Positions 1 to 64,000 of a DNA stretch of 64,000 nucleotides are shown piece after piece. The first letter of the stretch is position 1, and each line of letters starts with the position of its first letter. A program made the position numbers and the translations under genes. The DNA lies in the NCBI GenBank assembly GCA_950295325.1, contig OX485808.1, forward strand, positions 3,908,501 to 3,972,500, read 5' to 3'. The notes beneath the pieces were generated by a model that worked only from the letters and a program-made list of their open reading frames with translations, ran no database searches and was not told the origin of the DNA. The stretch is from Polytrichum commune. Lineage: Eukaryota > Streptophyta > Polytrichopsida > Polytrichales > Polytrichaceae.

Positions 1-98
1 TCATCATAAATTCAAAGTCCCCATGTAATCTCCCATTGAGATTTTGTGTTAACACCGTCTACAGAATATAGGTTTGTAGACATCTGCACAGAGTGCTG

Positions 99-125
99 AA
101 CCCTAAACCCTAAGTCCTAAACCCT
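99..125 (+). repeat. Interstitial telomere-like motif
   Basis: Short run of CCCTAAA-type units, one of them degenerate, the plant telomere repeat in C-rich orientation. It opens the dispersed repeat copy that follows and recurs at 27,917 and 30,918 beside the other copies of that family, so it travels with the repeat rather than marking a chromosome end. Confidence 0.7.
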
Positions 126-1065
126 GCTCACAAATCGTTGACAGGAGGAAGAGGAACTAAACTTAAGATCCAGGTAATGTGCATTTCCCCTAATATATGT
201 TGGAGCTCAACCTAGAAATGAGAAGTTAAGCATCAAGCTGGTCGTTCGAAAACAAGAGGCAGCCTCTCCCACCAAGAATCTGGATGCCAAGTTTTCAACA
301 TTACCCAACAGACGACCCCTAGTGCAAGCAGTTCTTGCAGCCCGGAGAGTGCACAACATGTAATTAAAGAACATGCAAAGAAGCTTGATTTGGAGATTCT
401 TCAGATTTGGGGGAAGAACATGAGCTATACGTGCACAAGAGCATTGCCACATGAGCTATACAGAGTAAAGGAAACCAGGCCTTTACCACACCCACACTTC
501 TCCCCCGCTTCAGTAGCTATCAATTGGGCCAGCATGCTCTTGGGTGGCAAAGACTCAACCAATTCTCACCAAGTGTCACTAAGATTGCAGAGTGCTGCTG
601 AAATCGGTTTGAATAATTTCACTGCAACACATGTCTCACAGAAACTCCAATTCTACTCTTCCCAGCTTCAACTTCCTCGGATGGCGCATCCCAACTGGGC
701 AAACAAGGAAAATTAGCATCTAGAGTAAAGTGAGACACGGAGAAGACACGCAAGGTCACTCAACACAAAATGGTCGCCTCTTTCTCTACCTCTCGGTGAC
801 TCCTCATGTGTGGTTAGATGCATATAGCTCAGACTCTCATTCCACTGGAAAAATTCTTCAATCACGCTCTGCAAGAAGATTCATAGTGTAGTATTGTTCT
901 CTTGGGAAGCCAATTCTGGGGCACATTCTCTGTGTAAAGAGCTTCTCATTTAACAGACTCAGTTGCAATCCTCTCCCTCGCCCTTCCACCTTCTACAGAT
1001 CTACACATCTACACATCTCCATGCCAAGATTGCAAATTTAGGAAGACCAACAATGGTGACACCGA
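100..1065 (+). repeat. Dispersed repeat family, copy A
   Basis: This block matches 27,917-28,570 in the same order: telomere-like motif, a GACAGGAGGAAGAG block, a GCCAGCATGCTCTTGGGTG block, and a CCCTCGCCCTTCCAC block near 970-1,000. The tail of the family resumes near 2,185-2,225 (a GTACAATAAA block also seen at 28,620). Copy A has therefore been opened by about 1.1 kb of inserted sequence. Small ORFs inside are not conserved between copies, so I call no gene. The class of element is not recognised; no TIR, LTR or tail was seen. Confidence 0.6.
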
Positions 1066-1285
1066 AGTGCAGTGAGGTTCGTCATTGTAATTTATACCCT
1101 GCCACCACGGGCAGCAGTGAACGGAGTTCGCCCGTTCCCTGCCACCATAGGTGTGGGCGTCTACGCTCTCTCACGGCCCTCCCACCAGCAAGTATGTAAA
1201 TTGTTTTGCTCCAGGAACCTTCACGAAAATTTCTTTACCACTCTGACTAGTAAAACTTGAGAAAAACGTGAAATCCTTCAGACCT

Positions 1286-1510
1286 AATGATCGGGGAGAT
1301 TTTTGGGCATAATCGATTGAGACCCTATTGTTTGCAAGTCCAATCGGTTACACATTGACATCCTCCGGTTTTCCTGGGATAAATCGGGGTATATTCTATA
1401 AATTCCTCTAAAATGATTGGTAATTTTCCTGCAGTCTTGAACTTCAACCGGTTATTTCTCAAACTCAACCGGTTCATCTGTAACTAATTGCCGGTTCTCC
1501 CCGATCATAG
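1286..1510. mobile_element. Mutator-type MITE, 9-bp target duplication
   Basis: The 225-bp element starts AATGATCGGGGAGA and ends TCTCCCCGATCATAG, so its ends are inverted repeats. It is flanked by the exact 9-bp direct repeat TTCAGACCT at 1,277-1,285 and 1,511-1,519. Nine bases is the Mutator superfamily target-site size. The interior is non-coding and contains several ACCGGTT-like motifs. Non-autonomous. Confidence 0.8.
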
Positions 1511-1519
1511 TTCAGACCT

Positions 1520-1760
1520 TGGACAACTAACCAACTAATTCAACTATTAGTTAACTACACTAAATATGATATTTAGTGTTAGATACACTAAATACGAACG
1601 CATACACTAAATATCACTAACCCTATGAAAGTAAGTAAAATTAACTATGAACTCAAACACTAAATTTCAACTATGGTAATATGTGGAAATCACATGCACA
1701 AATTTAGTGTTAGTAAGGATATGAAAATAAAATTAACAATGATAAAAGGAGAAGGCGAGC
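1520..1760. other. Gene-free AT-rich stretch with ACACTAAAT motifs
   Basis: No ORF of note. The word ACACTAAAT or its reverse complement ATTTAGTGT appears repeatedly in about 160 bases (near 1,557-1,710), in both orientations. It recurs around 11,670 and 12,050. Nothing else is seen. Confidence 0.5.
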
Positions 1761-1810
1761 GGCTAGTAGGGAAGGTGTTGGCGCATTTATGTCTAACACT
1801 AATTATCAAA

Positions 1811-2002
1811 TAACCCGGTTGAAGGTCGCGACTTCATGGTAATTCGGTGCCCAAAATTACCAAGATGAGCTAGTGAGTATGAGGCCTAACCTGGTTGAAG
1901 TTCGCAACTTCACAGTAATTCGGTGCCCAATGTTACCAAGATGAGCCGGTGAGTGTGAGGCCTAACCCGGTTGAAGTTCGTGACTTCACGGTAAATTGGT
2001 GC
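1811..2002 (+). repeat. 76-bp tandem repeat, about 2.5 copies
   Basis: Units begin TAACCCGGTTGAAG at 1,811, TAACCTGGTTGAAG at 1,887 and TAACCCGGTTGAAG at 1,963, an exact 76-bp spacing. Each carries CGACTTCA- and GGTAATTCGGTGCCCA-like blocks. Non-coding. Confidence 0.85.
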
Positions 2003-2123
2003 TAATAGTACGAATTGTTTTTTCCGAAGAGTTACTAAATTGCCTGCAAATGGGCGAGCGGCGCGAACCTTGCGAGTTGCGCCCAGTCGTTGCCACTGCC
2101 GAATTTCGGAAGAAAAGTGTCTC

Positions 2124-2164
2124 CCTGCTGGTGGGGGCCTGCGACTGGCCCTCCCACCAGCAGG
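2124..2164. repeat. GC-rich perfect hairpin
   Basis: CCTGCTGGTGGG at 2,124-2,135 is perfectly complementary to CCCACCAGCAGG at 2,153-2,164, leaving a 17-base loop. The single arm CCCACCAGCA also occurs near 1,182, so it is part of a local repeated module. Confidence 0.8.
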
Positions 2165-2325
2165 TACATGTGGGCAGGCTTTTAGTGAATGCGAGCCTTG
2201 TACAATAAAAGTGCACATTGCATATCCACACTAAGTTAGGCCGTCATCTATTTTGAAATGCTTGGATTGCATGTTGCATCAATTGCACAGTATGGGTGTC
2301 AAGGTACATTGAATACCGTACGTTA

Positions 2326-3247
2326 AGGGCAGCTTCGGCACAAAATAATTCTAAAAATAGACGCCGAAACTTTTGGAATATTATTGACATTTTTTGCCAA
2401 ATATAAAATTAATTATTTTTCAAAATTGCCGAAAAGTAAGAAACTTTTACTTCTCACTAGAGTTTTACTTACAGTGGAAGCATATGTGAATTTTGAGAGA
2501 GAGAAGGTGCTCCTTTTGTAATCAAGCTCACTTACATTAGTCCACAAAGAATATGGGTTAAGAAGTAGCAAGACTCTAGGTGAGGCTTTTCAAATGTGTT
2601 GTACACAAATTTTTGGAGTCCAATTGAGCATAGAAGATGAAGTTTTATAGAATTTTGTCCAACTAACAAAAGTTGAGAAATCAATCCTTCTTCCACCTCC
2701 AATAAGTTTTGTGTCAAAATAAGTCTTTATGCAAAAGATATGGACAAAACATTGCAGCCGTGTAAAGATCAAAAAATTAAAATGCGTTCATAACAGTTTT
2801 TCGGAGCTCATTTGTGCATAGAAGATCAACGTTTTTGGAATTTTGTTGGTCTAAGAAAAGTTTACAAATCAAGTAATCTTTCACCTCCAACAAATTCTAT
2901 GTCATTTGAAGACTCTATGCAAATGTTATGCGAGTTATAAAAATGAAGTCTAACTCGGTGCTTCACCTCAAAGTTTACATATCCCATATGCATTGTTGAA
3001 CACAACTCCACTCTACTTGCATAAAGCACAAAGCATTCTCAACTCTTCACTCACATCTTACTTGTCATTCAATGCAAGAGAGATGTATAAGACATAAGCT
3101 TAAATAGAAAATTAAAAATGAATTTAAGCTGAATTTTAAATTTTAAAAGAGAAAATTGCTGAAAATATGAATATACTATTTGTAGGTGCCGAACACTATT
3201 TTTTTACTTTTAATAATTATTCGGCAAGAGAGCGCCGAAGCTGCCCT
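2326..3247. mobile_element. PIF/Harbinger-like non-autonomous element
   Basis: The ends are inverted repeats: AGGGCAGCTTCGGC at the left and GCCGAAGCTGCCCT at the right. TTA flanks both sides (2,323-2,325 and 3,248-3,250), the Harbinger target preference. An alternative reading is a 5-bp duplication TACGT one or two bases outward, which would suggest another superfamily. The interior holds a diverged internal duplication (about 2,585-2,770 and 2,775-2,945) and no credible ORF. Confidence 0.7.
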
Positions 3248-3250
3248 TTA

Positions 3251-4286
3251 CGTATGGTATGTGCAATTTTTGTAGGTTGCCCCGTGCTAATTTATCAACA
3301 TTTCACGCTATATTGAATAGTGGTTACCACATAATAACAAACCACATGAATTATGTTTTCACTGTGGTTGTTATCCAAATGAATAAGAAAAATTACACCA
3401 TAACCTCTATAATGTGGCTCCCTCTCTTATATCTTAAAACCTAGCGAACGGATGTGCTTAGTTTGAATCTCCCTCCTTGTTGTCACATTTCCCTTTCATA
3501 CATCATGGGTTTTGACATTAAAATAATTCATCAAAGAATTCAAACCACGCGCTTGTACACAACATGTTGTCTATCATTGTCATTATTGTCACTATTGCAA
3601 TGCTGACTTTGTGTTATTCCATAACGTCATGCAACATTAATTCTCTATTGATGTTTGAAGTTAATCCAATAGAGAATTAATGCATACTAGGATGTTTAAC
3701 TAATAGAGAATAGAAAATAGAGAATTGACCAATACAACAACCGTGACCACTTCAAATATTTGTATTCTATGTTCACCAACTGCCATATTTGTGTAATTTT
3801 GCAATCTAGTCAACATCATATTGGTAGTTGGAATTGTCTAGAATTCATGCATAAATCCAAATATACTTAAATCCTAGTTATTAGTTGATTCATACTAGTG
3901 AAAATCAATTGTATTAAATTATCAGGTTGATAGGGAATATTCTCTAGGAGGATACGATCATATAATGCAACATGAAGTATTGCCCTCAAACTTGACAAAC
4001 TTTGAAAGTTTTTGCAAATAACCTCAATTTGAAAGGCATTGTTCATCACTCCTCATTCATATTAGGGCACAAGCACAATCTAGTACACAACTCCATTACC
4101 CTACATAGGTTTAAGTAAAAGTGATTCAAAAGTATATTATACTAACTTTGAATTTTGTAAAGGAAAAATCATAAAAATTTGAAAAATACATTGATTTACA
4201 GAACCAAGCAATTTATGTTGACAAAACCAAAAAATCAAGAAAAGTTTGCATATTTTAGAAGACGGTGCAAGTAGTGTGCAAGTAGA
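3251..4286. other. Gene-free AT-rich stretch
   Basis: I see no coding sequence, inverted ends or tandem repeats of note. A GAGAATTAATGCA-type phrase is repeated near 3,640-3,720. Short ORFs here are chance. Confidence 0.5.
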
Positions 4287-5245
4287 TATAAGTTTGTTGT
4301 CGATTCATGCAATTGACTTGGACTAAACTAGTTAGAGAATTCTAAAACTAATTCCGGCATCAAATCAACTAATAGAAGTAACCTCTTAGTTGCATACTAT
4401 TTCAAGGCTGTGATGTTGGATGAATGAGAGATGATCTTGTACACGGTAACACCTCTCTCTCTCTCTTTCTCCCCCCCCCCCTTCCCTTTGCCTCCATCTA
4501 TCACAAAACACAAAACATACATCGTGATTCGTGTAGTAACTTAGGGCCGGTTTACACTACGGTGGAGAAGGCCTCCGGTCTGTCAAGAATGCTTGGCCAA
4601 GACATGGTTATATAAGGCAAATGGTGGATGTGCCGGAGAAGAATTAAAGGCAATAAAATATTTCTATTGAGTTGGGCTTCTCCGGCCTCTTGAGGCCGGA
4701 CAAGAAACTCCTCCTGCGGAGAAGCCCAACTCCAAAAAGTGCCGCCATGTAGGCGGCCATGTCATTTTATCATCCATGAGAAAAGTTCACCACCATTGTT
4801 TTCTTCACCTAGTGTAAACACCCACCGGTCAAGAGTTGCATTTTCGACCAATCACAATTGAGAAACGCCCTTTTTTTCATGACCGGTGGACTTCTCCACC
4901 GTAGTGTAAACCGGCCCTTAGCTTATGTGAAGCTAATTAAGTTCATGTTTGAAGAAACCCTATAAGTTTATTACCGAATCATTGAATGGACTTGGACTAG
5001 ACTAATTAAGGAATTCGAAAACTAATTCCGGCATCAAATCAACCAATAGAAGTAACCTCTTAGCTGCATACTATTTCAAGACTGTGATGTTGGATAAATG
5101 AGAGATGATCTTCTACAGGGTAATGCCTCCCCCTCTCTCTCTCCCCCCCATCCCTTGCCTCCATCTGTCACAAATCACAAAACATACATCGTGATTCGTG
5201 TAGTAACTTAACTTATGTGAGGCTAAGTTCAGGTTTAAAGAAACG
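4287..5245 (+). repeat. Tandem segmental duplication of about 290 bp
   Basis: Copy 1 spans 4,287-4,957 and copy 2 spans 4,961-5,245. They share long stretches (for example AACTAATTCCGGCATCAAATCAA) in the same order and end in TTCATGTTTGAAGAAAC and TTCAGGTTTAAAGAAAC. The whole length difference is the MITE inside copy 1. Both copies contain a CT-rich microsatellite (near 4,453 and 5,129). Confidence 0.85.
4544..4917. mobile_element. Tourist-like MITE (PIF/Harbinger type)
   Basis: This 374-bp element has inverted ends of at least 27 bp: GGGCCGGTTTACACTACGG at the left and its complement at 4,891-4,917. TTA flanks both sides (4,541-4,543 and 4,918-4,920). The neighbouring duplicate at about 5,200-5,215 reads GTAGTAACTTAACTTATG with a single TTA and no element, so it is a paralogous empty site. 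That settles the ends and the 3-bp target duplication. No ORF inside. Confidence 0.93.
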
Positions 5246-6038
5246 ATTAGTTATTTAACTGTAACAGTCGGTAACTATGGAGTGTTTGTACTCTGCCAGA
5301 TGGAGCCAAGTTGTGCTTGCAAAATCCCGTCCCAAGTCTGTGTCCGCAAAGCGCGTATTCCCAATAATGACAGTGCTCCACAATTCATGGAGTCCTTGCA
5401 GCGTCACGATTATCTGTCAAAATCGTAGATATGCCACTTTCAGCAATCCTACCATCTAGCCCTGTCCTAGATACTGGACCGAGGCTCGGAACTTAAGCAC
5501 CTCTGTGCGTGAGGGGGTCTTCATCAGGACTTAAAGTCGCCTTTGGCATCGCCTTTGTCTCGATATCTAGGAAAATGATAGATAGCACCACTGGCGAAAG
5601 CAAACATCTATGCGGGCGCCTAGATATTGGGACAGGGGTGATGAATCGAAGTACAGATGTTAGATTTGTCAGGTGAGTTGATGATACCAAAAAGTAAGCA
5701 AGAGCGTAGGTGATGAATTCGTGACAAAGCTCACTTTTTTGTTCTGTGTTTTTTTTTCTTGTGGGCCAGTGTGGTATCAGTCTGATTCAGTTCTGAATTA
5801 ACTGTAAGATCCCATCTTCCAAAGTCTCAAATGGCGCGTTTATTTCGGAGGCGGCTCGGCATCATTCTTGAGGTTAAATACATATATTCGGGATGGCTCG
5901 GATCAGCTTGAATCTCCGTTTAAAATCTGATTGAACTCTCCACCTATTTCATATTTTCCTCCGTTCGGACACTTGAGAGACTGTGCCAAAACTTGCACAT
6001 TGAGATCGATTCATCTCATTCTTTGAGAGATTTTAGTG
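5246..6038. other. Intergenic region upstream of a small ORF
   Basis: No clear coding exon. A T-rich run sits at 5,740-5,760. No convincing TATA box could be placed for the ORF that follows. Confidence 0.4.
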
Positions 6039-6338
6039 ATGGTGGAGTTGAAAGGGCTGGAAATCAACTCCGGCTACCGAATTACTCATGAGGAGGCGGC
6101 GGCCATTGGAGGCCTCATCCTTCCCGATCGAGAAGATGTTGTTCAAGATGGCGGAGGAGGATTGCAGGATCCCGCGGGAAATCAACAGGATGCAGCTGGT
6201 GAAATGAATCCTGATATTGACCACGGCGAAGATTCTTCCCGCTGCTGCTGCATTTCGTGTTCAATATCCAATGTGTTGCGGGCGTGGTTGGCGTGGTTAT
6301 TGGAGATTGGAGCTTCAATCCCTCGGCGTGGAGAGTAG
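6039..6338 (+). CDS. Small hypothetical protein (99 aa)
   Basis: I do not recognise this protein. The ATG at 6,039 is followed by G, a fair plant context. Residues 1-30 are mixed, then comes an acidic, Gly/Gln-rich stretch (about 30-68), then a Cys cluster (RCCCISC, about 68-74), then a short hydrophobic Trp/Leu segment (VLRAWLAWLLEIG, about 79-91) and a basic end. The hydrophobic segment could be a tail anchor, but this is inference. No neighbour helps, and the downstream sequence is repetitive. It could equally be a chance ORF in a locally GC-richer patch. Confidence 0.3.
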   Translation: MVELKGLEINSGYRITHEEAAAIGGLILPDREDVVQDGGGGLQDPAGNQQDAAGEMNPDIDHGEDSSRCCCISCSISNVLRAWLAWLLEIGASIPRRGE

Positions 6339-6389
6339 ACCTCACGAGTCTCTTCTTTTTTTCTTGTGACTTCCTTTTTAAATTTTTCC

Positions 6390-7215
6390 TTGGGGCTTTG
6401 TTGCACCATTCAGCAATGTTCCTAGATGGTGTATTGCTGGTTGGTTTGGCTTTGCCCAAATAGCGCATAAGAGTATTGTGGCGAGAAATCAGCTTTGCAG
6501 GGACAATCTAATTAAGTCTAGCCTAGCAATGGGGTTTGCCCTTCCTATTCCAAAGACATTCGCCTCTTGAAAAGGTTTGCGAATTTGAATTTTGAAGGAG
6601 TAGTTGTAACGGGATGTGATTTTGGAATGGCAAGCACAGCTTGTTCACGTTTCCGATTATGTCAGCTTGTTTCAATCAATTCACGACTAGAAAACATCAT
6701 ACTCTGACGAGTATTTTTTATCTTGGAGCTTTTATTGCACCATTTAGTATCTTTCTCTTTAATGTTATTGCTGGTTGGTTTTGTTGCTTTTCCCTGTTTC
6801 AATGGCATTGGCCTCTTAAGAGATTTTGCGAATTTGAGTTTGAAGGAGTAATTGTAACAGGTTGTGATGTTGGAATGACGAGCGCAGCAACTTCACATTT
6901 CCAATTAATTTTAGCTTCTCTCGATCAAGCCACTACTAGAAACCATTATGATCTGTCGAGTTGTTTTGTCGCGCTTTTGTTGCACCATTTAAGTAGTCCT
7001 TCTCGTTAATTTGCGTGAATGTCATAGTTTGCTGGTTGGATTTGCTCGGCCCAGATAGCGCAGAAGAGTAGTATGGCGACTAATAATCGGATTTTTGGAT
7101 TGCGGAGCTGAAGGAGTAGTTGTAAGAGGTTGTAGGCTTACAATGACAATTCAGCACAACATACTCATGTTTCCAACTATTACAAGTTCTCATAATCAAG
7201 CCATTACTAGAATCT
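6390..7215 (+). repeat. Diverged tandem repeats of about 250-330 bp
   Basis: Three diverged units each carry TTGCACCATT, a GCTGGTTGG block, a CCTCTTRARAGRNTTTGCGAATTTG-like block, GAAGGAGTARTTGTAA and a CACTACTAGAAA-like end. Unit starts are near 6,390, 6,724 and 6,970. Frames are not kept, so they are not protein repeats. Confidence 0.6.
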
Positions 7216-7310
7216 CGAATGAACTTCCTATTTGACAAGGGCGGTCATCAATTGGGAGTACACGTGCTAATGACTGATGACTGCCCTTGTCAAATGGGAA
7301 CTGCGTTCGA
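7216..7310. repeat. Short inverted repeat / foldback
   Basis: ATTTGACAAGGGCGGTCATCA at 7,230-7,250 pairs with TGATGACTGCCCTTGTCAAAT at about 7,275-7,295, and weaker pairing extends to TCGAAT and TTCGA at the ends. This looks like a small MITE remnant; no clear target duplication was found. Confidence 0.6.
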
Positions 7311-10008
7311 TGACCATCATGATGGTTTCGAATGGTGAGCATACAGAGCACTACCCTCTAAATTCCAGCTGTCATTCTTCCTTCATGAGAAGAATGTGAG
7401 GAACCTTAAATGAATGGAATTCGAGATATGGATGCATTTGCTTGAGTTGCTCTATGGTAGCCAGCCAGCCAGCCACCGTGATGGTGATACTTATTCTCAA
7501 AGAGATTAGAAGCATCCATGTCCGTCAATGTTATAATTCTAGTAAATCACAATGACAGTGAAGGTGGTGGTTATAATGTTATCATGTCGCAAATTTTTCC
7601 TTGAAGTTGTAGAGTTCGCTGCCTCTCTCGTAAAATCTGCACTCAAAAACTGCACGTTGCCATTCCTGTGCCTGCCAACAGTAAGTTCTGTAGATTCAAT
7701 TGAAGTTTGGCGGGTTGGGCTTGTGCAGACTGTCTGTTTCTGAAATTCGAGCTCATTGAGGAATGCAAGGGATTTTCTCCTACTATAACTATTGATGTAG
7801 TGCGATTAGCGCAAGCTACAAACAAGTATCACGACCTCTCTTATTCCATTCCACATTCAGACACAATGATTCCGCCTCCAATGTGGACTTTAGAAGCAAA
7901 CGGAAGCCTCACTAGCTCCGACTGCCGCGTCATCCCAACGTTTTCTAACAGCGAATGGATTGAGAGAAATATTTCGGGAAACCCACAAAATTAGATGACG
8001 GAGTCGAATCTTCATAGAAATCTGGAGTGCAAAGAAAGGCGGTAGACGGGTACACGGAGAGTGCAACAAATTTGGAAGACGCAAGGACGGCGAAGGAGGT
8101 GCGTCTTCTGGAGCACTTCAGTGGAAAGGGGAATCATGACGCCCTTCAAGTCTGACATACGGTAGGCTTGCCTAATTCGGTTACTTATGTCTCTTAATCA
8201 GACACCTATATTTGAGTGGTATGTGATTTATGTTTGGCTTCAAGAGCGGATATCAAATAAGGTGGGAAAAACGGAAAACGGTGATCATTTTTTTATAAAA
8301 TCTTAAAATTAATGTGGATGATTTTTTTGGGGTGCTATTTTTGTCTGACTAATATTTAATTTGTTGATCAAAAGTCTTTATGAAGACCCAGGGAAAGACC
8401 TGGGGTCTTTGACTTACGTTAATTCCAACCTGACTAGAAAATTAATGTGGCCCAAGCTAATTATTTTCGCATTGATTTTCCACCCATACTGATAAGACTA
8501 TTAAATTAGTGCATTAAACATACAACATGGTGAATTTACTACATTGAATATCCCAAATAATATGGGAGATACTAATTCCCAAAACATGCACTATTTTTCC
8601 AAGTCAAAAAATTAACGAGGGCTAAAAGTTTTATTGAGTGATAGTAATTTCATATTACCATACATTTCAAAAAAATTAGTGCTCTGAGGTGCTTGTAGAG
8701 TGATAAAAAATTTATATGCAAACACATGCCTGTCAATGAATAGTGACAATATGATTATTGTTGGTACTTTCAATGAATAGTATTTCCAGTGAATAGTGCC
8801 AAGATGAAAAATGTTTCCTAGATCTATTGGTGGAACTGGTTTCATAGCTTAAAAAAAATTTATATCATCTTCACTAATTTCCTACACGCAACATTATCCC
8901 TCCCTCATAAATTGGGATAATTAGTGTAGTTTTGCCTCTACATGGAGGCATAAGTCACTCAACCTTGGATTACATAACCTCAAGGCTATCTCTAGCCCCA
9001 ACATAAGGCTACAACTAGACACTCACCTCTTTGAGTTAGGCCAAATTATTACTACCCAGTTGAAGAGAGGGCCCAAAGGGTGGAGTCCACATTGGAAACC
9101 TAATTGACGTACATGAGTAACTATGAGATTTAACCCCCTATGTATGAGAAGTTTATAGAGAAAAAACAAATGTGTACATACTAATTGTAGGCTTAAAAAT
9201 GGACTCATGTATTTATACTAAGCTTTTTGGTTCATACTAATAATGCCTTGGATACTACATATATAAGATATAAATTAGGAATTACAAATGCATTTATTAC
9301 ATATGAAATCCACTTTCACTTCCCAATGAGAAAATCATTGAACATTTCTTCATCCATAGCATGTAACTCAATGATTATGTCAAACAACAAAGACAAAAGT
9401 ACAATAAATTAGCCACAATATGGAGAGCAACACTCAAGGGAGCCCATGAGCACTCCAAGAGCTTCCAATTTGTAAACACCCAAAACCCAAAATGCAAAGC
9501 CCAACAAAAATGAACACGATAGGCAGTGAGGACTAGTACCATATGACAACAATGGATGAAAATGTGAATTGGATGAAACCAACACATCTATCGTCAATTT
9601 TTCCTCTAAGCCTTAGGGCCCATGTTGCACATCTACCTTTACTTCAAATTTCTTAATAGCTTTTTGGATGTACATGCTAGGGAAAAACAATACCTCTCCC
9701 TTATGTGTACTATGTACGCTACCTCAAATAATACCCCTTCTTAAACTCACGTTAGTTCGTAAGTAGTATGAAGAGTCCCCCCCCTCCAAGGGAAGGGGTT
9801 TAGTAAAACTTTGATCCCCATATATTTGTAGCTACTTCATTTTAAGTGGGTATATCTAGACCAATTTGGGGTCTCTGATAGTTATTCAAAAGTCAAATTG
9901 TCCAAAAACATATAATTACAAAATATAATATTATTGACCGCGTTTCCACCTTGTTAATGTTGGTGGGGGGCAACTTAAAGAGGTGTGTGCCTACACTTAT
10001 TATCCCAT
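7311..10008. other. Gene-free stretch
   Basis: No credible gene. A 95-codon open frame at 7,707-7,994 has ordinary amino-acid composition but no splice or promoter support. AGACCCAGG...CCTGGGGTCT near 8,385-8,417 forms a small hairpin. The phrase GGATAATTAGTGTAG occurs at about 8,918 and again at about 10,199, so further old repeats are likely. Confidence 0.4.
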
Positions 10009-10195
10009 TTAGTGCGTGTTATTATTTGGAGTTACACAGTGCTATAAGTCTTCAATGAAGATGTAATATTTTACCAAGCAAAGTCATTTATGTTCTATAA
10101 TGTCCGAACAACCTATTGAGCTTTCGTTAGTAAAAACTGAAATGTTGAGCAAGATGTTATTGCACTGCATGACTCCAAATAGTAACACGCACTAA
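10009..10195. mobile_element. Small MITE with long inverted ends
   Basis: The left end TTAGTGCGTGTTATTATTTG and the right end (read as reverse complement) TTAGTGCGTGTTACTATTTG match, and the match continues inward for about 35 bases. Length is about 187 bp with no ORF. The flanks are TA-rich and the target duplication is ambiguous, so I leave the superfamily open. Confidence 0.65.
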
Positions 10196-10282
10196 TTAGG
10201 ATAATTAGTGTAGCCCTGGCCATTATCACATATTGACCTTACATTTAATAAAATTTTCATGCAACCTTATAACATATTCTAG

Positions 10283-11261
10283 GGGGATTGCTATTTCCAC
10301 ACCTTTTTTGGCTAGATTCACACCTTTTTGCCGGTTTGGTTGCCGTGTCACTGAGGCGCTATATATGAGATTCTTCATGGTGCATCCGGACAGTTGATCC
10401 ATCAAGGCCCATCCAAGGGCCTCAATGATCCTAGGTGGCGATGGGGTGGGGGGCAGGGTGATGCTTGCCACCAAGGCGGGGTGGGGCCGTGGGCCTCATG
10501 TCTTTTTTGGGGAGGCCGGATTTAGGGTGGTGTCGGGCCTAGTGGCTAGGTGGGCCCAGTGGCTAGGCCAACTTATTATATGACTAGTTGGTTACCCTTA
10601 CTCTACTTACTAAATAACTAGTTGGTTACCCTTACACTACTTACTAAATGACTAGTTGGTTACCCTTACTCTACTTACTAAATGACTAGTGTTATTTAGT
10701 AAGTAGTGTTATTTAGTAAGTAAGTAGTGTTATTTAGTAAATAACTAGTGTTATTTAGTAAGTAGAGTAAGGTTAAGGTAACCAACTAGTTATTTAGTAA
10801 GTAGAGTAAGGGTGACCAACTAGTCATTTAGTAAGTAGAGTAAGGGTAACCAACTAGTCATTTAGTAAGTAGAGTAAGGGTAACCAACTAGTCATTTAGT
10901 AAGTAGAGTAAGGCTAACCAACTAGTTATTTAGTAAGTAGAGTAAGGGTAACCAACTAGTTATATAATAAGTAGGCCTAGCCACTGGGCCCGCCTAGCCA
11001 CTAGGCCCGACACCACCCTAAATCAGGCCTCCCCAAAAAAGACATGAGGCCCACGGCCCCACCCCGCCTTGGTGGCAAGCACCACCCCCGCCCCCCACCC
11101 CACCGCCACCTAGGATCATTGAGGCCCTTGGATGGGCCTTGATGGATCAACGGTCCGGATGCACCATGAAGAATCTCATATATAGCGCCTCAGTGACACG
11201 GCAACCGAACCGGCAAAAAGGTGTGAATCTAGCCAAAAAAGGTGTGGAAATAGAAATCCCC
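10283..11261. mobile_element. Foldback transposable element
   Basis: This 979-bp element is almost entirely palindromic. Its arms start GGGGATTGCTATTTCCACACC and end with the complement, and pair for about 300 bases on each side. The direct repeat TATTCTAG flanks it (10,275-10,282 and 11,262-11,269); one more G can be added to give 9 bp. Eight bases suggests hAT and nine suggests Mutator; the GGGGATT terminus favours Mutator. ORFs in the arms mirror each other and are not genes. Confidence 0.85.
10583..10960. repeat. 34-bp tandem repeats inside foldback core
   Basis: The unit ACTAGTTGGTTACCCTTACT plus CTACTTACTAAAT repeats every 34 bp on the left side and in inverted orientation on the right side, with short GTTATTTAGTAAGTA units in the middle. 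The left side has about three units and the right side about six, so the repeat count has drifted since the palindrome formed. Confidence 0.85.
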
Positions 11262-11269
11262 TATTCTAG

Positions 11270-12300
11270 GGAGTCTAAACATAACATTACCTGGTCAAAT
11301 GGTTGAGTTTTATTTCTATATTTAGCAATTGACAAGGGCCTCCATTATCAAGTTATTTTTACAGGATGAAATTGACACTGGTATGAATAGTGAATAATGC
11401 CACTATGAACAATGTTTTCAATAAATAATGTCGGGATGAACAATATTTCTTATGTAAAGTGCCGGGAAAATATCTCCACCAAACTTTTCAAGTCTTAGCA
11501 TGTGTTTATGAACAACAACTAAATATTAATATTCTGTTCATGGGGCCTACATAATAATATTACACTATTCCAGAGTCTAGTAAAATGACCCAAATGGCTG
11601 AGTATAGTTTTTTTTTTTGCTAGAGTTCATTACTGTTGGTTTACGATTTTGTGACGTGCCCGCTAACTACACTAAATATTGCATTTAGTATCACCAATAC
11701 TGTATCTCTTGCTCAATACTAATCGTAAACCGCTAGTTTCAACAACACTAATTGTAAACTTGACATTATTTGTCATTCCTTGTAAATCTTATTGGGAATT
11801 ATAGATTTACAATGTTGCAATTACCATCACGTACTAAGTGATTTCTTATCCAAATTTCAATCATAAATTACAATACCTCATTGCATAAATGTTAGGATGC
11901 AAAATATACCAAATTTTATTTTGAATAATTGACACTTGGATGAACTAAAAGTAAGTCTAGATGATAGTATGCGCAAACTTATTCATAAAAAGTGTCATTG
12001 GCAAAGCCACCACAATGACATAAAATACCATATGACACTGAATACAAGATTTAGTGTAGTGTGTGAAGTCGCCATTGTTTGGGGTGAAGATCCCGGTAAC
12101 TAAGAGACTCACAGACGTGGTGGGTAAGTAACTTGTGCACGAATGTGTATGAAACCACCGCATTTCAGGCACAAATCCATAACTACATTTGCCATTTTTC
12201 TTCCCTGCATCGGCATCTATTGGACCTTTTCAATTTGTGTCGGGAAATGTTAGTCCTCCCGACAGCCACTCCCCATTCCATGGACTTTCGCTCTTGGTTC
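11270..12300. other. Gene-free AT-rich stretch
   Basis: No gene is seen. ACACTAAAT and ATTTAGTGT motifs, as at 1.6 kb, occur near 11,670 and 12,050. Confidence 0.5.
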
Positions 12301-12323
12301 CTCTGTTCCTTCCTCCCGCCCAC

Positions 12324-12340
12324 TATAAACCCACTATAAA
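12324..12340 (+). promoter_or_regulatory. Doubled TATA box
   Basis: ACTATAAACCCACTATAAAT contains two TATAAA words 11 bp apart, downstream of a pyrimidine-rich stretch. It lies about 430 bp before the start codon of the small gene at 12,766. Transcription would start near 12,360-12,375 and leave a 5' leader of about 400 nt, possibly with an intron. Assignment is by position and motif only. Confidence 0.5.
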
Positions 12341-12765
12341 TCCATGAACCATGTTCCTCATGACTTGTGAATCTCATCTTCCATAATTTCTATATTCAAG
12401 TGCAAAGTGCATTCATCGCCCACTTCGCACTTCATGTCCACGATTCAAGCTTCATCGATTGTTCTACACCTGCTGAGTCCCACTAGATTGCCTTCCGACT
12501 CCGATCCCCCGAACCTAGCTAGCACACTCAAATTCACTTGCTGCTTCTTCGCCCAGGCTTTGTGTAGATTGTCAGGGCTTTCTGTCTCTGCATTTTTCTG
12601 GGTTCCGGTACCCCGAGTGACTCGTATCACTGGATTTGTGGCTCCGTCATCATCAACGACACCGTTACTTTGAGCTCGCTGCACTTCTATTGGACCGGCG
12701 GGCGGTGCTTCCTGTGAGTGATCGTGACCCAAATTTTGGATTTGATAGAATAATCATCAGTAAAT

Positions 12766-13131
12766 ATGGCAGCGACGACGGTGATTGTGAACCACACCCA
12801 AGAGCCACTGCACATGAAAGTGGGGAACCAACCCCATTTTGCGGACTTGACGACGGTGGCAAAGGGGGCCAAGTACACCATGCGCGTGGATTTCAATGCG
12901 ACCTACCAAGAGTTCTTGATGGGCGTGGATGCCCAAGGGAAGAAGCTGATTGTGAGTTCGGACGATTGCTGTGACTACAAATGCATCACCGTCAAGGAAG
13001 TAAATGGCAAGTTTGATGTGCACAAAGAGCCTCGTCAGCATGTGGTGGACACAGCAACCAGTAATAGTGATAGAGTGGCAGCGAAGAAGCCCATGTTCTC
13101 CAGCTGGAAGCTATGTCGATCGTTCGACTAG
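12766..13131 (+). CDS. Small intact plant protein (121 aa), function unknown
   Basis: This is the best stand-alone gene in the left half. The start AATATGGCAGCG has A at -3 and G at +4, a good plant context, and the frame is open for 121 codons. The protein begins MAATTVIVNHTQEPLHMKVG and goes on with short alternating hydrophobic and charged segments that suggest a beta-rich fold (about residues 1-85). A DDCCDYKC cluster lies near 66-73. The last 35 residues are polar and end in basic/aromatic WKLCRSFD. There is no signal peptide or membrane segment. I do not recognise the family with certainty. The codon pattern is GC-richer than the flanks, as expected of a real exon. Confidence 0.65.
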   Translation: MAATTVIVNHTQEPLHMKVGNQPHFADLTTVAKGAKYTMRVDFNATYQEFLMGVDAQGKKLIVSSDDCCDYKCITVKEVNGKFDVHKEPRQHVVDTATSNSDRVAAKKPMFSSWKLCRSFD

Positions 13132-15004
13132 CTGAGTCACACTATTGACTCATTGAAAGCTTGCTAGTGTGGGCTATATTACCGTGAAGCTAATTATAGA
13201 GCTACCCATGATAATTTCCCAACTTATAGGTATGCGCAATTATATACCATCGTCAGTGGAGAGAAGTTGGAAGCTCAAAGGTTATGAGGTTCTGGAGACT
13301 AGATGAGCCTTCTAAGTTTTGTATGCAGGCTAGTAAGAAGTTCAATTAGCTCTAAACTTCACAGCTTCAGTTTATATATGTGTATATTCTCTAGAGTTTT
13401 GAGCTCTCAGTTTCCATGTTGTCTCAGAGTGTGTATATTTGTATCCCCTATGTATATGACACAGTGGAACTTCTATTAGATATCTGGGAATCAATCTTGT
13501 TTTGCTGGGCCTCAGCAAGCATGATACTCTTGGCCATTTAGGTTACAAGGTTATCATCTGCAATTATATCGATCACAAATGCCATAGGAGATAGATGATA
13601 AGCTTAGAAGAATCCTGAACTGCAAGTTCGGTTGTTTCTACTTAAATAGGAATATTGCAGTTTTTTCTTGCTCTGTATGTCGACAATGACAACAAAAAAT
13701 TCTATATATAATGGAAGCACTTTCCCATCTAAGTTTAAGCACCAAAACTTGTCTCATTTCTCTCATTGGGTCACGGGTGCTCTGGGGAGGCCAAGCACAT
13801 CACCGACTGAAGTATGATTATTAACATACAAACCGATTCATGAGCACCACAGCGCCTTTCATAAGCACCAAATTTACTTTATAATCACCAACTCTACCAA
13901 CTCAAGTAGTCTCATTGAGTACCTTCATAATCATAAACTCAACCAACTCAGGCCTATTTGTTGCGGTTCCTCTTATTAGATATCCATCTTATACACTTGT
14001 CTGATCATTTATAGCAGTTCACCATATATCTTTGTGACTTAGAGTTTGACCACCTTACAAATTCCCACCTGATGGACTGCTATGTTACATGAGTAAGTTT
14101 TGTTTTTAAGTTCTTAAAGGTGATTTCAAATTCCCCACATTTTTTTCTGGTCTTCCGCATTCTCTCTAACACTACATATTAAACGTACATATCTTTTAAG
14201 CCTCCATTCTACCAACGGGGTCTCCTTTTATCATTACATGCCTTAGAATCTGGAACCCCCTGACAATGGCACCATCAACGAATGGAAGAATTCAAGCACA
14301 CTCTGTCTACACATAGTTCTCCTCATCAGCTGATTCTAACTCTATCCTGGAGGTATGCGTTAAGAACCACTCACAAACGCTTCCACGAAGCCCTGCAACC
14401 CACCGCATCCGTATTGGTGATGTTTACACCTGCTATGTGATGCCTTAGGTTGCGGCTGCAATTCTTCGCTGCACGACAAGATCATCCTCTTGCTTTGCCA
14501 GTGCGCAAAGTGACGATTTTTTCAAGCCGTATAGTAAGCATGCTTTTACCGCTGACGTGCGTAGCAGCTGCTTGGCCCGACATCTCGCGTTCCTCAAAAT
14601 GTAACTCATTTGTATCAACATCCAAAGGTTAGTACCTGTCCTTTGTCATCATGCAACATGCTATGTATTGTTACAATTAGTAAGCATAGTTAGGGTTTCG
14701 GCATTGTTAGAACGTAGAAGCTGGAAACTTTTGGAAGCTTCGTAGGTGGAAACTTCTGGAAGCTGAGTTGTTACCATTTCACTTAGTATTGCCATCAAGT
14801 TCTTAGGTAGTTTGATTCATTTTTGCTATGACTGTAATGAGACATGTGGTTTGCACTGTAATAAAGGTAGTAAATAGGAATTGATACACATCACGTGTGA
14901 GCTATGGAAGCTTGTCTGGTTTATTGTTCCAATATTATGTATTCATGAAATCTTATTTACCTAGCTCTCATTAACTGCATGAAGGAATGTCAAAATTACA
15001 CTAC
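13132..15004. other. 3' region of small gene and gene-free sequence
   Basis: Sequence after the stop is T-rich with TATATATG-type far-upstream elements near 13,370-13,470, a plausible 3' UTR and polyadenylation zone. Beyond about 13.6 kb I see no convincing exon. A minus-strand open stretch at about 14,450-14,630 has protein-like composition but no firm splice sites. Confidence 0.4.
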
Positions 15005-15247
15005 CTGTGACTCTATGGGAGAGTCTTTCCAATGACCTGGACATTGCGCACATATTCTCTTCCAAAATGTGTTCAAGGCTGTGTTTGTTTGCTCCTCCCA
15101 TGTCGATTCCCAAGGGAAACAGCGCACACCAATGTCGTACATCCATTTCTTCATTTCAGTCCACAGTGTCCCGAATGGCTCCCCTCTCTCGTTCACCATG
15201 TCATTATTTCCATTAGGTCGTCCTTCTTTGACCTTTTTCCTTTCCTC
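15005..15247 (-). CDS. Candidate internal exon, TE-like protein (81 codons)
   Basis: On the minus strand, an acceptor (CATATAG) at 15,248 and a donor (CAG|GTAGTG) at 15,005 bound 243 nt that are open in phase 0 at both sides. The peptide starts EERKKVKEGRPNG, contains GTLWTEMKKWMYDIGVRCFP and TWEEQTNTALNTFWKRIC, and ends WKDSPIESQ. Its regular Trp/Cys content looks like genuine protein. A strong donor (ATGCAG|GTAAGT) lies upstream at 15,484, but the frame before it is short. I do not know the family; a decayed transposon gene is the likeliest reading. Confidence 0.35.
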
Positions 15248-16526
15248 CTATATGAGCATCATATTTTTGTCATAATCGTAATAAGTATATGTTTGCATTC
15301 CTCTCCGCTTTGCACTGGTTTCCTGGGCTGCTTGATTCTCATGTTTCTCGAAATGAATGCTGCGTTGATTTGCCCCTTGGACCCAAACAAGCAATCACAC
15401 ATTTTTATATAAGTCTCCATTTCTGAACTTTGGTGCATCAGAAGTCATGTAAATCCATAGTCAAATAGTCTTTTTCCACTTACCTGCATTTCCTTTGTCG
15501 GGCGGTCTCTCCTCTGAACACTGCTCCGAAGTAGGAAAATCTTCCTTGCATTTCATGCGTTCTCTTTGCCCTTGGCCGCTCTGCTCGTCAATCCCTGTAC
15601 TGTCAATCCCATGTTGATGTAGACGTATTGCCAGTCTTACTCCCTTTCGCGAATGCAGGTGCAACCATTTGGCCCCCATTTCCTCTCCGTGTATACGCGT
15701 ATGTCCCCTCTTGCATACATGATCACTAACCCTGGACTTCCGCTCACCAATTTGCAAACTTGCACCTAGTTCTCTTCTTTGCAGCGAGCTCTCATTGATG
15801 TGCACACAATCTCAGCTTCCACCGCATTCCGAACACAATGTCGCAAGGGCCAGCGCTGTAATTACACGTCTCAGATTCCTCTTGCTCCATCCTATCGGAT
15901 GGTTGGTAATCAATGAGCCTATCATCAATGTCCCTTCATTATTAAGACGTGATGCATCCCCCTGCCTGAATCCGCTCTACTTTCAATCACGGCCAGACAT
16001 TTCGTTAGGGGTGTTGTGATCTTTTATGTCAAGGAAGTTCCCTCTTGTCTACTCTAACATTCCTCCTATTGTCTTATACTCCTTTACCTGGAATCGTCAT
16101 TTGCACCTTGCCGCGTCTTCTTTGATTAGTCTAGATTTGCAACTCGTCGAGGTTGCCTACAATACACATGGCTTGGCGATACTGGTTGTGTTTCGTCCTT
16201 TTACATCAATTCTTCTAGCCTGCTGACCTTACCTCACCGGGTTTCTTTTTCCCAAATTTGTTTTGCCTTTAGTGCACTATTTACTATTCACTGAGGAACT
16301 TGTAATGAAAGGCGGCTTCGTTTACTATGTTCCTGGATATTGTGCTAACTCATACTATTTCTGTTTGATGAATTAAGGTTATTTACCACGTTCCTCCCAA
16401 AACATGCATGTTCCAGACTGTTACTGATCGCCACAATTCAAGTGCCTTTATTGATATTTGTGCACGAGTATGTTGAATAGTGTTATGAGATGTATGTCTA
16501 TGTTACTCAATGGTCTACAAGTTGAT
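15248..16526. other. Gene-free stretch
   Basis: Apart from the donor-like site at 15,484 and open frames on both strands that overlap each other, I see nothing that can be supported as a gene. Confidence 0.35.
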
Positions 16527-16810
16527 TGTTAGGATAACCGTCCTAGGCTACCTTATAGGTCTTGGACGTAGAGTAATAACAAAAGGTTCAGGATTAGGTG
16601 GCTAATTAATATTAGCCGTCATCTAGATTAGTGAGAATTGTGTCAGAGAATATAGCGTCAGATTGTATTCATAAATACAATATGTGTGCATACTTATATA
16701 ATATAGCGCCTTACCCCGCAGGGGACAGAGCATTGTCTATCTTTGTTTTGTCTCCATCTTCTTTCATTATCCTTGCTCTCAACACATTATCAACACCAAC
16801 ACTCTAACCG
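16527..16810 (+). mobile_element. Copia-like LTR end with primer-binding region (remnant)
   Basis: The sequence starts TGTTAGGATAACC and reaches CTCTCAACA at 16,784, a TG...CA LTR of about 258 bp with a TATA-like TATAATATAG near its end. It is followed by CATTATCAACACCAACACTC, which resembles the TTATCAGCACGAG leader seen after many plant Copia LTRs. No second LTR, polyprotein or target duplication is found, so it is a truncated remnant. Confidence 0.45.
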
Positions 16811-18443
16811 GGCTATCTATCTCTCTCTCCCTCCTTGTGATTCCAACACTAATCTCTCATTCTTCTCTCTTTCTCTCGGAAGTTACTCTTTACTGCAATC
16901 AAACTAGTTTAATATTCAAGCCAATGTTTATTCCTAGCTACTTTTGAAAGCCTAGGGGCCAAGTTCCATATACCGGTCCCGGTTCATTTTTTAAACGAGT
17001 GAGAAACGGGTGACATCATCCAAAAAATAGATGATATCACCCATTTAATAAAGGGGTACTTCTATGTGGAATGCTAGTTTATTTTGATTTTCTACTTTCT
17101 CACTAAATTTGTTGACTGATAACACATGACACTTTATAAAGATGACCGGCAATGAAGATATTCATCAAAATATTAAAATAATATTTTAAAGTTTTCATTA
17201 GTGTTTCCATTTGGTTTGTATGCCTTATGTGTATATATACATTATTATTATTATTATTATTATTAAGATTTAGATTCTTAAAACATCATAAAATACATGT
17301 TCTCATGGATTTATTTTAATTCACAATGAAAAGTCTAATGATATAACATACACTTATCTTATATTTCTTTTTTCTTTTTCATTTCTTCTTATAACTAGAA
17401 TTTGAGTATATAAAGAATGCATGATGCAAGAAAAAAATTTGATATTTTCGGCAACTAATGTTGTCATGTCGTAGTTGCTACAACATTGTGAATTGCTATG
17501 AAAAATGTTCTTCATAAAATTGTCAAAGAGACAAATTATAGAAAAAAAACGAAAAAATATATTTAATATGATTTGTCAATAACACCTCGATACGGATTCA
17601 ATGATTTATCTCACATACATTGAATATATTCATAAGGCAGAAATATTGGGTATTTCTTATGAATCATGGTACATCAAGCCAAGGTCCATAAATCGATGAA
17701 ATTAATATTCAGAGCTCATAATGTAAGATGATCTAGAATTTTTTCAGAATTTTTTTTTGAATTTTTGTTAAAATATTTTATTGTATTTGAGATATTGTCG
17801 GATTACACATGAAGAGAATACTAGGTTTAAGAATCATTGTTGAGAAGTAGATGACTATTTCTAAACAAGTGGCTATAGTTTTGCGTCGACTAGCGACCGG
17901 AATTTTACATTACACCGTGGGCAAGGTGTTTGAAGTTGCGGCATATATAAGTGTGAAAATTTCCAAGAGGTTTCTAAAATCTCTTTTCATTGCCACAATA
18001 TCTTTCTATTTAAAATGGCTAGTATATGAATGGTTGATCAATGTAAAACTTGGATTTTAAAACATTTATGACATTCTATAACATTTAAATGGTAAAAAAT
18101 TTGATTGCACTTACTTTCTATTTAATAAACTCATCGACACTAACAGTATAAATTGGTTTGATAGACATCACAATTATAGTATAATTTTACAAGCAATTAT
18201 GAACTCTAAAATTAAATTCATTAATGTTTTTTTTCGGATTTCCGGGATCTGTACATAATAATTATATTTTTTTCGCTTCAAACTTAAAATATATGATATC
18301 AATGCTGGAATATTAAATGGAGCTATAAAATAAATACAAAGTACGAATATTCATAAATTTATTATAAGCAATACAGGATACACGACAAACCAAAATATGT
18401 TTGTACGACAGTCGAGACAATGAACCAATGACAAATATAGATC

Positions 18444-19283
18444 TTCAATTATTGGCACTAATGTATGAGGTGTGAATGAAGCATGTAGTAGAGGCGCTTG
18501 AGTTCCCACCTCATCTTGCACTTTTGTTTTCTTGACTATAGGTTTTACCGGTGAAGATACGTTTTTCACACTATTACAATCTTCACATGTGATGCAACAT
18601 CGAGAATGCTGGTAGACAAAATTGAGTTGAAGAAGGTCCTAGGGGGAAATCTTTAGCTCGTAGGATCAAAGTCAAGCTTTTAAGATTATAATGTCGATGT
18701 TTCGAAGCGTAAGAAGTACGTTCAAAGCTCTCGTTCGTGGTGATTACGAGCCCCTAGATGAGTGTTCGTTGGTGTGGCCACCGATGCTCTTCGTGTATAT
18801 GCATAGGGATGATTTCTTAACAGAGGCATCTAAGGATTTGCGCAGATGGCTAGCAAACAAGAAGAAGACTAACATTGTGAAGCACATCCCCCTGGTTTGC
18901 TCCGAAGGCTACGCTCTTTGGGATTTGTTCATACTCCCATCAATCGGGGCTGCATTCGCAGCTGCCATCAGGATTGATGAAAAGACCTTTACGAAGGCCA
19001 GATATCGGTGTGTATACGCAAGTGTGAGGGATATCTGGGACATTAAGCCAGACATAATTCCTGAAAGTTCAAGGAAAGACCTAGGCTTGCTGCGGTACTG
19101 TGAAGTGCCAAAGAGAGGAATAGGTAGGCTTTCATGTTGAGCTTCTTGGTGATGATGGTACATGTGTTAAACAAGGGGTGTGCAAAGCTTCCTAACCGGA
19201 GGACTATTTCCACGGTGACATTCTCGGTGACTCCCATGTGGACATCTCCATAACTACTTCGGAGAGCTTGATGGGTCATCGGC
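18444..19283 (+). pseudogene. Gene fragment copy P (duplicate of 24.0-27.7 kb)
   Basis: This 840-bp block is repeated almost unchanged, in inverted orientation, at 23,998-27,710. The longest frame (18,691-19,140) begins MSMFRSVRSTFKAL and contains LVWPPMLFVYMHRDD, KHIPLVCSEGYALWDLF and YCEVPKRG. A second frame continues after about 19,130 (VELLGDDGTCVKQGVC, PEDYFHGDILGDSHVG), which implies an intron or frameshift in between, and one in-frame stop breaks it. I do not recognise the parent gene. Its position inside a TIR element suggests capture by that element. Confidence 0.55.
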
Positions 19284-19549
19284 AACAATCTTAAAAAAAT
19301 CAATGACAAATATTGATCTTCAAAAGATACCTTCATTCAATGTAGCATGTTATTTGTTATATAACATTGTTATATGTAAGAATATCATCATAGATAAAAA
19401 TTTAGTTCTTTGGATCACTATGATGAAGGATATACCGAGATTGTAGACCGCACCGCACCAGAAAATGAAACCGGACAATTGCAATTAACAATTGCAATAC
19501 ACATATATATTTTTAAAGCTACATGCTTCAATGAATAAATAAATAAATA

Positions 19550-20310
19550 AAAATATGAAATTTATGAATAATATACAATCATATGTATACGATAAATATT
19601 CATTGATACCAAAAAATTTCATTACTTAAAATTGGTATGCATTTTTTAGCAAAAAAAAAGACTAGGTCCTACAAATCAAGAATATGTCCAAATAGTGTAT
19701 AATCCAACAAATAAATAAAAATTCTAGTCTAAGATTCATTTATAGTGAAAGAATGTGATTCATTTACATTATATATTCATATAAAGAATGTGATTAGCTA
19801 TCCATGGACACCAAAACATATTTTTGATAATAGATATTGATATTTGAGACAAAAAAAAACAAGATTATGTTCTAACATTCAAGAAAATGTACAAAAAATA
19901 TAGATTCCAACAAACAATGTAGTATTCCGATTTTGCATTCACTTATAGTATGAAACTTATTACATATTTGTGCAAAAGATGTGATTACCTATTTCTGGAT
20001 GTCAAAAACATATTTTTTTAGAGTTAATATCGATGTTTGAAAACAAAAAATCAAGACTATATCCTAAAATTCAAAAATATGTGGAGAAAATATAGATTTA
20101 AGCGAACATCATAGTATTTTGGTGTCACATTCACTTACAATATGAAATTTATTACATATTTATGTAAAGATTGTGATTAGCTATCGATGGATATCAAGAA
20201 CATATTTTTTGAAATTGATATAAAATTTTTTAAGCAAAAAAATAACACTATGTCAAAAAATCTCAAGAACATTCATTTTTTAAAATATGAGTTTTTAATT
20301 TTTACATTCA
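19550..20310 (+). repeat. About 191-bp AT-rich tandem repeats
   Basis: Units carry GTGATTAGCTATCSATGGA-like blocks at about 19,789, 19,980 and 20,171, with a partial older unit before them. Each also has an ATTCACTTAYARTATGAAA block and an A-rich run. They are confined to the interior of the 5-kb TIR element. Confidence 0.65.
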
Positions 20311-20449
20311 TAGAAATGTATTACAACATAAAAATATACTATCTTATAATTTGAGATTCAATATCAATCATTAATGTTTAAAATATTAACTAATTGAACG
20401 AAGTCCATCACCAATGGACATTAATGCCTTTATGTAACCACGACTAGTT

Positions 20450-21340
20450 TTCTCGATAGATATGATCTGTCGATGCTTGAGCTCCAACATCTTAAATTAT
20501 CGAGCGTCTTCATGATCCATTGTTTTGTGATATTGTAGTTCGTCTAATTTTTCACCTTCATTTATAATAATCATAATAATTTTCATGTTGTCTTTTATAA
20601 CGTGTAATTTACCCTCCAAAATTTTGTCGGAGAATGTACATTTCTTCGTAGAATGAGTATCGTAATCATCATCACCGACAATGGTATTTGGTGAGGGAAT
20701 TAGATCACCTATGTATAGTCAAATCAATTACATAAACATATAATTCACCAATGATACATTTATTAAAAAATATGTAACATAAGTAAATTATTACTTATCA
20801 TCTGTTGATGATACAGATGAACTATCAAATGACAAGATTCCCACATCTACCGCACAAGAGCATCTCAGATACTTCTCGGCTACGACATCATAAATCACAA
20901 TTGTCAATGATACCTTAGGAAACCTCACAGAGTGGTGATGTTTTCATCTTTAAGTTATTCATTTGAAAATAAATATTTTTGTCCCGATGGAATTTTCTTT
21001 TGATAGTTATAATTTTTTTTAAAATTACCTACAAAAAAATTTCCACTTTTCTTGACATTATGATCTAGATAGACTAGATTGTACTACGGATCGTGTCACC
21101 ATATTCTCCTTAAGTTTTACCTATTTCTCGCTTGCCATAACTATCAAAGTATACCAATTATTTATATCCGCCTACAAAAAATAATCAATCCATTTACAAA
21201 CAACCAATATTAAATACTCACTTAAATTTCATTTGCCTCTTGAGTTTACTCGCCTCTAAACCTTGCGGAGCTCTAAATGCCATGTTCATATCATTGAAAC
21301 TTTGAGAGTTTAAAATTATCTCATCGACAATTCATACTTG
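20450..21340 (-). pseudogene. Decayed exon-like sequence in TIR element
   Basis: Read on the minus strand, 21,210-21,340 gives a phrase ending EASKLKRQMKFK before a GTGAGT-type donor. The stretch 20,690-20,450 gives an acidic then Glu/Lys/His-rich phrase (GDDDYDTHSTKKCTFSD, later MLELKHRQII) with one in-frame stop. This layout recalls the Myb/SANT-like partner protein of PIF/Harbinger elements, but no diagnostic residue is visible. Weak. Confidence 0.2.
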
Positions 21341-22082
21341 TGCCATGATGATTGTATATCACTAAATATATATACACAAAACGAAAAAGAAGAATCAATT
21401 AAAATATATATGATATATATATAATTTAAAACAATGAAATTGATAAATATTATATGAATTCAAAACTTTAAACCCTAAAAAAAATTATTCAATCAATAAA
21501 AAATTATTCATATATGTGAATAGTGACTAAATGATTATTCATGCATACTAATAAACTCAAAAGAGTAACAATAAATACTAATATTACATCACACATACAA
21601 AATCTCATTCAACTAATAGATTTGTATCTTGCCCTTGACAAAAGAGTACCACTGAATCACAATGAGCCCTAGGATTACTCCTATAAAGAAAGGACTTGAA
21701 GAACAAAGTGACCTTTAGTACCCAAGGGTGAACCCAAGATGACCGGCCGATCCGGTCACCGGAGCTTTCTAACCGGCACATGTCCTTCTTCTGACCGTTA
21801 GGACCGCCTGTCCTTTGGCTCCCGTCCTTGCACAATGTACAATGCGGGACACCCATCCATGTGGGCTACTTGTCCTTGGGTGAGAGGGATGGGCACAGTA
21901 CCCTTTTTTCACTGGCCCACTCATTTATTTCTATTTTTTTTAAAAGGGCCGGGACCGGTACATGGAACCTTGCCCTAAGGCATGTGGACCCAGCAACTTC
22001 AGCAAGCTTAAATTCTGAAGCATAAGATATAAATTTATGCACAAGTGAGGAATAAGGAATGAAGCTAACTATAAGAACCTGT

Positions 22083-22700
22083 TTGAGCTTCTTATGTTGC
22101 TCATGCATTCTCAGCTGCAAAATAACCTCCTTGGCTTTCAAATTCAACACATCCAGACACAGCTTCCAAGTCATTTGAAGGTTGATCTGAGACTCTAGAG
22201 ATTTCAACGTTTTCATTGCCATGCCCACTCCTTCCTTCATCCTTTCCAACAATATCAAGCTTGTTAATTGTCACACCACAAAAACTGTGCAAAAGAGTAA
22301 ATTACATGTGCGTAAATACATCCCACACGAGAACTCAAGTGAAACGAAGATGCAAGAGAAGGATAAGCACTGTTTCGCTTCAACGTACGTGTCACTCAGG
22401 GACTTCAAGTCAATGTCAGGTTGAATTAGTTTCTGCAAGAGCTTCAATCAATTCAAAACACCTATTGCAAAATATGTGCCATTGATAGTCCAAAGTTGCT
22501 GCATAAAAGCTCTCCTTAGTGACGATGTCTTCTTTGAATTCCTCAAGTTATTTCAGACTCTCTGTTTTCAAGGCTTTCAAGGCCTTCATGAACTTGCTTT
22601 TCTTAGTGATGATGTTTCCTTGAATTCCTCCGTGACTTTTTTTCAGACTCTCTGCTTCATAGGCCTCCAGTTGCAGTTTACACAGTACTGTAGCAAGTCA
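22083..22700 (-). pseudogene. Coiled-coil-like exon fragments, minus strand
   Basis: Two stretches look protein-like on the minus strand. 22,700-22,440 reads EFKEDIVTKESFYAATLDYQ and ends IEALAETNST before a stop; it contains a diverged duplication of about 105 bp. 22,270-22,083 reads MKTLKSLESQINLQMTWKLC and QLRMHEQHKKLK, a plausible coiled coil. Frames and splice sites do not join cleanly. They lie just outside the 5-kb TIR element, on the same strand as the broken gene at 23.7-27.7 kb, and could be its 3' part. Confidence 0.3.
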
Positions 22701-22855
22701 TCGTGTTAACCGTTATATAGAAATTTGAGACTAATTCCCTAACACCAATCTCACATTTATACCATGTCAACCCAACTAATGTGTTGTTGAGTTGAGAGAT
22801 GATGTCACCAATCTAACTCAATTAGACTGTTCTCGGAATTCTCAAACTCCTGCTC

Positions 22856-23063
22856 TTGCCTCTCCATTTCGATCTCACTCTTTTGGATACCCCGAAGTGC
22901 AAACTGAACAGGCTTGAGCCATGGTGCAGCGGAACAATCGATCTCATCGATCTCTTGAATAAGCATATGTCAGCTTTAAAAATGGATCCGGAATACAAGG
23001 CATTCAAGATTACTCCTAAGATGTTGGGTGTGCAACCGGATAAGTATCATAGTTATCACATAG
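22856..23063 (+). other. Weak candidate exon
   Basis: An open plus-strand frame reads CKLNRLEPWCSGTIDLIDLL and KMDPEYKAFKITPKMLGVQP, then meets a possible donor (ATAG|GTCCCC) at about 23,063. No partner exon is found. The rest, to 23.7 kb, is gene-free; an AAGGGGGAG polypurine tract at 23,361 might be an LTR-element remnant. Confidence 0.2.
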
Positions 23064-25914
23064 GTCCCCTTAACCCTACAACCTTGAACCCTAAATCCAT
23101 ACCTCTTTGAACAGAACGTCAGTTGTTTTCCTCCATCGGATGGCCACAGTTTTGTTCTATACAACTGTTGCTATGATCTTTGCTTAATATGAAGGGCTCC
23201 TTTACGGTAGACCGCAAGTTGAGAGCTCAAACTTGCAATTTGCGGGATTTGTCAAGTTTCAAGCTTTCATCGAAACTCAAACTACGGAGAGCTTGACCAT
23301 TCCTCAAGCTCCCAATAGTTTGAGCGAGTGTAAAGTGGACATGCTCAAGTACTGAGACATTAAGGGGGAGTATGACTAAACAATTTAGGAGAATTCTTGA
23401 TGACAAACCAAAGAATGCTTGAAAATCCATTGACTTGGTAGAGCTCAACATTCGGACCGAGTCAAGTTGAGAGCTTGACAAGTGTAAAGGGGAGGAGTGG
23501 GGTGAAGACGAGTGAGGAAGAGGCTCATTTCCGCCAAATAAAAAGGTTGTTCTTTTCTTCAAAATCTCACTCTCAACCTCTCTAGTCATTAGAACCAACC
23601 ACCTTGACTTGATCATGAATGGAAACCAACTGAAGGTAAATTACTGTACAATACTCCGTATGAAATTTGAGAGCGAGAACATCGTAGTCATAGTTCTGTG
23701 AGACCAATAATCCTTGGAGCTGGAAGGTTTGTGCGAACCTCAGAGAAGCTAGAATCGTCTGCAAGTGAGTCACAAAGCTCTGACCCGCACACCAAGGGAA
23801 CCAGTGAGTTTAAACATTCCTCACTGGACAAGGCCACGTTAATCTTGCTCTTTGGCACCAACTTGCTGCTACGGGGCGACATCCAAAGCATTTCTTCTCT
23901 TTCATGAGGATCTTTAGACTTAACACACTGATCCAAGCGCTGGGACAAAGAAACATTTTCAAACAACAAATGACTGGTTTTCCACCTCCGGTTAATGGCC
24001 GATGACCCATCAAGCTCTCCGAAGTAGTTATGGAGATGCCCACATGGGAGTCACCGAGAATGTCACCGTGGAAATAGTCCTCCGGTTAGGAAGCTTTGCA
24101 CACCCCTTGTTTAACACATGTACCATCATCACCAAGAAGCTCAACATGAAGGCCTACCTATTCCTCTCTTTGGCACTTCACAGTACCGCAGCAAGCCTAG
24201 GTCTTTCCTTGAACTTTCAGGAATTATGCCTGGCTTAATGTCCCAGATATCCCTCACACCTGCGTATACACACCGATATCCGGCCTTCGTAAAGGTCTTT
24301 TCATCAATCCTGATGGCAGCTGCGAATGCAGCCCCGATTGATGGGAGTACGAACAAATCCCAAAGAGCGTAGCCTTCGGAGCAAACCAGGGGGATGTGCT
24401 TCACAATGTTAGTCTTCTTCTTGTTTGCTAGCCATCTGCGCAAATCCTTAGATGCCTGTGGTACTTTTGGGCCACCCCCTTTCGAGGGAGCCTAAAAGTA
24501 TCACACAAGCCCTTCGGTGAAGGTGGCCTGCATTTGCAGGCGCCCAGGCCGAACCCGGATGATAGGTGTATAACGTGAGTAGTTAGATTTTTAAGGGAGA
24601 TTAAATATGCGTCGTAGTACCTCCGGAGGTTAGGCCTTAGTTTTTTACTAGTGTGGCTTTAAACTCCACTAACCAATTTCATATCTAGTTCTAACCTTAA
24701 CCTACAACCTATTCTACGCGCAGACGCACCAGCCTTGAAACCAAGGCAATCCTAATTTGTGAATTGGGATGGTTCTGATACACCCAACCGGGTGTGACTC
24801 ATACCACCCTAACTCAACGAACGGAATAACGACAATTTGATGGACCATTCAATTCTTCCTATTTCTTTATTTAGTTCTATTTAGTTTTCTAAGCGGGGGA
24901 ACTTGGCCTAAGTCCCACCCTTCACACAAATTCCTTCTTAATTACTTACTTTTGTTTGCACGTCCTAACTTACTAATTAACATATTAGGCATCACCCCTT
25001 ACCTCGGGTCTCTTGCCAACAAGGGTTTACGATTTATTTTGTATGTTTTGATTGTTAAATGTGTTTACACTGGATAGACCACGAAATGCAACTCAATGGG
25101 ACCAGGGTGACGGGCGACCTGTAGGTTCAACCTGTTGCGCAATCTTCATAAATTGGGGCCATTACTCCCAATCTATGGGGCCAACAACATAATAGTGGAT
25201 TCGCGGGTCATTAACCCCACCTTTCCACCAACAACATTCAGAGTGGTCGTGTCGGTGATTAATCCGACTTACCACACACGAAACTTGCTAATAAATGAAG
25301 CTACTACCACAAAACATACCAAGGGCCCCGAAAACAATGGAATTGGGTACTCCCTTGGCGGTCAAGTGGTCAAGCCACTTGACCTTACGAGATAGGTGAG
25401 TGGGTTTAGAGATGCGTACCTTAGCCGTGCTCCCTCAAATCCTAAATGGAAGGCTTAAGGTTAGTTAATTTACCTCAATTTTCCTCGGTTGATTTGGGCT
25501 TGATGTAGGCCGAGCCGCTACCTCCTTCCTTGCTCCACTTTCCGAGCGTCGACCTTGCCTCCTTCTTTGTAACTAGTTTGGTAGTAAGCGTACCTTAGTT
25601 AACAATTAAAATATAAAGTGTTATTCTGCCCTGTAATTTAATCCTAAGCATAATATTTATACTTAGTGCACCAAATTATCTTTCCAATGATCTAAAAATC
25701 ACTCTAATCGGATAAGAAATGCAAAAGTTATGAGGGTTGGAAGTGTGAGGTCGATTCAACCGACCCTTCCAACCCACCTATCTACCTTCTAACTTCAAAA
25801 ATTCATAGCACATTCCTTACTACTTGGATCTAGGCTTTCCTTATACCATTGGAAAGCTATGAACAAGCTCTAACTAGAAAAATTATGACATCAGCAGGTT
25901 AAGCTAATAGAAAT

Positions 25915-26280
25915 TCAGCGGACTCCTTGTAACACAGCAGTCAATCAAGAAGGCTTAAACTATGTATCTCGCCTTCAACAATTCATATCTAATTCAAATC
26001 TTATTCAAATCAAACGTTCTATATGACCCTGGAGAGATATTAAAAAGATGTATTTGATAAAAATATGTGATTAGAAAGGTAAGCCGAAGTGAACCCAGCA
26101 GATCCTCTGTAATGCAGCAGTCAACCAAAAGTTCTCAAACTATGTGTCCCATCTTGCACAATTCATATCTAATTCAAATCATGCTCAAATCAAATGTTCT
26201 AAGCCATTTTGGAAAGCTACACAAAAGTTCTACTTGGGAAAAATATAATTTCTTGGAATTAAAATTCCTATTGGGCTCGC
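25915..26280 (+). repeat. Diverged 180-bp duplication inside LTR
   Basis: Both halves contain CAGCAGTCAAYCAA, ACTATGTRTC and the identical AATTCATATCTAATTCAAATC. Similar phrases occur further right (about 26,335). Probably LTR subterminal repeats. Confidence 0.65.
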
Positions 26281-27032
26281 AGGTCTGATCCAGCAGCCGC
26301 TACCCACAAGACCACCCAGTTTTTCTACTCCATCTTTGAAAATCCATAACTAATTGTCATCTCAACCAAATCACAAATGGGAAACGGCTATGGATGGCTA
26401 TATGAAATCTCTCTAAGAGAAAAATGATAAGTATCTTGTTCTAGCTTTTGAACTAAGCCTTCAGGGCATTGGCAGATGAGGTCTATAATGCCTCTACTCA
26501 AAACTCTACCATCCAACCTACCTCTACAAAAGAAGGAATAATTTTGTTGGTGTGTTAATAAACACACAACCTAACTAGGAGAGAGAGAGTAGAGGAGGTT
26601 CTCAAGCCTTTCTTTTAGACCATTGAGAATACATGCTAAAGGATTTTTTCCTAACTACATTGAAGCAGGGCTTCGCCCAAAAACTAGAGAAAGAGAGAGA
26701 GCTACAAGGTGGAAGGAGGGGTTTTTAAACCCTCTCACAAAAGGGTTGGACCCCTCCTCCACCGGATCCATTTTTCAAATTCTTTCCCGAAATTTTGGCT
26801 CGGGGGTTTTCCCGGTTGAGGTTGCCACCCTCTCGCCGAGGTGGCTCCGACAAAAAACCTTTAGAAATCTTTCTAATTTTTCCGCCATCGAGTTGGCAAG
26901 GGGGCAAGTGGGCAAGTAGCCCCCTTGCTCTCTTTCTTTTTTGTCTTCAAAAGTCTTCAAGCCGATTTTATCTTCTTACGTAAAACACCTCCAATAGTCT
27001 TGTGTGCCTCACACTAACTAATAAACTAACAC

Positions 27033-27125
27033 TTGCTTAGCTAGCATTTACTAACATTTGCTTAATAGCTAGCATCTACTAATATTTGCTTAATAGCTAG
27101 CATCTACTAATATTTGCTTAGCTAG
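27033..27125 (+). repeat. 28-bp tandem repeat (TTTGCTTAATAGCTAGCATC unit)
   Basis: Roughly three and a half units, spaced 28 bp in the central ones, of an AGCTAGCAT-containing motif inside the solo LTR. Confidence 0.8.
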
Positions 27126-27904
27126 TTGTTTTTACTAGCTAGCATATTTTTTCTACTTTGCTATCTTCTAGCACTACTTAGTTTCATTTTGACCTTCCTT
27201 CTTCTAGGCTAAATGCTAAATGAACTAATTTTTCCTAAATTCCCTATCAATTCTAACTTTTAATGCTAACATTCTAACTAAAAGTGATCCCGTAGAGTGG
27301 TGGACCACTCAAAGGGTTCACAATGCCTCTGTTAAGAAATCATCCCTATGCATATACACGAAGAGCATCGGTGGCCACACCAACGAACACTCATCTAGGG
27401 GCTCGTAATCACCACGAACGAGAGCTTTGAACGTACTTCTTACGCTTCGAAACATCGACATTATAATCTTAAAAGCTTGACTTTGATCCTACGAGCTAAA
27501 GATTTCCCCCTAGGACCTTCTTCAACTCAATTTTGTCTACCAGCATTCTCGATGTTGCATCACATGTGAAGATTGTAATAGTGTGAAAAACGTATCTTCA
27601 CCGGTAAAACCTATAGTCAAGAAAAAAGAAGTGCAAGATGAGGTGGGAACTCAAGCGCCTCTACTACATGCTTCGTTCGCACCTTATACCCTGGTGCCAA
27701 TAATTGAACCCTTGTAAGATTCGCAACTTTGTCACCTTCTCTAGAAAATTTCAGTGATCCGCATCCATACCGAACTGTTCCACTTCGTGAATGGTTCCAT
27801 CGACATTCAATCTCTCCATGTACATATTAGCAATGAATACACCTTCATGAACCTAAATGTTTGGTGGCTACTGGTTTAAGAGTAAGAACAAGACTATTGT
27901 AGTT

Positions 27905-28720
27905 GATTTATGGAAAACTAAACCCTAAACCCTAACCCTGCTGCACAACTCGCTGACAGGAGGAAGAGCACGAGCTATACCTATACAACATTGCACACAG
28001 AGAGAAGGAACTCCAGGTCTCTACCAAACCCACGCTACATTCACACTAGCTATCAACTAGGCCAGCATGCTCTTGGGTGACAACACTCACCTAATTGGCA
28101 CTAACTGTCGCTAAGATTGCAAGTGTTGCTGAATTCTAGTTGAATAATTTCACTGCAACACGCTCACAAATTAAACTCTAATTCTACTCTTTCCCAGTTC
28201 CAACTCCCTCGGATGGCGCATCTCAACTGGGCAAACATTGAATGTTAGCATCTAGAGGAAAGTGAGCAACACAAAGACAACTTCGCCTCTTCCTCTATCT
28301 CTCTGTGCCTCCTCATGCGTGGGTACATGGAGCTCTGACTTTCATTGTATCATTCCACTCCAAGAATTCTTCATTCACTCTCTGCAAGAAGCCTCATGGT
28401 GTAGGATTGTTCTCATGTATTGGCAATTCTGGAGCACATGCTCTGTGTACAAGAATCTCATTGAACACGGACTCAGTTGCGATCATCTCCCTCGCCCTTC
28501 CACCTTCTACAGATCTTCACAGCTCTAACTCTTTCCAAAAGTGCAACTTTAGGAAATTAAACAATAATGGTCAATGGTTTCACAGAATTCGCCTTGGCAT
28601 CTCAGTGAATGTGAACCTCGTACAATAAATTTTGCACAAATGGATTTCCACTCTTGGGTGTCTTTTAGAAGAAAAAAAACTGGATTGCATCTTTGATTCA
28701 AATTGTCAAGGGTAGAGTGA
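27905..28720 (+). repeat. Dispersed repeat family, copy B, with telomere-like motif
   Basis: Begins at a telomere-like run (27,917-27,939) and matches copy A at 100-1,065. It then continues without A's insertion into the GTACAATAAA block (about 28,620) and a TTGGATTGCATNTTG-like block that copy A shows at about 2,262. The unbroken order confirms that A's 1,066-2,184 segment is an insertion. No conserved ORF. Confidence 0.65.
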
Positions 28721-29453
28721 AGTGGCACTGTAGCACTGGGGCCCACACCCGGTGACAAGTGGATGGAATTCGTGAGGTGAGGCCGCGTGGAGTTGGATGG
28801 AATTGGATGAAAGCATGGTGCAGATTCTCATCCAATTAGCCAACCTAATCCATGTCACCTTGATCCAAAGAAAAAAATTAAAAACAATTGGGGCTAGTTG
28901 TAGATCTGTGTGTCATTCGGGGAACTCTGGTGGCTAACCCTTATCGTCCCTAGGGCTTTATGTATAATCAAGATCAATCATAAAGTGGAATTTTTTAGTT
29001 TTTTTTAATGATATGAAACATTTATGAAGCGAAATTATTGACACAAAGTTGAAGAACACATTTATACAGTTGGACCTTCTATATGAGTTCATGAGCTTCG
29101 TGTAAGTATTTTCAAAGAGAGACTTGGATAAAATTTTATAGTATGAAAATGACAATTGTTTGTCAGTATATAAGATTTGTTATGTGCTATTAGTGGGGGG
29201 TGCTAGGTTGGACATAGTTAGAGGGCTAGCCCTCGTATTGGCTAAGGGGAGGGGGTTGTTGTTAACTAGGGATTTATATGGTAGGTGTTGATGTACACAT
29301 GCAGCAAGTGGATGTGAGCAGGTGTCCAGTTGGATGGAATTACCAATTCACAATCCCCGTTGGGAAGGCGGCACTCCAATTAGCGGTAGCGCCCACCAAG
29401 ATCTACGAGGGAGATTGATGCCCCACCATGTGACTTCACTTTTCCTTTGCATG

Positions 29454-29690
29454 TTGTCTTGCACATGGTTCATGGGAGTCTTGCAATCTCCCAATAATGC
29501 CACATTTTGCCTGTAAGAATCATGGAGGGAAACTCTTGTGTAATTTTCTCATGTCTTGCATAGGGTTCATAGGAGTTTTGCAATCTCCATGCAATACCGC
29601 ATTTTCCTTGTAAGAATCATGGAGGGTAAATTCTTGTGTAATTCTCTCACATCTTGCACAGGTAGGGAGGTTCATGGGACTTCTCGGGGA
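29454..29690 (+). repeat. About 100-bp tandem repeat, 2.3 copies
   Basis: Units share TTCATGGGAGT, GCAATCTCC, AAGAATCATGGAGGG and CTTGTGTAATT blocks, spaced about 97-100 bp. Confidence 0.75.
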
Positions 29691-30386
29691 GGTGACTATC
29701 GGAATTTTAGAAAACCATGTGAGATATAAAAAAAATTAAAAAAAATTAATTCGTTTAGGGTCAATTTAATTCGTTTAGGGTAAAATTTATAATTTCGTTA
29801 GATCTACCATAGCATTGGAAATATGTCCCCTATATGATTATATGTGAAATAGGGTGGTGGATAATTCCTTCATTTTACTAATCAGTAGACAAAAGATAGG
29901 GTCATAAACATAGGATCACCCTAACCTTGTATTGATTGCCCTTTTGCTACAACAACCCTTTCTAGATGATCGATGGTGCGCTATAGCATTTGGTAACCTT
30001 ACCGTGGTAATATTGGAGGATTGTGCTTTACCTTGGAGGGAGACAAGGTGGAGTGGTTGGAGATTCTACAGGTTGCCCCTCATGCCATCTGCTAGTTTTA
30101 GATATTTGTTATCATTGGTGCTAAACCTCTCACAATTGATAAGTTTTAACATCACATTGTAAAGGATGTTGAACATGTATCTTGATAGTATTGGAGGGTG
30201 CATAGTTGTATCCTAACCCTTCACATTGTACATATTTATTTTAAGGTTTAAATGGGATTATAGTTGGATGTGTTTATGAATACAGTTATAGTAATTGCTT
30301 TTAAATTTTGTATTTAGCTTTCTTGAATTTGAATGCAACCTTGTTTTTTTGGAGTAGGTAGTTGTGCAAAATTTCATGTCTTATCA

Positions 30387-30464
30387 CAACTGATTATATT
30401 TCTTGTTTTGTTCTATGTGTGTTTACAACTGATTATATTTCTTGTTTTGTTCTATGTGTGTTTA
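30387..30464 (+). repeat. Perfect 39-bp tandem duplication
   Basis: CAACTGATTATATTTCTTGT through GTGTGTTTA is present twice without a mismatch, spaced 39 bp. This is a very recent slippage event. Confidence 0.95.
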
Positions 30465-30917
30465 CAACTTATCTATTTCAACTTGTATATTTTGTTATCT
30501 TTATGTTTATTGGTATCCTTGTAACTAGTATTCAAGTGCTATTGGTTGTGTGTTGAATGGTATTTTGAATGATTTAGGATTGGTATTACTAATTGAAACC
30601 GAATGAATGAAAATTTTAATGATATGGAATGTTTGTTGCTCACATAGTCGGTTTTGCAATGCTATAATATTGTGTTCACTATCTAGTACTTGTACGATTT
30701 ATTTCCAAAAAAAAAATTGTGCCAAAAAATCAGCCTCTCTAGAAAATTACAAACAAATATAGGGCATTTAAAAATATGTCAAAGTAGCTTTTTATATACA
30801 AATAAAGAGGGAAAAATATTGAGAGGTGCATAAATATCCCCCCATTAAATACCTCATTATCGCACGTGCTTACAAAACATAAAGGGGGTGTGATTGCCCT
30901 GAGTGGAACTTCTACAA

Positions 30918-31040
30918 GGGTTTAGGGTTTAGGGTTTTAGGGTTAGCTTCTCATTTGACACATAGTTCCAAACTCCCCTCGCCCTTCCACTTCCTACACA
31001 TCTACACCACTTCACTCCAAGATTACAAGTTGATGTTGAT
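30918..31040 (+). repeat. Dispersed repeat family, partial copy C
   Basis: A G-rich telomere-like run (30,918-30,945) is joined to CTTCTCATTT and CCCTCGCCCTTCCAC blocks that match copy A at 943-1,040. Here the telomere-like motif is in the opposite orientation and directly abuts the distal part of the family, so the copy is internally deleted or rearranged. Confidence 0.55.
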
Positions 31041-31439
31041 GGTCTTTGCACTCCAAGTGGACAAAAGACTAGTCAATTATGCAAGCTCATGTACAACATA
31101 TCATGTAATGCACTACATATTGTCTATTTATATGCATGTGATATGTTTTATTCAACTACAACCAATCCACTTGTACATAAATGATGGTCAATTAACCTTA
31201 TAAGCCATGTTTTTTTTTTACTAATAAACCCTAACAAATGGTTTTATCCACTAAGGGTACCACATCTCCATCATAGGAACTTAATAAAGCCAATGACATT
31301 ATGTATATTTGACTAATTGACCTCATGAAATGATTCATTTACTGGAAACTAACTAGCCTCATTATGTTTCACTTATTCCACATGGTCAATTACTATCTAC
31401 CAAGTCAGGAATGCTACGATGTGAGCGGTGAGCGGTGAG

Positions 31440-33900
31440 CAGATCTCGTGAGCAGAAAATCAAAATTTAAAACTCCACTTTAAAGAAAGTTAGGACCCTT
31501 ATGACCGTGGATTTTGCACATATTTCAAGAATATTTCCCAAATTTATTGACAAAAAGAACCTATATCCGTGGTGGAGGAACCTATACTGTATTTGCTTCC
31601 ACCTTCTATTACAAGGTTTGTAGGTTGGGAATGGGTCTCGGATGGTTACAGGTTGTCATTTGAGGTGGACTAAGTCCCACTTGGAGAAGGCCTACGATCC
31701 GAGGCCTCATGGCTTGAGCCCCTAAATTCTGATTGTGTTTTAAAGTTGGTGGTTTTTTGGTGGGTCTTGGCATTACAAGTGGAGGGGCTATGTAAGCCTC
31801 AATCCTCCTCACCCTTCGATTGCGTCCTAGTCCGGGTGAGGAATCATGGGCTACACCTCAAATTGCAATTCACATGTGCAAGCAAGGGAAGAAGATCGGG
31901 AGAAGTGGTGTATATAACACCTTTTTCTTTCTTTCATTAACTTGCAAGCATTTACAAATGCTTGAACACCACACACATCATCAATCACTAATGATCACCT
32001 ACATCCCTCCCCTCATCTAGCCTAATTGCACCTTCCTTCCCAACCGAATAATTAAGCTCTTCATCTGCCTCCTACCTAATACCAACCCAACCTTCCTCTC
32101 AATATTGACCCCTGGACCACCCTCTGCACCTGGCGGTTGTCCCAGGCTCCTTGGGGTTCCAACAGATCCTCAAAGCCCACCTTCAAATTTCTACGCTTGC
32201 TTCTTCAAACTAACCTCCTATTCCAGCAATAATCATCTCGTGCCACCTGACTAGAAGCTCCATGTCCTAGGAATATTGCCCCTGGTTACCCTTCTGATCT
32301 CGCTCAGCTTGGGTTATAACCAACCCTCGCACTTTCTTATTCTTTGTCTACGTCCTCTTCGTCAATTCTGGCGCATCCTCTTGCATTCTCTGATCTGAAC
32401 TCAACCCTTTGCGATACTTACCATTGCACTTGATGTTGCGAGGCTGGTTAGAAGTGTTTGTACCTCTGAAGATTATCCGCTCCTTGCCGAAACCTTCGTG
32501 TGTGGCGCACTACTCCATCAGCAGATAGGCTGCCCTTCGCTCTTCACTCAATTATGGACAGTCTTTCGAGCTCCGATTGCCAGCCAGGGTTGGGATAAGG
32601 AACTCATGAAGCCCCCACCGCCCATTTCGAGTGGCGATTCCCCAAGGTTTCGGCATTATCAACCTGCCGTGGCTCTGCATCGTAGTTCCAGACAAGTATA
32701 TACAACCGCCAGTGGCCGCTGGGGCCACACGCACACACAACAACGGTGACCCTACTCCCTTGCAACGGTTGTTCTCCCTAACCAATCCAACTTCTACCAA
32801 CTTCCTTGATCTTCATAGCAAGTCGGACATGGGGCTGCAGCAGCAACCCACTGCCACCTCCCACGGTTTCAAGCCCACAAGATTCAAGGATGATGCGGTT
32901 GTGCCCCAAGCCTCGACAATGCGTTGCTTAATCCGATTCCGCTCCCCGGCATTGTCTTCCCTCTTGCACATCAGTGAGTCACCGGAGTGCCTTGGGCTCG
33001 GGCAAACACCAAAAACCCGGCGATAAAGTTCCCCTCTGGCTGTCTGCTACGACCACCCTTCTTTCAGTCGAATGGTTGCGGTCCCCCGTCTTGAATCCTA
33101 GCAGCACGGGAATTTCTTTCGGGGAGATCTGTAAGCTCTTCGCATCAGAGTACCTTTCTACGTCGATTTGTCCGCTCACTCTCGCTATCTCTCTCGCCTC
33201 CTGGATCTTCCTATCAGTGCATCCGTCTCCTTCCCCGTAACACCGTTCGTGGTCCATGCGTTCACTCCCCTCCCTACTACCCAGTCTGCGACCCCTCCGT
33301 GCTCCAGAAGGGAGAACATTGGGGCATGCCTATTGTCGTTCTTCTTCTAGGCAGAGCTCCCGCATCCCTGCTCATCGCCCTTCTCGCAAAGCTCCCGCGG
33401 GCAGAGCTTCCGCATCCCTCATAGAGAGCTCTCTCTCTCTCCTCCGTTGGCTCGTCACAGCCGCACCCGATCATCTCCCCCTGCAGCCAAAGACCAGACA
33501 CCCGAAAACACACCTCCCCACCGAAACCACTCCTTCCACTCTCTACCTCTCTCCCGAGCAGGGCTTCTCCCCTCTGCCCTTTTCCTCCTCCTCTACCCTT
33601 GAACATGCATAATGAGCTCTCTACCTCCTACCTCCCGAGACCCCTCCAACCTCTACCTTTTTTCCCGGGTTGCCCGGCATCTTTCGGGCCGCCCGAGAGA
33701 AAAAACGGGTTAAGACCTTTTCTTTTGGCCTCTCCTCCTTTCCAACCCACTTTCCCTCTTCTTCTCTTGACTTCTTCTCCCCCTAGGCCCCTAGATAACT
33801 CAAACTCATTGATAGATAGATAAACACATAAGATAAAATAAAAGTAACCCCCCATAGTTGTTAGCAAGTAATCACGCTCGTGTTATGGTATAAGTTGAGG
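31440..33900. other. GC-richer interior of MULE, no firm gene
   Basis: From about 32.1 to 33.7 kb the sequence is clearly GC-richer than its surroundings and open in several frames on both strands (for example minus 33,257-32,979). No frame is favoured and no domain is seen. GCAGAGCTCCCGC and GCAGAGCTTCCGC form a local repeat near 33,350-33,410. It may be captured genic or retroelement sequence. Confidence 0.35.
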
Positions 33901-33914
33901 TTTGTTGTGGTTGT

Positions 33915-34040
33915 GGTCACCAAGTCATGTTTCCTCGGTTGGTTGAGGGAGGGAATTTGTACAACACTTAAGCGGTCCGGGTTCGATCCCCATAGACTCC
34001 GTTTGACCGCTTAAGGTGTTTATACATGACTTGGTGCTGC
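33915..34040 (+). repeat. tRNA-like (SINE-like) double hairpin
   Basis: GGTTCGATCCC at 33,980-33,990 is a perfect tRNA B box (T-arm). A possible A-box-like TTGGTTGAGG lies about 40 bp upstream. The B box sits in the loop of AACACTTAAGCGGTC paired with GACCGCTTAAGGTGTT. An outer pair ACCAAGTCATGT and ACATGACTTGGT (33,919-33,930 and 34,024-34,035) encloses it. This could be a SINE fragment or a tRNA remnant captured in a foldback. It does not fold as a full cloverleaf. Confidence 0.4.
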
Positions 34041-34449
34041 TAGTGAATTCTAGGCAGGAAATTAGTACCCAACCAACCGACGCTTACTCCTCTTCCTGAG
34101 CTATTCATGTAACTATCGTTCAATAAATAACGGTCATCATTATGACCCCTCCTTTATTCTATTGGCTTTTCTTGGTTTTTCGAAGTACGTTTTTACTAGA
34201 CTCTCCATTAAACGCTTATGTATTCACCTCCCCTTTCTTTCATAAGGTTAATTTCACTTCTAGCTCCTAATTACCTCTTAGCCTACTTTTACCGGAATAT
34301 TCAACGCCTCACCTTTCTCATCACTTGATAATTCCATCAAGCGTGAAATTAACGTATTAGCCATGTTGTTGTGATTAAGGATTAATGTGAGCACGATTTC
34401 GGGCTCACAGGCTACTTTGCAGAAGGCCTCAGATCCGAGGTCTGTTGGC

Positions 34450-34790
34450 CTTGGGGTTTGTTGTTTGATTTGAGGCCAAGTTTATGGTTTCAGGTTGAAT
34501 GAAGGCATGCCATGTTTGGGTTTCATGTTTAGCTACATTCAACCTGACTCCATAAATTTGACCTCAAATCAATGGTCTCAATTTGGGTCTCGACATGCCC
34601 AATGGCTTAGATTTCATGTTCGGTCTCGGCATGGCCACTTTGGACAAGGCCTAGGGGTTTTATGTTTGACTTGAATTCAAGTTAATGGTTACCGGTTCAA
34701 AGTGGGCATGCCATGTTTGGGTTTCATGCTTAGCTACATTCAAACTGACACCATACATTTGACATCAAATAATTGGTTTCTGGTTTAGTG
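34450..34790. repeat. Two diverged copies of a palindromic 115-bp unit
   Basis: Each unit has GGCATGCCATGTTTGGGTTTC in the centre, flanked by arms such as GTTTATGG..AGGTTGAAT and ATTCAACCTG..CCATAAAT. Copies are at about 34,470-34,585 and 34,665-34,785. Confidence 0.65.
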
Positions 34791-34982
34791 TCGTTGGTGC
34801 ACACTTTAGCGAACTTATAGACCATTGTGTAATATAGGTGTGTAATATAACCGCAGCGAGACCCAGCTCATGCTGCACAAAGAGAGAACAAGAACGAGGA
34901 AACCCAATTTTGAAATGAAAATGAAATTAATAAGTTGGACAAGATGTTTTGGACCAAAGAAATGAACTAGAGCTAGACAAAT

Positions 34983-36700
34983 GAGAGCACCCGAAATCTG
35001 AACCTAGAGCCGAGGCTTCACATTGTTAGAATCTAACCTGAAATGAGGCCATCAAATCCAAAACATTAAGTGAGACCTGAAATCTGAACCTATATCCAGG
35101 GCTTCAATGTGTTTGATTTTAACCTGAAATGTGGCCAACTAGACTTATATAAAGTGAGCACCCGAAATCTCAAACTAGAGCCGAGGCTTCAAAGTGTTAG
35201 ATTCTAACCTGAAATGAGGCCAACTACATATATATAAAGTGAGCACCTGTAATTCGAACCTTGAAGCCGAGGCTTCAAAATGTGACCCTCTTGACCTCAA
35301 AATGAAGGTTTCGGTCCTGAAACCCATATATTGGACATCCACATAATGTGAGAACCTGATATCTAAGCCTATAGGCCACTTTCAAAGACTTAGATTCTAA
35401 CCTGAAATGAAGCTAACTAAACCAACATAAAGTGAGCATGTGAAAAATCAAACTAGAGCCGAGGCTTCAAAGTGTTAGATTCTAACCTGAAATGAGGCCA
35501 TCCAAACCAACATAAAGTGAGCACCCGAATTCTCATACTAGAGCCTAGGCTTCAAAATGTTAGATTCTAACTTGAAATGTGGCAACTAGACTTATATAAA
35601 GTGAGCACCTGAAATCTCAAACTAGAGCGGAGGCTTCAAAGTGTCAGTTTCTAAGTTCAAATGAGGCTACTTAGAGTTAGAGTCTAACCTGAAATGAGGC
35701 CAACTAAAACAACATAAAGTGTTTACCTTAAATCTGAACCTAGAGCCGAGGCCTCTTATTGTTAGATTCTAACCTGAAATGAGGCCAACTAGATAAATAT
35801 AAAGTGAGCACCTGTAATCTGAAACTTGAAGCCGAGGCTTCAAAATGTGACCTTCTAGACCTCCAAAGGAAGGTTTCGGTCCCGAAACCCATATATTGGA
35901 CACCCACATAAAGTGAGAACCTGATATCTAAGCCTATAGGCCACTTTCAAAGACTTAGATTCTAACCTGAAATGAGGCCAATTAAAACAATATAAAGTGA
36001 GCACCCGAATTCTCATATTAGAGCCTAGGCTTCAAAGTGTTAGATTCTAACCTGAAATAAGGCCAACTAGACTTATATAAAGTGAGCACCTGAAATCTCA
36101 AACAAGAGCCGAGGCTTCAAAGTGTTAGATTCTAACCTGAAATGAGGCCAACCACACATATATAAAGTGAGCACCCGAAATATCAAACTAGAGCCGAGGC
36201 TTCAAAGTGTTAGATTATAACTTGAAATGAGGCCAACTAGATATATATAAAGTGAGCACCTTTAATTGAACCTTGAAGCCGGGGCTTCAGGGTGTGACCC
36301 TCTAGACCTCAAAAAGAAGGTTTCGGTCCCGAAACCTATATATTGGACATCCACATAAAATGATAACCTGATATCTAAGCCTATATGCCACTTTCAAAAA
36401 CTTAGATTCTAACCCGAAATGAGGCCAATTAAGACAACATAGAGTGATCACCTAAAATCTGAACCTAGAGCCGAGGCCTCTAATTGTAAGATTCCAACCT
36501 GAAATGAGGCCAATTAGACATATATAAAGTGAGCACCCGAAATCTCAAAGTAGAGCCGAGGCTTCAAACTGTTAGATTTTAACCTGAAATGAGGCTACTT
36601 AGGGACCTCCTAATAATGGTTCAGTCCCGAATCTCATATATTGGACATCCACAAAATGTGAGAACCTGAAATCTTAACCTATAGCCCACCATCAAAGTTC
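34983..36700 (+). repeat. 85-bp satellite-like array, left block
   Basis: The monomer is about 85 bp: GTGAGCACCCGAAATCTC, AGAGCCGAGGCTTCAAAGTG, TTAGATTCTAACCTGAAATG, AGGCCAACTA and TATATAAA. It is interrupted at intervals by a GGTTTCGGTCCCGAAACCC plus CATATATTGGACATCC module. Units are diverged and indels are common. 85 is not a multiple of 3, so open frames here are accidental. Confidence 0.9.
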
Positions 36701-36764
36701 ACATATTTCACAAAATCATTAGGACTATTCCGTGACGCACCTGAAATATGAAATTTGTAAATAC

Positions 36765-37680
36765 ATGTAATGGTAACGAATACCAAGTCTTCTGAGACTT
36801 CTTGCACTTTTTGAGGTCGGTTGGACTCAAAATGTCATTGAATTGTTCAATTGACATAAAACCATACTTCTGAACCCTCAAGAGGGTATGGACAATGTTG
36901 GTCTTCACATGAGAGTCCTCTGTATGTCTAAATACAAAAATCAAATGGAAGATATTAGATTATCGTAGTAAGAAAGAAAGTGAAATCATATTGAATTTTC
37001 AATGAAAGATTATATATCAAAAGAGAATGAACATACTTGTTTATGTTGTGCATGACTTGCATAACAAGTCCATTTTTCCCCTTTGTGTAAAGGAGAATTG
37101 AATCCACCAAATAATGCCAATCCTCATTAGTTCGGTGAAGTCTGTCAATGTGATTTAACCAAGCTTGACGCCTATGGTTGCCGTCGCACACAAAAAACAT
37201 CAAATTTGTGAATGGAGCCAACGCTGGATCCAAGAGGAGAAATGAGTTGAAAATGGCGTTTTTGGTGTCCCAAATAGGACCCCAAGAAGCTTTATGAGCT
37301 TCCGTCACTTCATGGGTCTTTCCGTCTTCATTGGTAGTTGTAACATAAAAGACCGAAGCGCCTTCCCTGTATCCGTGCACAAATTCTTGCTCGAGCTTAG
37401 TAAGATCGGATGCCAAAGTTGGCCGTACCATCGGCATTGCCATCAATCTGCACAACGGAATATTAAATCGCGAGGAACTGTTTGGTTGAAATCTCAAGCT
37501 TGTGATCGTGGCCACAGAGTTAACTTTCTGCCTAGTCCGAATCTCATGCTCATTACCTAGAAAGTGAGCATCATCTCCAAGAGACTCTTCTTCTACCTTA
37601 TGCTCGTCCTCTAGTATATCCATATCTGAAAGCTTTCCCTCCGATACTTGTGTCGAAGGTGGCGAAGATATAGCATGCAC
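36765..37680 (-). CDS. ParB-like accessory gene, two internal exons
   Basis: Exon 37,680-37,037 (acceptor TTTTGGTAG) and exon 36,927-36,765 (acceptor TATTTAG, donor CAT|GTATTT) are joined by a GTATGT...TAG intron and splice in frame, which supports a real gene. The encoded part is about 268 aa: an acidic, Ser/Glu-rich start, then from about residue 86 a compact domain with FFVCDGNHRRQAWLNHI (about 162-178), the DGNHR phrase of ParB/sulfiredoxin-like nuclease folds. Exon 2 adds FMSIEQFNDILSPTDLKKCK. The first and last exons are not found. It lies between the two satellite blocks, antisense to the transposase. ParB-like assignment rests on one motif. Confidence 0.55.
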
Positions 37681-37764
37681 CTACCAAAAAGTCAACACAT
37701 TGTAGGTCAAAGTAAGTATCATTTGAACCCAATTTTTAATGTTGCTTTGTAATTAACTTCTAAC

Positions 37765-40700
37765 CATTAGAGCCATATAATGTGAGAACCTGAAATCTTA
37801 GCCTATAGCCCATCTTCAAATTCTACATTCTAACCTGAAATGAGGCCAATTACATATATATAAAGTGAGCACTTGAAATCTCAAAGTAGAGCCGAGGATT
37901 CAAAGTGTTAGTTTCTAAGTTCAAATGAGGCCACCTAGGGACCTCCAAGGGAAGGTTTCGGTCCCGAACCCCATATATTGGACAGCCACATAATGTGAGA
38001 ACCTGAAATCTAAGCCTAGAGCCCACCTTCAAATTCTACAATCTAACTTGAAATGAGGCCAACTACACACTTATAAAGTGAGCAGTTGAAATCTCAAAGT
38101 AGAGCCGAGGCTTGAAAGTGTTAGTTTCTAAGTTGAAATGAGGCCACCTAGGGACCTCCAAAGGAAGGTTTCAGTCCCAAACCCCATATATTGGACAGCC
38201 ACATAATGTGAGAACCTGAAATCTAAGCCTAGAGCCCACCTTCAAATTCTACAATCTAACTTGAAATGAGGCCAACTACACACTTATAAAGTGAGCAGTT
38301 GAAATCTCAAAGTAGAGCCGAGGCTTGAAAGTGTTACAGCCACATAATATGAGAACCTGAAATCTAAGCCTAGAGCCCACCTTCAAATTCTACATTCTAA
38401 CTTGAAATGAGGCCAACTACACACATATAAAGTGAGCATTTGAAATCTCAAAGTAGAGCCGAGGCTTGAAAGTGTTAGTTTCTAAATTCAAATGAGGCCA
38501 CCTAGGGACCTCCAAATGAAGGTTTCGGTCCCGAACCCCATATATTGGACAGCCACATAATATGAGAACCTGAAATCTAAGCCTAGAGCCCACCTTCAAA
38601 TTCTACATTCTAACTTGAAATGAGGCCAACTACACACATATAAAGTGAGCATTTGAAATCTCAAAGTAGAGCCGAGGCTTGAAAGTGTTAGTTTCTAAGT
38701 TGAAATGAGGCCACCTAGGGACCTCCAAATGAAGGTTTCAGTCCCGAACCCTATATATTGGACAGCCACATAATATGAGAACCTGAAATCTAAGCCTAGA
38801 GCCCACCTTCAAATTCTACATTCTAATTTGAAATGAGGCCAACTACACACATCTAAAGTGAGCATTTGAAATCTCAAAGTAGAGCCGAGGCTTGAAAGTG
38901 TTAGTTTCTAAATTCAAATGAGGCCACCTAGGGACCTCCAAAAAAAGGTTTCGGTCCCGAACCCCATATATTGGACAGCCACATAATATGAGAACCTGAA
39001 ATCTAAGCCTAGAGCCCAATTCAAATTCTCCATTTTCTAACTTGAAATGAGGCCAACTACACACATATAAAGTAAGCACGTGAAATCTCCAAGTAGAGCC
39101 GAGGCTTGAAAGTGTTAGTTTCTAACTTGAAATGAGGCCATTTAGGGACCTCCAAAAAAGGTTTCGGTCCCGAACTCCATATATTGGACAGCCACATAAT
39201 GTGAGAACCTGAAATCTAAGCCTAGAGCCCACCTTCAAATTCTACATTCTAACTTGAAATGAGGCCAACTACACACATATAAAGTGAGCACTTGAAATCT
39301 CAAAGTAGAGCCGAGGCTTGAAAGTGTTAGTTTCTAAATTCAAATGAGGCTACCTAGGGACCTCCAAAAAAAGGTTTCGGTCCCGAACCCCATATATTGG
39401 ACAGCCACATAATGTGAGAACCTGAAATCTAAGCCTAGAGCCCACCTTCAAATTCTACATTCTAACTTGAAATGAGGCCAACTACACACATATAAAGTGA
39501 GCATTTGAAATCTCAAAGTAGAGCCGAGGCTTGAAAGTGTTAGTTTCTAAGTTGAAATAAGGCCACCTAGGGACCTCCAAAAAAAGGTTTCGGTCCCGAA
39601 CCCCATATATTGGACAGCCTAGGGACCGCCAAATAAAGGTTTCGGTCCCGAACCCCATATATTGGACAGCCTAGGGACCTCCAAATGAAGGTTTCGGTCC
39701 CGAACCCCATATATTGGATAGCCTAGGGACCTCCCGATGAAGGTTTCGGTCCCGAACCCCATATATTGGACAGCCACATAATATGAGAACCTGAAATCTA
39801 AGCCTAGAGCCCATCCTCAAATTCTACATTCTAACTTGAAATGAGGCCAACTACACATATATAAAGTGAGCACCCCAAATATCAAACTAGAGCCGAGGCT
39901 TCAAAGCTTTAGATTATAACCTGAAATGAGGCGAATTAGACTTATATAAAGTGAGCACTTGAAATCTGAACCTAGAGCCGAGGCTTCAAAGCTTAAGACT
40001 CTAACCTGAAATGAGGCCAACTAGACTTATATAAAGTGAGCACCTGTAATTTGAACCTTGAAGCCGAGATCTCAGGGTGTGACCCTCTAGACCTCAAAAG
40101 GAAGGTTTCGGTCCCGAAACCCTTATATTGGACATCCACATAAAGTGATAACCTGAAATCTAAGCCTATAGGCCACTTTCAAAGAGTTAGATTCTAACCT
40201 GAAATGAGGCCAACTAAAACAACATAGAGTGAGAACCTGAAATCTTAGCCTATAGCCCACCTTCAAATTCAAGATTCTAACCTGAAATGAGGCCAACAAG
40301 ACATATATAAAGTGAGCACCCGAAATCTCAAAGTGGAGCCGAGGCTTCAAAGTGTTAGTTTCTAAGTTGAAATGAGGCCACCCAGGGACCTCCAAAGGAA
40401 GGTTTCGGTCCCGAACCCCTTATATTGGACAGCCACATAATATGAGAATCTGAAATCTAAGCCTAGAGCCCACCTTCAAATTCTACATTCTAACTTGAAA
40501 TGAGGCCAACTACACATATATAATGTGAGCACTTGAAATCTCAAAGTAAAGCCGAGGCTTGAAAGTGTTAGTTTCTAAGTTGAAATGAGGCCATTTAGGG
40601 ACCTCCAAAAAAGGTTTCGGTACCGAACCCCATATATTGGACAGCCACATAATGTGAGAACCTGAAATCTGAGCCTATAGCCCTCCTTCAAAGTGTTAGA

Positions 40701-41390
40701 TTCCAACCTGAAATGAGGCCAACTAAACATATATAAAGTGAGCACCCGAAATCTCAAAGTAGAGCCGTGGCTTCAAAGGCTTAGATTCTAACCTGAAATG
40801 AGGCCAACTAGACTTATATAAAGTGAGCACCTGTAATTTGAACCTTGAAGCCGAGATCTCAGGGTGTGATCCTCTAGACCTCAAAAGGAAGGTTTCGGTC
40901 CCGAAACCCATATATTGGACATCCACATAAAGTGATAACATGATATCTAAGCCTATATGCCACTTTCAAAAACTTAGATTCTAACCCGAAATGAGGCCAA
41001 CTAAGACAACATAGAGTGATCACCTAAAATCTGAACCTAGAGACGAGGCCTCTAATTGTAAGATTCCAACCTGAAATGAGGCCAACTAGACATATATAAA
41101 GTGAGCACCCGAATTCTCAAAGTGGAGCCGAGGCTTCAAAGTGTTAGATTCTATCTTGAAATGAGGCCATTTAGGGACCTCCAAATAATGGTTTCGGTCC
41201 CGAAACCCATATATTGGACATCCACATAAAGTGATAAACCTGATATCTAAGCCTATATGCCACTTTCAAAGACTTAGATTCTAACCCGAAATGAGGCCAA
41301 CTAAAACAAAGGTTTTGGTCCCGAAACCCATATATTGGACACCCACATAAAGTGATAACCAGAGATCTAAGCCAGAGATCTCTGGTTAAA
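37765..41390 (+). repeat. Higher-order tandem array, right block
   Basis: Here the 85-bp monomers are organised into a higher-order unit of about 213 bp (unit starts at about 38,432, 38,644 and 38,858), highly alike between 37.8 and 39.6 kb. Each unit includes the GGTTTCGGTCCCGAACCCC plus ATATATTGGACAGCC module. After 39.8 kb the order reverts to the looser pattern of the left block. Because 213 is a multiple of 3, the same antisense frame stays open for parts of several units, but it shows no protein features. Confidence 0.92.
39595..39770 (+). repeat. 52-bp subrepeat, four copies
   Basis: GGTTTCGGTCCCGAACCCCA..CCTAGGGACC repeats every 52 bp with few mismatches. It is a local amplification of the spacer module of the 213-bp unit and so records ongoing unequal exchange or slippage. 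Confidence 0.9.
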
Positions 41391-41425
41391 CCAGAGATCT
41401 AACCAGAGATCACGAGATCTTATAC
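41358..41425. repeat. CCAGAGATCT palindrome cluster at array edge
   Basis: AACCAGAGATCTAAGCC, AGAGATCTCTGGTT, AACCAGAGATCTAACC and AGAGATCACGAGATCT follow each other. AGAGATCTCT is self-complementary. The cluster marks the exact right boundary of the tandem array. Confidence 0.7.
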
Positions 41426-44400
41426 AAGTGTTCGCACGAAGGACAGTCCTATATTTAATGCCCACTTGGGTCTTTGTCATTCGTTCTATTCCTGTCTTGA
41501 AACGTCAAGTCTATCTCTAGACCTAGTTATGAATCATGTTTTAAGTCAGCGCCAAATAATCATATTTAATTGCTTGTCAAATAAAATGTCTACCATGACT
41601 TGCACGCTGTACTTATATATATCATGACAACGTTACCCATCACTTTTAGACTCAAGGGCGGCTGTTTCCATATTGAAAATATTAGTGAAGCTTTCGTTCA
41701 GAGTTCATCCATCATGTGGATCATGTCGTTGTCTTTGGCAGCCCATTTGTAATATATAGATGGCCCACAATGTTCAGAATCCTCTCTCATATTTTCCTCT
41801 TAGTGCAAGTCCTGACTCCCCTCATCATGGCTCATATTCTTGCTAAAGCAGAGTTGGGGATGGTTGTCCTCTATGCACATGGAGTGAGAGTCCCACTTAC
41901 CTTTCGGATGCAAGAGGACTGTCTAGCTTACGTGACGTCCCAACGTCTGAGTCTTCGGTTTGGCTTCAAAGAGGACACTATTAGTGTTGAGGAGGATATT
42001 TTTGATGATTTGACGTCAGAGCTTACACACACGCTTGGTCGGTTATCGCAGGGAGATGAGAGCAATAATTTGTTTTAGAGTCTTTATCCAGGTAGTTACC
42101 GAGTGTATGGCCTCACTGATTCTCAGATGGCTGCATCTACTGAGATCCTCACTCCTCGTTGTTCCTCTACCTGCACCATTCAAACTCTTCTGCCACGTGA
42201 TGTGAAGGTCAAGCTCAAGCCCGGTCTCGACACGCCAATTGTAGAAAACGTTAGAGTTCAGTCTGTAATTACACTTTCTTCAGATGAAGAGGGCAGTCCC
42301 ACCAAGCCCCCGCCTCAGGTTATAGTTAGTGGGAACGCTCCTAAAGTATATCCTTTGTTGCAAGAGACTGTTAGCATATTTCCATTGCTAAAACAACTTG
42401 CAGGAAGGCCGGGAAAAAAAATATTCTAAAAAAATTAGATTACTCAGTGATTAGACACGAGAGAGTAGAGTACCTTCCTGCTGTGTTCGATGGTGTCGTC
42501 ATATTTGAGTTGCCACCCGCTGGTGACACGGCCGCACGGTCACAGGCCAAGTCAATGCAGGGAATGGACAAGCGTTACGACGGCCATGTGTGGACGAAGA
42601 CCATCACAACCAACATCACAAACGACGTTGGTTTGTCCTCCCGTTATTCCACCTGCGTTGCAACAACAAGGAGTGCGAATATTTGAACCACCGACCTCGC
42701 ATCTTCCAAGTCAACGAGACAGAGTTTGAAGGTTGTACCCTCCAAGCCTTTGTAGTGGATCAATCACCCCCAACTGACTCTACGCTTGTTTGCAAGGTAT
42801 GTAAAGAACCCCCGGCATGTATTGCCAAATGTGGAGCTAAGATTTATTATGTGGTTGGCAAAAGCAACCAAACCAGAGCGTGTATCCACCTAGGGACTCA
42901 TGATCACCCAGTCAAGGTGGGCGACTACAGAGACACTAAGGCTGAGATCAGTGGCCTAATTGAAGAGCAGATCGAGAAGACTCCACAAGCTACCAAGAGT
43001 GCAGTGGTGTTGGAGGCTAGCAAAGTTCTAATTGGAAACTATCTTCTTCAACCCGAGGACGCGCCACCAAAGAAGTTGACTCTAGAGGAACTTGTTCCTG
43101 TATTTGACCGATGCAAGGACATGGCTTCTCCAAACATCCGCAACAAGGTCATGAGCTTCCGTTTCCTGAGAAGGTATGGTGTCATGGACTCTATCACCAA
43201 ACTCCGTGGAATCAGTTTATGGGCCTTTGTTCAGGAGAATAAATTTCCAGGTCAAGGGGTTGATCTTGACAAGGTTTTTGTCTTCAAGATGTCGGAAGTC
43301 GGGCCTGGTAGTGGGGTAGACTTGATGAAGCGTATGCAGCCCGGTGAAGATTTGGAGAATGCTTGGATGATGTTTGACCATGTCAAACGGGTAAGACAAT
43401 GGACCACAATGGCATGCCATGTGTATGATTCCACGTATTGCCGTGTCATGACCATTGCAAGCTGTGACATGCAATCCGAGGACTCTGAGGCCCAGATCGT
43501 TTTCTGGAAGAATCTCAATGCTGTCATGGAGAGGAATGGCGTTGTCAAGCCCAACTTCAAGGGTTTCATGGCCGACAACGCCCAGGCCAATTGGAATGCA
43601 GTTCGGGTCATATATGGCAACGGGAAGAAGGAGGACTGCATGGACGACCGGGAGAGAACCTGTCAGTTTCACTGGACCCAGTCTATGGTTAAGTATACCG
43701 AGAAGTATATTCCCAAAGAACTCTGGGAGCAACACAAGAAGATGTGCCACCAATATAGGACCACGAGGACCATGGACCAAGCGGAAAGTCTGTACCACGG
43801 GCTACGTGCATGGTGGGTATCCGCCGGGGCAGTGACAGAGAAGGCACTAAACAAACTAGAGCTCTGGCTTGCATTCTGGCACTACCGTTATCGCCAATGG
43901 GGAGGCTTCATGACCGGGGTATGTTTTCCTAAAACATTTCATTTTTTTCATTTTTTTCACATTATCCTAATCTGAATCAACTCTTCTCTAATCTCTAACT
44001 ACTTCTACTATGTACTCACAGAAATTTTCAGAAGAAGAACTAGCAGAAATACCTTCATGTAATCTCGCTGAAACAATACACAACAAGTGGCTTCAAGTGT
44101 CTGGAAACAGCGGCGGCGACCTCTACGTGGCTACAGTGGACGACTTCGTTCGAGGCTTCCTACAGGTTGTCAATTACTACCAATTCCTGAAAGGTGACGT
44201 CGGCGGAACAGGCCCTACAAAGAAAGAGCTTAAATTAAGGATGGCAGAACGCAGGGCGAAACAAACAGGTAATCCCTTAGTGCTTGAAGATCCCATGTTG
44301 GACATGCCTGGAGCAGAAGAGTTTTGTACCCGTGAGCCTCGCATGGCTGGAGAAAAGGTATTCGGGTCCACGAAGCGGAAAGCAGATCTACCTCTTGGAG

Positions 44401-44807
44401 CTGAAGAGGAGTCTCATCGGCCTGACAAGGTAAACTTCTCACATCCAAGAGGTTTAGGACGTTGTCGGGTAGAGAGGGTTCCGCCTTGGGAAAACACTGG
44501 GCTTCTAGCTGCAACTAGATTTTATCGGACCCGTCGAATCTTCTGGTCTTCAATCGAGTCTTCTGGTCTTCTAGTCTTCTAGTCTTCAATTTCTTCAATT
44601 TCTTCTAATCTTCAACCTCTTTCCCGTCGACCTATCCTGTTGCGGCTCTATATGGGTAAAGGGTAAGGGTAGTGTGATAAGAAACCACGGGCTTCGGACG
44701 GGTAAAACGGGATGTCAAAACACGAGCTGACGTCCAAAAGATTGGCTCCTAAATTTTCAAACCCACGGTGACCAACAATCGCGCCTCACCAGTGGGAACG
44801 ACAGAAA

Positions 44808-44886
44808 ACAACCTTGTGGGTGATCAATCCCACTTCGTTGTCACAAACAACCTTGTGGGTCATTAATCCCACTTCGTTGTCACACA
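44808..44886 (+). repeat. 39-bp tandem repeat in transposase intron 2
   Basis: ACAACCTTGTGGGTNATNAATCCCACTTCGTTGTCACA is present twice, spaced 39 bp. Each unit is itself nearly palindromic around GGGTGATCAATCCC. Confidence 0.85.
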
Positions 44887-45394
44887 TTAAACAAATTACG
44901 ATGCAGAAATGAAATGCAACTAGCCTCCAAAACCGGCTTGGAATCACACACAAAAAAAAAAGACAATGTGCCACAAGCAACCACATATTCGAGTCTTGAA
45001 GCCTTCAATTCTTCAATTTGTCCGTCTTCTATGGTCGGTTGAAGTCTCAGCTCTTCTTTTAAGAACCAACAGACTTCCCTCCACTCAAACAAGCACAAAT
45101 CTTGATTGCTAACTTCCAAAACAACAAGTGAGATCTCTCATGAATCACAAATCCCTCGTATTTTATTTCATATTCTTCTCAAAACAACTCACCCCGTGAG
45201 CTTCAAATCCACCTTTCTCTCTCAACAACTTCTTTCCCACAATAATCACATAACATCTTTCCTTCACCACCTCTCTCTATCCATGCGAGAGACAAAATTC
45301 AATCTTATCCTCATCACATGGCTTCTAATCACCCATTGGTCCAAAAAGTAACTCAAGATAAACTAAGTAAGACTAAAACAGGTAAAGTAAAGGC

Positions 45395-45590
45395 AACACT
45401 AAGAGTAAATTGTGAGTAAACAAAATGATAAAGGTAATTATCCACTTCTATCCACTTTTATCCTTTGGTAAAGGTAACTAAGAGTAAACTATGAGTAATT
45501 AAAAAGGTAAGCAACTTCTATCCACTTCTATCCTTAGGTAATGATAACTAAAATAAACTATGATTAAATAAAAAGGTAATCTACTTCTCT
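45395..45590 (+). repeat. About 80-bp AT-rich tandem repeat in intron 2
   Basis: Three diverged units contain ACTAAGAGTAAACTATGAGTA, AAAAGGTAA and CTTCTATCCACTT blocks. They lengthen the second transposase intron to about 1.28 kb. Confidence 0.7.
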
Positions 45591-47073
45591 TCTTTATTAT
45601 TTTTCTCCAATACCAAGAATCACAATGCAATATTAAATACGTACACATCTATATAGTGTACATATTTACATTACGACAACGTGCAGTGAGGTCTCGTCCT
45701 ATGCAGATGCCCATCATTATAGAAGAAGATACTGAAGATGATACACACGTCCAAGAAGATCACCCCCCTGCGCTTGAGCCTGAGAGCATCCCTCCGTCCC
45801 CACCGAACGAGGGAGGGATCCGTCATGTCAGTGTTGTTGAAGAGACAAAGGTTAACGTCAAGGAGTGGCACATATCAAGACTTCCCAAGACCTCGGCGAA
45901 GTGTTGTTGGGCCCAGAGAGTTGTCACGAAAAAGAAGTGTACCGAGAGAATTGTGAGGGGCGCCAATTCGACCGCCGCACCTACCTACACCGGAGTTTGG
46001 ACTAATATACGCAGGAATGTTTCAGAGAGGACAAAATTCTTCTTCTGCTCCGACGACATTGACAGGTGCGTGAAGGGCACAAGGCGCAAATGGGTTGCTA
46101 AGCACTCTGCAGACCAGGAAATGCCCCTGATTCCAAACATTTGGCCGGTGAAGCTAGGCACAAACCTCAAGCTCACTGAAATTCTTGCCCTTGAAGCGGC
46201 TGGATTCCAACTCCCGCATAAGAAACCGGTCTCTCCAAGACGCCTCTTCTCTTCTGCCCCGCCGCCTGCAAATCTCAACGCGGTGCCCGTTCCTGCAGAA
46301 GCAGACCGCTACCCTGGCAAGAGAGACGGCAAGATGGTCAAACGCACTGCCACTCGCCCAAATCCGGCGCAACAACTCTCCATGGCCTCCTCCGACTCCC
46401 TCAAAGCTCGCCTCCGTTCCATCACAATGATACCTCATCCAGGCCATGGTTGCATCATCGGACTGGATTCAGGTGTTCCTCCTGCCATCACATAGTACCA
46501 GGTCACCATCAGCTCTTTCCTGGGTTGCACTTGCCCTGCATTCAAGAAGACGATGACTAAGTTCCGAGGGAGGACCCAATTCTCTTATTGCAAGCATGTG
46601 TACTTCATCCTTTTGAAGGTTTGCCACCGTGATCCCGAGGCCGACCTTTTCATTCACGCGCCTACCTTTAGCTTCAACGAGGTCAAGCTAGTCCTAGAAA
46701 GCGGACTCTTGACTCACCCTTTGGCTAAAAAGTAGGAGGCAATCTACAAACAGCCTAGCTCTTGTCAATGGACGGTGGCCACTCAAAATTCCCTCGTCAT
46801 TACATGAATTGAGTCAGCAATATAAGATTCATATTGTCTTTTTCAATATAAAGGGTCTTGTCATTCACATTGATTGCATTGTGTATCTATATCTTTAACC
46901 ACTAATGTCTTGCCACCTAGCACAAGTACACTATGCACGACTACTTTGTAAGCACCCACCAATGCATTATTAGTAGATAGATAGATAGAAACTCCGGTCC
47001 CTTTTAAGGGTTGCACTATTGGTACTAACTATGTATCGCTTATAATTGCCAATCAATGGTTGTTCACTTGGTT

Positions 47074-47571
47074 TCATTGATTGAATTTAATGCGTTTTGG
47101 TTTGCCCCTTGCCATTTTGGCATAACTACGAACCTCCGGCTCCACTACAGGACAAACTACATTCACGTCCATTTTCGGCACCACACTTGGCATTTGTCCT
47201 AGGTGGGAACGTTTCAACAATGGACCTCGTCCCCTCAACCCACTAAGTGTTTTCCGGGAATAAGTTCCCGGGGGGATTTTTCCAACCTTCGAGTATGCAT
47301 GAGGTGGCAAGGGCACCTCCACCTTCTCCTCAAAAACCAAGGTGTCACTAGTATCCTGTGCTGGTGAAGGGTCTCCTCTCGGAACTAATCGGACCTTGAA
47401 ATCCCCCATCACTTCAAGCCCCTGGCTACAAACCTCCACCTGCTCTTCTTCCCCACCCTCCACATATGGTTGAAACGGGCCTACGCAGTCACCAAGTGAA
47501 ACAGCAACACCTCTGTCCTCATCCATAACCCTAGCAGTAGATAGCCCAACCCTATAGTGATTAGGTAGCAA
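47074..47571 (-). CDS. Hypothetical ORF near right end of MULE (165 aa)
   Basis: Not recognised. The frame begins MLPNHYRVGLSTARVMDEDR, has an acidic EGGEEEQVEV stretch (about 38-47), a proline-rich PLPPHAYSKVGKIPPG segment (about 88-103) and a basic end ARGKPKRIKFNQ that could bind nucleic acid. No membrane or catalytic motif is visible. It lies antisense to the transposase between it and the right terminus, a usual place for MULE accessory or captured sequence. It could also be a fragment of a retroelement ORF. Confidence 0.35.
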   Translation of the reverse strand: MLPNHYRVGLSTARVMDEDRGVAVSLGDCVGPFQPYVEGGEEEQVEVCSQGLEVMGDFKVRLVPRGDPSPAQDTSDTLVFEEKVEVPLPPHAYSKVGKIPPGTYSRKTLSGLRGRGPLLKRSHLGQMPSVVPKMDVNVVCPVVEPEVRSYAKMARGKPKRIKFNQ

Positions 47572-48004
47572 AAAATCAATCGAAAAAAGAGAAAGAGTCG
47601 ACCATAGCCCAAGGTTATATATCCCTGAGAAAGGTGCTTGGCGCCCTTGAGAAACGACCTTCGAAGAAATAGATGATACTCATCCTGTAGAAAACAACGA
47701 AAACATACCCGTTAAAAAAAATTGTTTAAATCAACCAATATTACTGGAAAGTGAGAGCACGGTAATAGGCAAAAAATAGGAATTTTCAATCTTTAAACCC
47801 CTTGGGTCCACGGTTATAGGTCTAAAAAATTGGCCACAAATAATAATATTCTTCGAATATTTCTGAAATATATTCCAAATTGCTAAATTTAGCAAAAATG
47901 TCTATATTTGGATTCTGGTCTCCATTTTCTGCTCTCCGCTCTCCAATTCTCCGCTCTCCGCTCTCTGCCCATTGCTCGCATACAAGTCTCGTCCTCTACC
48001 AAGT

Positions 48005-51000
48005 AGTCTATAACGCTACACTAACTTATGTTTTATTGACTAGGAGTAGTCTACTATGTCTTATGAATGTTGGTCAAGACAATAGAAGGAAACAGGTCCT
48101 ACATGACAGACGGGTCTAACACGGATGGCTGCTGTGTTGGAAACTCCCACAGTAGGCACAAATTTAGGGCGAAATAAATCATGTTTTGGCAAACGGGTAA
48201 AATTGCCACTTTGAGGTAAAGTGGATGTCGAAAATGTGTCCTCTGTTTGTGTGCGCGGGGTTGACTGGGTGGGTGGGTGTATTTATGGTCTGGGCCTGGC
48301 ACATACACCAAAAAAACGCATGTTTTTTTAGTGTGACTTAATCAATGTTATGGCAGCTTGTTGCATCGATATAGACGAAGGCGTCCTATTTGATATACGC
48401 CAGCCGCAGTGAATACAACAGGTAATCATTAACAACATTGTGTATTGTATTTGCTGGCATTTGTGCGTACACCGTATGTTGGTGCGTAGCGGTGTTCTAT
48501 GGGTAGACCGTAACCTTCGGCACGTGTATGCCGATATATCGTATTCGCTATGGCGTATTTATTTTCCCCGACTTCATGTATTCAATGTACTTTATTGTTT
48601 GTTGCAATGTGTTTTGGGTGTTTCCGTGTATGCGCTTAATTGGTGCCGCCACATATTTCTCTCTGCCTGTCATTCTTCTGTGTCCCTGTTGCAATGATGA
48701 TGTGTGCGCAGTCCACAATTGTTACAACGATTCCATAGCAGTGGGCATCATGCGATGGACAATGGTTTTAGGTGTGCATGTAAGCAATTTTTTATGCAAT
48801 TTCCAATGTTTGATTATAGGAAGCATCTTCCATGCCATTGTGTTCTCCAGTTGCGAACTCCCTATTCTGCCCCTATTGTCAACAGTGCCCCCGACACCAA
48901 ATTACCCCCCCCCCTAATGGTTGGGTGTTTCTCTCCATGGTGTTGGCTCGTTGTCGTTGCAATGCATGTCACCGCTTCCCCCGTCGACAAACTCACCCTC
49001 CTCGCACCTGCATTTGAACACATATGTATTGAGCGCCACAGTTTGCGCCCATTACCCCCCCCCCTCATGTGCCGGGTTTTCTCCCTGCAAGCTCTGGCAG
49101 CCCACTGGGAAAATCCGCAGTTTATATATACAGTTGCCTTGCATTGCATCACTAACCACCAATGTTAGTTTTTCATGCTTTATGTTAACCACAACAGCTC
49201 ACCGAGCCACATAAAATTCTCGAAGAAATCCACTGGAATTGTGGGTATATATTGGTTGAGCCCATTGTCCAATTGCCACAGCAGAGAATCCTTGTAAACG
49301 AGTTGTATATTAACACTCACCACAATGCTGCCCACAATTTTATATACCTTTCCCTGGGCAGATTTCAAGCAGGGAGTAGTCTCGACATTGCAAAATCTAC
49401 AGTACAAATCCCACACAAAGGATTTGCTAGTCATTCAGTGTAAATGCAATCAGCGTCCCTGCAAGTACATATTCCGAAGAAGGGTGATTGCCCCAAGTTT
49501 TTGGCAGCAAGGTTTTTCAGCTGTCTGCAAAAACGCAAATTTCCAGGGAAACGGACCTTCCGTACTGTCCACTCCGAAACATTCATATGCCATGAGCCAG
49601 TTTCCGTGGCAGGGAAAGGAAACGGACAAACACTAATCATAGAGAGACCTAGTTAAACAGATGCACACCATGGGTGTTTCAGCCCATTAAATGCCTCGCT
49701 TCTGTTTTTTAATCAATCCTTCTCAGAGGGGGGGACACAGAGGGAGGGTGGGTGCAACCCAAGCGTGGACGTGGGAGGTACACACAGAGCAGTGGTGGTG
49801 GTCGTTCGGCAACAAAGGAGGTGGAAATGACAGGAGGCGGGAGTTTGAACCTCAATCTGTTCCCCGATAGGCTTGATGGAACTGAAGGCTTGCGGGGGAC
49901 GGGGAGGGCTCCCACCACAAATACCACGAGTGCCGTCAACAGAGGGGTTTGCAGGGGCTCAGGAAGAGGCACTGGGCGGGTGAGGCGACTGCCGGCAGTG
50001 CAACCACGGTACCAGTCCACGGCAAGTCCTGCAGCCGCAACCCATCCCATTCCATCATGAATATGTTCAATAGGTGTGCATGATTTAGGCGCGGTGTGAA
50101 AGACAATGCTTGGGCTGTCAAAAATTAATTCTATGGTTTGCATTTGGCACAGGACTTTGTTAGAGCTGGTGCGGAATGTTGGGTGTTGCATCCAAGGAAC
50201 GGAACAAGACCAGTGGCAGAAGGAATAGCCGGACACCTGCATCGGCAAAACATTGCGGATGTTGGCATAGACCGGAGCTTGCTAGAGGAATTGTGCGAGG
50301 ATGGGCAGCAGACGGTGAACGTCACGAAGATGCACAAAAGAAACACCGAGCTCTTGTTTCCGGAAGAAACTGACTGCTCCAAGTACATGGACAACTACGT
50401 CACCCCGCCTGCTCCCAGCAACACCACCGTAATGTGGTCCACAAGGCTTTTGTCGGAGAAGGACGCAGAGGAGTGAGACACACAACCGTGTGCATGTCGC
50501 ATGCTCCTATATGTGCAACGTGGAGAAGGAGCAGTGACCACATGTGTTGTGCATGCACTAGCGCAGTTGCATGTTTTGACAGGAAATGTATGCAACACCA
50601 GTGTGCACACTCCTTTTGCACATTGGAGCAGAGTGCGGAGGCACAGGGACAACGAGGGGTTTTGGTATTTTGGGATAGGATGTTGCAATATATTGCACAG
50701 CGGATGTGTGTCGCACAGACGCACGACTGACATCGAATCCATGGGGTGCCAATGCAACATCGAAGAAGGAGCCAACATTGTCACAGTTGAGGCTGTTCTT
50801 CTAAATGTTGTGGTGCACACACTGATGCTGCGACAGAAAATTGGGGGGGGACTGAAGTGAAGATTCTGGAATGTCTGCGACATTTGAAGGCTATTTGCCG
50901 TCCAATATGGTCGTGTGGTTTTCCTGCATACTATGATGCTAGGGACTATTTTTTGTTTGTTTTCCATGCCCATATCCCAACACAAATAATGCACCCACTG

Positions 51001-51690
51001 GCAGGTTTCTGCACTCCTACGGCAAGGTTTGGCACGAAGGGTCGAACTCCAAGCATGTGCAGGGAGGGAGTCACACCGGAATGCAATTTGTGGACTGTGT
51101 GCACGGAAGAGGCAAACAAACATGCAACACACAGCCCTCCGTGTTGGCAGGTTGCGTCCGTGTTTCTACGACAGTGCGACGTCCCATGAAATTTAGCAGC
51201 AGCACATACAATGCACGGCACGTGGACGTTTCAGGGGCTGTGAATGGCAGGCCCTCACCCTAAACGACACAAACGGAATAGGAAATTGTATGTTCTTGCT
51301 ATATTAATATATGAGTCCCATTGTGCACAAGCATTCAAAACAGTTTCCGCCAGAGAATGTCCCCATACGGCCATTCTCGAATACGCAAATGGTATTCGTA
51401 CCGCGTAGAGAAGCTTGGCCATATTTAATACTTACATGCCGACGTAAAATTGTCTAAAAGCTGAAAGAGCAGCGACTTAATGCAAAATACAGGTCGCAAC
51501 AACCTATACACAAACCACGGAATTGAACGACCAAAAAATACGGCGACGACCAAACAGAAAAGAGTATAAAAAAAAATTAAAACAAACATAAAAAAAAAAA
51601 AAAAACCGCATGTGACGTACACCGGGTGTTTTATAAACTCAAGGAAGTCATAAATCCAGTCATATAAACGGTGATATGTAGCAATGTGGC
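48005..51690. other. CG- and TGCA-rich region with overlapping open frames
   Basis: Composition changes abruptly compared with both sides: more CG dinucleotides and many TGCA/GCATGC words. Long frames are open on both strands (for example a 245-codon minus frame at 51,132-50,395 against plus frames), so frame length is not evidence here. Poly-C runs occur at about 48,905 and 49,056. A minus-strand frame at 49,434-49,190 (VWDLYCRFCNVETTPCLKS) and a nearby CTCRDADC phrase look protein-like but unassigned. No inverted ends found. Confidence 0.4.
50153..50476 (+). CDS. Candidate terminal exon, unknown protein
   Basis: An acceptor (TTTGGCACAG) at 50,152 opens a frame of 107 codons to a stop at 50,476. 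It starts DFVRAGAECWVLHPRNGTRP, contains IADVGIDRSLLEELC and ends STRLLSEKDAEE. Amino-acid use is protein-like and no repeats are present. An upstream frame (49,827-50,060, beginning MTGGGSLNLNLFPDRL) might be the first exon, but the one good donor I see (50,009) gives the wrong phase. Function not recognised. Confidence 0.35.
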   Translation, partial: DFVRAGAECWVLHPRNGTRPVAEGIAGHLHRQNIADVGIDRSLLEELCEDGQQTVNVTKMHKRNTELLFPEETDCSKYMDNYVTPPAPSNTTVMWSTRLLSEKDAEE

Positions 51691-51898
51691 AAGTGTCATA
51701 TGTTTACATTTTAGTATGTAAGAGGAAGGCATTCTTGAGCATAATAATGTCAAATGTCATTTGTGTACACTTTAGTCAACTTGTGACCATTGTCAAACAT
51801 AGGCATACATCTCGTACCATTATTGAACATACGCATGCCAAGATATTAGTAAGCGCATTTGAATGCCAAATGTCATGGGGTGAAGTTGTTGATCATTA

Positions 51899-52320
51899 AG
51901 GTAGAAATACCATAACCCATTAACCACCCTCCAGCCGTGCACTAGACCGCCGTCATAATGGTGAAGTGTCATTTCTAAAACCAATCATGGCTGGGCGGCA
52001 ACTTCAATGCGTGTACACTTAGTGCAGCCAATGGGAGTCAAGAGTCAATGTACTCATGAGATAACCGATTTAAGCGATGTTCTATATGGAAATGTGGAGT
52101 ACCGTGTTTAGTTTAGGGAGAATCTAGTGAACGAGTAGTGGGTTGGACAAACTTTCCACTTTGGAAAATTGTAGCATTTTCTATATAGGGTAGAAAAATA
52201 TGAAACAACTTGCATTCTTCATGAATCCTTCTCGTCCATCTTGGAAAATTACCTCATGATTGTCAGACCAAATCTTCAATGCGAATCACCTTATTTTCAC
52301 GGGTTATGGTATTTCTACCT
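51899..52320. mobile_element. 422-bp MITE with TA target duplication
   Basis: Ends are inverted repeats of 20 bp: AGGTAGAAATACCATAACCC at the left and the complement GGGTTATGGTATTTCTACCT at the right. TA flanks both sides (51,897-51,898 and 52,321-52,322), as in Tc1/mariner-type elements. The interior is non-coding. Confidence 0.82.
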
Positions 52321-52528
52321 TAGTGTAACCTAGCATATGCCTCGAAATAGGGTAAGTGACATTATTTTGCATGTGACAATAAATGGTGTAGTTAAAGGCA
52401 ATGAAATGATTTTAGAGTCCGGGAAGCCAAAAGGCTAATGGAACTGAAAGTACATCATGATGGTTTCAAAGTGGGTAACACCCTAGTGTGGTGGAGTGCA
52501 GTAGCCTCCATGAGATAGAGACTAATGT

Positions 52529-52770
52529 TCACTTGATGATCCAATTGAATAAAGACTCGAGACTCCCTAATACTACATTCTCAAATATTGATGAAAATTG
52601 ATCTCTAATGGGGTTGTATAGGGGACACTCCAACAAAAAGTGTGCCTCATTTTCAATTGCATTATGAGAGCAAAAGTGACATAGTCCATGATATATAGAG
52701 GTAGGGACAGTTGACCACCGCCCACTATCAATGAAATGGGAGAACCGGCTACTAGTTACAAACTGATTAA
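52529..52770 (-). pseudogene. LINE reverse transcriptase C-terminal remnant
   Basis: The minus strand reads an open frame with SRFSHFIDSGRWSTVP, LCHFCSHNAIENEAHFLLEC and PLYNPIRDQF, ending at a TGA. The pattern C-x2-C, then E-x-E-x-HF-x2-EC-P-x-Y-x3-R is the zinc-binding tail (zf-RVT) that follows reverse transcriptase in plant and other LINE-like elements. No RT palm motif is present upstream, so only a 3' fragment survives. Confidence 0.7.
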
Positions 52771-53357
52771 TTTTTTTCCCCCAAATTATGAGTTCAAAAT
52801 CAAAACTATAGGAAATGAACCGAATCTTATATTACAAGAATTACTTCAATTTAAAGTTCAAGCACATGGAATAACCAACACATTTCGATAACTAATTGGT
52901 TGATGATAAGAAGTAAGAATAGCAACCGAGTTGGCTCAAATTTCTCTCGCTCACTGGTTCTAAGCAACCATTTTAGGGCCTGCACACTTAAAAAAGTCAT
53001 AGAGGGTGGAGATCAATTCCAAATGGCATAAAATTTTATGCGTGCTTTCATTAGATTGATGGCCACATTCTAACAAATTTCCAACTAATTCCAAGGCAAT
53101 TTGGTATCTAAAACTAAACTGAAAACTGGATTCTTGTGTTCACTTTTGGCTTCTTGGGAAATTAGGAGTTAAACAACGGTTGTGTGCATGGAATATGACA
53201 CTCAAACCTCACCAAAAATTGATCCTACTCAAAGGAAACCACAAATATATACCAACACAACTTGGGTCCAATCCAGAAATCTCAATTATATATTACGACT
53301 TGCTTGTCTCACAAACTTCAAATAGTTCCAATGTTGTTGCGTGACTCGATGGGACAG

Positions 53358-56300
53358 TCAATATCGAGCCAAGGAGGGCATTGAGATGTTTCCTTCTTGG
53401 CCAAAATATGAGCTAGATGTAAAATTTGAATTGAAGGAACCGAACTTAGGTTCACTTGCACTTTCACTTATTAATTGAACATCTTCCATTTGTTTACGAT
53501 CTAATAACATATTTATTACATCAGACATTTTAGGACGGTTGGCAGGCATGTATTGCACACAAGAAAGTCCTATCTTTATCACTTGTGTTATTTCTGTGTT
53601 TAGGGTCTCATGAGCCAATTTTGGATCAATAAGATGCCATAGTTCATTGGTTTCATGCATCCTCCATGCCTGTGCAAAACACGTCAATGCTTTAGAATTT
53701 GTAACAAGATAATCTACATAACTACCATCACAAATGTGATTTAGAAGGGATAATCTATAATCAAAGTCCTCTAAAATCCACATTATCAAACTAGCCAAAC
53801 TATAGGTTTAATATAAGGAAATTTGCAATAAAAGCATGTGCTTTGCATAAAAGTTAACACCGAAAGCATCTTCACATCTCAAATGTAAACAATCCAAATA
53901 ATGACTATGATTCAAGGGCGCAACCACAATAAATGATTAGAGGTAAGACCATAAATATTTACCCATTGTAGCAAAATATGTTGTCCCTCAGGTTTCCCAA
54001 AATCAATATTCTTTCTTCCGCTTATAATTTCAAGAATCACAACACCAAAGCTAAATGTGTCAATTGATGTCGATATATGACCAAAACTTGCATATTCAGG
54101 TGATAAATAACCTCTGCCAAGACAAATAACCACCACACAATGATCATGTTGAACAATTTACAAATTTGAAATAATGAGACATGAAACAATGTCAATGCAA
54201 TAATAAAATGCTAATGTGCAATTGCAATTTCTATTAACAACATGACTAATTGACTAGGAGGGCTCCCCTGTATTGAGGATCCGGGGAGGATCACATAAAC
54301 AACTTCTTTCACAAGGTCTATATTGCTTTAGTATGTAAAATATCTCTTTCTAGAATATACATTTTTGAACAATAAAAAAATGAGCTATGTTACATTAAAC
54401 GTTACAAAATACATCAATAAACTATGTTTCTATCACCCCCTAGATCTATGTAAATGCATGCATGGAAATCTATAATACATGTCAAGGCCCATTAAAATGC
54501 TATAGAGCATGTGTGGACCTCAAGACAATATATTATTATTACATATGTATAAGCTGAGTGCATACCTTGTTCCAATAACGGTGCGGGTAATATGGGTTTG
54601 TTCATTATCCAACTCAGGCACAAGGAGCGCCAATCCAAAGTCGGCAATCTTTGGGTTCAAATCTTTGTCAAGAAGAATATTGGGTGCTTTGATGTCCCGG
54701 TGTATAATTGGGGGTTGCACTTCTTCATGAAGGTAGGTAAGAGCTCGAGCAATGCCTATTATGATTCTCAAACGTGTTGACCAATCCAATTCAAGTTTAT
54801 TTTCGCTCGGGCAATCTAAACAAACAACAAAAATGTCGTCTTATGAATCTTGAACACACTAGCAACAACAATGACATCATGACTATAAATCATGACATCT
54901 AATAATGAAAACAATAATAGTGAAACGCTTGTTTAGGAGGATTTCATTATCTTTAAACACAAAAATGCTAATGTAAACAACCCACATGGAGTTCAAGCAA
55001 AATAATTTCGTGAAACCAACACACTAAATAAATATTTCTTTGAGTTCCATGAATCTCATGTACTATCCTATCAAATTAAATATTTTACTTCAAATTCATA
55101 TTGTTATTTATGTAGATGATTAAACAAATGAAACATAAATTAAATCTTACCCCATAATGCCTGGGCGAGGTTTCTGTTTTCAGCATACTCATATACCAAG
55201 ATTCGTCGATCACCACTGAGACAACAACCCTTCAATTTGATCAAGTTGCGATGTTTGATGCCTGAGATGACTACAACTTCATTCAAAAAATCCGAAAGCA
55301 CTAATTTTGATTTGATCAATTGTTTCACAGCAACATGTGTGTTGTTTGATAATGTTCCCTGCAAAAGCAACGCAACAAATGTCAATCAAAACAAGAATCA
55401 TAATTATAAGTAATACAAAATACCAATCAAGTTTCAAGACCAAGTGATCAATACCAACACGTGTAAGATAACACAAATCATGCCATTCATTTAGTCTTCA
55501 AGCAACACACCTTAAAATACCCGTTCTATATCATGTACCTTATACACCACACCAAACCCGCCTTCTCCAAGCTTGTTATCATGGTGAAATTCACGAGTTG
55601 CAACTCTCAATTCACTATAGGAATACATCTTTGGCTTAACTTCTTGCTTCGATAATTCTGAAAATCACAGCATCAGTCAAACATGTAACATGTTTAGTCA
55701 AATTTCATTCGACATGTTGTAATATAAAATTACTTCAAAATAAGTTTGTTTGAACTGGACAATCGTTACCGAATGCTTCAAAATTATATCAAATGGTTTC
55801 TTTCTTGTCAAAGTGGGATTTATCATGTTTATTTAGCTTTCTTTAACTTTTGTCATTGACATTCAATTGTATGCTACTCTTTAAAAATACTCATACTTTC
55901 ATAGGAGATAAGAAGAGCCAAAACCCTACCAAATATTACATAAAGTACTAAGGGCATGAAATAAAATTTGGCTCTCATGCTATATGTATATAATTGAATC
56001 CAAAATTCATTTTATGCACAAATAATGGATGAAGTAAGATACGAAGGAGATGGTTCACCTTGTTCAAGTTTACGATAGGTCAAGTTCTTGACATACAATC
56101 TTCGAATTATCACGGCAAAAGTCATAATAACCAAAAACAAGAAGCCCGCTACAGTGGAAAGTACAATCTCCAATATATTTGTCGATTGTTTGGAAACTGC
56201 ATACAATTCAAAAAAAAGGACCACAAATTGGAGTTAATTGAAGCACATGATTGTATTCACAACAACATGGAGAAAACACACCAAGTCATTTGGGACACCT

Positions 56301-59300
56301 TACATGATTATGATAAGATTGAGTGGCAACAAACTCTCTCGGATTTAAGAAAAGGTCTCGGACGTTGCCTACCAAGATGTCTTTAATGAATTCGGCTTGA
56401 TTTGGGGAGTCAAAGGTCTTATTGTGACCTGGAGTAACTTAGTGGTCACTTAGAAGGCTAAATATAAAATGAACATTATTTCTTGATTTCCCCTTGGGTT
56501 GCGCTGGTTCACCTGAAGTGGTTGTGTTTTGGTTTCTTCTTGTAATTGGAATCTTCAAATTGTGCAAAAAAAAAGGGACTATATTCACAACAACATTCTA
56601 CAAAATATGTATGAAGCTTGAATTCACTACAACTTCTGGTTCAATATCCAAGCAACATCCATTATGGTGGCTACCATCCTTGTAATTTTGCAAACATGTC
56701 CATACGGTTAGTTGCAACAACACATTACTACGATAAGTGTATATAGAGATTTGAGAAGATAATTATTACTTGAGAGTGGTGGAGAAGATTTATTGAATCG
56801 ACATACACTTGCTTTAAGATTCGACTCAATCTTGGTGCAATATGGATTGCCACCTAAGCTGGATGAAGAGCACACCAAAATATTAGTAGAAAAATATCCT
56901 TCTAGGGAAAACATTTTGAACTAAAATGTAGAATCAATGGAATGAAAAACGTCCATAATGTATTCTTGTCATCGTAGCAGAAATTATAACTTCAATTTGG
57001 AATATTCTCCACTTATGAATGGGTGAAACAAGAATTGAAATTGAATGGGTGATAAGGTGATAATAGTCCCAAAGGATGCACTTACAAAAGTACGTTTTGA
57101 CTCCCAATCAATGATTCAGAGTACGGTCCGGATTTTGCGTAGTTAACAGTAGAGATGTCATTTCCCACCAAAGATATTGTTGACATAACAAATCCTTGAA
57201 AGGGTAACACTGGAAAACTGAGTGAAGTGATTTGATTGTAATCAAAATATCTATATATGAACAACAATTCAAGGCATTAGTTATTGTGCCAGACTTGGCT
57301 AGTACCAACTTTTCATGTGAACAATTGTGAGACCATTGTAGCAATTATAACTAGATTAGTGCATTTGAACATGCTTGTTGTGAGGTGGTCAATGATGAAC
57401 TTACATTGAACTATTAATAAGGCTATGTGAGAACTAGCTAAACCTATTTGACCAGCTATACAAAATTGTCTAAAACATATAAATCTTAAGACATTGTATT
57501 CTTGAGTACATCTAAGTAAGACTTAACCTGCTATTGAATTATACAATTCTAAGTATTGGGGGATGACTTTGAAAGATACATGTGTAACCTAAGATTTTGA
57601 ATTATCACCAATATTTCAATTATATGAAATTTGATCGCACAAGTTTACGGATGATCAACGAGGCTCAAGAAGCTGAAATTGGCTCATAAGGCGGCCCATG
57701 AGCCAACATTATACACATCTCTTATTATAATATAGGTGGCCTCATAAGTTATAAATGTTCGAGGGTTAGTACAATTTGTTCATGTAGGTTCAAGTTGCTT
57801 AACTACATAACTTGTGTACGATTGTTGTCAATCTTATAATATGCTAAGAATGAAAGAATTTCATGTTCTATATACTTTTGCTCAATATTACCCTTCGGTA
57901 CGTAACTCTTGTATTATATGGCCCTAATTATAATCACTTATAATGCATTTTAGTCTAATCTCGAGTGATATAATTTGTTCTAATGTAGGAAACTCTTGTA
58001 GCACTTCTAACAAGGAATCCAAGAATGTAATTATATATAAGAAATAAATATTCCTTGAAGCATATAATTGAATTAAATACCTAATGATATGAGTTTTTTT
58101 TAAAAAAAATTAAAAAAATACAGGTTATAGAGGCCAAACTACCCAAAATTTTGGGATTTTTAATTTTCAAAATAAAGATTTTATATTGTATATGGCCATG
58201 TAGTGGCCATATACAATATAAGTAAAATCTTGTTGATATTGTACATTCACCAATTATTGTTTTGCTCATTTACTACACTTCCCCAAGCGTACACTCAATT
58301 GGGGATGCTTACTTACATATTTTGTAGAGATTGGCACTCCAATACCGAGCTCGGAAATTCTCCTCTTAAAGAATTGTTCCTCACATAACTAGCCCCACAT
58401 TCAAATGCACACAAACATGTATTCAATTACGGCTTGTTATTTGAAAGTAAGAAGTCTCCATATATATAATGCATGACATGCTTGTAGTGTTAATTACTTT
58501 ATAAAGTAATGTCAAATTTAAGATCGCAATGGCATGGTAGACGTACAGCAGTTGCAAAGCTGGTAGAAAGTTGCTTGAAATGGTAAAATTGTTGAACTGG
58601 TTATTGGAAAGATCTATGGTTGTGTAGTTTAGAACACCGGATGACAACGGAATCATGTTGTTGAAGAAGTTGTGACTAAGATTTCTGAAGTCAACAAAAA
58701 CAACCAACATGAAGAGTGAATCAATCTCTTGGATGAATTCGTAAAAACTCATTCTACATGTATCAATCAACAATTTCTTTGCACAATTCTATGCTTTTCT
58801 TTTCTTTTGGATTAGCTCCATTCACACACCAAGTCATTAGTTAATGGTTGGTTAACAAGCTAATCGAACTTAACTCAAAAGGGTCTAAGCGTTCCGATCA
58901 TGAGCTAAACATGTACAAAGATGTGTCATTGAGCTACATGTCTTCATTGTATCAAAATTGATCCTATCTTGATTGAACTCAACAATCAAACACGATTTAA
59001 ACAAATTCAATACAAAAAAGTGCATAGAGACATAGTAGTTTTAGTACATAACTTAGGTATTCTCGAGAGAAAATGCATATGACCCTACTTTATAAGATAA
59101 TAAATATAGGTAGTTTGAAGTTTATAAATCAAGGAATTATAATTTTGAGACTTGGTGAAAAGTCATGGAAGCACTATAGATAGGTTGTATAGTGGATTTG
59201 TTAGACCTCTAAGGGTTAAAGGGATAGAAATTGAGGATCTTACAAGGTATCATAAGAAAGGGCATTCATTCCACTGAAGCCACTGAAGTTCACTGTTCCA

Positions 59301-62300
59301 TTTAGAAGGTTGTTACTTAAGTCTCTGCAACCAAGAGCCATGACATGTAAGAACATGAATCCAATTATTGTCTTCCTATGGAAAGCATGTATGAGAATGA
59401 GGAGGTTTACATTGGGCATGCCATAAATAAATGCTTGTGGAATTCCTTCTCACAAAGGCCGGCCTTATGAATGCCTTCTTCATATAATACCTTAGTTGAA
59501 TGTCAAAACAAGAAGAAATTGAGAGTTTCAAATCAAAAGTTGAAAATATCTCACAAATATGAAAGTTGTAATGAAGTGGTACTCAATCTAGAAAAATCCA
59601 CCGGTCCACTTAGCTTGTTATTGCTTAGATCTCTGCACATTTATAAACATCTCCATCACCCATAAGTACGTTCAATGATGTTTGTTTGATTTTTTTGGTT
59701 TTCTTTTTCCTTCTTTCCCGATTTCTTCCAAACAATTCACTCCATGATAAACATTGAATGACTTGAAAAATCTTATTCTAGATCACATTCCACCACGGAT
59801 AAATTGGAGAGTATTGTTTCCAATGTGTGGCATTAAGTCTAGAATAGACCCCATCAACAATTTGAAGGAAAGATTTGACAACCTTGTTAAAGAAACACTC
59901 CAAAAGTGGAAGCGAGGTACTCACAAAGTCCGAAGTTGTGATGATAATAAGCCACTTTCAATAGGAATACTCCCACTGAGTTGATTATGACTCAAATCTC
60001 TGTAAATGATTCATTTAAAAAAAAATTTCTTCAGTATACTTTTTGAATAAACAACAGATAACAATTAATGCCAATGAAGCAAGAAACAAGCATTGGAAAA
60101 CGAATTGAGCTACTTAGTTTTGCTAAATGAAAGTTACCGCAATGAACACCCACAACACTCGCAATCATTTAATTGTTGGTTGTAGGTTAAGAGACTCACA
60201 CGGAATCAAAAGTGGTGTTAGGGCTAAATATTGGTATTTCTCCACTGAAAAGGTTATGGTTCAAATCACTGTCAAAACGTACATGGCAATTTAGAATGAC
60301 ACCAACACAATATTAGATACACATATATAATAAATACATGTTAAAGCCCTTGAAAAGTTGGAGTGAAAAAAACAAAGTTCTAATTGAATCTCTAAAGTTT
60401 GAAAGGCTCCTATTACAATGTGAGGTGAACATGTGATAGTTTTGTGTTGGGATGAGGATCACAACATGTTGATTTTCTTTGTTAGGATTATATACGGAAT
60501 GTGTTGATTGGATCTATTCCTAGAGAATTGATGCCTAAAAATACTAGATTCCTACCATAGTATTTGTTTTCTTTAGAAGAATACCACATGTGAGACAATG
60601 AAGCGATTTCTGCAAATAATTCTTACCCATAAAATCTCCATTACATGTGAATCTCAGATTTTAAGAAATAACATAATATCATAATAGTGCTAGTATGTGG
60701 ATTGCAATTGAATAACCTTCATATCCATTCAATTTAAAACAAAGGTCTGCAACTCCATTCACTTCTATTGAGGATGTAACAAATTAGGTCTTAATGCACA
60801 GATGTTATCACATTATATAGTTGACATTCAATTTTTTTTAAGGCATGCCTCTTATCCTAACTACACTTCTTACATTGTGCAAATTTTGGGTCTTAGGGTT
60901 TAGGGTTTAGGGTTTGATGATCAAATTCAAAGTGACATAGATAACATGAAGTATGATTAACTTACATGGTCGCAAGATTTAGCTGCATCCCAAGTAGAAA
61001 ATCAAGACTGCCGTTGAGTTGGTTATTGTACAACCATCTGTATTAACACATCAAATTATTCAATGCAAATAGATTTCATGAATGTGTATGGTAGTCAAAT
61101 CACAAGCATGGGTGCTTATTTTGCAACCAAAAATATATAATATAATATTGAATAAAACACTTTGTCAATGCTCATGAAGTCGGAGTATCAGTGATGATAA
61201 TTCCTAAAAACATGATTCACTTGGTGTATAGGTTAGATATCTCACAAGTAAGCAAGTGTTGTATTGAAAGTGGAATACTTGAATGGCACTGGTCCAGTGA
61301 AAAGGTTATTTGATAAAGCCCTGTCCAAAATGCATAATGTCTGTGAATACAAAAAATTATAATGCAATTCAAATGCAAGATGAGAAATTTCCATATGATT
61401 GTATGTATTGATTGATCATAGTACACTATTTATGATGTTTATTGTCACACATTATCCAAAATTACGTTGTGCTATAATACTTTGTTAAGAATAATTAAAA
61501 AGAAGAAGTAAAGTCACTCATGATGCTTAATGTCAATACAACTATTTAGCCTTTATCGATAAAAAATGAAATCTATAGGAAAAAATTATAACATTTCATA
61601 ATTCCAAATAGTAAGTGACACTAAAAATCATAAACGGTGTAGTGTATAGGGTACATCAAATTATACATAGAATCATCAAAAGAAAGATACCAGTTGAATG
61701 CCAAGAGTTTAACTTAAATCTAATCAATTGAATTAGATGCACACAGAAGTCCACAAGAGTGTAAATTAGATTGCCTTACAAGCCTGTGAGGGTTGTTGTT
61801 GGAATCTCTCCTATAACATCCAAAGTCCCATTCAATAGATTGTTGGTTATATCTCTGCAAAATAAAAATAAAAATGAAGCGCATTATTAAATTCAGATCA
61901 AATATATCAGAAAAGCAGACATTGAGAATGATGTGGTGGGCCTACTCATTTACTTCAAAAACAATGAACCGGGTGAAGTCCAAGACTTCAGGAAAATTAC
62001 TGATCATTTTAGAAGACTTTAGAGAATATACCTCAAACTAATAAAGAGAAACCGAAAGATGTCAATATGTAACCAGGTGGACTTGGAAAATACTAAGATC
62101 TTGACTGATTATGTTCAAAAATCTCCCCGGAGATTGTTTAAACGTACTTCAGAGATTAGAAACTACTCAGAAAGAGAGTTGTTTGTTATATTTAAAGATG
62201 AGAAATATACGCTATCACATTTAATATTGAGTTGGTGTAGAGACTATGATACTTATCAAGACACTTTGCAAGGCTTACAATCCATTAATGACCAACATAT

Positions 62301-63683
62301 GAGTCCTAGACAATGTTCACACATAGATGAAAGAACAATGCAAAATTTGCAGGATTGTTTTTCTTTTCCTTTCCAAATTTTTTCTATTTTTTTCTATTTT
62401 AATAATAATAATTTTTATTTCACTCATAACAAAAAAACTCCAATGACATAAAACATGTCTTCAGGGACGCAAGACAATTTCCCACTGAGAGTCATGTGCT
62501 TGTAGTGATTGTATTCATTGTAATTTCTAACTCAATAAATGTCTAGCTTAAAGAACTAAGAAAGAATATAACCATCAAATACTAAGCCAGTTCAAAATCT
62601 AACATCTACAAGTAGAATTCAACGTAGAACAAAGTTTCAAGCATATTCGCGAATATTCGTCCATGATTGTTGAGTTGAACGTGATGAATTTAGAAAGTGA
62701 AACTCACAGGTTTTCAAGAGATGTGAAACTCTTGAACGCTTCAGGCAATTCGCCTACTAATGAGAAGGTGTCATTGTTTGCGTAGCTCGTGGTACCTGAT
62801 ATTCCAGTTAACCTGGGCACAAAACCCGACAACATTGAAGGCCGAATCACCATGTCATATTAGGACCACAATGTAATGAATTTAATTTAAAGTCCGGGAA
62901 GGGAAAAGGATCATGGGCTAGTTACAATATATTCCTACTGCCCAGTCTTATCAAGACATTCACTGTATGACTTTGAATCTGAGTTTACCTAGTAACCCTT
63001 AATGTCGTCAATACAGGACCTAACTCAAATAGTGCGTTATCAATTTTACTAAACTTCAAGATACAGTTCATTGGCATACTTAATCAACATAATGTGACGA
63101 TTGCTAAATGGTCAAGGTCTGGTTGTGTGGTTTTAAGCCTTTTCAAGTGATCTGATTCCTCACCCATTTCAATGATGAACCTATGGTCATAGGGGTTGGT
63201 CCACATTCCAAAGTTGTTGGGTAGTATCTGGCATTCATTTGGAAGATTATCAGATGATATTTGCAGTGTTAAGATTTTAATAAACTCATTAACGTGTAAG
63301 TAATGACATGTTGAACTAAGTAAGCTGTAATACGGATTGTGCATACTGTGAACTCCAAGACCAATTTTGTGTTTGTACAATTTAGTTAAGTTTCATGATC
63401 AATCAAGTGTTAGGTCCTAATACTTCAAGTGTCTTTGAAGCTAAATTTCAATCTATCAGAAGACTTCAAATTATGATTTGTTGCCAATTTTGCAACACTA
63501 GCAGCCGGCTAAATAAGAGATGGTGGTAAGTAATTTACGAGATTAGATTAACCTCTGAATTTATATTGCACGAAACTCCAGTCCAATTCGTACAGGGGGC
63601 AGTTGCGAGTGACCAATTTAGTACGCTAGACAAGCCAGGGTTGCTCTTATTCCATGCTCCAAAGATCTCGACCATTGCCTCCT
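53358..63683 (-). CDS. LRR receptor-like serine/threonine kinase (5' partial)
   Basis: Exons (minus): 63683-63539, 62812-62708, 61854-61780, 61320-61246, 61037-60966, 60268-60200, 59999-59925, 59632-59555, 59324-59244, 58684-58547, 58379-58317, 57250-57086, 56858-56770, 56196-56059, 55657-55539, 55358-55151, 54815-54566, 54113-53963, 53669-53358; about 800 aa. Order: LRR N-cap (WTGVSC), about 11 LRRs, mostly one per exon ([10 protein letters not shown] type, phase-2 introns), LGGNPYC cap, one TM helix ([13 protein letters not shown]), kinase. Kinase: GEGGFG loop, VAVKQL Lys, [15 protein letters not shown]; nothing missing, so likely active, RD type. Resembles LRR-VIII kinases but has no malectin domain. 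The signal-peptide exon is not found. Confidence 0.9.
58176..58231. repeat. Near-perfect palindrome in receptor-kinase intron
   Basis: TATTGTATATGGCCAT and ATGGCCATATACAATA are the core of two arms separated by only a few bases, with further pairing outward (AAGATTTTA/AAAATCTT). Long stem and tiny loop. It lies in the intron between the 58,379-58,317 and 57,250-57,086 exons and could fold in the pre-mRNA. Confidence 0.85.
60893..60915 (+). repeat. Interstitial telomere-like motif (TTTAGGG units)
   Basis: Three consecutive TTAGGGTTTAGGG-type units in the intron before exon 60,268-60,200 of the receptor kinase. Unlike the other three such motifs, it is not next to the dispersed repeat family. 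Confidence 0.85.
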
Positions 63684-64000
63684 CTGCAACAACAACAACA
63701 ACAATCACAACTCACTACTTAGTCTTAATGGTTGTTCACTACAAGGTATGCAATTTCGTATACTTGATAGTATCAATAAATTTAAAAACACCTAGTTTTG
63801 GAAGGAGTGAATTGATACATTTTGTATATTGATTGAGCAGTATCATGGGCAGTTGTCATGCTGCCCGATGACAAAATATCACAAACTATAGTCATGTTTC
63901 CATCCCTGTAGTGTGGATGAGGACGAGAATTTGTATCATTCTTCCAGTACAAAATGCAAATTACTATAAGCGCATTGCTAATGTAGGTCTGATGAATTTC
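63684..64000 (-). other. Upstream intron of receptor kinase; first exon not found
   Basis: A (TTG)n run directly precedes the acceptor at 63,684. The LRR N-cap exon begins in phase 1, so at least one upstream coding exon must exist. ATG-initiated frames up to 64,000 on the minus strand stop quickly and lack a signal peptide. The start is therefore probably outside the window. Confidence 0.6.

Follow-up and report, generated by a model that had tools for sequence, protein, structure and literature searches.

A 64,000-nucleotide stretch of the moss Polytrichum commune genome, referred to here as the window, raises the question of whether the transposase, the ParB-like gene and the satellite repeats lying between its GAGCGG-rich ends belong to one mobile unit and, if so, of what kind. 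We consider, with a probability of about 0.72, that the region is one large insertion of a MULE-like transposon, with a transposase gene plus a second gene of the ParB-methyltransferase type on the opposite strand. The features of the insertion are summarized in Table 1.

Table 1. Features of the insertion and its flanks, by position in the window.
Feature	Position	Strand	Basis
Left TSD copy, 10 bp, TCTACCAAGT	31396-31405		Repeat read; empty site in paralogous repeats
Left terminus, CAGGAATG..., then GAGCGGTGAGCGG subterminal repeats	31406-31535	+	End probe; inverted-end comparison
Nested insertion, 2.6 kb, TG...CA ends, 5-bp TSD GGCTA	31791-34409		Missing from 4/4 sister copies
Left-subterminal conserved stretch, two diverged ~130-bp direct repeats	34410-34842		Sister-copy comparison
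Exon 3 remnant, ParB-methyltransferase-type gene	34851-34937	-	82% DNA identity to C4 copy
Satellite block, 85/170/447-bp units, between second-gene exons 2 and 3	34985-36602		Repeat analysis
ParB-like part, exon 2 (HTEDSHVKTN...)	36741-36927	-	Genome comparison
ParB-like part, exon 1 (IPLCRL..VRPT..., CDGNHRRQAW)	37037-37680	-	ORF; genome search
Satellite block, 213-bp and related units, upstream of exon 1	37771-41305		Repeat analysis
Two ORFs upstream of transposase core	41689-42426	+	Retained by C2_20k and C3_32k; partial in C1_7.6k
Transposase core ORF, D (43376), D (43574), C..H (43661-43672)	42527-43972	+	ORF; motifs
Transposase 3' exon, first part, E of SCNLAETIHN (44070)	43992-44462	+	ORF; sister-copy comparison
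Nested insertion, 1.2 kb, TG...CA ends, TSD ACGT, LTR-like	44463-45678		Splits transposase exon
Transposase 3' exon, continuation	45683-46495	+	Sister-copy comparison
SWIM-like zinc finger, past in-frame stop	46496-46621	+	PF04434, E 0.0022, 17.9 bits (cut-off 19.6)
Third ORF, HAYSKVGKIPPGTYSR motif	47077-47679	-	Short similarity stretch in two related elements
Right terminus, ...CATACAAGTCTCGTCC	47865-47994	+	End probe; inverted-end comparison
Right TSD copy, 10 bp, TCTACCAAGT	47995-48004		Repeat read

Boundaries and target site

The first-pass annotation had described an element flanked by an exact 9-bp target duplication, CTACCAAGT, at 31397-31405 and 47996-48004. The flanking repeat is real, but its true length is 10 bp, and the element ends at 47994 rather than 47995. 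The 9-bp sequence occurs three times in the window, where chance would give 0.59; the remaining match is on the opposite strand, at 23433. The match between the flanks is not chance, because both ends recur in four other genomic copies, each with a duplication of its own (10/10, 10/10, 10/10, and 9/10 bp), and because paralogous repeats carry the empty site. Both lines of evidence came from checks that the annotation had suggested, a search for further copies by the two ends and a search for the unfilled site. In the latter, paralogous repeats matched the joined window flanks, continuing through the insertion point and holding a single copy of the site that has diverged somewhat. Among its 28 matches, one paralogous repeat spans the junction over query positions 1-180 (82%); a further 21 (80-87% identity) align over about 82-180 and a single one over 82-140, and six of these 23 repeats were fetched and aligned.

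The end pairs, duplications and empty sites identify window positions 31406-47994 as a single DNA-transposon insertion of 16.6 kb, and the proposal of one mobile unit with paired outer repeats holds. Two nested LTR-like insertions within the stretch might instead suggest a pile-up of unrelated elements, with the 10-bp repeats derived from different insertions. However, the empty site crosses the junction, and both ends are conserved at four other loci, each with its own duplication. The empty sites rule out such a pile-up, the probability of which we regard as negligible. Both nested insertions are later arrivals: the 2.6-kb one is solo-LTR-like, and the 1.2-kb one is missing from both sister copies that retain its region, C2_20k and C3_32k.

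Identical gene content in several full-length copies had been put forward as proof of one element, but the content differs: ParB exons were present in two of the five copies, methyltransferase exons in three, and transposase in three. The window copy has lost the methyltransferase part, whereas three sisters bounded by target-site duplications kept it and lost the ParB part. No copy bounded in this way with both genes complete was seen among those examined. The window copy itself would be non-autonomous, because an LTR-like insertion breaks its transposase exon and the methyltransferase part is lost; it would have moved before this damage or with proteins supplied by other copies.

Transposase gene and superfamily placement

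The transposase gene would occupy the right half of the element and read toward the right end. The transposase with DDE, CxxH and SWIM features reported earlier was located: D, D, C..H and E, read by eye, follow in that order (D-66-D), and a SWIM-like finger scores below the cut-off of its model (Table 1). The two upstream ORFs are probably the 5' part of the same gene. The ORF near the right end (45572-46495), previously counted as cargo, is the C-terminal part of the transposase itself, split by the later insertion. Structure models built by AlphaFold2 from single sequences were too poor to use (mean pLDDT, 36.6 and 34.0).

The inverted GAGCGG-rich ends are also real, with a local score of 30 against a best score of 25 in 500 shuffles, but the repeats are subterminal and imperfect rather than outermost, and the outermost bases are unpaired. 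The end comparison revealed no long terminal inverted repeats, which MULEs do not require, non-TIR MULEs being known. MULEs have target-site duplications of 8-11 bp and may carry SWIM fingers (PMC6446971). The duplication observed here (10 bp in the window copy and three sisters, 9/10 in the fourth) falls within that range. The element is MULE-like in its catalytic order as read by eye, its SWIM-like finger, its 10-bp duplication, and its inverted GAGCGG-rich subterminal repeats.

Some results point the other way. The Pfam model of the MULE transposase, PF10551, gave no match to the window transposase at E-values up to 10; it matched 142 places in the genome, none of them at the window transposase, among the best 150 of 271 candidates scored. 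An hhalign comparison of the window transposase with PF10551-positive proteins, based on thin alignments, was negative. Together with the absence of a perfect terminal inverted repeat, these results would fit a transposase outside Mutator/MULE, from another or an undescribed DDE superfamily that makes 10-bp duplications. We consider this unlikely, since the D-66-D, C..H, E order, the SWIM-like finger and the 10-bp duplication all suit MULEs (for duplication length and finger, PMC6446971). On the MULE-like reading, the stretch would be a single insertion of a cut-and-paste element that lacks perfect terminal inverted repeats, and the GAGCGG-rich subterminal repeats are presumably where its transposase acts.

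The second gene and its linkage to the element

The second gene would occupy the left half in the opposite direction. The ORF described earlier as ParB-like is the start (N-terminal part) of this gene, antisense to the transposase, and in the window its likeness to ParB lies only in the motif order read by eye. The ParB model PF02195 matched neither the window ORF nor four relatives, and a genome search with that family found nothing outside contigs C12 and C23; the name likewise drew no support from other ParB models, from PDB sequences or from hhalign. No relative of the ParB-like protein was confirmed in bacterial genomes, and no relative of that protein or of the transposase in viral contigs. 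As a separate observation on the host genome, it holds about 14 NAC-domain genes, a family size that would suit a bryophyte-like land plant.

Distant relatives of the ParB-like ORF continue into an N6/N4 DNA-methyltransferase domain, PF01555, which scored 35.3 bits in L066 and 35.7 bits in L067 (cut-off, 26.7); searched directly against the raw genome, the scores were 30.6 and 32.2 bits. L045 remained below the cut-off (13.5 bits, first piece alone), and L056 had no match. The window ORF is matched by the ParB part of L066 (E 2e-23), and the methyltransferase of L067 matches sister copies of the window element at E-values down to 2e-11. In fuller relatives, the ParB-like region is N-terminal and an N6/N4-type DNA-methyltransferase region comes after it. 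Catalytic motif IV of such methyltransferases is (D/N/S)PP(Y/F/W). In this family, catalysis may have been lost, because the aromatic residue is mostly substituted (DIPE, HIPE, DIQE, FPD, DIPD), with DIPY in L066 only.

The left end of the C4 copy is of the window type (97% over 124 bp); within 9.7 kb this copy also has ParB exons 1-2, three further exons and a methyltransferase region, which holds at least one stop. No transposase was found in the 19.6 kb read. In L056, a transposase 63% identical to that of the window stands head to head with a ParB-methyltransferase gene, and the right terminus resembles that of the window element (GGACGA...); its left end and target-site duplication were not found in the 23.8 kb read. 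L057 likewise has a 63%-identical transposase head to head with ParB exons, and the methyltransferase pieces closest to those exons are on the opposite strand.

We counted the linkage of these parts across the genome among the best-scored candidates only. For left ends (255-bp probe), 40 of 240 candidates were scored, all with a primary match, and 40 of 58 matches were kept after 18 short secondary ones were dropped; in five of the 40, the match is confined to probe positions 134-255. For right ends, 41 of 44 matches were kept (three outer fragments dropped), and for ParB exons, 147 of 150 (three second pieces of broken copies dropped); these are distinct copies, the best-scored among about 1219 candidates. 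The 88 transposase and 150 methyltransferase-exon matches were used whole. The window copy is included in the left-end, transposase and satellite-cluster tallies.

At 23 of the 40 listed left ends, a methyltransferase exon on the opposite strand stood 2-8 kb inward of the end, compared with a mean of 0.30 and a maximum of 3 in 500 sets of random positions. ParB exons lay within 40 kb of 15 of these ends, 13 of them antisense and on the inner side (random mean 1.09, maximum 5). Moreover, 79 of the 147 listed ParB exons had a methyltransferase exon within 12 kb, which was downstream on the same strand in 77 cases (random mean 1.25, maximum 6). The link between ParB exons and transposases was modest, with 10 of the 88 listed transposases having a ParB exon within 40 kb (random mean 2.4, maximum 8); 8 of these 10 pairs were head to head, against a random mean of 0.6 and a maximum of 5. 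Methyltransferase exons were near 11 of the 88 (random mean 2.5, maximum 7).

These counts are also what two interlinked families might produce, in which the elements with the second gene would be non-autonomous passengers that have the left end in common, the window copy having arisen by recombination between such a left half and a transposase-bearing right half. Some part of the second gene was found at 27 of the 40 listed left ends (methyltransferase within 10 kb or ParB within 40 kb) and a listed transposase within 40 kb of only 3, whereas right ends accompany transposases (within 40 kb of 21 of the 88 listed, 19 on the same strand; random mean 0.7, maximum 4). The variable gene content of the full-length copies, and a satellite orientation that is inverted relative to the window in three of them, are in keeping with this. 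Nevertheless, C2_20k and C3_32k carry a transposase and a second-gene part within one 10-bp duplication, and the head-to-head arrangements of L056 and L057 join the same two genes. We regard two families as less probable than one family with two genes.

The second gene had also been listed as cargo. MULEs are known to acquire fragments of host genes (PMC6446971), and the window copy is a fragment, as a recent, Pack-MULE-like capture from the host might leave. Against this, the best 147 of about 1219 candidates are distinct, and many are antisense and tied to these ends, some standing head to head with a related transposase. Divergence extends down to 31% identity with the domain order unchanged, and dN/dS values suggest constraint between subfamilies (0.05-0.15 in eight between-subfamily pairs, where dS is mostly saturated). 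Three nearer subfamily pairs, at 0.28-0.41, weigh against the reading preferred here. With this copy number and antisense linkage to left ends, recent capture is unsupported, and we consider it highly improbable.

The satellite, another supposed passenger, surrounds the second-gene exons and is tied to the element family: 37 representative places among at least 752 matches (best 40 of 104 candidates scored) formed 31 clusters including the window, and all 31 were near element parts. The tRNA-like hairpin is unsupported: scans of the window by ARAGORN and by Rfam at gathering thresholds returned neither a tRNA nor another known RNA. A more specific proposal is that the lineage keeps an epigenetic device of its own, in which satellite arrays private to the element, or its subterminal repeats, are recognised by the ParB-like/methyltransferase protein. 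This protein would keep out host silencing by adenine/cytosine methylation or, if catalysis is lost, by binding alone, with broken copies rescued in trans across the genome. This is a speculative idea, to which we assign a low probability.

Comparison with known systems

Accessory genes of transposons whose products write or remove DNA marks are relevant to the escape of mobile DNA from silencing. With roughly a thousand candidate copies (a rough count) and with its termini and empty sites defined, the moss family is a testable system for this.

Long terminal inverted repeats are a feature of MuDR of maize. It shares the two-gene MULE layout, with a transposase gene and a second gene, mudrB, of unknown function, which is not described there as a methyltransferase (PMC6446971). 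The VANDAL and Hiun MULEs, with absent or degenerate terminal inverted repeats, a SWIM or CCHC finger, and the extra genes vanB and vanC, resemble the moss element in their TIR-poor ends and accessory gene beside the transposase, and in the finger in so far as that of the moss element is SWIM-like. They differ in their 9-bp duplications, against 10 bp here, and in accessory proteins that are not described as ParB-methyltransferase fusions (PMC6446971). VANC counteracts silencing (PMC6446971); PMC5735166 and PMC10398659 also concern these elements. By analogy, although with other chemistry, we infer that the moss second-gene product may bind the element's own DNA and serve to mark or shield it.

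Among other published transposon lineages, many carry a DNA-modification enzyme, but this is a dioxygenase rather than a methyltransferase, and the superfamilies are others. A literature search of partial coverage found no report of a ParB-methyltransferase gene on a MULE-like element. A close counterpart is Sola1-1_Ec32 of Ectocarpus, a 21.5-kb DNA transposon with an accessory gene opposite the transposase strand that encodes a ParB-like domain and an N4mC/N6mA DNA methyltransferase (PMC12477816). Compared by description only, the two elements agree in this opposite-strand accessory gene, whereas the brown-algal one belongs to the Sola1 superfamily and that of the moss is MULE-like with 10-bp duplications. 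ParB-methyltransferase genes are known from algal transposons of other superfamilies (PMC12477816) and are here tied to a MULE-like plant element, which suggests that this kind of accessory gene may move between transposon superfamilies.

Limits of the element and its insertion site

In the window, both ends of the element are directly flanked by CTACCAAGT, and comparison with four further copies having both ends sets the length of the target-site duplication (TSD). The first-pass annotation had proposed a 16.6-kb Mutator-like element at 31406-47995 with a 9-bp duplication; the outer repeat pair is real and the left limit is kept, but the duplication is 10 bp long and the right limit moves to 47994. 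The further copies that it suggested looking for were found: the lists of ends (40 left, 41 right; the 40 best-scored candidates for each) contained five left-right pairs ≤ 40 kb apart, comprising the window copy and four sister copies elsewhere in the genome (named by contig and length), each with its own duplication. The coordinates are collected in the table below.

Features of the window copy, and duplications of the sister copies
Feature	Position	Ends or duplication	Remark
Element	31406-47994		16,589 bp
Left duplication	31396-31405	TCTACCAAGT	10 bp
Right duplication	47995-48004	TCTACCAAGT	10 bp
Later insertion	31791-34409	TG...CA; GGCTA	missing from all four sister copies at exact points
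Later insertion	44463-45678	TG...CA; ACGT	missing from both copies keeping the region
Transposase core ORF	42527-43972
ORF resuming the transposase exon	45572-46495
SWIM-like finger	46496-46621		after the transposase exon
Third ORF	47077-47679		minus strand
Foldback-type palindrome	10400-11144		outside the element
C1_7.6k		CGGCCCACCC	exact
C3_32k		ATACATGATG	exact
C2_20k		GGCTTATGTA	exact
C2_6.4k		CTCACCCCTT/CTCACCCCTC	9/10 identical

The empty site was also found, in repeats paralogous to the flanks. When the window flanks were joined through one copy of the site and used as a query, an element-free place on C3 matched positions 1-180 (82%), 21 more places matched over approximately 82-180 at 80-87%, and one further place matched over 82-140. 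Six of these 23 places were read; the insertion point was uninterrupted in all six, with a single, slightly diverged site copy, and the full left flank was present in the C3 place only, the left-flank match being short in the other five. Because places without the element run through the junction, the 16.6 kb, with later arrivals inside it, represents one insertion into an older repeat. The two later arrivals look like solo LTRs, and without them the element measures about 12.7 kb. The C3_32k copy (L026-L029) has an extra insertion of about 17 kb near its right end, with matching inverted ends CACTATATTCGTTA...TAACGAATATAGTG.

The element starts with CAGGAATG and finishes with GTCTCGTCC. The outermost bases of the two ends do not pair; the subterminal GAGCGG-rich repeats are inverted copies of each other (local score 30 vs. 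a best score of 25 in 500 shuffles). In a related element, what is probably the right end, recognized by eye, reads GGACGA..TGCGAGCGGTGAGCGG on the comparable strand and resembles GGACGA..TGCGAGC of the window.

Transposase and second gene

Read by eye, the residues D, D, C..H, and E occur in MULE order in the core ORF and the next exon, with 66 residues from D to D, and the SWIM-like finger scored 17.9 bits against PF04434 (cut-off 19.6). An in-frame stop ahead of this finger may be intronic. The ORF near the right end, previously interpreted as cargo, belongs to the transposase: it is the same exon resumed past the nested insert, and in two sister copies without that insert the frame crosses the insertion point. 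In one of the two, the exon is frameshifted upstream of that point. PF10551 did not match the window transposase protein, a PF10551 profile search of the genome (150 of 271 candidates scored) gave 142 places without the window transposase among them, and hhalign of this transposase, with thin alignments, was also negative. Therefore, we call the element MULE-like only; its appearance and duplication fit, but membership is not proven.

The ParB-like ORF, with 1,219 candidates genome-wide (150 scored), is exon 1 of a second gene, antisense to the transposase, and is followed by a GT-AG intron and exon 2. In relatives, the gene extends via three more exons into a methyltransferase region. In the distantly related loci L066 and L067, this domain exceeded the PF01555 cut-off, with 35.3 and 35.7 bits (30.6 and 32.2 in the raw genome), and the ParB-like part of L066 matched the window ORF with an E-value of 2e-23 and 31% identity. 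Nearer the window family, the methyltransferase exon of L056 had no Pfam match and that of L045 scored 13.5 bits, below the PF01555 cut-off; in tblastn, the exons of L056 (E 7e-8) and C3_32k (E 2e-11) matched the L067 domain. No ParB domain was recognized in the Pfam, PDB, or hhalign tests, and the name ParB-like comes from the order of motifs, as judged by eye, and from the accompanying genes. In the methyltransferase sequences read, the aromatic residue of motif IV is mostly absent, so the predicted protein may bind without methylating. Small bacterial-looking contigs (C10, C12, and C23; L061, L062) are also present in the assembly; in a single ORF of C12, a ParB_N domain precedes one of the N6_N4 methyltransferase type, and in C23 two ParB_N ORFs are adjacent.

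The first-pass annotation had named several full-length copies of the same gene content as proof of one element; such uniform content was not observed. The window copy and C2_6.4k keep ParB exons and have no methyltransferase match; C1_7.6k, C2_20k, and C3_32k have no ParB exons, and within their TSDs methyltransferase exons lie antisense, approximately 1.5-4 kb in from the left terminus. None of the copies examined carried both genes complete inside one TSD. On C4, a copy whose left end is of the window type (97% over 124 bp) contains the parts of the whole second gene inside 9.7 kb, its methyltransferase region carrying at least one stop.

Genome-wide links and selection

We analyzed the distances between these parts against random positions. 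A methyltransferase exon lay ≤ 10 kb from 23 of the 40 listed left ends, in every case antisense and toward the interior of the element (random mean 0.30, maximum 3 in 500 trials), and ≤ 12 kb from 79 of 147 ParB exons, 77 times downstream on the same strand (mean 1.25, maximum 6). ParB exons occurred ≤ 40 kb from 15 of the 40 left ends, 13 of them antisense and on the inner side (mean 1.09, maximum 5). The link of the second gene to the transposase was weaker than that to the left ends: among 88 scored transposases (the best of 2,182 candidates), 10 lay ≤ 40 kb from a ParB exon of the list (mean 2.4, maximum 8), eight of these pairs being head to head (mean 0.6, maximum 5), and 11 lay within the same distance of a methyltransferase exon (mean 2.5, maximum 7). 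A listed right end lay ≤ 40 kb from 21 of the 88, on the same strand in 19 (mean 0.7, maximum 4). In L056, a transposase 63% identical to that of the window, ParB exons, and a methyltransferase exon occur within 14 kb; in L057, the closest methyltransferase pieces are on the opposite strand. With NAC-domain genes numbering about 14 (28 exon rows), the genome is of the land-plant type, and the usual sizes of this family suggest that it is bryophyte-like.

Between subfamilies, dN/dS was 0.05-0.15 in eight pairs of transposase or ParB exon sequences, most of them having saturated dS, and 0.28-0.41 in three nearer ParB pairs; for several pairs involving the most distant copies, no value could be calculated. 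Recent transposase copies gave 0.34-0.44 (three pairs), and recent ParB copies 0.21-0.49 in seven of 10 pairs and 0.85-1.57 in the remaining three. This pattern fits proteins that were maintained during family activity and decayed after insertion.

Associated repeats and known elements

The third ORF has 18 genomic places (23 rows). Its stretch HAYSR.G.I.PGTYSR recurs 5' of the transposase in L056 (E 2e-5) and L057 (E 6e-5), and the family may have a third gene in this ORF; its position and orientation differ between the two subfamilies (window vs. L056:3919-4407). The 213-bp satellite unit had 752 matches (40 scored of 104 candidates). The 37 listed places form 31 clusters, all ≤ 30 kb from a family ParB or methyltransferase exon, end, or transposase, compared with a mean of 1.5 and a maximum of 6 for 31 random positions (500 trials). 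The C4 copy had no match to the window satellite, which thus belongs to a subfamily; three of the four sister copies carry it in the opposite orientation to the window. The foldback-type palindrome has outer arms of 59 nt (97%) and inner arms of 248 nt (95%), made of mirrored 34-bp tandem repeats.

MULEs are reported to make 8-11 bp duplications, often to have SWIM fingers, sometimes to lack TIRs, and sometimes to carry extra genes (PMC6446971). The extra domains in Table 1 of that paper include SET, and no ParB or DNA-methyltransferase gene is among them; neither the word bryophyte nor Physcomitrella appears in its text. Judging by the listings, our literature search found no report of a ParB-methyltransferase gene in MULE-like elements. 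In Ectocarpus, Sola1-1_Ec32 is described as carrying such a gene in antisense, and similar proteins are cited in green and red algae (PMC12477816).
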